Shown here: piece after piece, positions 1 through 38,336 of the stretch
How positions within the stretch are numbered: the stretch's first letter is position 1
Layout of the letters: every line of letters starts with the position of its first letter
Source of the DNA: a virus
IMG/VR virus record: IMGVR_UViG_3300044731_000225
Span: 1 to 38,336 of that record
Length of the DNA stretch: 38,336 nt
Strand: one strand, 5' to 3'
Notes under the pieces: model-generated
The model's database searches: none
The model's input: only the letters and a program-made list of their open reading frames with translations
Told to the model about the DNA's origin: nothing
Program-made: the position numbers and the translations under genes

Positions 1-127
1 CGTCTTTAATAATTTCAATCGCTGTATCTTGTGGGATTTCACGGATATTTTCAACGTGTTCTGCCGCACCGATAATGTCACCGTGTGAAATATCATCAAC
101 TGCACTTGTTGCTTCATCGACTGCTTT
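1..127. repeat. terminal direct repeat, left copy (circular-assembly overlap)
   Basis: Bases 1-127 are identical to bases 38210-38336, the last 127 bases of the window. The repeat lies inside one small gene whose reading frame is restored when the two ends are joined. An exact overlap of 127 bp is what a k=127 assembler leaves on a circular contig. It indicates a circular or circularly permuted genome of 38,209 bp rather than a biological terminal repeat, although a true short repeat cannot be excluded from sequence alone. Confidence 0.95.
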
Positions 128-175
128 TTTAGCACCGTCTGAAACCTTATGAACAATATTATCAAAAAATGACAT
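1..175 (-). CDS. small virion-region protein, 60 aa, cut by the window edge (N-terminal part)
   Basis: The leftward ORF starts at ATG 175-173, preceded by AAGGAAA at good Shine-Dalgarno spacing, and runs off base 1. Joining the ends of the circle continues it from 38209 to a TAG at 38204-38202, giving 60 residues beginning MSFFDNIVHKVSDGAKKAVD. It sits between the MuF-type head protein and the scaffold, inside the head-morphogenesis block. It is mostly polar with Ala/Asp/Glu and predicted helical; I see no signal peptide or membrane segment. No family is recognised. It may be a small head or scaffold-associated protein, but that is context only. Confidence 0.75.
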   Translation of the reverse strand, partial: MSFFDNIVHKVSDGAKKAVDEATSAVDDISHGDIIGAAEHVENIREIPQDTAIEIIKD

Positions 176-282
176 GACTATTTCCTTACAAATTAGGGTG
201 TGCCGTTGATGAAAGGTGTAACACCAACGACACTAGAGTAAACACATGGCGAGTGTTTGTCGCATTTATACAGCATAAACAT

Positions 283-1311
283 TTACTTTTCAATTTTTTT
301 CAATTGTTCAAGTGTTAATTCTTTCCCATTTTCAACAAATCGTTCCAGCTTTACGCCCGATCTAAATATTTCAGCTTTTCCTTTTCCTAATGCTTCATCT
401 TGTTTTTCATGTGATTGTTTACGCAGCCACTCGTCATAATTGATTGTTTCGCTAATTTGCCCATCAAGTGATGACCGTGTTCCCGCTGGTGGGTCTTTCA
501 TTCCCATTTCTTTCCACGATTTTAAAACAGGCACAGTGCTTGATCTGCATCTAACGTGGACAGGTGGATATGGACCTTTACCTAAATCAAACTTTTGACC
601 ATCGTATGATTTGCACAGGGTTGTTGTTTTAAAATCAAGCGTAGCTAAAAATTGCCAGCCTTTTATTAAATCGTCGTTGGCTTTATAAAATTCTTCGCTT
701 GCTACATTGGTTGCGTGTGACATTGCAGTTGATACCAATGCCTGCGTTTGACGTGCGTTAAGTGAGTTAATGCCATCGGTATATTGCAATGCTTTCGTGC
801 CGGTGATACGCTTAACCACGTCACTATAAGATTGTCCTTCAACTAAGCCGATACGCACAGCGTCCTGTATGCGCGTGTAACTATCTTGATCTAATTTATC
901 AATCCATTCTTTAATCAATTTTCCCTGCAATGGTTTTGATTCAATCGCAGCAAATAACGTCACGGGCGCAACCGCTACCATATCAAGCACAACAGGCGTT
1001 GAATCATCAATGGCTTTAATTTGCCATTCTTGCTCATACTCTGCTGCGTCTTTCATGTTACTGATTAACTCTTTACCGGCTAAATCATAACCTTCATTTA
1101 AAATCGCCCGCACTGATTCCAAACGCGCGTCAATTTGCGGGATTGTCATTTGGTTATCAAGGTCTAGCGTTTTTAATTGTTTAACCAAATCTTTTTCAAC
1201 AACACGCAACAAGTCCATGACCTTTTTACTTGTTGATGAATAATATCGCTGCAAATAAATTTCATGTGCAATCGTTTTATCGCGCAGTTGCGTGTTAGCT
1301 GATTCTTCCAT
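283..1311 (-). CDS. MuF-type minor head protein (SPP1 gp7-like)
   Basis: 342 residues. The C-terminal half carries the Phage_Mu_F signature: a TLDFKTTTLCKSYDGQ segment, then PYPPVHVRCRSSTVPV around residues 225-265, with the conserved Cys, Asp-Gly and His-x-x-Cys-Arg residues. Family members are minor capsid proteins bound at or near the portal vertex, and in SPP1 gp7 influences DNA exit. The start ATG overlaps the portal stop by one base (TAATG), so the two genes are translationally coupled. The tail beyond the MuF domain is charged (Lys/Glu rich) and helical. There is no toxin domain at the C-terminus, unlike some MuF polymorphic proteins. Confidence 0.9.
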   Translation of the reverse strand: MEESANTQLRDKTIAHEIYLQRYYSSTSKKVMDLLRVVEKDLVKQLKTLDLDNQMTIPQIDARLESVRAILNEGYDLAGKELISNMKDAAEYEQEWQIKAIDDSTPVVLDMVAVAPVTLFAAIESKPLQGKLIKEWIDKLDQDSYTRIQDAVRIGLVEGQSYSDVVKRITGTKALQYTDGINSLNARQTQALVSTAMSHATNVASEEFYKANDDLIKGWQFLATLDFKTTTLCKSYDGQKFDLGKGPYPPVHVRCRSSTVPVLKSWKEMGMKDPPAGTRSSLDGQISETINYDEWLRKQSHEKQDEALGKGKAEIFRSGVKLERFVENGKELTLEQLKKIEK

Positions 1312-2702
1312 TACAACATCCCACCAGTAGCAGGCATAACTGCAATGCGCTCCATCTCATCGTCAAACGATACGTCCTGCATGATAATGTCACCAGCGAC
1401 AAGGTTGTCGAATAAAGTTTGATGCGAGATTGAGCCGCTTTGCCAAGCCTTAACCAAACTATCCAAGTCCTGAGCTGTCATTGAGTTTGGAATAAAATCA
1501 CGGTTTAGCTCAACCTTAACATCACCAGTTACGCCCGACCAATCACGTAAATATTCCATGACGTGTGTCAATCCAATGCTAATGGACTGTGAAATTGAAG
1601 CAAGAACACTGTTTTCACTTGAGCGGTGAATATTAGCCGTTTGCGCTGATTCTGCTGCGCGTTTTTCTGGTGCTAAAATACGCGCCCCAAGTGTTGCCAT
1701 CATTGCCTCTTTTGACCGCAATGCTTCACGCAATTCGCCTAAGCCTTGCCCTGTAAATTCAAGATAAAATGCTTTTGATTGCGGGTCTGGCAATAACCAT
1801 GCCGTTCCGCTACCGATACGAAGTGACGCGCTTTTATCGTCTGAATAATATCCAGTGACTACTGGTGTTGGTAGTCCAGTAAAGTGCAAGCCATGTTCAT
1901 AATCGGCTGTGGTTCTGTAATGCGATAAATTCACATCGACAAGGTCAAGCAATGGCGGTTTATCCACACAGGGTGAATTGTCACGCACACCAAAAAACTC
2001 AAACGGTATTTTGTTTAATGCTTTGCCGTTAATTTGTGGGTAAACTTCATCCACTAAAACAAACTCACCGCGTTTGTCTTTTCTGAAAACACGTTGACGA
2101 TAAATTCCACCATCGCCTAAATCAAGAACGCGCCATTGTGGTTCACACTTAGACTCAAACTCATCAACTGCAATTTCGTTTTCTTCTTCAAGCACAACAA
2201 GCGTTAACTGTTCAACGTTGTTAATACGTCCAGTTTTCCAATTAATGATTGATTCTGCATTGTACATGGTCGCGTAAGGTCTTGCGCCTTGTGCCTGTGC
2301 TTGTGCAAGTGTTACCGCATTAACAATAGGTGGAAAATCGACAAGTACGGCACAACGTCCGATAGTAATAACTTCTTCTGCTACCATTTCAGCAAATTGA
2401 TGCAGCGATAACCCGCCCATTGTCACGTCTGTAATAATATTATCCATTGCAGCGGGTGCTGTGATGACTTCGGGTTTTAAAAATAGCATTCCCGTTAAGC
2501 CGTCGATTGTGCGATTTGTAGCGTTGTAATATAACGCGCGTTGTTTATAAGCGTAATATTCTGCGTCAGTTTGACCGCTTAAACGCGGCAGGTATTTGAT
2601 ACCTTCTTTGTGGATCTCGTCTTGCCCTTCTGCTGCGTGTTCGCATCGCTCCCACTGCTCATAATATTCATGATACTCGCTGTGTTTTGTATCGACTGCC
2701 AT
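1311..2702 (-). CDS. portal protein (DUF4055 family)
   Basis: 463 residues. The N-terminal region reads like DUF4055 portal proteins: a HxxYxxxWxxxxxxxxG lead-in, then KYLPRLSGQTDAEYYAYKQRA and a TIDGLTGMLF stretch near residue 65. The portal forms the dodecameric ring at one capsid vertex through which terminase packages DNA and to which the neck attaches. Length and position (just after large terminase, before MuF) are standard. The C-terminal third contains the helix-rich AESAQTANIHRSSENSVL segment typical of portal stem/wing regions. It lies 2 bases after the terminase stop codon. No truncation is seen. Confidence 0.9.
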   Translation of the reverse strand: MAVDTKHSEYHEYYEQWERCEHAAEGQDEIHKEGIKYLPRLSGQTDAEYYAYKQRALYYNATNRTIDGLTGMLFLKPEVITAPAAMDNIITDVTMGGLSLHQFAEMVAEEVITIGRCAVLVDFPPIVNAVTLAQAQAQGARPYATMYNAESIINWKTGRINNVEQLTLVVLEEENEIAVDEFESKCEPQWRVLDLGDGGIYRQRVFRKDKRGEFVLVDEVYPQINGKALNKIPFEFFGVRDNSPCVDKPPLLDLVDVNLSHYRTTADYEHGLHFTGLPTPVVTGYYSDDKSASLRIGSGTAWLLPDPQSKAFYLEFTGQGLGELREALRSKEAMMATLGARILAPEKRAAESAQTANIHRSSENSVLASISQSISIGLTHVMEYLRDWSGVTGDVKVELNRDFIPNSMTAQDLDSLVKAWQSGSISHQTLFDNLVAGDIIMQDVSFDDEMERIAVMPATGGML

Positions 2703-2704
2703 TT

Positions 2705-3973
2705 TTAAATTCCTGTAATTGCTGCAAATGATGGTCTATTATTAACTAGCGGGTATCTATACGCAATAAAATAACCTGTTGCATCAACAACGTGGTCAAA
2801 TCCACCAGCTTTGTCAGGCTCACCTGTTTTTGCATAACACTGCTTTTCAAGTGATTCAACCAGCATTGGACAATACTGCGCATTAACAAAATAACGTCTT
2901 GCGCCTAAATTGTGAATCATAGCGTTAACCGATAACACGCGATCTTTAATGAATGGGTTGCGTGAATTAACCAACACTTGCAACCCGTACGAGCGCAAAA
3001 TGCTGTGATCTGATTCGCTTGCGTTGTTTGATTTTCGAGCGTTACCGCTTGCATCAGGATAAATTAAAATCCTGTGCGTTGGGTAGCGTTCTTTTAGTAA
3101 CCGCGCCATTGTTGGCGTATCGAACACGCCAGTGAGCTCATTAACAACATGAACGCTGTCACCGCGCAATACATGAATAACAGCAGACATATTGGAAACG
3201 TTAAAATCCAACCCAACATGCAAAACATCGTCTGAATTAATAACTTCAATGGATGAATTAAGATTTCTGTCAAACTCATGGTAGACGCTCCCAGCGTTAA
3301 GGTTTACAAATTCGCCATCAAGATACGCGGATAATTGTGCGCTTGAATAGGTTGCTTCAAGTTGCTTAATGTATCCATCGGGCAAATATGGATTGCTTGA
3401 AGTAGGTGCTTTAATTAACTCGTAGCCTTCGCGTGGTTCTTTGCCCCACATTTCGTACATGAAAGCAAAGCCTTCAGGAGTTGATACTGCTGCAAGCGTG
3501 TTAGGCGAGTTGTCTGGTTTTCGTTCTCTAATCCGTCCAAGCATTTTAGTCCAAACCAGTTTGGCTTGGTCAACACGCAACGTATCGGCTTCATCGATTA
3601 CCGCATCCGCTAATTGAAAACCAACCAAACGCTCTGGGTTGTCTGCTGATCTAAAAATAATCTGCGAATTGTTTTCGAGTTTGATAATTGCATCAGCTTT
3701 ATTAAGATTATATTTAACTCCCCACTCATCAAGTATTTCTTGAAAGCGCGGGAAAGCAATCAATCGGATAAGATCATAAGTAGGCTCAACAAACCCAAAA
3801 GATAAACCATCGTATTTAAGTGCAAGCAAAGCCAATCGAATGACAGCGGCTTGTGACTTTCCCGCGCCATATCCCGCCACCATAGCAGGATGGATTGCTT
3901 CACTGAAAATGAAGTCCTCTTGTGGTTTAGTTAACTTAAGCCTAATCTTCACGCGCTGCTCGCTCAACCACAA
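2705..3973 (-). CDS. terL: terminase large subunit
   Basis: Up to 422 residues. Walker A GYGAGKS is at 34-40 and a Walker B-like VIDEAD at about 125-130, forming the packaging ATPase. The C-terminal RNase H-like nuclease is marked by the acidic positions in LHVGLDFNVS, ILIYPDASG and GGFDHVVDATGYF. It cuts concatemeric DNA and drives it through the portal. The reading frame opens at ATG 3973, 32 bases inside the small terminase gene. A GTG at 3952, just before KIRLKLTKPQ, is an equally plausible start because family members usually begin near that motif. It is coupled to terS by overlap. The packaging strategy (cos or headful) is not visible. Confidence 0.93.
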   Translation of the reverse strand: MWLSEQRVKIRLKLTKPQEDFIFSEAIHPAMVAGYGAGKSQAAVIRLALLALKYDGLSFGFVEPTYDLIRLIAFPRFQEILDEWGVKYNLNKADAIIKLENNSQIIFRSADNPERLVGFQLADAVIDEADTLRVDQAKLVWTKMLGRIRERKPDNSPNTLAAVSTPEGFAFMYEMWGKEPREGYELIKAPTSSNPYLPDGYIKQLEATYSSAQLSAYLDGEFVNLNAGSVYHEFDRNLNSSIEVINSDDVLHVGLDFNVSNMSAVIHVLRGDSVHVVNELTGVFDTPTMARLLKERYPTHRILIYPDASGNARKSNNASESDHSILRSYGLQVLVNSRNPFIKDRVLSVNAMIHNLGARRYFVNAQYCPMLVESLEKQCYAKTGEPDKAGGFDHVVDATGYFIAYRYPLVNNRPSFAAITGI

Positions 3974-4337
3974 ATGTGTAACCTGTTTTTATAGTTGCTT
4001 CAACACGATCTGTTGATACGCCTGCTGCTTTACCTCTGGCAATTTCAGCCGTAATAGCCGCGTTAATTTGATTGTTTTTTACAGCAAGATTGCGCAACGT
4101 CATCAAGTCTTTTAAATGCGATTCAAGTGTAATGCCAACGGCTTCAATGATTGGTTTGCGTAGTTCATCAACCCTTGCTGAAATATTGCTGTCAGCCATA
4201 AGCCGTGAAGCATTAGCTTGTATTGTTTCAGGCTTAGTTGTTGGCTTTGTATCAAACGCCCCACGATAAGCATCAGCCTGTGTTTTGCCTTCTGCAACGA
4301 GTTGTGCAAAGCGTTCTTGTTTAGGTGTGAGAGCCAT
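3942..4337 (-). CDS. terS: terminase small subunit
   Basis: 131 residues resembling the Terminase_2 family: an N-terminal helix-turn-helix opening LTPKQERFAQLVAEGKTQADAYRGAF, then a helical oligomerisation region to about residue 110. It recognises the packaging site and loads the large subunit. The gene begins 5 bases after the formyltransferase-like gene and overlaps the large terminase start. Its place after the modification-like genes and before terL is normal for the packaging module. Confidence 0.88.
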   Translation of the reverse strand: MALTPKQERFAQLVAEGKTQADAYRGAFDTKPTTKPETIQANASRLMADSNISARVDELRKPIIEAVGITLESHLKDLMTLRNLAVKNNQINAAITAEIARGKAAGVSTDRVEATIKTGYTFVVERAARED

Positions 4338-4342
4338 AATTA

Positions 4343-4993
4343 TTATTCGTTTAATTTATATCCGTGGCCTATTAAAACCAAGTCTGGTCTAAAAGCTGGT
4401 TGGGTATTGATAGCCGGTTCAAAAGTAGCTAACGATTCATCTTGTGGCGTTCCTATAACATATTCGTATTTTAAAAATTTTTCAACCGACTTAACAATTA
4501 GCTCAACACCTAAACTCTGAAGCGAGTTTTCCCATAACGTTTTTTCTGTGTCGTCTGGACGGATAAAAACGTGCCGCTGTTCTATAATATCTCCGCCATC
4601 CATTTTATTGCTTAATTTATAAACAGTGCCTCCAGTCACTCTTTCACGCATTTTTAAAGCCCACCTAATTGCATCGCGCCCCCTATGAATAGGCAGCAAA
4701 GACGGATGATAGCCAATACCGCCATATTTTGCTTTTAACCGCGTTTTTTCGCCAATAAAATCATGAGAATGTGCCGCAATAATTAAATCGATATTTTCCG
4801 GCATTGTTGAAGCATTTAGCGTTCCAGACGGTATTAAACGAATAGAATGCAAATCTGCTTTTGCAGCAAGCCTGTCTGTTTTTTCTCCGCCAACTGGTGC
4901 AGCAATTGCGGAAACTTCAACGTTTTTTATTTTTAAAAGCGCATTAAAAACTTGCGCTCCAAAATGTTTTTGTCCGGCAAGTAATATTTTCAT
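4343..4993 (-). CDS. formyltransferase-family protein lacking the catalytic Asn
   Basis: 216 residues. A Rossmann-like N-terminus (MKILLAGQKHFG) and the GART/FMT core loop GIGYHPSLLPIHRGRDA (92-108) followed by TGGTVYKLSNKMDGGDI (120-136) place it in the N10-formyl-tetrahydrofolate-dependent formyltransferase superfamily (PurN, Fmt, ArnA-type). The catalytic triad there is Asn-His-Asp. Here His96 and Asp132 are present, but the Asn position (Asn-x-His) is Gly94. It is shorter than Fmt and lacks the Fmt C-terminal tRNA-binding domain. It lies directly after an ABC-ATPase/GNAT fusion, so the pair may act on the same substrate, possibly a DNA base or nucleotide. The substrate is unknown. Confidence 0.82.
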   Translation of the reverse strand: MKILLAGQKHFGAQVFNALLKIKNVEVSAIAAPVGGEKTDRLAAKADLHSIRLIPSGTLNASTMPENIDLIIAAHSHDFIGEKTRLKAKYGGIGYHPSLLPIHRGRDAIRWALKMRERVTGGTVYKLSNKMDGGDIIEQRHVFIRPDDTEKTLWENSLQSLGVELIVKSVEKFLKYEYVIGTPQDESLATFEPAINTQPAFRPDLVLIGHGYKLNE

Positions 4994-5022
4994 TTTTTAA
5001 CGCCAAAGTATAAATCGTGCAT
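4990..5022 (-). CDS. possible 10-residue leader peptide coupled to the formyltransferase-like gene
   Basis: The ATG at 5022 has an AAAGG Shine-Dalgarno at suitable spacing and encodes MHDLYFGVKK, stopping at TGA 4992-4990. That stop overlaps the ATG of the next gene (ATGA). The next gene has no Shine-Dalgarno of its own, so ribosomes finishing this mini-ORF could reinitiate there. The AAAAAA run before the stop would, after a -1 slip, fuse the peptide in frame to the downstream protein. The peptide is inferred from arrangement only. Confidence 0.35.
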   Translation of the reverse strand: MHDLYFGVKK

Positions 5023-5068
5023 TGTTGGCCTTTTTTTAAATTTTTTTATAAAAAATAAAGTTATTTTT

Positions 5069-6202
5069 TTAAACATTTGCAGCTGCCCTTGTCATTTTGT
5101 AGCCCTGCACCGCACGTAGATGCCCCCCATACCCAGTCGCGCAACCTTTTTTTCCTCGTAAAGATTTTTTAATTGAAGCCCCTGATTTGCCTTTATGACC
5201 TCCGCCTTGCATTTGAGATACTTGTAGCCATCTTTTATCGCGCCTAAGTGCCGCGCATAACGCTGGGTGCGAGGTGTGAAAGTAAACAGCTTTTGTGCGA
5301 TCGTGATATTTATTTGCCTCAGTAAACTGAAGCCTACATACCTCGTTTAAAAATTTCATTCCTACGCCAGCTCCTTGCCATTCTGGCATGACAACCATTC
5401 TACACGCCCTCATTCCGCCAATTTCGAGTCTAGGTGAGCAAGCAATGTGGCAAACCGCCTCACCATTTACAAAACCAACATAATAATTTGCCGCTACCAT
5501 CAACGGTAATTTTAAATAATGATGCGGCTCAAACATTCTCCAATACGATGAGTCTGTCTTGAGAATCTCAAGCTCAAATTTTGGCCTTTGCCAAAGATCC
5601 CCCCTAGCAAGCTCGCCAGTATGAGTATCAAAAACCCAATCAGGTTCAACCCAGTCTAAAATATCATAATGGCAAGATAGCAAAATAGCCTGCCCATTTC
5701 CGCGCTTAAACGATTTGCTAAATGCTGACGCGCCTATTTTTGCAATTTGCCTATCAACCACAGACGTAAATTCGTCAATAATAACCCTGTCGTGTTGCTC
5801 GGCAATAACACGAGCAAGCCCCGCTCTAAACTTTTCACCGTTTGACAGCGCGTGAAATGGTCTAAGCCATGCCGGAACAGACCCTAAGCCAACAGACGCA
5901 AGCGACCCTGCTACATCATCAAAATTTCCATCTTTTGCAATACAGTCAATAATTGGCTTATTTTTTTCCCATCCTAAATCTCCGTCATAAATGCCAACGT
6001 CCTGCCAAATCGCCCTGCCAATACTGGTTTTTCCAGAACCAGACGCGCCTACAATAACGCCTATTTTCCAGTTGTTGTCTTCTAAAGGAATATCCGCGTC
6101 AAGGTTAAAGTTTGCCCCGCTTTCACAATTAAATAACGACTTTACTCGCGCTGCACGGTACGAATTAAACTCAGAGCAACTGTTTCTTATTTCAATTTTC
6201 AT
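5069..6202 (-). CDS. ABC-type ATPase fused to a GNAT acetyltransferase
   Basis: 377 residues in two domains. Residues ~40-205 are a complete ABC ATPase: Walker A GASGSGKTS (52-60), signature LSNGE (119-123), Walker B VIIDEF (140-145) and switch His178. Residues ~235-330 are a GNAT fold with the acetyl-CoA loop RMVVMPEWQGAGVG (268-281). The last ~45 residues are basic and Gly-rich (GGGHKGKSG). No transmembrane partner is encoded nearby, so it is not a transporter. Phage Mu Mom, a GNAT-like DNA-adenine modification enzyme, is the closest phage precedent for a GNAT acting on DNA. A role in DNA modification with the ParB-like and formyltransferase-like neighbours is inferred. The start directly follows the ParB stop (TAA-ATG). 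Confidence 0.85.
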   Translation of the reverse strand: MKIEIRNSCSEFNSYRAARVKSLFNCESGANFNLDADIPLEDNNWKIGVIVGASGSGKTSIGRAIWQDVGIYDGDLGWEKNKPIIDCIAKDGNFDDVAGSLASVGLGSVPAWLRPFHALSNGEKFRAGLARVIAEQHDRVIIDEFTSVVDRQIAKIGASAFSKSFKRGNGQAILLSCHYDILDWVEPDWVFDTHTGELARGDLWQRPKFELEILKTDSSYWRMFEPHHYLKLPLMVAANYYVGFVNGEAVCHIACSPRLEIGGMRACRMVVMPEWQGAGVGMKFLNEVCRLQFTEANKYHDRTKAVYFHTSHPALCAALRRDKRWLQVSQMQGGGHKGKSGASIKKSLRGKKGCATGYGGHLRAVQGYKMTRAAANV

Positions 6203-6748
6203 TTAATTTACCAATACTTTGCATTCAAGACCGTCAGCAATAAGCCGATCGTATATTTCTGTTTGGTGCATTTCGTCTTTGCAAACAACTAAAACAGAAT
6301 AATTTTCTTGGTAATTAAATGGTTTTTCTTCTTCGCTATGCTTTTCTTCTTCAACATTGCCAAACTCGCCCAATTCGCCAGCATCAAACCCAAGCAAATC
6401 CAAATCAAACCCATCGTCCGACAATTCGCCCAACTCTAACGCCAACAAATCATTATCCCAACCACTATTCAACGCCAAACGATTATCTGCAAGGATATAT
6501 GCTTTCTTTTGCGTCTTAGTGAGGTGTTTAAGCTCAATGGTTGGTACTTCATCAAGATTTAATTTTTTAGCCGCCATAACGCGACCATGGCCAGCAATAA
6601 TGCCGTTTTCCCCATCAACCAGCACGGGCGAATTAAAACCAAACTCTTTTATACTTGCCGCAATCTGCAATACTTGTTGTTCGCTGTGTGTTCGTGCGTT
6701 GTTCACATACGGTATTAAATCCGCTGTTTTACGTTGTGTGATTTCCAT
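6203..6748 (-). CDS. ParB/Srx-fold nuclease-like protein
   Basis: 181 residues. The N-terminal ~95 residues are a ParB-like domain: DLIPYVNNARTHSEQQVLQIAASI, then the motif GIIAGHGRVMAAKKL and LADNRLALNSGWD. In phages this domain is usually fused to, or next to, a DNA methyltransferase. Here no methyltransferase follows; an acidic linker (about 110-145) leads to a small C-terminal unit ENYSVLVVCKDEMHQTEIYDRL that recurs in phage ParB proteins. The ATG at 6748 overlaps the HNH stop by one base; a TTG one codon upstream is less likely. It may guide a modifying enzyme to DNA or act as a nuclease. Confidence 0.85.
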   Translation of the reverse strand: MEITQRKTADLIPYVNNARTHSEQQVLQIAASIKEFGFNSPVLVDGENGIIAGHGRVMAAKKLNLDEVPTIELKHLTKTQKKAYILADNRLALNSGWDNDLLALELGELSDDGFDLDLLGFDAGELGEFGNVEEEKHSEEEKPFNYQENYSVLVVCKDEMHQTEIYDRLIADGLECKVLVN

Positions 6749-7185
6749 CAAGTAATCCTATAAGGTATTTTAGCTTTTAAGCACATTCTAACCATTGCCA
6801 ATATTGTCGGTTTTAACTCAAGTGGTTCATTAGAAAATTTTAAACGATTTAAAACAGCGTTTTCGCCTTTTGTTACTGCATATAAATTTTTAATATTAAA
6901 ATTTTGTTTGTCGTTATCATAAAACCTGACAATCGTTTCACCTGTTATTTCGCCATAATGCTGTGCATAAATCAAACGATGCTTTAATTTCCAGCAATGG
7001 TGTTTGTTACCACCTTCAGAAACTTTAACATAAACATAACCATCCCTATCTATTCTTTCATCGCCAATTTGTCTAGTTCTATAACCAGCATGGCCTTTTT
7101 TAAATCTGCTTTCTGATCCCCCATTGACGCCTTTTAATCCTTTATTCCAAGGCGTAAACCCTTTTTCAAACTGCCCGCTGTTCAT
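6748..7185 (-). CDS. HNH-type endonuclease-like protein
   Basis: 145 residues. It begins with NUMOD-like repeats, GQFEKGFTPWNKGLKG and RFKKGHAGYRTRQIGDERID, then a domain with WKLKHRLIYAQHYGEI followed by DNDKQNFNIKNLYAVTKGENAVLNR. This is the pattern of free-standing phage HNH endonucleases, with the first His in KHR and the Asn in NFNIKN. The middle HNH position reads ETIVRFYDND rather than HVVIFKDGN, so one metal-site residue may be missing. It lies in the run leading to terminase, overlapping both neighbours. It could be a homing endonuclease or a packaging-associated HNH protein of the HK97 gp74 kind. Confidence 0.75.
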   Translation of the reverse strand: MNSGQFEKGFTPWNKGLKGVNGGSESRFKKGHAGYRTRQIGDERIDRDGYVYVKVSEGGNKHHCWKLKHRLIYAQHYGEITGETIVRFYDNDKQNFNIKNLYAVTKGENAVLNRLKFSNEPLELKPTILAMVRMCLKAKIPYRIT

Positions 7186-7406
7186 TTTAAAATAGCAGGC
7201 AGCTCTTTGCGTTCTGGGATGTCATTAATGCGTGTCTGTGCATCAAGGACTAAACGCGCATTATCCACGATTGTACGCGCAATAATTGTCAAACTTTTTG
7301 AGCGTTCTGCTTCAAAAGCCAGTTGATCTGCATTTAATGATTCTTCGCTCAATCTTTCCATTTGAGCAAATAAATGATTGTTTAAATCTGTTAACGTATT
7401 TTTCAT
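7182..7406 (-). CDS. conserved small phage protein, helical, 74 aa
   Basis: 74 residues, almost entirely helical by composition. The pattern TLTDLNNHLFAQMERLSEESLNADQL recurs in small proteins found upstream of HNH or terminase genes in many siphophages, though no biochemical function is known to me. It has no membrane segment and no cysteine. The start follows the PhoH stop by one base, and the stop overlaps the HNH start (ATGA), so it is in a tight translational chain. It may be DNA-binding or a packaging accessory, but there is no direct evidence. Confidence 0.75.
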   Translation of the reverse strand: MKNTLTDLNNHLFAQMERLSEESLNADQLAFEAERSKSLTIIARTIVDNARLVLDAQTRINDIPERKELPAILK

Positions 7407-7407
7407 T

Positions 7408-8091
7408 CTAATCCCTATAAGCCATCAATATTTCTTTGCACATGCCTGAGCGCACAACATCATCCACCGTAAACTCAACCATGCCTATCTTATCCACATT
7501 TTGTAATCGATTAACCGCATCTTGTAACCCGCTCATGCCAGCAATATCTTTTTGCTCAATATCACCATCAATAATGACTTTGCAATCCTCACCGATGCGC
7601 GTTAAAAACAACTTCATTTGCTGTGGCGTGCAATTCTGCGCTTCATCTAAAATATAAAAACACCGCGCAAACGTTTTGCCGCGCATAAATTCCAGTGGTT
7701 TAAACTGAATAGATCCACGTTTTAACAAATACTCCGTGTGCGATTTCCCAAGTCGCTCATTAAGAACATCAAGCAAAGGCTCCATATAAGGCGCATATTT
7801 TTCAGATAATTCGCCAGGCAAATAACCAAAACCACGACCAGCTTCAACGTTGGGTCGCGTCATAATAATTGTATCAATAATGCCCTCTGACAGCATTTGA
7901 GCGGCTACCCCTGCCGCTATATACGTTTTACCTGTTCCCGCGCTACCAATGGCAAATGTAATTACATTAGCGCGTATTTGATTCAGATATTGCTGCTGTG
8001 TTTTGTTTAACGCGCGTACCGGTTTAATTTTCGGCTCATAATAATCATTTTGTGGTGCAAACTTAGCTGATCGTTTCTCTTTTCGCTTCAT
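7408..8091 (-). CDS. phoH: PhoH-like P-loop ATPase
   Basis: 227 residues. Walker A GSAGTGKT is at 49-56, Walker B FYILDEAQN around 145-153, and the family motifs TRPNVEAGRGFGYLPGEL and QPQ-like TPQQMKLFL are present. PhoH-family ATPases are common in phages and in bacteria. Proposed roles involve RNA processing with YbeY-like endonucleases, but the phage function is not established. A Lys/Arg-rich N-terminal extension of ~25 residues precedes the domain. The ATG at 8091 is preceded by AGGAAC. It is the first gene of the long leftward unit, downstream of the structured non-coding region, so it may be expressed earliest or most strongly in that unit. Confidence 0.92.
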   Translation of the reverse strand: MKRKEKRSAKFAPQNDYYEPKIKPVRALNKTQQQYLNQIRANVITFAIGSAGTGKTYIAAGVAAQMLSEGIIDTIIMTRPNVEAGRGFGYLPGELSEKYAPYMEPLLDVLNERLGKSHTEYLLKRGSIQFKPLEFMRGKTFARCFYILDEAQNCTPQQMKLFLTRIGEDCKVIIDGDIEQKDIAGMSGLQDAVNRLQNVDKIGMVEFTVDDVVRSGMCKEILMAYRD

Positions 8092-8125
8092 GCAATTTTG
8101 TTCCTGTTAAGTTAACCATCAAAAA

Positions 8126-8224
8126 TTAACCACTAACACCGAGCCTCAAAATTATCAGAAAATGATCCGGTGGCGCAACTGCTCCCGTCTTTTTTCCGTG
8201 CGAGAGGACACGTCTAGTGGCTAA
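8126..8224 (-). ncRNA. structured leader element upstream of phoH
   Basis: On the leftward strand the segment is closed by a 10-bp stem with one G-U pair (8215-8224 with 8126-8135). Inside are a CGTG/CACG hairpin (8197-8212) and a CACCG/CGGTG pairing (8137-8141 with 8168-8172). The closing mismatch is a G-U wobble only in leftward RNA, which supports that orientation. A TTTTT run (8121-8125) follows the stem, so it could be a terminator-like or attenuator element between the ncRNA terminator and phoH. It does not match a riboswitch I can name. Confidence 0.4.
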
Positions 8225-8236
8225 TTTTTCATAATT

Positions 8237-8274
8237 AAAAAAACCACCACGCCATTAATGCAAACAACGTGGTG
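8237..8274 (-). terminator. intrinsic terminator of the 8.24-8.75 kb RNA
   Basis: On the leftward strand a CACCACG/CGTGGTG stem (8268-8274 with 8245-8251) with a 16-nt loop is followed after one G by seven T residues (8243-8237). The opposite strand has no T run after the hairpin, so it acts leftward. It would end transcripts starting near 8752 before they reach phoH unless antitermination occurs. Confidence 0.75.
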
Positions 8275-8752
8275 TAAAAAAATTCCTATTTAATCAAGCC
8301 TAAACTTCCTACGGTGAACGATTGATTAAGTAGGCTACAACCCAAGTCCTTATTCAAGGATTTGAAAAGTTTGTTGATAGTTGCCGGTGCTGATCTCCGG
8401 CTTGCAACATTGATGCAGCATTAAAAATGCCTTCTGATTTACGAGCGTCCCCTTCAGTTGCTTACAGAATTCGCGTATCAGCCTACGCATTAACTATCAA
8501 TAATCAACTCTCTTACTTATACATTTCGATACGTTGTACACCGTATTCTACCTGCGTCTTGAGCCAACCCGATTGGTCGATTCCAACATCGCCAATCCTT
8601 TATATCTGGTTCATTGTTTGGATTCTTAGCCAGCCACAAGGTTGTCAATTCTTCGTAAAGTTGATTATTGATAGTGCTTGTCTTTCCAAGCTGTCACCAA
8701 CCAACCCAGTTATTGATAAATCGCCATAAAGTGATTTCTGGGTTGGTTGGTT
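8237..8752 (-). ncRNA. candidate large structured non-coding RNA (~516 nt) or late-operon leader
   Basis: The leftward segment between a strong promoter and an intrinsic terminator has no meaningful ORF on either strand. It is rich in helices: a 13-bp perfect hairpin at its 5' end (8738-8750 with 8697-8709); a GCTTG/CAAGC hairpin; a 17-bp perfect long-range helix (8659-8675 with 8493-8509) enclosing 149 nt; and further hairpins GCGTA/TACGC, GCCGG/CCGGC, TCCTT/AAGGA and a 12-of-13-bp helix (8322-8334 with 8285-8297). Size and architecture recall large phage RNAs such as GOLLD and ROOL, but I cannot show homology. An alternative is an attenuated late leader comparable in position to the lambda 6S transcript. 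No tRNA lies beside it. Confidence 0.65.
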
Positions 8753-8758
8753 CGTTAA

Positions 8759-8787
8759 ATAATAACTTTGTAAATTATAATTGTCAA
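8759..8787 (-). promoter_or_regulatory. strong sigma70-type promoter for the leftward RNA/late unit
   Basis: On the leftward strand TTGACA (8787-8782) is separated by exactly 17 bp from TATTAT (8764-8759). Initiation would fall near 8752, two bases before the first helix of the candidate RNA. The spacer is largely the operator-like sequence 8769-8786, implying control by a phage regulator. This is the best promoter match I found in the window. Confidence 0.75.
8769..8786. promoter_or_regulatory. operator copy 1 (diverged palindrome)
   Basis: TGTAAATTATAATTGTCA matches the 18-bp palindrome TGTAAATTATAATTTACA found at 13353 and 15936 in 16 of 18 positions, with the differences in the right arm where the -35 box TTGACA of the leftward promoter is encoded. 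It lies in the promoter spacer, so a bound protein would block or modulate it. Confidence 0.55.
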
Positions 8788-8796
8788 TTATTAATA

Positions 8797-8838
8797 TAAA
8801 ATCAAAAGGTACCAGTAAAGGTCACATTTACTGGTACC
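8797..8838 (-). terminator. terminator hairpin of the replication-gene transcript
   Basis: A 12-bp perfect inverted repeat, GGTACCAGTAAA (8808-8819) and TTTACTGGTACC (8827-8838), has a 7-nt loop. Reading leftward it is followed by TTTTGATTTT (8807-8798), fitting an intrinsic terminator for the HTH-primase transcript just before the next promoter. Its arms also belong to the repeat family that fills 8808-9075, so it may have a second role in replication. Confidence 0.6.
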
Positions 8839-9075
8839 TCTGCATCCTGCATATTTATTAGTGTTTGACGGCAAAGGTACCGGTAAAAAACAGGTAACAG
8901 TTTTTTAAAAACCCTATTTCCTATTATAAAAAATTTTATTTTTATTATTTATTCTTTTTAAATATATATTTACTGTTACCTGTTACCTTTAGTGTAGAAA
9001 TATAGATAATTAAAGGCTTTGAGCAGGTAACAGAAGATTTTTTTCAACTGTTACCGCGTCTTATTTACTGTTACC
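8808..9075. other. candidate replication origin with bidirectional iterons
   Basis: Copies of a GGTA(A/C)C-centred motif cluster here in both orientations: GGTACCAGTAAA 8808, TTTACTGGTACC 8827, GGTACCGGTAAA 8876, GGTAACAG 8893, TTTACTGTTACC 8969, TGTTACC 8981, GGTAACAG 9026, CTGTTACC 9048 and TTTACTGTTACC 9064. Between 8901 and 8968 lies an almost pure A/T run suited to strand opening. The cluster directly follows the prim-pol/SF3 helicase gene, the usual companion of an origin. Initiator binding is inferred, not shown. Confidence 0.6.
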
Positions 9076-9083
9076 TTTATCAC

Positions 9084-11546
9084 TTAAAAGTCATCATCAA
9101 TCGATAAAGTTTCATTCAAAAGTTGACGACATCTATCATTATCAAAATCAGCGGCTTTTTTTACCCACAGTCTTTGAGGTACGCCATTCCATTTAACCTG
9201 CTTATCGACTTTCATATAACCCATATTTTCAAAAATCCTCCGCATATTCTTGTGGTTTATTTCTGGAAATTCATAATCTGAAAACGAATTATTTTCGATT
9301 GCCTTTGTTAAAAGCGAGCTTGAAATAATGCTTGTGCTGTAGCCATAACCACCTTTTTTAATAAACTCAATTAAGTCTAAAAGCTCACTGCCTTTTTCTG
9401 CTGCAATCATTGAGCGTTTTTCATCGGTTATTGGCGCATGTCCATACGCTTTAAAATCATCGCTAATTTTAAAATCAAGAAAAAAACGTCTAATATCACC
9501 GCCAAAATTTGATATAGCGTTTCGTATTTTTCCGAAATATTCGTAAATATCGCCAACATCACGCGCCATGTCGTGAATGTCAGTGTAAGGTGAAAAGATT
9601 ATCCCCCAGCGTCTATCATGATCGTTTAACGGCAATGCGTCGCGGTGATTAGTAAAAGCAATATAATTAGTTACGTTCACAATCGAATAGTTATCACGGT
9701 TCATTCTGCGAATGTCGATGGTGTCGTTGGTTATCATTGGCTTAATGGTATCAAGTACATCAAAACGGTTATGCCCAGCAACGCGCAATTCCTCAAGCAC
9801 TACCATGCAACTACCTTCTGCCCATCCGGTAAACTTGTCTTGAAGTGCTGTAGGCGGCAGCGGCTTCACGTTACGCCCACCAAGGCAACACGCGATAACA
9901 TCGGCTATGGTGCTTTTGCCATCGCCTTCAAAACCTTGTATTAATGGTGAGTGTTTAATTTTTTTTCCTATGTTCTGTGTGCTATACGCAATAAAATCCA
10001 TTAACCATTGCGTTTCCTTCTCACGTTTTCCGCATAAATTGGCTATATGGTCAATGACTGGCTGTATTTCCTGCATTGCTTCAGGCGTGATTTTAGTTGG
10101 CGTTTCTGGTAAACTATTGACCGAAAATGAGTTAACGCATTGAACCCCATCAAGCTCAAAAAACTGCTGATTTTGCGGCATATACACTGCTCGGCTAAAG
10201 CAAGGGATATGATTATTATTTAACGCAAAATTAGCAGCTCCAATATTTCCACTTTCTGCATCATCCCCCATAATTTTTCGCGTAAAGTTTGCATCAAAAG
10301 ATTGCTTAGTTATTTCTTCTTTTGTATCGACATTATAAAAACGATCACGATCATTAAGCCATATCCAATGTTTGCAAAACGCGGGTGCATTTTCGGCTAA
10401 TTGACTATTTCTTGAAGGCGTTAATAATTTTCGAGCATCACTAATTGAAATACCCACGTTTGCTAAAATCTTATAACGTGTTCGCCATTCGCCAATAATG
10501 GTTGCTCTTGCAATATCTGAAAGGCTAATATCGCTCCTTATTGCATCTGCAACGCTTCCTTGCATATCTGAAACATCCGTGCAATTTGCAATCAGTTGTG
10601 AAAGCGTTTGTGATGCCTGCTTGCTTTCGACTTCTTTAGCCGCGTAAACAATAGAGCCTGTTGTAATCTTTGCGCCACCGTTGTTTTTAAACCCATGCCA
10701 TTTTGCGTCACATTCACTGCCGTCATAACTTCCAGTGCTTGACCATTCTTTCCACAATTCAAGTCCAACAACCGCGTGAAAATCTTTTAACGCTAAACCT
10801 ACCTTTATCCAATCGTCATAATCATCCGCATTAAATCTTTTTTGAATACGCAACTTTTCACGCATTTCTGCAATTTCATCATTACCAATTTCAGCATAAA
10901 CACCAGCAAACGGGTCATCATTGTCAATAACACCAACGTTTACCGGCAATACTTTCTGCACGTTGTCAGGCGTAAACCCATCAAACGTCACATCATGCGC
11001 CCCGAATTGCTCAAGCATCGGCTTAAGCGACACAAGCCACGCACGAACCTGCTCAACATTAACGCTTGGCAATTCATCAATTGTGGTGTTGATTGGCTCG
11101 TCACCTGCGTTTAAATCCCATACATAAGGCTTTTTAGTATCTGGGTGTGTGCCATACGCAATAAACTGTTGACCGTTTGCAAGAATCTCAATGGCTGGAT
11201 TTTCCAGTCCATCAAACTTAAATTTTATTTTGTGCTTAGTCATTGCTTCATTAATTCTAATCAGCATTAAGCATTTAGGCTTATTGCCAAACCGAACAGG
11301 CGCAAAGCCAAAAGCCGATTGCGCACTAGCCAGAACGCTTTTAGCCATGTCCTCGTTTAATATATCAATATCAATAGCGATTAAACGATCACCCAGCACG
11401 ATACCGACATTTTTATCAGCCGCATATTTCTTCCAAGACGGGTCATTTTCTCGATGTTGCCAACCGTTGCCAAGTGGTCGCTTACCATTTGCGGGCGTAA
11501 TGGTGTAACCGTTTCTATCTAAATCATCATAAACGCTACTTAACAT
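9084..11546 (-). CDS. prim-pol / PriCT-2 / SF3 helicase replication protein
   Basis: 820 residues in three parts. Residues ~10-190 form a bifunctional primase-polymerase (AEP) domain with the metal-binding IDIDIL motif near residue 50. Residues ~235-310 match PriCT-2 (DDYDDWIKVGLALKDF, then DAKWHGFKNN). The C-terminus is a D5/DUF5906-like SF3 helicase with Walker A GFEGDGKST at about 536 and Walker B VVLEEL near 580, followed by FTNHRDALPLNDHDRRW. It would prime and unwind DNA, probably at the iteron cluster immediately downstream. No family A or B DNA polymerase is encoded in the phage, so elongation probably relies on the host or on this AEP domain. It overlaps the HTH gene by 11 bases. Confidence 0.9.
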   Translation of the reverse strand: MLSSVYDDLDRNGYTITPANGKRPLGNGWQHRENDPSWKKYAADKNVGIVLGDRLIAIDIDILNEDMAKSVLASAQSAFGFAPVRFGNKPKCLMLIRINEAMTKHKIKFKFDGLENPAIEILANGQQFIAYGTHPDTKKPYVWDLNAGDEPINTTIDELPSVNVEQVRAWLVSLKPMLEQFGAHDVTFDGFTPDNVQKVLPVNVGVIDNDDPFAGVYAEIGNDEIAEMREKLRIQKRFNADDYDDWIKVGLALKDFHAVVGLELWKEWSSTGSYDGSECDAKWHGFKNNGGAKITTGSIVYAAKEVESKQASQTLSQLIANCTDVSDMQGSVADAIRSDISLSDIARATIIGEWRTRYKILANVGISISDARKLLTPSRNSQLAENAPAFCKHWIWLNDRDRFYNVDTKEEITKQSFDANFTRKIMGDDAESGNIGAANFALNNNHIPCFSRAVYMPQNQQFFELDGVQCVNSFSVNSLPETPTKITPEAMQEIQPVIDHIANLCGKREKETQWLMDFIAYSTQNIGKKIKHSPLIQGFEGDGKSTIADVIACCLGGRNVKPLPPTALQDKFTGWAEGSCMVVLEELRVAGHNRFDVLDTIKPMITNDTIDIRRMNRDNYSIVNVTNYIAFTNHRDALPLNDHDRRWGIIFSPYTDIHDMARDVGDIYEYFGKIRNAISNFGGDIRRFFLDFKISDDFKAYGHAPITDEKRSMIAAEKGSELLDLIEFIKKGGYGYSTSIISSSLLTKAIENNSFSDYEFPEINHKNMRRIFENMGYMKVDKQVKWNGVPQRLWVKKAADFDNDRCRQLLNETLSIDDDF

Positions 11547-11721
11547 TTTTTAATCCTTTTTTAATTTTGTTATAGGTAAATAGCGTCACGTTGTCGGTTT
11601 TGCCGTTCTTGATGTTGTAGATGGTCATAAAACTGACATGACATAGCGCAGCTATCTTGCGCAATGCTATCCCGTCATGCTGTTTGAGTAAGTCTTGAAG
11701 CTCATTTATAAAATCTTGCAT
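11536..11721 (-). CDS. small helix-turn-helix DNA-binding protein
   Basis: 61 residues with one helix-turn-helix: LRKIAALCHVSFMTIYNIKNGKTDNVTLFTYNKI, like compact Cro/XRE-type or phage regulatory proteins. It is first in the leftward replication unit, overlapping the primase start by 11 bases, and its upstream region holds operator copy 2. It is thus a good candidate for the factor that binds the repeated operators and regulates itself, though binding is not shown. Too small to be a CI-type repressor with a cleavage domain. AAGG precedes the ATG at loose spacing. Confidence 0.8.
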   Translation of the reverse strand: MQDFINELQDLLKQHDGIALRKIAALCHVSFMTIYNIKNGKTDNVTLFTYNKIKKGLKNVK

Positions 11722-11748
11722 TTTTTCTTTACCTTTTGTTGTTTATGT

Positions 11749-11766
11749 TGTAAATTATATTTTACA
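11749..11766. promoter_or_regulatory. operator copy 2, in the divergent intergenic region
   Basis: TGTAAATTATATTTTACA differs at one position from the perfect palindrome at 13353 and 15936. It lies in the 82-bp gap between the divergent HTH-primase and early rightward units, with TATAAT-like hexamers on both strands (leftward 11759-11754 and 11771-11766; rightward TATAAC 11768). I could not find convincing -35 boxes for either direction, so the exact promoters are uncertain. Confidence 0.6.
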
Positions 11767-11803
11767 TTATAACAAACTTTTTTAAAAGCAACGGAGTTAT
11801 TTT

Positions 11804-12241
11804 ATGAACAAAGAAGAATTATCAATCAGAACCGCGTCAATATTGCGCTTGCAGCTTGAGTATGACCAACTAATCATTAAAGCAGAGTTTCTGCAAACGT
11901 TGATTGTTAAAGAGCGTTTTGCGCTTGAATCAATTAACAATCCGACTATTGAGGAGCATTTGGGCGTTGATGTTGTGGCGGTGGATAATACGCCACCACA
12001 GCCGCAAACGCAAAAACGTGAACAGGTAGCAGTTGAAAGTGAAGAAACGCTAGAAGGCGTAAAAGATTGCCTGAAGCAACTGAGCATTAAAACAAACAGC
12101 CGTAAAATATCACTGGAAATATTGCGCAAGTTTAACGTCGAAAAAACGGTTGATTTAGATCCGCGTGATTATGGCAGAGTTTGCACGATGGCAGTTGAAG
12201 CGTTAAACGAAATGTTAAAGGCTAAAAAAAATGACAACTAA
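11804..12241 (+). CDS. first early gene, unknown protein 145 aa
   Basis: 145 residues, rich in Glu, Lys and Leu. The N-terminal ~50 residues look like an alpha-helical or coiled-coil stretch, then a polar linker (TPPQPQTQKREQ, ~65-80), then a compact C-terminal part ending LDPRDYGRVCTMAVEALNEMLK. ACGGAG precedes the ATG at 7-base spacing. It opens the rightward unit directly after operator copy 2 and overlaps the DUF2800 gene by 11 bases. The tail resembles C-terminal segments seen in phage recombination or ssDNA-related proteins, but this is not enough for a functional call. Confidence 0.8.
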   Translation: MNKEELSIRTASILRLQLEYDQLIIKAEFLQTLIVKERFALESINNPTIEEHLGVDVVAVDNTPPQPQTQKREQVAVESEETLEGVKDCLKQLSIKTNSRKISLEILRKFNVEKTVDLDPRDYGRVCTMAVEALNEMLKAKKNDN

Positions 12242-13352
12242 ACACGCAAAATTAGGCGCATCATCGAGTGAACGCTGGATTAACTGCCCAGCGTCAGTTC
12301 GTATGTGTGAGAACCTGCCAAACACGTCCTCTACATTTGCTGCTGAAGGAACAGCTGCGCATGAGCTTTCCGAAAAATGCTTAATGACAGCTAAACCCGC
12401 AGCACATTATTTTGGATTAAAATTTAATGGTTTTGTCGTAACAGATGACATGGCTATGCACGTTCAAAAATACGTTGATTATGTTAACGCTGTTGGTGGC
12501 GTGTTGCTATTTGAGCAACGTGTGGACTTTAGCCGTTGGGTGCATGAAGGATTTGGAACGGCTGACGCGATTGTTATTGATGAAAGCAATAAAACCATTC
12601 ATGTCATTGACTTAAAATATGGCAAAGGCGTTGCTGTGTATGCACGGCATAACACACAGGCGCAACTTTACGCGCTGGGTGCATATGATTTATTTGCTCA
12701 TATCTATGATATTGAATTTATAAAAATGCACATTCACCAGCCACGCATTGATAACGTAACGAGCTGGGAAATTACAGTTGATGAATTGCTTGCGTTTGGA
12801 GATGAAGTAAAACTACGAGCTGAAGCAACGCTTGATGTTAATGCGCCATTTAATCCGACTGAAAAGGGTTGTATGTGGTGCGCAGCTAAACCCACTTGCG
12901 GAGCATTGGCACAAAAAACGTTTGAAGTTGTCACGTCTGATTTTGAAATAACAAATGAACCGCAAGTAATTGCGGTTGAGAGTTTAACGCCTGAGCAGAT
13001 TGCGCAAATACTCCCTAATTTACCATTGATTGAATCATGGATTAAGAGCGTAAAAGAACACGCTTATGATTTGGCTAATGCAGATCAGCTCAAAGGCTAT
13101 AAACTGGTAGCTGGCAGAAACTCACGCAAGTGGAACGCTGACGATGATGCAATTAAAAGCGCATTAACTGCTATGAATATCAACCCAATTAAAAGCGAAT
13201 TAATTAGTGTTGCGCAGGCTGAAAAACTAATCAGCAAAGAAGATAAGCCAATGTTTTCAAACCTTTACGCAACACTATCAGGAAGTCCAACACTTGCAAC
13301 TATTGACGATAAACGCCCAGCATTAAAAAATGTGCTTGACGATTTTGATTGA
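12231..13352 (+). CDS. DUF2800, Cas4/RecB-like PD-(D/E)XK nuclease
   Basis: 373 residues. Motifs follow the RecB/Cas4-like nuclease order: GTAAHELSEK near residue 40 (conserved His), GFGTADAIVID near 110, VIDLKYGKG near 125 (catalytic Asp-x-Lys), then a downstream GCMWCAAKPTCGAL cluster around 220 that could hold the C-terminal iron-sulfur cysteines. The opening GASSSERWINCPASVRM is characteristic of DUF2800. It is a likely exonuclease in recombination or replication, paired as usual with the DUF2815 protein downstream. The last codons contain the -35 box of the next promoter. Confidence 0.88.
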   Translation: MTTKHAKLGASSSERWINCPASVRMCENLPNTSSTFAAEGTAAHELSEKCLMTAKPAAHYFGLKFNGFVVTDDMAMHVQKYVDYVNAVGGVLLFEQRVDFSRWVHEGFGTADAIVIDESNKTIHVIDLKYGKGVAVYARHNTQAQLYALGAYDLFAHIYDIEFIKMHIHQPRIDNVTSWEITVDELLAFGDEVKLRAEATLDVNAPFNPTEKGCMWCAAKPTCGALAQKTFEVVTSDFEITNEPQVIAVESLTPEQIAQILPNLPLIESWIKSVKEHAYDLANADQLKGYKLVAGRNSRKWNADDDAIKSALTAMNINPIKSELISVAQAEKLISKEDKPMFSNLYATLSGSPTLATIDDKRPALKNVLDDFD

Positions 13353-13370
13353 TGTAAATTATAATTTACA
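13336..13370 (+). promoter_or_regulatory. promoter with overlapping operator copy 3, upstream of the ssDNA-binding gene
   Basis: TTGACG (13336-13341, inside the end of the DUF2800 gene) and a perfect TATAAT (13360-13365) are separated by 18 bp. The -10 box sits at the centre of the perfect 18-bp palindrome TGTAAATTATAATTTACA (13353-13370), so a dimer bound there would directly exclude RNA polymerase. Confidence 0.75.
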
Positions 13371-13371
13371 C

Positions 13372-13387
13372 GCCTTAACAGTAAGGC
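13372..13387 (+). promoter_or_regulatory. 5' UTR hairpin
   Basis: GCCTTA/TAAGGC (13372-13377 with 13382-13387), loop ACAG, lies immediately after the promoter and 42 bases before the DUF2815 start. It has no T run and would sit at the very 5' end of that mRNA, where such hairpins commonly stabilise transcripts. Confidence 0.5.
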
Positions 13388-13429
13388 AATAAATTTTTAA
13401 ATTTCTAAATTCATAAAAGGAAAAATATC

Positions 13430-13954
13430 ATGGCTGCAATTATGTTAAAAAACGTTCGTCTTTCTTTTGCTTCACTCTTTGAACACGAAGAATACAACCA
13501 AGAAAGCACTGGCAAATATGCCGCAACGTTTCTCCTCGATAAATCTCAACACGCTGACACCATCAAATTGATTGAAAAAACAATTGCTGATTTTGCCGTT
13601 GAAAAGTTTGGCGCAGGTAAAGTGCCTAAACTTTACAAACAGCCGTTAATGGACGGTGATATGCAAGATTATAACGGTTATGCAGGTTGCATGAGCATTA
13701 AAGGGTCAACTAAAAAACGCCCCATTGTCATTGACCAACAAAAGGTCACACTCACAAAAGAAGATGAACGCATTTTTAGCGGTGATTATGTCAATGCTAA
13801 AATTGACTTTTGGTTTCAAGATAACTCATATGGCAAACGCATTAATTGTAATTTGATCGCAGTGCAGTTATTTAAACAAGGTGAACGGTTTGGCGGTGGT
13901 GATGCGTCAGTCGATGACTTTGATTCTTATGATGAAAATGACGATGATTTTTAA
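13430..13954 (+). CDS. DUF2815 ssDNA-binding protein
   Basis: 174 residues matching DUF2815, a family with the OB fold of T7 gp2.5-like ssDNA-binding proteins. It begins MAAIMLKNVRLSFASLFEH, continues with KYAATFLLDK and YNGYAGCMSIKGSTKKRP, and ends in the acidic tail DSYDENDDDF that such proteins use to contact replication partners. AAAGGAAAA precedes the ATG. It has its own promoter, a 5' stabilising hairpin and a strong terminator directly downstream, consistent with the high expression a ssDNA-coating protein needs. Confidence 0.9.
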   Translation: MAAIMLKNVRLSFASLFEHEEYNQESTGKYAATFLLDKSQHADTIKLIEKTIADFAVEKFGAGKVPKLYKQPLMDGDMQDYNGYAGCMSIKGSTKKRPIVIDQQKVTLTKEDERIFSGDYVNAKIDFWFQDNSYGKRINCNLIAVQLFKQGERFGGGDASVDDFDSYDENDDDF

Positions 13955-13984
13955 TTGATGTTTATTTGATGGTTATTTGATTTT

Positions 13985-14021
13985 AACCAGCTGTCAAGTA
14001 ATCCTTGATAGTTGGTTTTTT
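13985..14021 (+). terminator. intrinsic terminator after the ssDNA-binding gene
   Basis: A 14-bp stem including two G-U pairs (13985-13998 with 14004-14017) with loop TAATC runs into a T tract (14016-14021). It would end the DUF2815 transcript, with partial read-through needed for the VRR-NUC and helicase genes, as no promoter was found between. Confidence 0.8.
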
Positions 14022-14038
14022 AGTTTTAAAGGATTGAT

Positions 14039-14335
14039 ATGTTAGAAAAAGAAATTGAACAATACTTGTGCAAACAAGTAAAAGAGATCGGTGGCTTGTG
14101 TGAAAAGTTTACGTCACCGGCTAATCGTAGTGTGCCTGATAGATTAGTCACACTACCGCATGGGTTGATGTTGCTTGTTGAATTAAAAGCCAATGGCGAA
14201 TCACCAACAAAAGCTCAACTACATGACCACGCAACAAGATTTAAATTAGGTGTGCAGGTAAATGTTTTATCATCTAAAGATGAAGTAGATAAATTTATTT
14301 TTGATTGTAAGGAGTTTATTGACCATGAAAATTGA
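14039..14335 (+). CDS. VRR-NUC domain nuclease
   Basis: 98 residues forming a stand-alone VRR-NUC (PD-(D/E)XK) domain: VPDRLV at 32-37 supplies the Asp and LLVELKAN at 46-53 supplies Glu-x-Lys. Stand-alone phage VRR-NUC proteins are dimeric structure-specific or Holliday-junction-type nucleases. It is next to a SNF2-type helicase, a common phage pairing thought to process replication intermediates. AAAGGATTGAT precedes the start, and its 3' end overlaps the next small gene. Confidence 0.88.
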   Translation: MLEKEIEQYLCKQVKEIGGLCEKFTSPANRSVPDRLVTLPHGLMLLVELKANGESPTKAQLHDHATRFKLGVQVNVLSSKDEVDKFIFDCKEFIDHEN

Positions 14336-14582
14336 TGAAAGTTTTAAAAATTATTTTTACGACACTAATCTTTTCCCTGTTTTTCTTTTTGATGACTTTG
14401 TTCAATTTTTAGATCAAAAAGGAATTGAGCATCGAGAAGGCAAAGGAGCAACCCAAGTGCTGCAAGTTAAAGTTAATGATGAAGATGGATTTAAAGTTAT
14501 TTTTAGATCAAAACATGATTTAGAAAATTACACGTTTAACAAAGCACTAAACCCGATTTTCAATTTATTTTTTAATCAATAA
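14325..14582 (+). CDS. unknown 85-aa protein between nuclease and helicase
   Basis: 85 residues from ATG 14325, chosen because AAGGAG precedes it, while an upstream in-frame start lacks one. It is aromatic-rich at the N-terminus (FKNYFYDTNLFPVFLFDDF), then a mixed charged region KGIEHREGKGATQVLQVKVN. No family is recognised. There is no clear membrane helix because charged residues interrupt the hydrophobic stretch. Its position inside the nuclease-helicase pair, overlapping the nuclease by 11 bases, suggests a role with them. Confidence 0.7.
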   Translation: MKIDESFKNYFYDTNLFPVFLFDDFVQFLDQKGIEHREGKGATQVLQVKVNDEDGFKVIFRSKHDLENYTFNKALNPIFNLFFNQ

Positions 14583-14583
14583 T

Positions 14584-15906
14584 ATGAAAACGTTAACGCG
14601 CTCACAAATGCACGCATATCAAGTCACAAGCGTTGATAAAATAAAATTAACGCCTAAGTGTGCATTATTTCAACAATGCGGCTTAGGTAAGACTGTAAGC
14701 GCGTTAACGGCTATTGCTGACATAAACCCGCAACGGGTTTTAATTGTTGCGCCTTTGCGTGTTGCCAAAACGGTTTGGCACAATGAAGCGCAAAAATGGG
14801 CGCATCTCCAGCATCTCACGTTTAGCATTTGCGTTGGTACACCAGCGAAACGGTTAATTGCGTTGCAAAGTGATGCACAAATTCACGTTATCAATATCGA
14901 TTGTTTGTCTTGGCTTGTTAAAGATAGTGCAATAAAGCCTAAATACGACATGGTGATATTTGACGAATTTAGCCTTTTAAAAAGCCATTCAAGCCAACGT
15001 TTTAAAGCCGCTAAAGCATTATGCAAAAACATTGAGCGCGTGGTTGGGTTGACAGGCTCACCCGCTGCAAACTCGGTTCATGATTTATGGTCGCAACTTT
15101 TTTTGCTTGATGGTGGTGCGCGTCTATTTAAGACCGTTAGCGCGTTTAGATTGCAATGGTTTGACGTTGGCTATAATCAGTACACGTTTAAGCCTAAACC
15201 ATCCGCCATGAGCGAAATAACAGCCAAAATTGATGATATATGTTTATCAATGAAAGCCGCTGATTATTTAGATATGCCGCCCGTTGTTCACAATGAAGTA
15301 ATGGTTGATATGTCGCCAGCAGCTCACGCAACGTATAAAGAGATCCGCAAAGAGTTGATTGTTGAAGTTGGCAAAGAGACGATTGCTGTTGCTAACGCGG
15401 CTGTTCTTGTTGGCAAGTGCATTCAGATCGCAAACGGCTTTCTTTATGATGAAAACAAAAACGCGCTACATCTACATGATGCAAAAATTGATGCTCTTGA
15501 ATCAATCATAAGTGAAACCAACGCGCCTATTCTTTTGTTTTACACATTTAAATCTGATTTAGAAAAGATAAAATCACGTTTTAATTATGTGCAAACGCTT
15601 CAGGACAATTCAGAGCAAAAAGTAAAAGACTGGAACGCGGGAACAATCCCATTGCTTGCATGTCATCCTGCCAGTGCTGGGCATGGTTTAAACCTGCAGC
15701 AGGGCGGCAATGTGGTTGTGTGGTACGGGTTAACGCATTCTCTTGAGCTGTTTGAGCAAGCTAACGCGAGAATTCACAGGCAGGGACAAACAAAAACGGT
15801 GTTTATTCACTACATTTTAGCCGATAAAACAATAGATTCGGCAGTGCTTGCCGCGTTAAAAAATAAAGAAAAGGTACAAGATGCCGTTTTTAACTCATTG
15901 AAATAA
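14584..15906 (+). CDS. SNF2-type DEAD-like helicase
   Basis: 440 residues, a compact SF2/SNF2 helicase without accessory domains. Motif I is CGLGKT (32-37), Ia LIVAPLRVAKTVW, II DEFS (127-130) in place of DEAD/DEAH, III LTGSPAAN (156-163), and motif VI QANARIHRQGQTKTVFIHYI near the C-terminus. Phage members of this family often accompany VRR-NUC and may remodel or translocate on branched DNA. The gene begins one base after the preceding stop codon. It is intact and ends about 30 bases before the next operator. Confidence 0.9.
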   Translation: MKTLTRSQMHAYQVTSVDKIKLTPKCALFQQCGLGKTVSALTAIADINPQRVLIVAPLRVAKTVWHNEAQKWAHLQHLTFSICVGTPAKRLIALQSDAQIHVINIDCLSWLVKDSAIKPKYDMVIFDEFSLLKSHSSQRFKAAKALCKNIERVVGLTGSPAANSVHDLWSQLFLLDGGARLFKTVSAFRLQWFDVGYNQYTFKPKPSAMSEITAKIDDICLSMKAADYLDMPPVVHNEVMVDMSPAAHATYKEIRKELIVEVGKETIAVANAAVLVGKCIQIANGFLYDENKNALHLHDAKIDALESIISETNAPILLFYTFKSDLEKIKSRFNYVQTLQDNSEQKVKDWNAGTIPLLACHPASAGHGLNLQQGGNVVVWYGLTHSLELFEQANARIHRQGQTKTVFIHYILADKTIDSAVLAALKNKEKVQDAVFNSLK

Positions 15907-15934
15907 TTTAACTTTTACTTTTTATTTATTTATT

Positions 15935-15954
15935 TTGTAAATTATAATTTACAA
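15935..15954 (+). promoter_or_regulatory. operator copy 4 with embedded -10 box
   Basis: TTGTAAATTATAATTTACAA is a perfect 20-bp palindrome. Its centre contains TATAAT (15943-15948), but the -35 region is only T-rich, so the promoter may be weak or activator-dependent. It lies ~80 bases before the gene at 16034. A half-site, TAATTTACA, recurs at 16014-16022. Confidence 0.7.
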
Positions 15955-16033
15955 GATTAAAAAGAACATTTAATATATAACCACGCTTTCAAGAAGGCGA
16001 AACAATAATAAAATAATTTACAGAGTAAAGATC

Positions 16034-16444
16034 ATGAAATTAATTATTAAAGAAGTGAAGAAAGAAAAGTTTGAAAATGCTGATGTATTCAGCGGAGCGT
16101 TTCAGTCAAAAGGAGTCACAATTGAAGCAGTTGTGACAGACTGCCCAGACAGAGCTTGGCTGGAAGTTGGGTTCAATGACTTGACTGTTATTGATGGCAA
16201 AGAAATTTCTTTGTTTTTCAAAGATGACGCGCAAGACACACTTGCTGCGTTATGGCGTGTGCAACAACAGGTTGCAACTGATTTACCGCTGGTGAAAAAA
16301 GTTGTATCCAGCAAATTTATTGCTGAAGATATGCACGGCAGAGATGTCATGTGCGATACGCTTGAAGAAGCGTTGGACGCACATAAGAGATTTGGCAATC
16401 CACGCCAAATCGATGACGTGCAATTTATTTCTGGAGAAATCTAA
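16034..16444 (+). CDS. unknown 136-aa protein
   Basis: 136 residues; the first ~70 look beta-rich (MKLIIKEVKKEKFENADVFSG, then VTIEAVVTDCPDRAWLEVGF) and the C-terminal half is mixed helical with LEEALDAHKRFG. Two cysteines are present but in no metal-binding spacing. I recognise no family. It is the first gene after operator copy 4 and its stop codon overlaps the next start, so it forms a two-gene unit closed by the terminator at 16788. Confidence 0.75.
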   Translation: MKLIIKEVKKEKFENADVFSGAFQSKGVTIEAVVTDCPDRAWLEVGFNDLTVIDGKEISLFFKDDAQDTLAALWRVQQQVATDLPLVKKVVSSKFIAEDMHGRDVMCDTLEEALDAHKRFGNPRQIDDVQFISGEI

Positions 16445-16770
16445 TGGAAATCAAAATTTACTTCAGCATCATCAGCCATGACGGTGTAGAGATTGGCATT
16501 GCGGCTACAGCAACATTGTCAGGCAAATACATTCCTGCTGATTTTCACCACGACATTGAAGATGATCGTGAGTGTTTAGTTGACGACATTTCATTTACCG
16601 ATGAAGAAGGTGAAGAAATGATTGGTTCAGAAAAGTTAAAAGAAATTGTTTATGAACACATTGACGATAATTTTGTTCAAATATTCAATGATGCAGCAGC
16701 AGATACAGAAGAATTTGATATTTACATATCAGATTTTAAATCAGACTTAAATTATTTAGAATTAATTTAA
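16444..16770 (+). CDS. unknown acidic 108-aa protein
   Basis: 108 residues with a strong acidic bias (roughly one residue in four is Asp or Glu) and very few basic residues. A beta-rich start (MEIKIYFSIISHDGVEIGIAA) precedes the acidic stretch DIEDDRECLVDDISFTDEEGEE. Small highly acidic phage proteins are sometimes DNA mimics that block host nucleases or polymerases. That is a possibility only; no family is recognised. GGAG lies within the end of the upstream gene at good spacing. Confidence 0.75.
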   Translation: MEIKIYFSIISHDGVEIGIAATATLSGKYIPADFHHDIEDDRECLVDDISFTDEEGEEMIGSEKLKEIVYEHIDDNFVQIFNDAAADTEEFDIYISDFKSDLNYLELI

Positions 16771-16787
16771 AATTTACTCCTACCTCT

Positions 16788-16812
16788 GCCGCTAAGACGA
16801 GTGGCTTTTTTT
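16788..16812 (+). terminator. intrinsic terminator
   Basis: GCCGCT/AGTGGC (16788-16793 with 16800-16805, one G-U pair), loop AAGACG, is followed by seven T residues (16806-16812). It closes the two-gene unit after operator copy 4, so the small genes beyond depend on read-through or an unseen promoter. Confidence 0.7.
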
Positions 16813-16823
16813 GAGATACAAAA

Positions 16824-16985
16824 ATGAAAACTATTTACGATTTTTTACTAATGCTAGACCAAACTGGTTTTGCTTACGTTATTTTTATTTTAACCGCTGT
16901 TTATTTTTGGACAAAAAGCAATAAAGCAACAACTGAGCTTTACACAATTAAACGCGAATTATTAAAATTAAAGGCGGTTTTATGA
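16824..16985 (+). CDS. small single-pass membrane protein, 53 aa
   Basis: ATG 16824 opens a 53-residue frame with one clear hydrophobic helix, FAYVIFILTAVYFW (about 16-29), and a charged C-terminal part KSNKATTELYTIKREL. The stop TGA overlaps the next ATG (ATGA). No strong Shine-Dalgarno is seen. It is the first in a train of tightly overlapping tiny ORFs. Function is unknown; such phage membrane peptides include superinfection-exclusion and lysis-timing factors. Confidence 0.6.
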   Translation: MKTIYDFLLMLDQTGFAYVIFILTAVYFWTKSNKATTELYTIKRELLKLKAVL

Positions 16986-17230
16986 GCGCAACACTAGCAT
17001 TAACACTTAGTTTTTTAACAGTCGATACCACAATCGACAAAAAAGGCCATACAACGCAAGTTGAACGCATTGCCTATACTACAACGGCAATACCTTATGA
17101 CACGCGCCAAGCATGCGCTAACGCCAAAGAAGAATGGCAGTTTGCTGTTGGTGCTTACCAGATGTCAAAACGCCCAGCACGGGTGATTATGGCGGTCTGC
17201 AATGACAGCGCAACGGGAGTAGTAGAATGA
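16982..17230 (+). CDS. small two-cysteine protein, possibly exported
   Basis: 82 residues. A hydrophobic start (MSATLALTLSFLTV) without a basic n-region could be a weak signal sequence or a buried strand. Cys45 and Cys73 are spaced so that a helix (ACANAKEEWQF) and a strand (VIMAVCND) each carry one, suggesting a disulfide if exported. The arrangement matches the 66-residue protein at 18930 and the two may be paralogues. It overlaps both neighbours by 4 bases. No family is assigned. Confidence 0.65.
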   Translation: MSATLALTLSFLTVDTTIDKKGHTTQVERIAYTTTAIPYDTRQACANAKEEWQFAVGAYQMSKRPARVIMAVCNDSATGVVE

Positions 17231-17427
17231 AAAACGATTTAATTTGGGTAGCTATTTGTTCATTCTTAATAGGTGCATTGCTTTGCTTTATTACAATAGC
17301 AGCAACACACAGACATCATTATGAAATCATTAAAACAAATATTGGCGAGTTTGTTTTAAGAGACGGTAAGATTTTCACCGTTTATGAGATGCAACGCAAT
17401 GTTGCTGGGGATATGGTGGCGAGATGA
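17227..17427 (+). CDS. small membrane protein, 66 aa
   Basis: 66 residues with a strong N-terminal transmembrane helix, LIWVAICSFLIGALLCFITIA (about 5-25), and a charged C-terminal domain containing THRHHYEII and LRDGKIFTVYEMQ. The start overlaps the upstream stop (ATGA) and the stop overlaps the next gene's start. It is anchored in the inner membrane by one helix; function is unknown. Confidence 0.7.
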   Translation: MKNDLIWVAICSFLIGALLCFITIAATHRHHYEIIKTNIGEFVLRDGKIFTVYEMQRNVAGDMVAR

Positions 17428-17573
17428 AACAAATCCCATTAAAAGAACACCTAGAAAACCGTCTGCGTGAACTCAAAGAAGAACGCAGACAATTAAAAAA
17501 TCAAAAAATGCGTAGTATCAAAGAAACGCAAAATATTTTTCACATTTTAGAGGAGTTAAATAAAAATGGCTGA
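17424..17573 (+). CDS. small coiled-coil protein, 49 aa
   Basis: ATG 17424 overlaps the previous stop. The 49 residues are almost wholly helical and charged: EHLENRLRELKEERRQLKNQK, with heptad-like leucines, followed by NIFHILEELNKNG. It is probably a small coiled coil. The GAGGAG that serves the next ORF lies in its last codons. Function is unknown. Confidence 0.6.
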   Translation: MKQIPLKEHLENRLRELKEERRQLKNQKMRSIKETQNIFHILEELNKNG

Positions 17574-17643
17574 ATTAATTTTTTGGACTGGCATTTTTGT
17601 TTTAATAGTTTGTTTTATGGTGGAGTACGCGCGTGGAGATTGA
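17566..17643 (+). CDS. 25-residue membrane peptide
   Basis: ATG 17566 is preceded by GAGGAG at 11-12 bases. It encodes MAELIFWTGIFVLIVCFMVE and five more residues ending EYARGD: a single hydrophobic helix with an acidic N-terminus. It overlaps the ORFs on both sides, consistent with translational coupling. Too short for homology; supported by the ribosome site and composition only. Confidence 0.45.
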   Translation: MAELIFWTGIFVLIVCFMVEYARGD

Positions 17644-17710
17644 CGACATTGCAGCATTAATATTCTATGTATTAGCACTGATAATAGCGGGGATATGGCT
17701 ATGGCATTGA
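17633..17710 (+). CDS. 25-residue membrane peptide with GTG start
   Basis: GTG 17633, with GGAG 8 bases upstream, opens a frame reading MEIDDIAALIFYVLALII then AGIWLWH, one transmembrane helix after an acidic start. It overlaps the preceding peptide by 11 bases and the zinc-type ORF by 10. Two consecutive single-helix peptides in this arrangement may form a hetero-oligomer, but this is inference. Confidence 0.45.
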   Translation: MEIDDIAALIFYVLALIIAGIWLWH

Positions 17711-17862
17711 TTAAACCAGTTGAGAAGGTAACACCAACGCCAAGCGCAACAAACTGCCAGCACAAAACATGGCGGCAATATGTAAGCAGAGGAATTAGGG
17801 AGTGTGATCGTTGTCATGAAATACGCCCTATTTTTGATTTAAAAATTGAACATCAAAGGTAA
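17701..17862 (+). CDS. small zinc-finger-like protein, 53 aa
   Basis: ATG 17701 starts a 53-residue frame containing NCQHKTWRQY then RECDRCHEIRP: Cys19, His21, Cys35, Cys38 and His39 suit a zinc-binding knuckle. Small Cys/His proteins with this pattern recur among phage early genes, usually of unknown role. It ends 4 bases before the next gene's start; its last codons carry the AAAGG that probably serves as that gene's ribosome site. Confidence 0.6.
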   Translation: MALIKPVEKVTPTPSATNCQHKTWRQYVSRGIRECDRCHEIRPIFDLKIEHQR

Positions 17863-17866
17863 TAGC

Positions 17867-18508
17867 ATGGTGCAACCAATAAAAAAAGATTTAAAAGTTT
17901 CGCTTAAAGAGTTGGAAAGTATAAAAGAAAATATTATTTATTGTGGCGGCACAGGCACGTTTTACAGAAAAAGAACACCTGACAAGCCATTGGCTTTTAA
18001 CTATGCAAATCGTCACGCTACTATTGCTATTAAAAAAGAAGGTGGCAAAAAATACTTTACCGCATGGCGCATGGCTGTTTATTTTTCACACGGTTATTAT
18101 CCAAGTTTTGAGGATGCTGTTATTTTTAAAGATGGTGATAATTATAATTTTAGAATTAATAACATTGTTGTTTGCCATCCAAACGAAGATGAACAAACCG
18201 TTTTAGACTTTGCTACTGAGCATGGTTTATCGCCACAAACGGTTAATTATCGCATGAGAAATGCAATACGATTTGAGCGCATTGTAAAAAACTGGAGAGT
18301 GTTTTTTTATGATAAAAAAGAGTTTACGAAATACTGCGGTGACATGATTGGTAGAAGGTTGGTTGTTGATGATGAAGGAATCGAGCACATACAAATTAAG
18401 CGCATTAACTTATCAGAAAGCCAGCGCGGAAATAAAACCGCACGGGAATTTTTAAAAACGTGGATTGGCGACATGCCGACAAGATGGGAGATGACATTAT
18501 GCAGATAA
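17867..18508 (+). CDS. degenerate HNH-like protein
   Basis: 213 residues from ATG 17867 (AAAGG upstream; the in-frame TTG at 17846 is less likely). The segment AWRMAVYFSHGYYPSFEDAV then FKDGDNYNFRINNIVV aligns with the core of phage HNH/AP2-type endonucleases, where one expects an HRLAW, DHING, DNRxxNL pattern. The catalytic Asp-His pair is replaced, although Asn in FRINN remains. A following helix-turn-helix-like stretch HGLSPQTVNYRMRN could bind DNA. It may be a repurposed or decayed homing endonuclease acting as a DNA-binding protein. The dUTPase start lies within its last codons. Confidence 0.6.
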   Translation: MVQPIKKDLKVSLKELESIKENIIYCGGTGTFYRKRTPDKPLAFNYANRHATIAIKKEGGKKYFTAWRMAVYFSHGYYPSFEDAVIFKDGDNYNFRINNIVVCHPNEDEQTVLDFATEHGLSPQTVNYRMRNAIRFERIVKNWRVFFYDKKEFTKYCGDMIGRRLVVDDEGIEHIQIKRINLSESQRGNKTAREFLKTWIGDMPTRWEMTLCR

Positions 18509-18933
18509 AAAAAGTAAGACCAAACGCAATCATTCCGCAATTACAAACCGAAGGCGCAGCCGCTATTGATTTATGCGCTTGTATTGAAGAAACCATGCTT
18601 TTAACACCAGAAACGCCTGTTTTAATTCATACAGGCATTGCAATACATATTGCTGACAAGTCTGTTGTTGGTTTGATTGTACCACGCAGTGGGCTGGGTT
18701 TTAATTATGGCGTTGGTTTGATGAACACGGTTGGCGTAATTGACAGTGATTATCAAGGCGAAATTATGGTTAAGTTGCGCATGACACACGGTGATAGTTA
18801 TCGAATCCAACCTAACGAACGGATTGCTCAAATGTTTTTTGTGCCTGTATTGCGTCCGATATTTGAAGAAGTTGAAGAATTTAGCGCAGTGACTGAGCGT
18901 GGTGTTGGTGGTTTTGGGAGTACAGGGAAATGA
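18499..18933 (+). CDS. dut: deoxyuridine triphosphatase
   Basis: 144 residues from ATG 18499, chosen over an upstream ATG because GGGAG is 8 bases before it and family members start here. All five dUTPase motifs are visible: AAIDLCA, PRSGLG, GVIDSDYQGEI (with catalytic Asp), RIAQMFF, and the C-terminal GVGGFGSTGK that closes on substrate. It hydrolyses dUTP to dUMP and pyrophosphate, keeping uracil out of phage DNA and feeding dTMP synthesis. It acts as a trimer. It overlaps its neighbours on both sides. Confidence 0.95.
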   Translation: MQIKKVRPNAIIPQLQTEGAAAIDLCACIEETMLLTPETPVLIHTGIAIHIADKSVVGLIVPRSGLGFNYGVGLMNTVGVIDSDYQGEIMVKLRMTHGDSYRIQPNERIAQMFFVPVLRPIFEEVEEFSAVTERGVGGFGSTGK

Positions 18934-19130
18934 TTGCAACAACAGCTTATATTTTAATTATCGCTGTAACAACTCACGGTGAGCTTACACAATCAACAAT
19001 CGAATTTGCAGACAAGGCTTCGTGTGAAAGCGCGGCAGTTAGACAGGATTTTGCGTTTAAAAATTTGCAGTTTGCAGGTAGATGGAATTTAACCTGTCAT
19101 CCTTACGCACTTAATGAGATTAAAAAATGA
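18930..19130 (+). CDS. small two-cysteine protein, 66 aa
   Basis: 66 residues: a hydrophobic N-terminal stretch MIATTAYILIIAV, then SCESAAVRQDFAF and WNLTCHPYAL carrying one Cys each. This resembles the 82-residue protein at 16982 in length, order of elements and cysteine placing. It is possibly exported or periplasmic with a disulfide. It starts inside the dUTPase stop (ATGA) and its end overlaps the next gene. Function is unknown. Confidence 0.65.
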   Translation: MIATTAYILIIAVTTHGELTQSTIEFADKASCESAAVRQDFAFKNLQFAGRWNLTCHPYALNEIKK

Positions 19131-19594
19131 TTCAGCAAATACTTCAGCGCGGAAACCGTCAAGGCATGACAATGCGCGAAATAACCGAGCTAACAGATTT
19201 AAAGCAACATCAAGTGGAATTTAAGGTTCAAAAGTTAATCAAAGACGGTATTGTGCATAAGTCTGTTGATAGAATAGACAATGCGTATTTGTACACGTTG
19301 ACAAGCTATGAAGAATTGACGCCACCTGTTGAATGTTCGCCCGTTAGATTAGATAATGTCATTAAACACTTGAACAAGCAAAAAGAAACCGTAAACTCAC
19401 CAGCGCACTATAATAGCGGCAATGTTGAATGTATTGACGCAATCGAATCAATGCTAACCAAAGACGAATTTATCGGATTTTTGCGCGGGAACATATTAAA
19501 ATATCAGTGGCGTTATAAGCAAAAAAACGGTGCTGAGGATTTAAAAAAGGCGCAGTGGTATTTTGATAAGTTAAAAGAAAAAGAGGGCGTGTAA
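19127..19594 (+). CDS. winged-helix + DUF3310 (T7 gp1.7-like nucleotide kinase) fusion
   Basis: 155 residues. Residues 1-65 look like a winged helix-turn-helix (MTMREITELTDLKQHQVEFKV, then KDGIVHKSV). Residues ~88-153 match DUF3310: SPAHYNSGNVECIDAIES, then FLRGNILKYQWRYKQKNG and DLKKAQWYFDKL. T7 gp1.7, a member of this family, phosphorylates dTMP and dGMP. Fusion to a DNA-binding type domain is uncommon in my knowledge. Beside dUTPase it suggests a small nucleotide-supply module. It ends in ATG overlap with the next ORF. Confidence 0.82.
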   Translation: MIQQILQRGNRQGMTMREITELTDLKQHQVEFKVQKLIKDGIVHKSVDRIDNAYLYTLTSYEELTPPVECSPVRLDNVIKHLNKQKETVNSPAHYNSGNVECIDAIESMLTKDEFIGFLRGNILKYQWRYKQKNGAEDLKKAQWYFDKLKEKEGV

Positions 19595-19725
19595 TGTATG
19601 AATTTAAAAGTGGTAAACCATCAGGCGGCTTGCGTTATCAAGCCATGCGCGATTATTTGATAAAATTAAAATGGTTTGCAGATAATCCCATGCAACCCGT
19701 GTTTATAAGTGAACGCAGTGCATGA
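19594..19725 (+). CDS. unknown 43-aa protein
   Basis: ATG 19594 overlaps the previous stop (TAATG). The 43 residues include GGLRYQAMRDYLIKLKWF, a likely amphipathic helix, and end with PVFISERSA. No membrane helix or metal site. It belongs to the overlapping train of short genes at the end of the rightward unit; function is unknown. Confidence 0.55.
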   Translation: MYEFKSGKPSGGLRYQAMRDYLIKLKWFADNPMQPVFISERSA

Positions 19726-19847
19726 AACCACGTTTAAAAAAACTAGGCAATTTATGGTTATGCTATACACAAACAACCATAGTTTGCACTGGTTCAACAC
19801 CTGAGCAAGCCTATCAAAAATGGATAAGTAAAAATGTTAAAAAATAA
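19722..19847 (+). CDS. unknown 41-aa protein
   Basis: ATG 19722 overlaps the previous stop (ATGA). The 41 residues read as two strands and a helix: NLWLCYTQTTIVCTGSTPEQ followed by AYQKWISKN. This beta-beta-alpha order resembles small phage proteins of the 'WhCxg..pxeAyxxW' kind, function unknown. Basic at both ends. It overlaps the next gene by 14 bases. Confidence 0.55.
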   Translation: MKPRLKKLGNLWLCYTQTTIVCTGSTPEQAYQKWISKNVKK

Positions 19848-19998
19848 CACTAAACCAATAGCTAAAATAACACAAAACGGATTTATTAAATTTTTTGATT
19901 CTAATGGATTGCCAAATATTCGGCATGATAAATCTTTTTATTGTGCTAAAGACTATGAAAAATTAAAAAATGATGGTTATCACGTTATCTTTTTATAA
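19834..19998 (+). CDS. last rightward gene, unknown 54-aa protein
   Basis: ATG 19834 opens 54 residues, Lys/Asn rich (KITQNGFIKFFDSNGLP, then YEKLKNDGYHVIFL), probably a small alpha/beta fold with a single Cys. It has no Shine-Dalgarno of note and is likely translated by coupling with the preceding gene. It ends 4 bases before the bidirectional terminator. Confidence 0.5.
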   Translation: MLKNNTKPIAKITQNGFIKFFDSNGLPNIRHDKSFYCAKDYEKLKNDGYHVIFL

Positions 19999-20002
19999 AA
20001 AC

Positions 20003-20028
20003 AAAGCCGCTGGATAAGCGGCTTTTTT
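20003..20028. terminator. bidirectional terminator between converging units
   Basis: A 9-bp perfect stem AAAGCCGCT/AGCGGCTTT (20003-20011 with 20017-20025) with loop GGATA has a T run on the rightward side (to 20028) and a T-rich stretch on the leftward strand (20002-19991). It separates the last early gene from the endolysin stop and terminates both units. Confidence 0.85.
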
Positions 20029-20029
20029 A

Positions 20030-20476
20030 TTATGGAGTTAAAAATAATTCTGCTTCAGCATTTCGTCTTCGAGTTAATCCAGCAAGCGGTTTACCACCTG
20101 CTTTATCCCAACGCAAAAACTGTTTTGCTATTTCTGCCTTGTCGTCACCGGCTTTTAGCATTTTAACGAGTGTTGATTTAAAAAAGTTACCTGCGCCAAT
20201 GTTGTAACATAAGCAAACAAGTGCATCATATTCATTTTGTGTTAATTCAACACCTGTTGCATTGACGGCTTTTTCGTATTGCCCAATTGTTGCAGCCAGT
20301 AACGCCATTGCCGCGCCTTCATTTGGTAGCGTTCTATTTTTAGTGACTGGTGTACCATCACCATAATGTGTTGAGCCAATACCAATAGTCCATACACCCG
20401 CAGGGCATTGATACGCTTTGAGCTTGCAACCTTCAAATTCTTTAATTAATTTTAAACCGCGTTCGCCTGTTTTCAT
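20030..20476 (-). CDS. endolysin, GH24 lysozyme
   Basis: 148 residues of the phage lysozyme (GH24) family: catalytic Glu15 in IKEFEG, then AYQCPAGVWTIGIGST, where Cys24 stands at the usual Asp position and Thr30 completes the site, as in several lambdoid lysozymes. The C-terminal LTRRRNAEAELF is typical. It cleaves the N-acetylmuramic acid-N-acetylglucosamine linkage of peptidoglycan. There is no signal or SAR anchor at the N-terminus, so release depends on a holin. It is the last gene of the late unit and overlaps the membrane protein gene upstream by 4 bases. Confidence 0.93.
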   Translation of the reverse strand: MKTGERGLKLIKEFEGCKLKAYQCPAGVWTIGIGSTHYGDGTPVTKNRTLPNEGAAMALLAATIGQYEKAVNATGVELTQNEYDALVCLCYNIGAGNFFKSTLVKMLKAGDDKAEIAKQFLRWDKAGGKPLAGLTRRRNAEAELFLTP

Positions 20477-20715
20477 TTTCTCGATCTCATAGAAAGTACC
20501 GTAATTAATTTTTGTGTAAGCCGTATCATGTCGTTATCGAGCAGGCGTATTTGGTCGATTAATTCAATCAGCGCGTCTGTTGTTTCAGTAAGTATTGGCT
20601 TAACAATTGTCGTTACCCATATCCAAACAAAATAGACGATATACCCCATGCTACTTGATGCAATAATAGGGAATCCATACTGGTTGATATATTTAGCTAA
20701 TGCGTCAACATCCAT
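20473..20715 (-). CDS. holin-like protein A
   Basis: 80 residues with a hydrophobic region FPIIASSSMGYIVYFVWIWVTTIV (about 15-38; only key residues needed: Gly14-Phe-Pro and Trp30/Trp32) and a C-terminal amphipathic helix with leucine heptads. It lies just before the endolysin gene and overlaps it. The layout and the GFPI opening are shared with the next gene, so the two look like paralogues, possibly a holin/antiholin pair. There is no experimental class I can assign. Confidence 0.7.
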   Translation of the reverse strand: MDVDALAKYINQYGFPIIASSSMGYIVYFVWIWVTTIVKPILTETTDALIELIDQIRLLDNDMIRLTQKLITVLSMRSRK

Positions 20716-20993
20716 TAATCAATTCTCTTTTCTTGGGGATTATTAAAACGTGCCACTTTTTCTTTCTCAATTGGCATATCAAGTGTTTCTGTCATGAGTA
20801 CGTCTATTTTTACAATATCCTCTGACATAGCAGTGACACGTTTATCAAGTTGCTTGATGATACCGATAAGGCTTTTAATCTTTTCAAGTACGCTATCAAG
20901 CAGGAATTTAATGGTCAAAAATACAAAGTACATTCCCACGCAAGCAGCGGCAATGGGGAAACCTACATCCGTTGCGAACTGTAGGAATTCCAT
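20715..20993 (-). CDS. holin-like protein B
   Basis: 92 residues with a transmembrane helix around 12-34 (GFPIAAACVGMYFVFLTI) and a long C-terminal amphipathic helix ending in a charged tail. Like its downstream neighbour it begins with a short polar segment, then GFPI, then one helix, then a leucine-patterned helix. Probable holin or antiholin; tandem duplication is the simplest explanation of the pair. It overlaps the neighbours by one base each. Confidence 0.7.
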   Translation of the reverse strand: MEFLQFATDVGFPIAAACVGMYFVFLTIKFLLDSVLEKIKSLIGIIKQLDKRVTAMSEDIVKIDVLMTETLDMPIEKEKVARFNNPQEKRID

Positions 20994-21205
20994 TATTTAC
21001 TTGTCCACCAAGCAATAAACGAAAACAATGCGCCAATGGTGAAGACAATGCCGCCAATAAATCCTTTATAGCGTGTTTGCTCGTTCTTCATTTCTTCAAG
21101 AGTTGCAATTATGGCGTCGAGTTTCTTACCGCGATCTTCAAATATTTCTTCAAGGTTTTCAATTCGTTGCTCTACTTTAGCAAGGCGGCAGGCTTCGTCA
21201 GGCAT
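20993..21205 (-). CDS. XhlA-like coiled-coil membrane protein
   Basis: 70 residues: an N-terminal coiled coil (AKVEQRIENLEEIF, then KKLDAIIATLEEMKNEQ) and a C-terminal transmembrane helix GFIGGIVFTIGALFSFIAWW. This is the layout of haemolysin XhlA-like holin accessory proteins. Together with the two holin-like proteins and the lysozyme it forms the lysis cassette. No Rz/Rz1 spanin pair is recognisable. Confidence 0.7.
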   Translation of the reverse strand: MPDEACRLAKVEQRIENLEEIFEDRGKKLDAIIATLEEMKNEQTRYKGFIGGIVFTIGALFSFIAWWTSK

Positions 21206-21212
21206 TTTATTC

Positions 21213-21587
21213 TCACTTATCTATTTTATTTACTTTATCCCAGTACCCTTCATTTCTAGCACTGGCTGATTCTGGGTCATGTTGCTCACCGTAAATATCT
21301 TCAATTGGCTCACCGTCCATATTGCGTAGCGCGTAAACACAGTAATAAACCGTGCCATCTTCAACTGCTGTAATTTTGTGTTGATGTTCTTTGCGAATAA
21401 CAATAAATGTTGGTGCTGTGAATTCTTTAGGCTCATGTCCTTCAATCTCAACTGACACTTTGCCCGATACAAGTAGTGTCACATGGTCAAACTTATGCTC
21501 ATGCCCACCGTGTGTTTCGCCAGCTAATTCTAAAACATTTTGCTTTACCCAAATATTACCAAAGTAACCTAGTTCAGCAGTTTTCAT
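21213..21587 (-). CDS. cupin-fold protein
   Basis: 124 residues from ATG 21587, which overlaps the upstream stop (ATGA); an earlier in-frame ATG lies inside the upstream gene. The cupin motif GGHEHKFDHVTLLVSGKV and the later HQHKITAVEDG supply the His cluster for a metal site. Single cupins encoded at the tail-fibre/lysis border occur in several phages; they may be enzymes on sugars or structural tail parts. Here it follows a fibre-accessory candidate and precedes lysis genes. Function is unknown. Confidence 0.75.
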   Translation of the reverse strand: MKTAELGYFGNIWVKQNVLELAGETHGGHEHKFDHVTLLVSGKVSVEIEGHEPKEFTAPTFIVIRKEHQHKITAVEDGTVYYCVYALRNMDGEPIEDIYGEQHDPESASARNEGYWDKVNKIDK

Positions 21588-22009
21588 GGTAACTGCACCA
21601 CTGGTGTAAATTCTTTCCAAGTTACAGTTGGTTCGTCCCAGTAGTAGCGTTTGTCATCTTGCGGATAAGGTACAGGCGATTGCCATGACATAGTATCAAT
21701 ATCACCAACCCATGAAGGGTATGGCTTTCTAGCTTGATGCTCTGCCTGTTTATCCGCATCAAATTCAACTTGTGTTAGCACTTTTAAAACACCTACTAGT
21801 GTTGTATCCGCATCATCATCACACGTTCCATACAGCAGTGGTGCTGTGCTAAGTGAACCATCGGCATTTGAAGAAATAGGGAAGTCAGATTCGTTTTGAA
21901 AGATAAACTGAAATCCCTTTACATTTGGGAGTGCTGGGCCTGTTCGCATTGGTTCTTCTGTACAAAGAATACCTGTGTCTGCGTCAATGTTTGTTATTTG
22001 TATGTACAT
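21584..22009 (-). CDS. probable tail-fibre accessory protein
   Basis: 141 residues. The C-terminal half, KPYPSWVGDIDTMSWQSPVP then YYWDEPTVTWKEF, is like the Trp-rich ends of tail-fibre assembly or tail-tip proteins. The N-terminal part has beta character with many Asp/Thr. It directly follows the lectin-like receptor-binding candidate, where fibre chaperones usually lie. No family is firmly assigned. Confidence 0.6.
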   Translation of the reverse strand: MYIQITNIDADTGILCTEEPMRTGPALPNVKGFQFIFQNESDFPISSNADGSLSTAPLLYGTCDDDADTTLVGVLKVLTQVEFDADKQAEHQARKPYPSWVGDIDTMSWQSPVPYPQDDKRYYWDEPTVTWKEFTPVVQLP

Positions 22010-22023
22010 GATTTTATCCTGTT

Positions 22024-22761
22024 TTAAATAGGTATTCTGCGGACGGCTCTGGCGTAGAGACTATCGCTCTTAACGAAGTAGCTCTGAGCCCCATCGGAGA
22101 AGCGCTGTTTCCATGCGAAGTAAGCATTGAAATCAGTAGAAGACCAATAGAAGACATCGGCAAACGCATTTGTTTCCCCAGTTCTAAAGCCAATACCCGC
22201 GCTTGTTTGAGCTGGTGAACCACTTGTGTAGTTTGTGCTAATAGGCTCTGGTGATACGGCATTAGCATTTGAACCCGATGAAGTATTGTTAGCGTCAGTA
22301 GTCGGTTTTAAGAAATAATATAATACTTCTAATTCGTTTTTAGCTGGAAGATACCAATCGCTATAATCGCCTATCGTTAAATCTTCGCAAAACTTAGCAG
22401 CTTCATAGGCTGCACCGAGTGCTGCTTCTCCAGTAGTATTTGCAGGACCATCGATAACTGACGTAAACCCTGTCACCACACCATACGTTCCCCATGTTTT
22501 TCCTGTCGCTTCACCCGATGCTTTAGGTGCAACAATTAAATAATGTGTAGCGGTACCGCCACCACCTACTGCAATTTGCCCTGCATAAAAACCACCACCA
22601 TAGGCTTGACCTATAGTAGTAGGTGGTGCTACATAAGTTGGCCATACGCCTTGCTGTTTATATTGAGCTTGCTCACTCAAAGTCCACATACCTTTAGCAG
22701 AAGAAGTTGTAACAGTGGGAGGTGTTGCGGAAATAATCCCACCTGCATATCGCATTGACAT
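22024..22761 (-). CDS. receptor-binding candidate with C-terminal DUF1566/C-type-lectin fold
   Basis: 245 residues. The N-terminal ~75 residues are Gly/Thr/Pro-rich, typical of a tail-tip attachment part. Residues ~120-243 match DUF1566 (Lcl), a C-type-lectin-like fold: DWYLPAKNELEVLYYFL, then FYWSSTDFNAYFAW, and a final ARAVRRIPI. The same fold forms the variable end of many retroelement-diversified phage proteins, though no reverse transcriptase is encoded here. AGGAG precedes the ATG. It is the best candidate for host recognition in this phage. Confidence 0.75.
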   Translation of the reverse strand: MSMRYAGGIISATPPTVTTSSAKGMWTLSEQAQYKQQGVWPTYVAPPTTIGQAYGGGFYAGQIAVGGGGTATHYLIVAPKASGEATGKTWGTYGVVTGFTSVIDGPANTTGEAALGAAYEAAKFCEDLTIGDYSDWYLPAKNELEVLYYFLKPTTDANNTSSGSNANAVSPEPISTNYTSGSPAQTSAGIGFRTGETNAFADVFYWSSTDFNAYFAWKQRFSDGAQSYFVKSDSLYARAVRRIPI

Positions 22762-22770
22762 AAAATACTC

Positions 22771-23145
22771 CTAAGAAGTAATGGCTTCGTAACTAGCTAC
22801 CATTTCAATAGCGTTCGTTGTACCCGATGTCACGACAACAGACTGCGCTTCACCAACATAAAATGCAGTGGTTTTATCAGTGATAATGAGTGATGCGTTA
22901 GCAGGTACAGTAATTTGGTAAGCTAGGCGATAAGCCGTACCGCCACCAGAAACTGCGCTATTAACAGAAACCGTAATAACTGCCGCTGTACCTGTGACGT
23001 TTGCTGCCACGATGTTATCAATTTTATTCACTGTACCCGCAGAAGGCGTTAATGCTGTCCACGTTGTTGCAGTAGTAGTTGTTGGTATTAAATAAGAAGT
23101 ATTGCCGTAAATCGATGTTACGTTAACTATATTTGGGTTTGCCAT
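22771..23145 (-). CDS. small tail-tip structural protein
   Basis: 124 residues, rich in Thr, Ala and Val, wholly beta by pattern: YLIPTTTTATTWTALTPSAG, then AAVITVSVNSAV and SLIITDKTTAFYVG. It resembles small Ig-like or beta-sandwich proteins encoded with tail tips and fibres in many phages. It lies between the fibre-like and lectin-like genes. A structural role is inferred; no family name is recognised. Confidence 0.65.
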   Translation of the reverse strand: MANPNIVNVTSIYGNTSYLIPTTTTATTWTALTPSAGTVNKIDNIVAANVTGTAAVITVSVNSAVSGGGTAYRLAYQITVPANASLIITDKTTAFYVGEAQSVVVTSGTTNAIEMVASYEAITS

Positions 23146-23157
23146 TTTATATATTCC

Positions 23158-23670
23158 TTAAAATCCGAAAATCATTGCCATTGCGATTGACTTGCCTGTT
23201 GATACTGTACCCGTAAAAGATTGCCCAGCCGCAAACGTAATTGCACCCGTCATCGTACCACCGGACAATGCTAAATATCCACTTGATGGAATATAAGCCG
23301 CTATCCATGCACTACCGCTATAAACGCGCATTTCACTACTTGTTGTATTCCAATAGAGCGCACCAGTAAGCAAAGCATTTCCGTCGTTATCTACCGTTGG
23401 ATTACTTGATTTTGCACCGAGATACCGATCATCAAATGAATCATAAGCAGCCGCTGCCGCTGTTGCACTTGAACCTGCGGCTGTTTGACTTGCCGCTGCT
23501 TCACCTGCTTTTGTTACAACATAATTTGCAATTGAAACTTGATTGGTAAAACATGGCACAAACCTTGTGCGCCACCCGCCATCCCTTAAACCTGTTGTTG
23601 CATTATCATCATCAGTAACAGTTGAACCGTCACCACCGATTGCTGTGCTAAATGTTACACTGCCCGTCAT
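23158..23670 (-). CDS. tail-fibre-like protein
   Basis: 170 residues. An Ala-rich helical stretch (AAASQTAAGSSATAAAAAY, ~55-75) is followed by FDDRYLGAKSSNPTVDNDG and LLTGALYWNTTSSEMRVYSG, the widespread phage fibre motif (shaft end and beta-rich head). Ends with a small SGGTMTGAITF segment common in tail fibres. It probably attaches the lectin-like protein to the tail tip. The stop overlaps no gene; the start overlaps the tail protein upstream. Confidence 0.75.
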   Translation of the reverse strand: MTGSVTFSTAIGGDGSTVTDDDNATTGLRDGGWRTRFVPCFTNQVSIANYVVTKAGEAAASQTAAGSSATAAAAAYDSFDDRYLGAKSSNPTVDNDGNALLTGALYWNTTSSEMRVYSGSAWIAAYIPSSGYLALSGGTMTGAITFAAGQSFTGTVSTGKSIAMAMIFGF

Positions 23671-24521
23671 AATAATTCCTTGATTTCGTATGTTGTTTGG
23701 TATCGTGTGTTGTATGGCTGTGAAATAGGCGATAATGATCTCAACCTGCCTAAAAACGAACGCCTTTGCAGATTAAGCGCGTCTGCACTGTCCCAAATAT
23801 AAAGCACTTCTAAATCTGTGCCTGATATTTTCATAATATCATTATTTAAAATTGATTCAGCATAAGTTAAATGGTCAAGCGTAAATTGTGCAATTCTAAA
23901 ACTATCACGCCTATCAAAAAATTCTGCACCACTCATGGCTGTATCGACAACCGTTGCTGATTCATAACCAATTGACGCGCCTAAATTCATATTTAAAACA
24001 GGTTGATAAGTTGACCCCATAAAAATACGACCTAATTCAACATAACCATCAGAATTACTGCTGTCAAAAAATTCAATTTGATAATATTGCGCTGATACAA
24101 TTGATGGAATAACGTAAATTAAATTTTTTGTGTAATACGCAATTTCTTCATCCGTTGGCGTTAAATCCCAAAAATGCACATCTTCCCATTCATAACTGCC
24201 ATAAGGCGAGCTAGGCCATACGTCAAGTGTGCCAGAATCATAAACTAATGTAGCATAACCGCTATCTGAATAAACGCGGTAACGCCATGTTGCATTAACA
24301 GATAAATTATGTGCAATAATTCCAAGCGTTGAAACAATGCGCTCAATGTCTGTTGAAAAACGCAATTTAGTTGATGCGTTTGCATCGTCTGTTGAACGCG
24401 CTTTTTTTGATAATTGACGTGTTTTAATATTATTTAATGGCAATGAAGTTGACCACGAACCATACGCTGCAAACGTAACTGCATCAATCCTGTTTTGATA
24501 ACCAATAATTGTATTTGCCAT
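23667..24521 (-). CDS. tail tip / baseplate protein
   Basis: 284 residues, beta-rich, with MANTIIGYQNRIDAVTF at the start and a discoidin-like pattern LGIIAHNLSVNATWRYRVYSD in the first half. Conserved in siphophages between the hub protein and fibres. The N-terminal jelly-roll could bind carbohydrate or serve as a structural adaptor. One base separates it from the upstream gene. A function beyond tail tip is not established. Confidence 0.7.
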   Translation of the reverse strand: MANTIIGYQNRIDAVTFAAYGSWSTSLPLNNIKTRQLSKKARSTDDANASTKLRFSTDIERIVSTLGIIAHNLSVNATWRYRVYSDSGYATLVYDSGTLDVWPSSPYGSYEWEDVHFWDLTPTDEEIAYYTKNLIYVIPSIVSAQYYQIEFFDSSNSDGYVELGRIFMGSTYQPVLNMNLGASIGYESATVVDTAMSGAEFFDRRDSFRIAQFTLDHLTYAESILNNDIMKISGTDLEVLYIWDSADALNLQRRSFLGRLRSLSPISQPYNTRYQTTYEIKELL

Positions 24522-24522
24522 G

Positions 24523-26046
24523 CTATCCCCAGAGCGTTAGCGTTGCGCGGTTTTTTGAATAATCTGATTCAATACCAATAATTTTAAATAGTTTACCAGA
24601 ATTTAAGCCAAAACGATTCATTGTTATGTTTACAATATTATTTAAATCAGGCAACGTGCTTGTTAAATCAAGTGCAATGGTTACTGTGTACAAATCGCGA
24701 CTTGTTTTGTACAAATTAAGCAATCTGGTTGCTTCAGTTTGAGCTGCTGTAGCATCAACCAGTAAAGATTCTTTTTCAATTGTAGGCGCAAGTGTATATT
24801 GTGTTTTTATTGCTGTATCTTCTGCTGATTTTGTTAATGCAGGTAAAGATAAAACACTTCTACGCGCTGCGGTAACTGCACCAGCTAGGTCAAAATCCTG
24901 AATGCTATAATTTTTTTGATACGTTAAATTAACACGCCACGCTGGAATGCCTTTGTCTGTGTCATTGGTTCGCCCATGCTCAATGCTTAAAATGTTATTT
25001 ATATCAATTTCAAGTGTTGCGCTACCTGTTGGCGCAGTAAATAAACCCATGCGCAATACGCCAAGCGCATCAAATCCAAAGTATGCACCAATCGATTGAG
25101 CCACTTTATCCATTGCCACCATCGCTGAATCTGCGCCATCAATCCAAATTCCAATAACACTATTATTTGCCGTGTCTAATGCGGTAACATCACTTGCGTT
25201 AATATCACCCGATGCAATGCCTGCTTTTAACGCCATTGCCTTTAAAACTTGCGCCACTGTGCGATTAGATGATGCTGCGCCTTGTGTTGCGTCACATGTT
25301 AATAATCCCGTTGGCACAGCACCTAAGCGAATATAACCAAGTGCTAAACAAGTAATGAATGTGCCGCTTGCCGGTGACGCTGCATGTAGTGTTGTCACGT
25401 TTGCATAATCTGCACCGGCTGTTAACGCAATGCCTTTGTCGTAAACATTGCCAACAGATTGTATTGCACCATCATTAATTTGATATGTGAGTTTTGAGCT
25501 ATTTACCATGATAGGCGCAATATTAAACACTTGACCATATAGCAATGGCTTAGGTGATTTTGCAATATCAGCAACGCCTTCCACGCCATCAGGCAGTGCA
25601 TTATTGCCAGCATAAAGCGTAGTTTGCAAAGGCATATCAACAATGGCTAATTTATCCCGTGCTAATATAGTTACTTTTGAAAACGTAAACTCTACCTGCT
25701 CCATTGTGCCATTTAAAATAGTTGTAAATGCAGAATAAGCGTCGCCTTCATTTCCGATTTTAATAACAAGTGAACGTCCATCAAACGAATAATTGAGAAT
25801 TGAATCTAATCCACCGTCAACATTAGATAATTCAACCGCGCCATAATTTACACGGCTTGCACCGCTTGTTGTTCCGTTGCTGTAAAGTGATCGGCTAATT
25901 GATGCAGGATTGGTTATTCTATCATCATAAAATGTATTAGCAGGCGTATCAGTGGGTTTTGTCGTGTAAGGCTTTGACGCATAACGCAGCACGGTTGTCG
26001 TGCCTGCTGCATCAATTGCCGCTGTAATTTCTACAATGTAAATCAT
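24523..26046 (-). CDS. tail hub-like protein
   Basis: 507 residues following the tape measure gene, the position of the distal tail/hub protein. The C-terminus, NSGKLFKIIGIESDYSKNRA then TLTLWG, is the ending typical of hub proteins of this siphophage group. The middle holds beta-rich repeats and the MDKVAQSIGAYFGFDALG segment. It would form the tip complex linking tail tube and fibres. It overlaps the tape measure stop by 4 bases. Confidence 0.75.
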   Translation of the reverse strand: MIYIVEITAAIDAAGTTTVLRYASKPYTTKPTDTPANTFYDDRITNPASISRSLYSNGTTSGASRVNYGAVELSNVDGGLDSILNYSFDGRSLVIKIGNEGDAYSAFTTILNGTMEQVEFTFSKVTILARDKLAIVDMPLQTTLYAGNNALPDGVEGVADIAKSPKPLLYGQVFNIAPIMVNSSKLTYQINDGAIQSVGNVYDKGIALTAGADYANVTTLHAASPASGTFITCLALGYIRLGAVPTGLLTCDATQGAASSNRTVAQVLKAMALKAGIASGDINASDVTALDTANNSVIGIWIDGADSAMVAMDKVAQSIGAYFGFDALGVLRMGLFTAPTGSATLEIDINNILSIEHGRTNDTDKGIPAWRVNLTYQKNYSIQDFDLAGAVTAARRSVLSLPALTKSAEDTAIKTQYTLAPTIEKESLLVDATAAQTEATRLLNLYKTSRDLYTVTIALDLTSTLPDLNNIVNITMNRFGLNSGKLFKIIGIESDYSKNRATLTLWG

Positions 26047-29000
26047 GCTGCCGCCTCAAGTTTTGCTTTGCGTGAAATAGTGCTAAGTTCTTCTTTCATG
26101 CCTTGCATCTCATTTATCAATGCAACGTTTGCATTAGATTGTAAATTAACCAATGCTTTCAATTCAATAATTTGCTCTTTTAATAACACGCTTTGATCGT
26201 CAATGGCATTTCCAATTGAATCAAATAAACCATTTGTTTGTTGGTGGCTTGTAACGTTTGCAGGTGAGGTGAAATTAATAAGCTCCGCTCCTTGTTCGCC
26301 TACAAGTGATAAACCACTTGCCATGCCGCCATTGGCGTAAGTACCAATATAATTTCCAAATAAATCATATTTTGCAGATTTAGTTGATGCAATTTGATTT
26401 GATTGAGCCGTATTTTGAGAAATAACATTTAATCCACTAATTGCCGCCATATCTGACAAAGTTAATTCAATTGATTTTTGCGTTGATAGTGTTGCTTGTG
26501 CTGCTTTGTACGATTGTTCGGCCGCTGCTTGTGCTGATTGTGTTGTTTCAATTGCAGTTAACGTTGCTACAACAGTTTGAGATGTTTGTGTGTTTGAATT
26601 ATTTAATACAGTTAATTTTGAAATATCATCTAAATCTGATTTTGTTAATGTAATTATATTTTGTTTATTTTTTGATTCTTGTGCCGCAATATAATTTGCT
26701 TCAGCTGCTGCTTGTGCTGCTTGCGTTGCATTAATAGCATCTTGTTTTGCTTTTTCAGATGCTAATTTATCTGCGGCTGCTTTATCTGCTGCTGCTTTAG
26801 CAATTGCTGCATCTTGTATTTCTTTTTCACGCAAAATTCTTTGTGCTTCATTTGCTGCTATAGCGGCCGTATTATCAGCAGCAATCTGGTTCAATTCCGT
26901 TTGCTTGTTTTGAATTTCAGTTTTAATTGTATTATCTACAGCGGTTACTTTTGCAACTTGCAGCGTGTAATTAGCCATTGCATTAGAAAAGTTATTAACC
27001 GCTGTTGATAATAATGCAATGCTACTATCAACATCCGTTGTTTTTGCTTTTACGCCAAGCAAATTCACGTTTGCTTTTTCAGCTTCAGCCAATTGTTTAT
27101 TCATTATTTCAATTTGTCTATCTGCCGCGCTCATGCCTTTTTCTAACGCTTTTAAAACAGATACATAATCAGTTTGATAAGCGTTGCCAGTAGCGTTGTA
27201 TTTTAAAGATGCTTCTAAAAACGCTTTTGAAACTTCAGGCAATGATGCTAATGCACTTTCTGTTCCTTTTGCTGCCTCTGCTGCTGTGTCTTGAAATGAT
27301 TTTTTAGCTGCATTATAAATTTCTTGTGGTGTTGCTTGTGGCTTGCCAACGCTCATTAGCTGATCGTAATACGTTTTTAAACCTTGACCTAATGTCACAA
27401 ATTTATCGCGCATTGCGGTTAAGTTTTTGTAGGCTGTTTCAAGCGCAGTGGTTGTGCTTGTTAATTCCGCGCCAGCGTCAGATAACTGATTTAATGCTGT
27501 TGTGTATTTGCGCGTTAAATCATCCATGCCTTGCATAGATTTTTCACGCTCTAAACGCAACGCTTCTTCTTTTGCCACTGGATTTTGTTCGCCTAACTTT
27601 TTATAAATGGCAATGCGATAATCTTCATAGGTTGATATGGTTGCTTTTATGGCGTCTGTGCGTTCTTTTACAATAGCCGCATAATCTTCTGCTGCGCTTG
27701 CAAAGTCGCTTGCCATGCCTAATGCTGTGGCATAAATAGCTCTGCCTGTATCGCTTGTGTCATTTTTTAAAACATCTAGTAATTTTCTATATGATGTTTT
27801 TGATTCTTCAGCATTTGAAGTCATGACTGGCAGCACTAAGCCAAGCTGCGTAAACTTATCAGTCAATATGCCAGTTTTATACGCTGATTGTTCTGTTTTA
27901 GTTAAATAATTATCAATATAGTCTGTTAACGTGTTGTCGAATTTAGAAACGCCACCAGCTACGTTAATTAAATCTTGCGATAAAGTTAAACCTGACGCGC
28001 CAATAGCCGCTAATCCTGTTTTGATGCTGTTTAATCCGTTAAACGCTTCAATAATATCGTCCGCTGTGCCGGGCAATTTTCCAATAATATCGTTAACGTC
28101 TGTAAATGCTGATGCTAGTTGAAGTGATTGCGTAACCATTTCACGCTCAATATCGCCTTGTTTATTGATAATATCAGTATATTCAATAGCATTAATACCT
28201 AATACTTTTAATTTTGTTTGCGCTGTGCTGATTGCTACGGATACACGATTTAATGTTTGATAATACCCTTCGCCAATTTGTTGAAAATCTGCATAAGAAT
28301 AATTAGCAATAATAGCCATTAAATCAGCTTGTTTTGATAATGCACCATTGATAATTTCAGTGTTAGCTGCTGCATCTTTTCCAAGCGGCATTTTTCCTAA
28401 ATCAACCTCAAACGATTTTAATTTTTCTAATGCTACTTCGCCAAATTTACCAGCTAATGAAACAACATTTTCTTGTATTTTTCCAAGTGAGTAAGCAATT
28501 GACGCACTTATTTCATCATTTAATGGCGACCATTTTGTTGATATATATTGTTTTGTTGACGCGCCAATTCCTAAAAAACCGCTTGATGTTTTAGTAACAA
28601 GTGTTTGTAAATAATTACGCCCCGCAATAATTCCACTTTCAACAATGTTGCCTAATGTATCTTTTACAAACTTAATGCCACTACCAGCAAATTCTTTTGT
28701 AGTTGTGGTTGTCATAAAGAAACCACTTGTTGACGTACCTAAGCCAAGTGATGAAGTATCAATGCCATAATTTTTTGCAATTGAATTTGCAACGCCTTTC
28801 ATTGAATAAGATAAAACCTCAAGACTTCTAGCCATGCCTTTTGTGTAATCTAAATCCGCACTAGAATTTGAACTAATTGTATCAAGCGCATCAAGAATTG
28901 AATTAGACATTTCATCACTACCAAGAACAGTACCTCCCATTGACGATTTATATTTATCTGTTTCTTTTGTAATGTAATCTGCACCTGTCATTGGTGATGC

Positions 29001-31289
29001 TTCACCGCCACCTCCACCGCCACCTGACATTGCGCCAATGGCAACCATAAACGCAAGCATCATTCCACCACGAATTAAACCTGTATATGGATCTCCTTGC
29101 GAAGCATCGGCAACAGCTTTAGTTGCTGATACTCCAGCTCCAGCAGTATCTGCCGCAATACCAACTGTTGATGAAGTTACTTTTGCAGTTGTTTTTGCGG
29201 TTTCGCCAAATAAATACATGGCAACAGTTTTTCCCATGTCTGCAATTTGTTTTGACATTGACATAGCAGATTGAACCATCTCAAACGCTCTAAATACTTT
29301 AGTTGCTGCTCCTAATACTTGATAGCCAGTTGTCCCTTTTTTAAAGAAACCTTGAGCCGCTGCCGCCATATCACCGTATGACTTAACCTGTAATTGTGAT
29401 TGTTTTTGACTTGCTGTTGCAATGGCTTTATCGGCTTTGGCTTGATCGCCTTTACCGTCATTTAACTTTTGAATCTCAAATAATTGATTTTGTAATCCAT
29501 CCGTAATGGCCGCTTGTGATTTTTCATAAGATGCAAGCGCAACACCTAAGCCACCCACTGCACCACCAACACTTCCAAACGCATCAGCAAGCCCTGTTGC
29601 GGCTTCTTTTGCTGATTCAAGGTTAGCTGTCAATATATCCATTTGTGCGCTTGCTGCTGTGTTAGCGGCTGTCTGAGCATCGCTAATGGCTTTAATTGAT
29701 GCTAACTTATCATCATTGTATTTTTGTTCAGCGTCAGACTTTGCTTTGATGTCAGATTGTGTTGATGTTTCTGCTAATACTGCTTTATCTGTTTGCAATC
29801 CTGCAATTTCAGTTTTTAAGCGTAATTGTTCAGCCAGCGTTAAATTGTATTTTCCCGCGTTATCTAATTCTGCCTGAGCCGCTGCAATTTTAGCGTCAAT
29901 GGTTTCCGCGCTTTGATTAGTTAATGAATCGCGGATTTCTTTTTCTTTAGCCAATAATAAATTGGTTGCAGATTGTGATTGATTTAATATGCGTGATTTT
30001 TCTTCGTAAGTTTTTGCTGATTCATACTCAATAGCTGCTTTATCTTGAATAGACACGCGCTCTGCTTCAAATGCCGCAATCTTGGTTTGTTGTTGTGCCG
30101 CAAATAGTTTGCCTGCGTTTTCTGCTGTGGCTACTTGCATATTGATTTGCTCGTTATAATCTTTTTCCGCAAGTGCTAATTCTTTTGTTGCTTGTGCTTG
30201 TGCGCGTTTAGCTTCGGCTGCTGCTTTTGCTGCTGCTTTTTTATCTGGTTCATCAATTTTGCTAACTGGTGCGGCTTTGGTTATATCTACCATTACCTTT
30301 TTTTCATCTTCTAATTCTTTTCTTAAGCGTTTTTGTTCTTCAATATTTTTTGCTAATTTTGATTGTTTACCACTTGCATCAAAACCAGATAAATCATCAA
30401 TTAAACTTCCAATTACACCATTTTGATTATGTGCGTTAATTGATGCTTGCAATCTGTTTTGTTCTTGTTGAAGTTCCGCTAATTTACCAATTGAAGTAGT
30501 TGCGCCATTTAACCAAACATCAAATTTACCTAATGCGCTTGTTGCGCTTGTAATCCATCGTGAAATAGCACCGCCACTTTTATCATTTAAAATATGGTCA
30601 ATAAAGTTATCCCAAGCATCAGCAAGAGAACTCAACGTGCCTTTCATTGTTTGCCCTTGACGTTCCATGCCACCAGCAAAATCAGTATCGCCTAATTTTT
30701 GTAAATATCCAGTAATTGCTGTTGAGCTATCTTTAACTTTTGTTTCAACGCCTTTAAAAGTAAATTTAATATCATCGCCTTGTTTGCTTGCTTTAATACC
30801 AAATTCTTTTAATCTTTCAAATTCACCTGTTGCAGCGTCAGCAACAGCTTCAACCATTTGTTTTAATGATTTCCCCATTGCGCTTGCTGTATTGCCATAA
30901 GAAGTTAATGCTTTTTCGGATGGTGATAGTCCTAACGCCTTCATTTTAATAAATGCGTCTGTTACTTCCTTAACCGAATATGGCGTTTTTGCAGCAAATT
31001 GTTGAATTCCCTCAAACGCGATTTTTGCATTTTTAGCACTACCTGTAACCGTTTCTAAACTGGTTCGCAGTGATTCAAACTCCATGTTAACTCTTAAAAT
31101 ATCTTTAGCCATTGACGCAATGCTAATACCAGCCAATGCGCTGCCTGCTATTTTTGCAACGCTACCTAGACTACTCAACGCGCGTTCACTGCGTCCAGTG
31201 GCTTGTTCCATTGCCGTTAAATTGCGCGTGGCTGTTACTGCACTGGTTGAATCAACTGCGACTTGAATAGAATAAGTATCGGTGGTCAT
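26043..31289 (-). CDS. tape measure protein
   Basis: 1748 residues, the largest gene. Residues ~60-230 match the tape-measure N-terminal domain (FEGIQQFAAKTPYSVKEVTD then MGKSLKQMVEAVADAATGEF). A Gly-rich hydrophobic region with several possible membrane-spanning helices lies about residues 680-780, followed by long Ala/Lys/Gln coiled coils. The C-terminal NGGMASGLSLVGEQGAEL is the common end segment. By the usual ~0.15 nm per residue the tail would be about 260 nm. It fixes tail length and is delivered during DNA injection. The stop of the chaperone frame overlaps its start. Confidence 0.93.
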   Translation of the reverse strand: MTTDTYSIQVAVDSTSAVTATRNLTAMEQATGRSERALSSLGSVAKIAGSALAGISIASMAKDILRVNMEFESLRTSLETVTGSAKNAKIAFEGIQQFAAKTPYSVKEVTDAFIKMKALGLSPSEKALTSYGNTASAMGKSLKQMVEAVADAATGEFERLKEFGIKASKQGDDIKFTFKGVETKVKDSSTAITGYLQKLGDTDFAGGMERQGQTMKGTLSSLADAWDNFIDHILNDKSGGAISRWITSATSALGKFDVWLNGATTSIGKLAELQQEQNRLQASINAHNQNGVIGSLIDDLSGFDASGKQSKLAKNIEEQKRLRKELEDEKKVMVDITKAAPVSKIDEPDKKAAAKAAAEAKRAQAQATKELALAEKDYNEQINMQVATAENAGKLFAAQQQTKIAAFEAERVSIQDKAAIEYESAKTYEEKSRILNQSQSATNLLLAKEKEIRDSLTNQSAETIDAKIAAAQAELDNAGKYNLTLAEQLRLKTEIAGLQTDKAVLAETSTQSDIKAKSDAEQKYNDDKLASIKAISDAQTAANTAASAQMDILTANLESAKEAATGLADAFGSVGGAVGGLGVALASYEKSQAAITDGLQNQLFEIQKLNDGKGDQAKADKAIATASQKQSQLQVKSYGDMAAAAQGFFKKGTTGYQVLGAATKVFRAFEMVQSAMSMSKQIADMGKTVAMYLFGETAKTTAKVTSSTVGIAADTAGAGVSATKAVADASQGDPYTGLIRGGMMLAFMVAIGAMSGGGGGGGEASPMTGADYITKETDKYKSSMGGTVLGSDEMSNSILDALDTISSNSSADLDYTKGMARSLEVLSYSMKGVANSIAKNYGIDTSSLGLGTSTSGFFMTTTTTKEFAGSGIKFVKDTLGNIVESGIIAGRNYLQTLVTKTSSGFLGIGASTKQYISTKWSPLNDEISASIAYSLGKIQENVVSLAGKFGEVALEKLKSFEVDLGKMPLGKDAAANTEIINGALSKQADLMAIIANYSYADFQQIGEGYYQTLNRVSVAISTAQTKLKVLGINAIEYTDIINKQGDIEREMVTQSLQLASAFTDVNDIIGKLPGTADDIIEAFNGLNSIKTGLAAIGASGLTLSQDLINVAGGVSKFDNTLTDYIDNYLTKTEQSAYKTGILTDKFTQLGLVLPVMTSNAEESKTSYRKLLDVLKNDTSDTGRAIYATALGMASDFASAAEDYAAIVKERTDAIKATISTYEDYRIAIYKKLGEQNPVAKEEALRLEREKSMQGMDDLTRKYTTALNQLSDAGAELTSTTTALETAYKNLTAMRDKFVTLGQGLKTYYDQLMSVGKPQATPQEIYNAAKKSFQDTAAEAAKGTESALASLPEVSKAFLEASLKYNATGNAYQTDYVSVLKALEKGMSAADRQIEIMNKQLAEAEKANVNLLGVKAKTTDVDSSIALLSTAVNNFSNAMANYTLQVAKVTAVDNTIKTEIQNKQTELNQIAADNTAAIAANEAQRILREKEIQDAAIAKAAADKAAADKLASEKAKQDAINATQAAQAAAEANYIAAQESKNKQNIITLTKSDLDDISKLTVLNNSNTQTSQTVVATLTAIETTQSAQAAAEQSYKAAQATLSTQKSIELTLSDMAAISGLNVISQNTAQSNQIASTKSAKYDLFGNYIGTYANGGMASGLSLVGEQGAELINFTSPANVTSHQQTNGLFDSIGNAIDDQSVLLKEQIIELKALVNLQSNANVALINEMQGMKEELSTISRKAKLEAAA

Positions 31290-31666
31290 TTTGTTTTGCT
31301 CCGTTTTGCAATTTGCTCTGCTTGAATATTTAAATAAGCACTATCGAGCCGCATAATAGCACTTACTTCTAATGGCGTTAATTCTATATTGGTCAATCTT
31401 GACCATGCGTCAATTTCCGAGTAACTAATAGGATTTTGACCAAACCCATTGCTTGAGCGTGTCCGGCTTAATTCACCAAACCACGTCCAGCAATAAGCAT
31501 AACTTTCTGGCATGGGCAGCGATTTATAATCGTCTGGTACATCATGCCCCATTGCAATAATCGCTTGAGCTTCATCGCGTAAACTGCTGCCATTGTCGTT
31601 TGTTTTGCTGAGTTCAAATTCTCGTGTGCCAAACTCGACAATGTCATTGATTAGGCTTTGATAAAG
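31286..31666 (-). CDS. tail assembly chaperone, -1 frame extension (GT product)
   Basis: This frame is reached by -1 frameshifting from the upstream chaperone gene; it has no good start of its own. After the slip the ribosome reads LYQSLINDIVEFGTREFEL, then continues into MGHDVPDDYKSLPMPESYAY and the helical end. The combined GT protein is 257 residues (131 from the first frame plus 126). The T part binds the tape measure, as in lambda, and is absent from the mature tail. An ATG at 31552 begins a shorter frame, but its upstream extension to the slip site is open. Confidence 0.85.
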   Translation of the reverse strand, partial: LYQSLINDIVEFGTREFELSKTNDNGSSLRDEAQAIIAMGHDVPDDYKSLPMPESYAYCWTWFGELSRTRSSNGFGQNPISYSEIDAWSRLTNIELTPLEVSAIMRLDSAYLNIQAEQIAKRSKTK

Positions 31667-32058
31667 TTTCCCAAGTTATTACTTGCCTCAAATACTTGTT
31701 CACGGATTTCGCTGTTGCGCTCCATTAACTTTGTGGCGTTTTCTGGTGAATATTCAAAGTTAGTAATTCCGCGCCACGCAACAACACGAATTGCTGCTGC
31801 GTCAATGCCGAATTGTTCATCGTCTTCAATGGTGCGTTCAACTTCTTTGCCACGTTTAGCCGCTAACTGATCTTGTGATTTTCTACGGTTTAATGTTTTG
31901 CGAACCCAATCTTGTACTTTTGGTGATTGTGAACCAAGCACTGTAATAAATACGCCTGTATCGCCACCGTCAGCTCTTAAATATTCAAACTCATAAGCGT
32001 TTTCTGACGCGCTAACTAAATCTAAATCATCAAATGATAAACCTGTTTTTTTGCTCAT
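31651..32058 (-). CDS. tail assembly chaperone G
   Basis: 135 residues from ATG 32058 (AGGAAC upstream; the longer ORF begins inside the terminator hairpin). The sequence MSKKTGLSFDDLDLVSASEN and a helical C-terminus fit gpG-type chaperones, which coat the tape measure during tail assembly. It ends shortly after the slippery heptamer, as expected for the unshifted product. It is downstream of the tail-tube gene across an intrinsic terminator. Confidence 0.85.
   Translation of the reverse strand: MSKKTGLSFDDLDLVSASENAYEFEYLRADGGDTGVFITVLGSQSPKVQDWVRKTLNRRKSQDQLAAKRGKEVERTIEDDEQFGIDAAAIRVVAWRGITNFEYSPENATKLMERNSEIREQVFEASNNLGNFIKA
31666..31672 (-). promoter_or_regulatory. -1 ribosomal slippery site G_GGA_AAC
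   Basis: Leftward GGGAAAC is in the exact X_XXY_YYZ register relative to the chaperone frame (TTG GGA AAC) four codons before its stop. Slipping to GGG AAA continues into the -1 frame without a stop to 31286. It is equivalent to the lambda G/GT site (GGGAAAG). Confidence 0.92.
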
Positions 32059-32082
32059 GTTCTTATGTTCCTGTTGATTTAT

Positions 32083-32121
32083 AAAAAAATACCCACGCCC
32101 GCATGATTGCAAGCGTGGGTA
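32083..32121 (-). terminator. mid-operon intrinsic terminator after the tail-tube gene
   Basis: A 9-bp perfect stem TACCCACGC/GCGTGGGTA (32113-32121 with 32090-32098) with a 14-nt loop is followed leftward by seven T residues (32089-32083). It would reduce transcription past the abundant tail-tube protein into the chaperone and tape-measure genes. Confidence 0.85.
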
Positions 32122-32136
32122 ATTGTAGCACTATTT

Positions 32137-33348
32137 TTAAGCGAGTGAATCTTGAACCATGATTGTTGTCGCCAAATTAGCCACCGCACTACCACCCGCT
32201 GTATTTTTAAGCGCAGTAAATGGGAATGTGCGAGTTAAACCAGACGCGCCATCAGTTACATCAGCACCGCCAATTTTAACGCGTGACATAGTAAACGATA
32301 CAAAATCAGCCGTTGCAGTGCTATCTGTTGTTAATGCCACAATGATAGACACTTCGGTTTCATTGATAAAGTAATCGCGGAATGTTGCATCAGTGAAATA
32401 AGCACTAAATGTGCCTGTTGCACCTACAACGCCTTGAAATACGTCTGGGCGTGTTAATGAACCAACTACCGCGTCTGCCACTGCAATATTTCCGTTAATG
32501 TCAAAATCAATTGAAGTAACAATGGCAACTGGTGTGCCTGCAACAAGTAACAAGCCATTTACACCAGCAGTAACGCCACCTGTTGTGATCGCAGTTGGTG
32601 AAGTTAAAACTTGTGATGTGCCAGTGGTAACGTTTAAGCCGACCAATGGAAAATCAATGGTCGCCATGCCGTTTGCAGGGATTTTTACCTGTGCGTTGGT
32701 TTGCATAATGTCAGTATAAACCTCTGACTGCGCAACGTCTGAAAACCAATGTTCAACCGTGTAATAATCTTGTGTCTGTGAAGTTTCTGGCACATAAGTA
32801 TATTTTCCAGGAATAGCAACAGTTACACCAGTAACTGAGGTTGCATTATCTGCAAGCGCACTACCGTTTAACGTTTTAACTGTTAATGTGGTTGCTGTTA
32901 CAGCAGTTACTAACAAATTTTTATTTAAGTTAGCTGCGTTAACGCTGCCCACCGTAATACGAACAACATTGCCGATTTTAATGCCAGCCGTTAATGGGTT
33001 GCCTGTTTGGAATGTAATCACGCCAGTTGATGCAACAATAGTCACAGCCGCTGCGGTTAACGATGAAATCGCAACAAAGTCTTTACGCAATACAGATTGC
33101 AAAAAGTCTTTATATGTTCCAGCCGATAATTCACCGCTTAATGTACCCGTTGATTGTCTTGAACCATGACGGAAATCAGCAACTTGTTGATCTGGGCGAA
33201 TTTCGTTTGACTGGAATGTTTCTTTGGTTAAGTTAATCGTGCTTGTAACACGTCTTAATTCTTGACCGCCACCGCCTGAAGCTGCTACGCCTAAGCCTGT
33301 TTGTTTTTTGTAAGATACGACTTTTTTAACGCCTTGTGCAATTGTCAT
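32137..33348 (-). CDS. major tail (tube) protein
   Basis: 403 residues. The N-terminus, KKQTGLGVAASGGGGQELRR then STINLTKETFQSNEI, is typical of siphophage tail-tube proteins, as is RHGSRQSTGTLSGELSAGTY. A beta-rich insertion (~105-190, TVASTGVITF, then TATTLTVKTLNG) resembles an added Ig-like surface domain, making it longer than the usual ~200-300 residues. It forms the hexameric rings of the tail tube. It is immediately followed by a terminator, consistent with high-level expression. Confidence 0.85.
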   Translation of the reverse strand: MTIAQGVKKVVSYKKQTGLGVAASGGGGQELRRVTSTINLTKETFQSNEIRPDQQVADFRHGSRQSTGTLSGELSAGTYKDFLQSVLRKDFVAISSLTAAAVTIVASTGVITFQTGNPLTAGIKIGNVVRITVGSVNAANLNKNLLVTAVTATTLTVKTLNGSALADNATSVTGVTVAIPGKYTYVPETSQTQDYYTVEHWFSDVAQSEVYTDIMQTNAQVKIPANGMATIDFPLVGLNVTTGTSQVLTSPTAITTGGVTAGVNGLLLVAGTPVAIVTSIDFDINGNIAVADAVVGSLTRPDVFQGVVGATGTFSAYFTDATFRDYFINETEVSIIVALTTDSTATADFVSFTMSRVKIGGADVTDGASGLTRTFPFTALKNTAGGSAVANLATTIMVQDSLA

Positions 33349-33359
33349 TTTGTAACCTC

Positions 33360-33767
33360 TTATGGATAAATATCTGCTGAAAAGTAAATTGATACCGGAA
33401 TTTTATAAAGCACCCCGTCAATCAATGCCGGTGCAATTGATGGTGTCTTGTCAATAATAACAGTTACACTGCCGTTTGTTAAACTTGTACCGCGTTTAAA
33501 ATGATTAACCAGTAAATCAACGCGGGTTGCTGCTGTTTTTGCGCCTACATTAGCTGGATAACACAATAGCACCTGCATAAAACCTTTTACGCGATAATGA
33601 TTGCCGCCTAATGTTGGGTTAAGCGTATCTGCAATCATTAAATTAACTTGCTGATATGCTGTGCCAACGACGGGCGTAAACGGTACGTTTTCCCACGCTG
33701 TCGCAATCGTGGGCGTTAGCGCATTGAGTTTTGTTTCTAATGCTGTGCGGATCTCAACTAGTGCCAT
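33360..33767 (-). CDS. tail terminator protein (DUF4128-like)
   Basis: 135 residues, matching the tail-terminator fold by pattern: an N-terminal helix VEIRTALETKLNAL, then AWENVPFTPVVGTAYQQVNL and GFMQVLLCYPANVG. In lambda-like tails the terminator (gpU type) caps the tail tube at its designed length and joins the neck. Its place, after the gp10-like protein and before the tube protein, is standard. It overlaps the upstream gene by 14 bases. Confidence 0.78.
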   Translation of the reverse strand: MALVEIRTALETKLNALTPTIATAWENVPFTPVVGTAYQQVNLMIADTLNPTLGGNHYRVKGFMQVLLCYPANVGAKTAATRVDLLVNHFKRGTSLTNGSVTVIIDKTPSIAPALIDGVLYKIPVSIYFSADIYP

Positions 33768-34158
33768 TTAATAACCCCTCAAAACGTGCAACGTTTACTC
33801 TAACCATGCCATTGGGTGACTTTGTGCTGTGTCCATATTCTAATGGCTGAATGTATTGCACGTTATTGGTTAAATACACAACACTTCCAGCTCTGCGTGG
33901 AATAGTTCTTTGTATTTTCTCATCCGACCCGTTTGCATCTTCACCAACAAAAGGCGCACCAATTGTGCATTGCCAATTATTGCGAGCGTTTCCGCCAACA
34001 TAACCTTCTGGAGCTGCCGCTGGATTTTTCCATGTGCTAGGTTCGCCAACTGGTGTATCTTTTCTAATTCCAATAAATACGCCAAGCGTTGCCATTCTTA
34101 TTTGGTCATCAATGCGACCATTAACACGCGCCACAATTTGCGACATTGAACCCGTCAT
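33754..34158 (-). CDS. HK97 gp10-like neck / tail completion protein
   Basis: 134 residues. The end pattern RRAGSVVYLTNNVQYIQPLEYGHSTKSPNGMVRV with the final ARFEGLL is the signature of HK97 gp10-family minor tail proteins (key residues Tyr, Glu, Gly near the C-terminus). They sit at the head-tail junction. The N-terminal helix is followed by an insert with GIRKDTPVGEPSTWKNP. It overlaps the neighbours on both sides. Confidence 0.78.
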   Translation of the reverse strand: MTGSMSQIVARVNGRIDDQIRMATLGVFIGIRKDTPVGEPSTWKNPAAAPEGYVGGNARNNWQCTIGAPFVGEDANGSDEKIQRTIPRRAGSVVYLTNNVQYIQPLEYGHSTKSPNGMVRVNVARFEGLLNGTS

Positions 34159-34514
34159 TTTCTCACCTGCATTTCATAAAGCGCGGGCAATTCACCCGAC
34201 CAGATATGACGAACCGCCACCACTTGATAAACTTCACTATCAACGGTTACTTTGTCTGCCGGTTGTGGCGTTGGTGCACCTAATGCCGCAATCATTACCT
34301 TTCTGTCGCCCGCTTGCACTACACCGCTAATAAAATCAATTCCGTTATAGTCTTTGATAACAGCAGTATGATTAGTGGATGTTGTTGTTCCGCCCGATAA
34401 CTCCCCTGTTGTTGGGTCATAAGTACCTTCAACAATAGACGTTAGCGTAATTGATTTGCCAAACTTATCAAGCAATTTATCTGCTGTGGAGCGAGCGCGA
34501 GCATCAAGTGTCAT
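34155..34514 (-). CDS. head-tail joining (stopper-like) protein
   Basis: 119 residues with a beta-barrel-like pattern: FGKSITLTSIVEGTYDPTTG, then AVIKDYNGIDFISGVVQAGD and a final strand ALYEMQVRK. The length and gene order (between the connector and gp10-like genes) fit the stopper protein that closes the portal channel after packaging. No family is named with certainty. Confidence 0.68.
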   Translation of the reverse strand: MTLDARARSTADKLLDKFGKSITLTSIVEGTYDPTTGELSGGTTTSTNHTAVIKDYNGIDFISGVVQAGDRKVMIAALGAPTPQPADKVTVDSEVYQVVAVRHIWSGELPALYEMQVRK

Positions 34515-35041
34515 GTTCTCACCAATGATCTCGACATATCATTACCCTGTTGTTTAAAAAACACGGATAACATGGCGTCAATTTGAGCATAGCGTGTTTG
34601 CTGTGGTGAATATTTATCATATTCCACCTCGATAACGTCTACTTTTTCACGGATAACGCCTTGTGTTAAATCCTGCATTAAAATTGCTGTGTAAGATTTC
34701 AATGCTAATTCAGCACACGCATTTTTTACAGTAGTTGGCACAATGTCAAAATCCACATATTGCGGAAAAACATTTGCAGATAATGAATCAATTAATGGAA
34801 CGTATAAACGCGGCCAATCAAGCGACTGGGTTGAATATCTGCGATAACCCGCATATTGCAAACGATATTGAGCCACCATATAATCTGTGGCTTTGCGCAA
34901 TAATTGTTCTTTTGTTGCATCACTTGTAATTGCCGCCCATGCCGTATTGCCAATGTTTGCGTGGTAGGTTGTTGCGTCTGCTACTGATACATAGCTTTCA
35001 GCGTTTGCAAGTCCAGTACCGTCTTCAACGATTAACGCCAT
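34511..35041 (-). CDS. head-tail connector, DnaT-like/adaptor family
   Basis: 176 residues from ATG 35041, chosen because GGAGG lies 7-8 bases before it inside the end of the upstream gene. It begins MALIVEDGTGLANAESYVSV, the standard opening of the DnaT-like phage head-tail connector family, then YHANIGNTAWAAI and KEQLLRKATDYMVAQYRLQY. The helical core resembles the gp6/gp15-type adaptor that binds the portal. It overlaps the stopper by 4 bases. Confidence 0.8.
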   Translation of the reverse strand: MALIVEDGTGLANAESYVSVADATTYHANIGNTAWAAITSDATKEQLLRKATDYMVAQYRLQYAGYRRYSTQSLDWPRLYVPLIDSLSANVFPQYVDFDIVPTTVKNACAELALKSYTAILMQDLTQGVIREKVDVIEVEYDKYSPQQTRYAQIDAMLSVFFKQQGNDMSRSLVRT

Positions 35042-35042
35042 T

Positions 35043-35522
35043 TTAATCCTCCATCCATTCAATCATGCCGTAAATTCCACTGCCAGAAACAACTGCGTTA
35101 TCAGCAAAAATAATTAAACCTTCATTTTTTGCCAATATAAAACCTTCACCATTATTGTCAAACTCAATAGTTGACGCATTTCCAGTAAATTTAGAAATAA
35201 CTGAGCGTTCCAAAAAATAAGGCTCTTGCGTCACGCCTGTCATATCTAAACCCGCTTGATTGCGTAAGCATAACATTTTGCTAGGCTCGTTTTGATTGTC
35301 GTACTTTGTTACGGTTAACGTTGTGCCGCTTGTTGGTGTGCCTTTAATGCGAGCAAACGCATAAACTGAATTACCATGGCCGCCCGCGTCTGCGCTATCT
35401 AGCTGGATGTGCATTTTTGTTATGCGCAGTGATGTGTCATCAGTATTAACAAACGCCTGATAAACCGTCCCCGCTGTTACGGTGGTTGGTTTTGTTGCTA
35501 TTTTGCAAACGTAATGCTTCAT
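35043..35522 (-). CDS. probable head decoration or structural protein
   Basis: 159 residues, beta-rich, with KPTTVTAGTVYQAFVNTDD and TLTVTKYDNQNEPSKMLCLRN and a final SGSGIYGMIEWMED. It lies between the coat and connector genes, the usual place of head decoration, fibre or head-completion proteins. No family is recognised. Its ribosome site is a GGCGGA that is part of a small hairpin upstream (35527-35545). Function is inferred only from place. Confidence 0.68.
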   Translation of the reverse strand: MKHYVCKIATKPTTVTAGTVYQAFVNTDDTSLRITKMHIQLDSADAGGHGNSVYAFARIKGTPTSGTTLTVTKYDNQNEPSKMLCLRNQAGLDMTGVTQEPYFLERSVISKFTGNASTIEFDNNGEGFILAKNEGLIIFADNAVVSGSGIYGMIEWMED

Positions 35523-35526
35523 AAGT

Positions 35527-35585
35527 CCGCCATAAATAAAGGCGGGAGAACGCGAACAGGAACGAACGCGAACCCCCTGAAAAAA
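35527..35585 (-). promoter_or_regulatory. short intergenic element after the coat gene
   Basis: Leftward, this 59-base gap has two copies of GTTCGCGTTC flanked by G and C runs that could pair, then a CCGCC/GGCGG hairpin (35541-35545 with 35527-35531). The 3' arm overlaps the likely ribosome site of the next gene. No T run follows, so it is not a standard terminator; it may moderate expression or be an mRNA processing site. Confidence 0.4.
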
Positions 35586-36734
35586 TTAACCTAGCAACGT
35601 AGCAACGTGGTTTGGTTTCCATACTTTTACGCCATACAAACAACGTACTTCAAGCATGGTTTTCATATAACCTTTATAAACTGCAATTTCAAATACTAAA
35701 CCGCTTGTTGGGTCTTGTACTGTCATCACGTCAACGGCAGAATCACCGCCATTAGGCATTGCAGGTGGGCGCATACCTAACTCAACGGCTGATTTGTGAA
35801 ACGCAACACTTGGTGTGTAAGAATCACCAACAGTTAAAGCGTTTGCTGTAGCAATGACTTTTTGTGCGCCTGGTGCATTTAATGAAATAGTGCCAGCAGC
35901 AGTAACGCCTGTTCCAACAACATATTTGTTAACGGTATCTGCTGCAAATGTTACAACGTCACCAGCCAATACTGTGCCGCTACCTGTTACCAATGCAATG
36001 TCAGTAACACCAACAGCAGTTGAGCCAGAAGTAACGTAAGAAGTGCCACCGCCTTTTGTGTGCGTAGTAATACCAGCCGATTCTTTAATCATGATGCCTT
36101 GCAAGTCTAGCAAAGTACCTTGGCGGAGTAACGCTTCATTGCCTGAAGTGTTAACTTGTTGCAATTGCGCTAAATTACGCAATTTAACGCCAGCCGCTGT
36201 GTTCATAATCAATGAAATTTGATTATCAGTTGGGCAGCCGTTATCAACTAGGATTTGACGCACTTGCGCAATAGTGTCGAAGTTAGACGCAAATGGTGTA
36301 GTGCCTGCTGAACCTACAGCGCGTGATGCGCCTTTGTAAGCCGCTGAGAATAAATCTTGCTCAATTTTGTTGCACAATGCGCGGATTGCTTGGGCAATTT
36401 GATCGCCATAAATGGTTTCATATCCAGCACCATTGTTGACGTGTTTAATATCTTCACCCGTCCAAGGAATCTGAACCGAAGCGTAAGAATCAAGCGTCAT
36501 TGTTTTGTTGTCAACGGTTTGATCTGTACCTTCAGGAATTGTCATTGAAGGCGCAAATGAAGTGTTAACGCTTGGTGTGCGAGTAAATGCCGCACGGATT
36601 GTGTCGCCTTTTGCAGCGCGGATTGTTGCATCACCATTGATGGTAGATGAAGGGATAAAACCAACTAATTCACGACCGACTACATCTGCCGCTTTGTATA
36701 TGTCACTAGCTAAATTGTTGAGCACATTACTCAT
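35586..36734 (-). CDS. major capsid protein, P22 coat-like
   Basis: 382 residues. The start, MSNVLNNLASDIYKAADVVG, and the core PEGTDQTVDNKTMTLDSYAS, then IPWTGEDI and AQAIRALCNKIEQDLF, follow the P22 gp5 coat family (HK97 fold). A beta-rich insertion ~235-320 (ALVTGSGTVLAGDVVTFA, then VGTGVTAAGTISLN) corresponds to the family's added I-domain. The C-terminal EVRCLYGVKVWKPNHVATL is characteristic. It overlaps the homing endonuclease stop (ATGA), and AGAGGA within the endonuclease gene's end serves as ribosome site. Confidence 0.88.
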   Translation of the reverse strand: MSNVLNNLASDIYKAADVVGRELVGFIPSSTINGDATIRAAKGDTIRAAFTRTPSVNTSFAPSMTIPEGTDQTVDNKTMTLDSYASVQIPWTGEDIKHVNNGAGYETIYGDQIAQAIRALCNKIEQDLFSAAYKGASRAVGSAGTTPFASNFDTIAQVRQILVDNGCPTDNQISLIMNTAAGVKLRNLAQLQQVNTSGNEALLRQGTLLDLQGIMIKESAGITTHTKGGGTSYVTSGSTAVGVTDIALVTGSGTVLAGDVVTFAADTVNKYVVGTGVTAAGTISLNAPGAQKVIATANALTVGDSYTPSVAFHKSAVELGMRPPAMPNGGDSAVDVMTVQDPTSGLVFEIAVYKGYMKTMLEVRCLYGVKVWKPNHVATLLG

Positions 36735-37447
36735 GATAGTTCCTCTTTGATTTGAAGTTTTTTAGCGGCTATTGTCGCTAATCTTTTTGCAATTCGCTTT
36801 TCAACCCATTCGGGTGATTGCGCTTTACCTTTGTGAGCTATCGACATTTTTTCTTTTGTTTCAGCCGATAACACGTTTCCTAACGCTCTTTTATTTCCTA
36901 TTAAACTAGCAGATACTTTTGCTTTTGTTTCATTGCTGTATTTTTTTCCTAAATTTGCTTGTCTCATTTTTTCAACATGAGACTGTGTTTTTTTTATTCC
37001 TGTATGTGCTAATCTTAGTTTTTCTTTTGTTTCATCGCTATGTATTCTTCCTTTATTTCCATCAGATATTGATTGTTTATGTTGATCTGATAATTTAATT
37101 CCTTTTTTAGCAACACTAATTTTATTTTTTGTTTGGTCTGAGCGTTTTACGCCTATCGCGCTACTTGCTCTAATAGTTGCATTATAGCCTTTATAATACG
37201 AATTATAAGCGTCTATAGCTTGTTGTTCATAAAATAATAAATCTTTAGGTTTGCAAATAATAATAGGTTGAAATATAAAAGCATCTTCGCCATGCTTATT
37301 CCATGAGCGTTGAAGTTTTATTGAATGATGGGCGTTTTTAACTAAAACGTTTTTATGCTTTCGAAAACGTGTTTTAAATGATTTTGCTGAACCGATATAG
37401 CATTTACCATTAACAACATTTTGAATTTTATAAATTCCACCAATCAT
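36731..37447 (-). CDS. GIY-YIG homing endonuclease
   Basis: 238 residues. The N-terminal GIY-YIG nuclease shows GIYKIQN, KCYIGSAK, an Arg in FKTRFRKH and the Glu in LLFYEQQAIDAYN. It is followed by repeated NUMOD3-type DNA-binding units: HSDETKEKLRLAHTG, KKYSNETKAKVSA and LSAETKEKMSIAHKG. It is a free-standing mobile endonuclease inserted between scaffold and coat genes, with base composition slightly more AT-rich than its neighbours. It overlaps the coat start. Its translation start is controlled by a hairpin (see 37451-37488). Confidence 0.92.
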   Translation of the reverse strand: MIGGIYKIQNVVNGKCYIGSAKSFKTRFRKHKNVLVKNAHHSIKLQRSWNKHGEDAFIFQPIIICKPKDLLFYEQQAIDAYNSYYKGYNATIRASSAIGVKRSDQTKNKISVAKKGIKLSDQHKQSISDGNKGRIHSDETKEKLRLAHTGIKKTQSHVEKMRQANLGKKYSNETKAKVSASLIGNKRALGNVLSAETKEKMSIAHKGKAQSPEWVEKRIAKRLATIAAKKLQIKEELS

Positions 37448-37450
37448 GAA

Positions 37451-37488
37451 AACTACTCCAGCTAAGTTTAGGAGTAGTTATTATATCA
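37451..37488 (-). promoter_or_regulatory. RBS-sequestering hairpin with overlapping extended -10 promoter
   Basis: Leftward AACTACTCC (37479-37471) pairs perfectly with GGAGTAGTT (37459-37451), hiding the GGAG ribosome site 8 bases before the endonuclease ATG. Just upstream is an extended -10 box TGATATAAT (37488-37480). Transcripts starting there, near 37473, would lack most of the 5' arm and leave the ribosome site free. Read-through late mRNA would keep it closed. Confidence 0.75.
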
Positions 37489-37533
37489 TAATTGGATATA
37501 TCTAGCGGCTGTTTTTTATAAACAATCGCTTAA

Positions 37534-38154
37534 CTACTGCTCTGTAACTTTGCCGCCACTTTTTGCAAAACTTGCCCGCTCTGGGTGTGACATATTGTCA
37601 AACGTTGAACGGCTTACAACTTGTTGCCCAGTGCTACCACTTCCACCATTTGCGCCACCACCATTATTTTGTGGTGCTGCAATATAATGTTTGCCGTCAT
37701 CACTGGTCGCCCATTCTGTTACGAACGCGCTTAAATCTTTGTCGCCTATAACTGCTTTGCGTGTGTCGCCATCAATAGCGATTTTCGCCTGTGATGATAA
37801 CATAGCTTTGACCGCAGGTAAAAATGGTGTAGCAACACCAACCTTTACAAGTGCATCCGTCAAACCATTATCTAAAAGCAATTTAGATGTAAACCCACTT
37901 TCTGAATCTAATGCGGCTTTAGTTTGCTCAAATGCTTTTTGCTGATCTTTGATTGTTTTTTGTGATGCCGTTAGATTGTTTTCTAACTCATCAATTTTAT
38001 TTTGTAGTTTATCCAATTCCGCTGGATCTATTTGCTTTCCTTTTCGTGCCTCTTTCAGCTCTGCTAAAAGTTCACCGTTTTTCTTTGCAAGTCCGCTTGT
38101 TGCTTCATCAACTGCGGCTTTAATTTGCTCTGCAATACTTAATTCTTCTGACAT
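37534..38154 (-). CDS. capsid scaffolding protein
   Basis: 206 residues. A long N-terminal coiled coil runs from about 5 to 85 (KKNGELLAELKEARKGK, then LDKLQNKIDELENNL and KDQQKAFEQTKAAL), followed by a globular middle (LLLDNGLTDALVKVGV, PFLPAVKAML) and a Gly/Asn-rich linker NNGGGANGGSGSTGQQ leading to the basic tail. This is the architecture of P22-like coat partners and of GP20-type scaffolds that direct capsid assembly then leave. GAGGG precedes the ATG at 5-base spacing. Its position before the coat gene agrees. Confidence 0.85.
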   Translation of the reverse strand: MSEELSIAEQIKAAVDEATSGLAKKNGELLAELKEARKGKQIDPAELDKLQNKIDELENNLTASQKTIKDQQKAFEQTKAALDSESGFTSKLLLDNGLTDALVKVGVATPFLPAVKAMLSSQAKIAIDGDTRKAVIGDKDLSAFVTEWATSDDGKHYIAAPQNNGGGANGGSGSTGQQVVSRSTFDNMSHPERASFAKSGGKVTEQ

Positions 38155-38201
38155 ATAACCCTCTGGGTTGTGGTTGACGGCTCTGCCATCGTTAATAAAA
38201 T

Positions 38202-38336
38202 CTAAATTACGTCTTTAATAATTTCAATCGCTGTATCTTGTGGGATTTCACGGATATTTTCAACGTGTTCTGCCGCACCGATAATGTCACCGTGTGAAAT
38301 ATCATCAACTGCACTTGTTGCTTCATCGACTGCTTT
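38202..38336 (-). CDS. small virion-region protein, C-terminal part (window-edge copy)
   Basis: This is the C-terminal part of the 60-residue protein whose start is at 175, cut by the window edge. The frame enters from the right edge through the repeated 127 bases and stops at TAG 38204-38202, ending EIPQDTAIEIIKDVI. On the circle it is one gene, 48 bases upstream of the scaffold start. Confidence 0.75.
   Translation of the reverse strand, partial: KAVDEATSAVDDISHGDIIGAAEHVENIREIPQDTAIEIIKDVI
38210..38336. repeat. terminal direct repeat, right copy
   Basis: These bases are identical to 1-127; see the left copy. Removing one copy restores a continuous small gene and the circular map. Confidence 0.95.

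Follow-up and report, generated by a model that had tools for sequence, protein, structure and literature searches.

What is encoded by the 516-nt locus at positions 8752-8237 (minus strand) of the window, the 38,336-nt stretch of viral DNA analysed here in full? The locus is flanked by a primase gene (9084-11546) and phoH (7408-8091), both oriented leftward, and the initial annotation had read it as a long structured non-coding RNA bounded by a promoter and a terminator, either a divergent member of the GOLLD or ROOL families or possibly a new class. The non-coding reading was borne out, because the locus lacks a credible ORF and is strongly folded (z -5.45): its minimum free energy is -156.2 kcal/mol, compared with a mean of -122.7 (sd 6.2) in 100 dinucleotide shuffles, none of which was as low. 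The longest open frames on the minus strand are 58 aa from stop to stop, and a plus-strand ORF of 100 aa (8427-8729) matches no PHROG or Pfam family and is not credible. Protein coding by a protein-like frame pair at 8693-8513 was considered and rejected, because no phage match was found and homologous DNA contains frame-breaking indels. The fold and the lack of a credible ORF thus support a long structured non-coding RNA, the transcript itself being a prediction.

A scan of the whole window against Rfam 15 yielded no family at its gathering score, and a permissive scan of 8080-9100 detected neither GOLLD nor ROOL, returning only weak sub-threshold matches far below the gathering scores. Size and phage origin are shared with these two families, but the different architecture and the absence of an Rfam match, whether at gathering scores or at relaxed ones, make a divergent GOLLD or ROOL member extremely unlikely. 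The suggestion of a possible new class is supported.

Both proposed ends of the RNA were found as candidates. A sigma-70-type promoter match (TTGACA-17-TATTAT, 11/12) lies at 8787-8759 on the minus strand; two relatives (L367 and L369) have the same layout before the same first hairpin, and three others (L004, L005 and L377) carry a different -10/-35 set at the equivalent position. Since the region as a whole is poorer in promoter-like sites than its shuffles (5 versus 9.5), the match is weak when taken by itself. At the other end (8274-8237, minus strand), a 12-pair stem (8274-8245) followed by GTTTTTTT forms a candidate intrinsic terminator, which is conserved in the related locus L003. An array of inverted repeats (GGTACC and GGTAACAG types) at 8797-9078 separates the RNA from the end of the primase gene, and relatives have other palindromic repeats there; these could be origin or operator sites.

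A kissing-loop scaffold with covariation support

Distant BLAST matches from the window are short and cover one hairpin in Klebsiella, Salmonella and Pseudomonas phages. A 19-mer of this hairpin occurs in at least 120 stretches of viral contigs, where fewer than one is expected by our estimate, although exact-match scans over-represent conserved hairpins. The hairpin belongs to an element at 8500-8374 (minus strand), hereafter the kissing-loop scaffold or 'type B' element, delimited by covariance models and covariation. It consists of a closing stem of variable sequence (P1, 8500-8492/8382-8374), a hairpin GCGC-AGGCTGAT-GCGC (P2, 8488-8473; loop 8484-8477), a variable stretch, and a hairpin AAGCCGG-AGATCAGCA-CCGGC (P4, 8401-8383; loop 8396-8388) that directly abuts the 3' strand of P1. 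The GCUGAU of the P2 loop is complementary to the AUCAGC of the P4 loop, and the two hairpins frame a hypervariable arm (P3, 8472-8402, about 71 nt). All of these parts (P1, P2, P4 and the complementary loops) are present in the window.

A covariance model (R2) built from 37 sequences, all outside the phage group of the window, recovered 8500-8374 at 77.7 bits with an E-value of 2.6e-22, which is rough owing to a shortened calibration; the next-best match in the window scored 7.3 bits. Another model (R1) gave 82 bits for the same scaffold. Among 44 diverse sequences, 94.8% of the stem cells are paired versus 80.8% after shuffling, and 136 cells show two-sided changes versus 37.7, a number that none of 500 shuffles reached. 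When the partners were slid as a control, pairing dropped to 31-49%. P1 alone, compared across 112 elements, is 89% paired versus 57% in shuffles, with 293 two-sided-change cells. Two compensation scans, in which letters were forced to change on one side while their partners were left free, recovered the stems GCCAG/CTGGC, GCCTG/CAGGC, GCTAG/CTAGC, GCCCG/CGGGC and GCACG/CGTGC. No Rfam 15 family covers this scaffold, and no description of the motif was found among open-licence papers, either by sequence or by terms.

Five of the six loop-loop pairs are invariant. The loop complement changes only in L154 and L155, where the change is compensatory and gives the pair GCCGAT/ATCGGC. On this invariance and the single compensatory change, the P2-P4 loop-loop pairing is likely real. 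In addition, G-U pairs outnumber A-C combinations (23 versus 7, p 0.005), which favours an RNA of the minus strand.

Exchange of the hypervariable arm

The arm varies from 12 to 178 nt in length (median 71), and 112 arms fell into 91 clusters, 76 of them singletons, in a BLAST comparison that can miss distant similarity. Unrelated arms are found even between elements whose downstream flanks are 93-100% alike (L019/L066, L046/L072, L052/L061, L105/L150 and L079/L137). The slot of the window's arm is filled in L003 by an unrelated sequence, module D, which was found in a type B scaffold in 18 cases and in a different scaffold in 29. Some arms consist of conserved rims surrounding a new variable core, which points to nesting, and some contain tRNA-like modules. 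The possibility that the arms are especially stable folds was rejected (median z only -0.43 against shuffles).

Because arms are exchanged in a cassette-like manner between conserved rims, the element might be thought of as a folded single-stranded DNA recombination site or the end of a mobile cassette, in which case its RNA form would be irrelevant. The bias of G-U over A-C and the promoter and terminator matches in the window argue against such a DNA role, which we regard as very improbable.

The locus as a chain of modules

The initial annotation treated the 516 nt as a single RNA. It is indeed long and structured, but it is not one conserved unit: as judged from sequence comparison, the locus is made up of exchangeable stem-closed modules in a row, each evolving separately. 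The widespread core among them is the element at 8500-8374, with its covariation support. The first module, M1 (8751-8696, minus strand), has a CCAACC-type stem of 14 bp (8751-8738/8709-8696) with GGCGATTTATCAAT inside, and homologous hairpins in L014, L190 and L357 have a changed stem that is still paired (CCACAAGCCAG/CTGGTTTGTGG). In related phages, the same first hairpin is followed by the 149-nt module described below, by tRNA-like modules, by module D with either scaffold, or by nothing. A simple parser counted 35 module orders among the related loci fetched, the order of the window being confined to a few near-identical loci.

Module A (8695-8676, minus strand), GACA plus the hairpin GCTTG-GAAAGA-CAAGC, recurs as an exact 20-mer in at least 119 stretches of viral contigs, and its stem covaries (GCCTG/CAGGC, CCCCG/CGGGG, GCCGG/CCGGC and GATTG/CAATC). 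A perfect stem of 8 bp or more follows it at 39% of 114 sites, compared with 2.5% in shuffles, and on the strength of this excess we take module A as the point at which stem-closed units begin. A tRNA detected by ARAGORN starts within 25 nt of module A at 14 of 122 sites. As a hairpin, module A may serve in processing or as a leader. As a separate observation, its GACA-N5-GAAAGA-N5' form commonly lies just upstream of phage tRNAs, tmRNAs and tRNA-like units (for example in L191, L192, L195, L198, L200 and L254), and in L189 (4203-4511) a unit beginning with it is present in four tandem copies. Another set of tRNA-like units, with an acceptor of AGTCAGG...CCTGACTAC, a T-arm and a variable middle, was seen in L198, L206, L210, L214, L222, L229 and L247; the Rfam tRNA threshold is reached by some of these units and missed by others.

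Module M3 (8675-8493, minus strand) is a 149-nt insert closed by a 17-bp helix. It recurs beside different modules in L226, L251, L348, L347 and L340, and its slot in L005 and L241 is taken by other modules, tRNA-like ones included. The closing helix proposed in the initial annotation stands as a perfect pair (8675-8659/8509-8493) with 149 nt between its arms, but its outer 6-8 bp or so compete with P1. The two would be mutually exclusive, since they share one strand (8500-8492). Forcing P1 shortens the 17-bp helix to 11 bp, at a cost of 8.6 kcal/mol with loop-loop pairing not counted. Single pairs of this helix are lost without compensation in L245 and L340. The strand 8492-8509 can thus pair with either 8659-8675 or 8371-8382, which is possibly a switch, or a scar or overlap of recombination. 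Downstream of the scaffold, a stem-closed module with 13-nt arms (8334-8322/8297-8285, minus strand) precedes the terminator; its sequence is the same in L003.

Outside the locus, the phoH leader contains module C (8209-8179, minus strand), found in 51 stretches of viral contigs. Its CTCTCG loop pairs with a downstream CGGGAG, and across phages the CTCNNN/NNNGAG pair occurs in six perfectly compensated combinations (CTCTCG/CGGGAG, CTCCTG/CAGGAG, CTCATG/CATGAG, CTCCAG/CTGGAG, CTCATA/TATGAG and CTCGCG/CGCGAG). Module C is a predicted pseudoknot backed by this covariation, without an Rfam call. In L006, L007, L009 and L011, the RNA locus and phoH are separated by an inserted gene, of the PAPS-reductase type by appearance, that has the same module C leader.

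Distribution and gene context of the scaffold

The scaffold is present in at least 120 viral contigs, and a single query retrieved it from 147 phage records. In E. coli, 827 of 5,426 genomes match the copy of phage HK633, one prophage site being verified at 79.1 bits. It is rare in cellular genome contigs (8 matches in a strict scan). The hosts of the phages that carry it include Erwinia, Klebsiella, Pseudomonas, Aeromonas and Stenotrophomonas. It lies between Q and holin in lambdoid and P22-like coliphages, within a tRNA cluster in the P1-like RCS47, in the repressor-to-yfdP region of E. coli prophages, and, elsewhere, upstream of terminase. The neighbouring genes are diverse, and such heterogeneous locations imply that no one gene is served. 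As far as sequence data can establish it, the scaffold is a conserved, strand-specific RNA fold with an exchangeable arm, set in many unrelated gene contexts. A general association with tRNA genes was convincing in hand-picked phages but was rejected after a random-position control (6% versus 3% within 1 kb). In Klebsiella phage Madison (L151), about 3.2 kb without an annotated gene (2434-5647) contain several stem-closed RNA units, a kissing-loop scaffold with a long arm and a match to the STnc100 sRNA, and are followed by tRNAs.

A shorter sister element, P1-GTGAATGCGGCTNAGCGC-arm-CCTGGAGGCACCAGG-P1', is found in two prophages of E. coli K-12: in Qin it separates dicF from dicB, and in Rac it separates kilS from kilR (NC_000913, about 1649454-1649581 and 1418262-1418390). 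Both copies are unannotated, and each immediately follows an sRNA, DicF in Qin and KilS in Rac. Their loops are GCTGAG (P2) and AGGCA (P4). The covariance-model E-value is only 0.003-0.01, and support comes from covariation of P1 and P4. The sister element also occurs in viral contigs, where the matches listed are a lower bound.

The strongest rival to a trans-acting role is that the scaffold is a cis-acting UTR element, involved in RNA processing, transcript stability or put-like antitermination, with an unconstrained arm. By crude gene calls, the elements usually lie in long untranslated stretches and are codirectional with their neighbours. Terminator-like hairpins occur within 120 nt downstream of 18 of 110 elements, compared with 5.6% of random positions. 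Also in line with a cis role are the location after pR'/Q in lambdoid phages and that of the sister copy within dicBF, a transcript processed by RNase III and RNase E. However, the arms are not random filler, as indicated by their conserved rims and variable cores and by the use of one module in different scaffolds; the downstream genes are diverse and, again by crude gene calls, 24 of the 84 elements with both neighbours called have theirs on the opposite strand; and in the window a terminator lies between the RNA and phoH. We consider a purely cis-acting element rather unlikely, while giving it serious weight.

A possible function of the scaffold

The conservation of structure, the strand-specific pairing, the exchange of arms and the modular rearrangement lead us to prefer, tentatively, the reading that the scaffold is a trans-acting, tRNA-like display of an exchangeable working arm. 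The conserved P1/P2/P4 part would form a stable, nuclease-resistant scaffold, and the arm would be the working part that acts in trans, perhaps as a decoy or by base pairing, against a host target that changes. Arm diversity would arise through recombination at the conserved rims. Against this display reading, the arms barely out-fold shuffles, proximity to tRNAs is not general, and the loop-loop pairing has one compensatory change besides its invariance; in addition, many elements may belong to 5' or 3' UTRs, and this suits a cis role as well. A broader and more doubtful proposal is that phages share a pool of small, recombining RNA domains that nest in the manner of Russian dolls. In it, tRNA-like scaffolds would be the connectors through which ever-changing arms are presented against host targets, making the pool the RNA equivalent of modular tail fibres.

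The scaffold is widespread, supported by covariation and missing from Rfam 15. Since it is present in standard coliphages and has a sister copy beside DicF in K-12, laboratory strains offer a way to test it. Should the arms prove to be functional cargo, the scaffold would represent a general phage platform for diversifying non-coding RNA.

Comparison with known RNAs

ROOL and GOLLD are RNAs of phages that form kissing loops between molecules and carry a disordered linker, in which tRNAs may be present (PMC12286853). The RNA described here resembles them as a large structured phage RNA of unassigned role that has kissing loops and a variable linker able to hold tRNAs. However, ROOL and GOLLD are 600-800 nt long, whereas the core of the present element is about 70 nt plus the arm; its modules rearrange freely, it matches neither family by sequence or model, and it is not tied to tRNA islands. 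GOLLD and ROOL are often near such islands, and Rfam detects no tRNA anywhere in the 38 kb of the window. With this precedent of intermolecular kissing loops (PMC12286853), and with complementary loops and arms that sometimes contain tRNA-like modules, the loop-loop pairing could be intermolecular and build a homo-oligomer with the arms as cargo. Intra- and intermolecular pairing fit the present data equally, and the lack of a sequence match to ROOL or GOLLD weakens the parallel; we regard a homo-oligomer as improbable.

Other stable phage RNAs have unassigned roles, and some of them have been called tRNA-like: rnaC and rnaD of T4, and RNA1, RNA2, RNA3 ('tRNA-like') and RNAX of T5. They were rejected as relatives, because the scaffold is absent from the T4 and T5 regions (best E 0.39 and 0.21, respectively). 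The display reading, if true, would also help to address the old question of the role of stable non-coding RNAs in phages such as T4 and T5. The putRNA of HK022 is a pair of hairpins in a phage leader (PMC9378689), about 70 nt with two stem-loops, and acts on RNA polymerase; unlike the scaffold, it has no enclosing stem with a variable arm. The sister elements in the dicBF and kilS/kilR leaders are shorter than the scaffold and differ from it in their loops.

The layout of the scaffold also parallels that of tRNA. ARAGORN and the Rfam tRNA model do not recognise the scaffold as a tRNA, and its placement as an intron in tRNA genes was rejected, since ARAGORN with introns gave 4 scattered calls around 129 elements, all of them intron-allowed. 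The scaffold differs from tRNA in having no T-loop consensus, a 9-nt P4 loop and a 6-bp loop-loop pairing. Nevertheless, P1 corresponds to the acceptor stem, P2 to the D-arm, the variable arm to the anticodon position and P4, stacked on the acceptor, to the T-arm; in this model, the P2/P4 loop pairing would take the place of the D-loop/T-loop contact. In E. coli, RNAs are expressed with the help of an artificial 'tRNA scaffold' that carries its cargo in the same anticodon-arm position.
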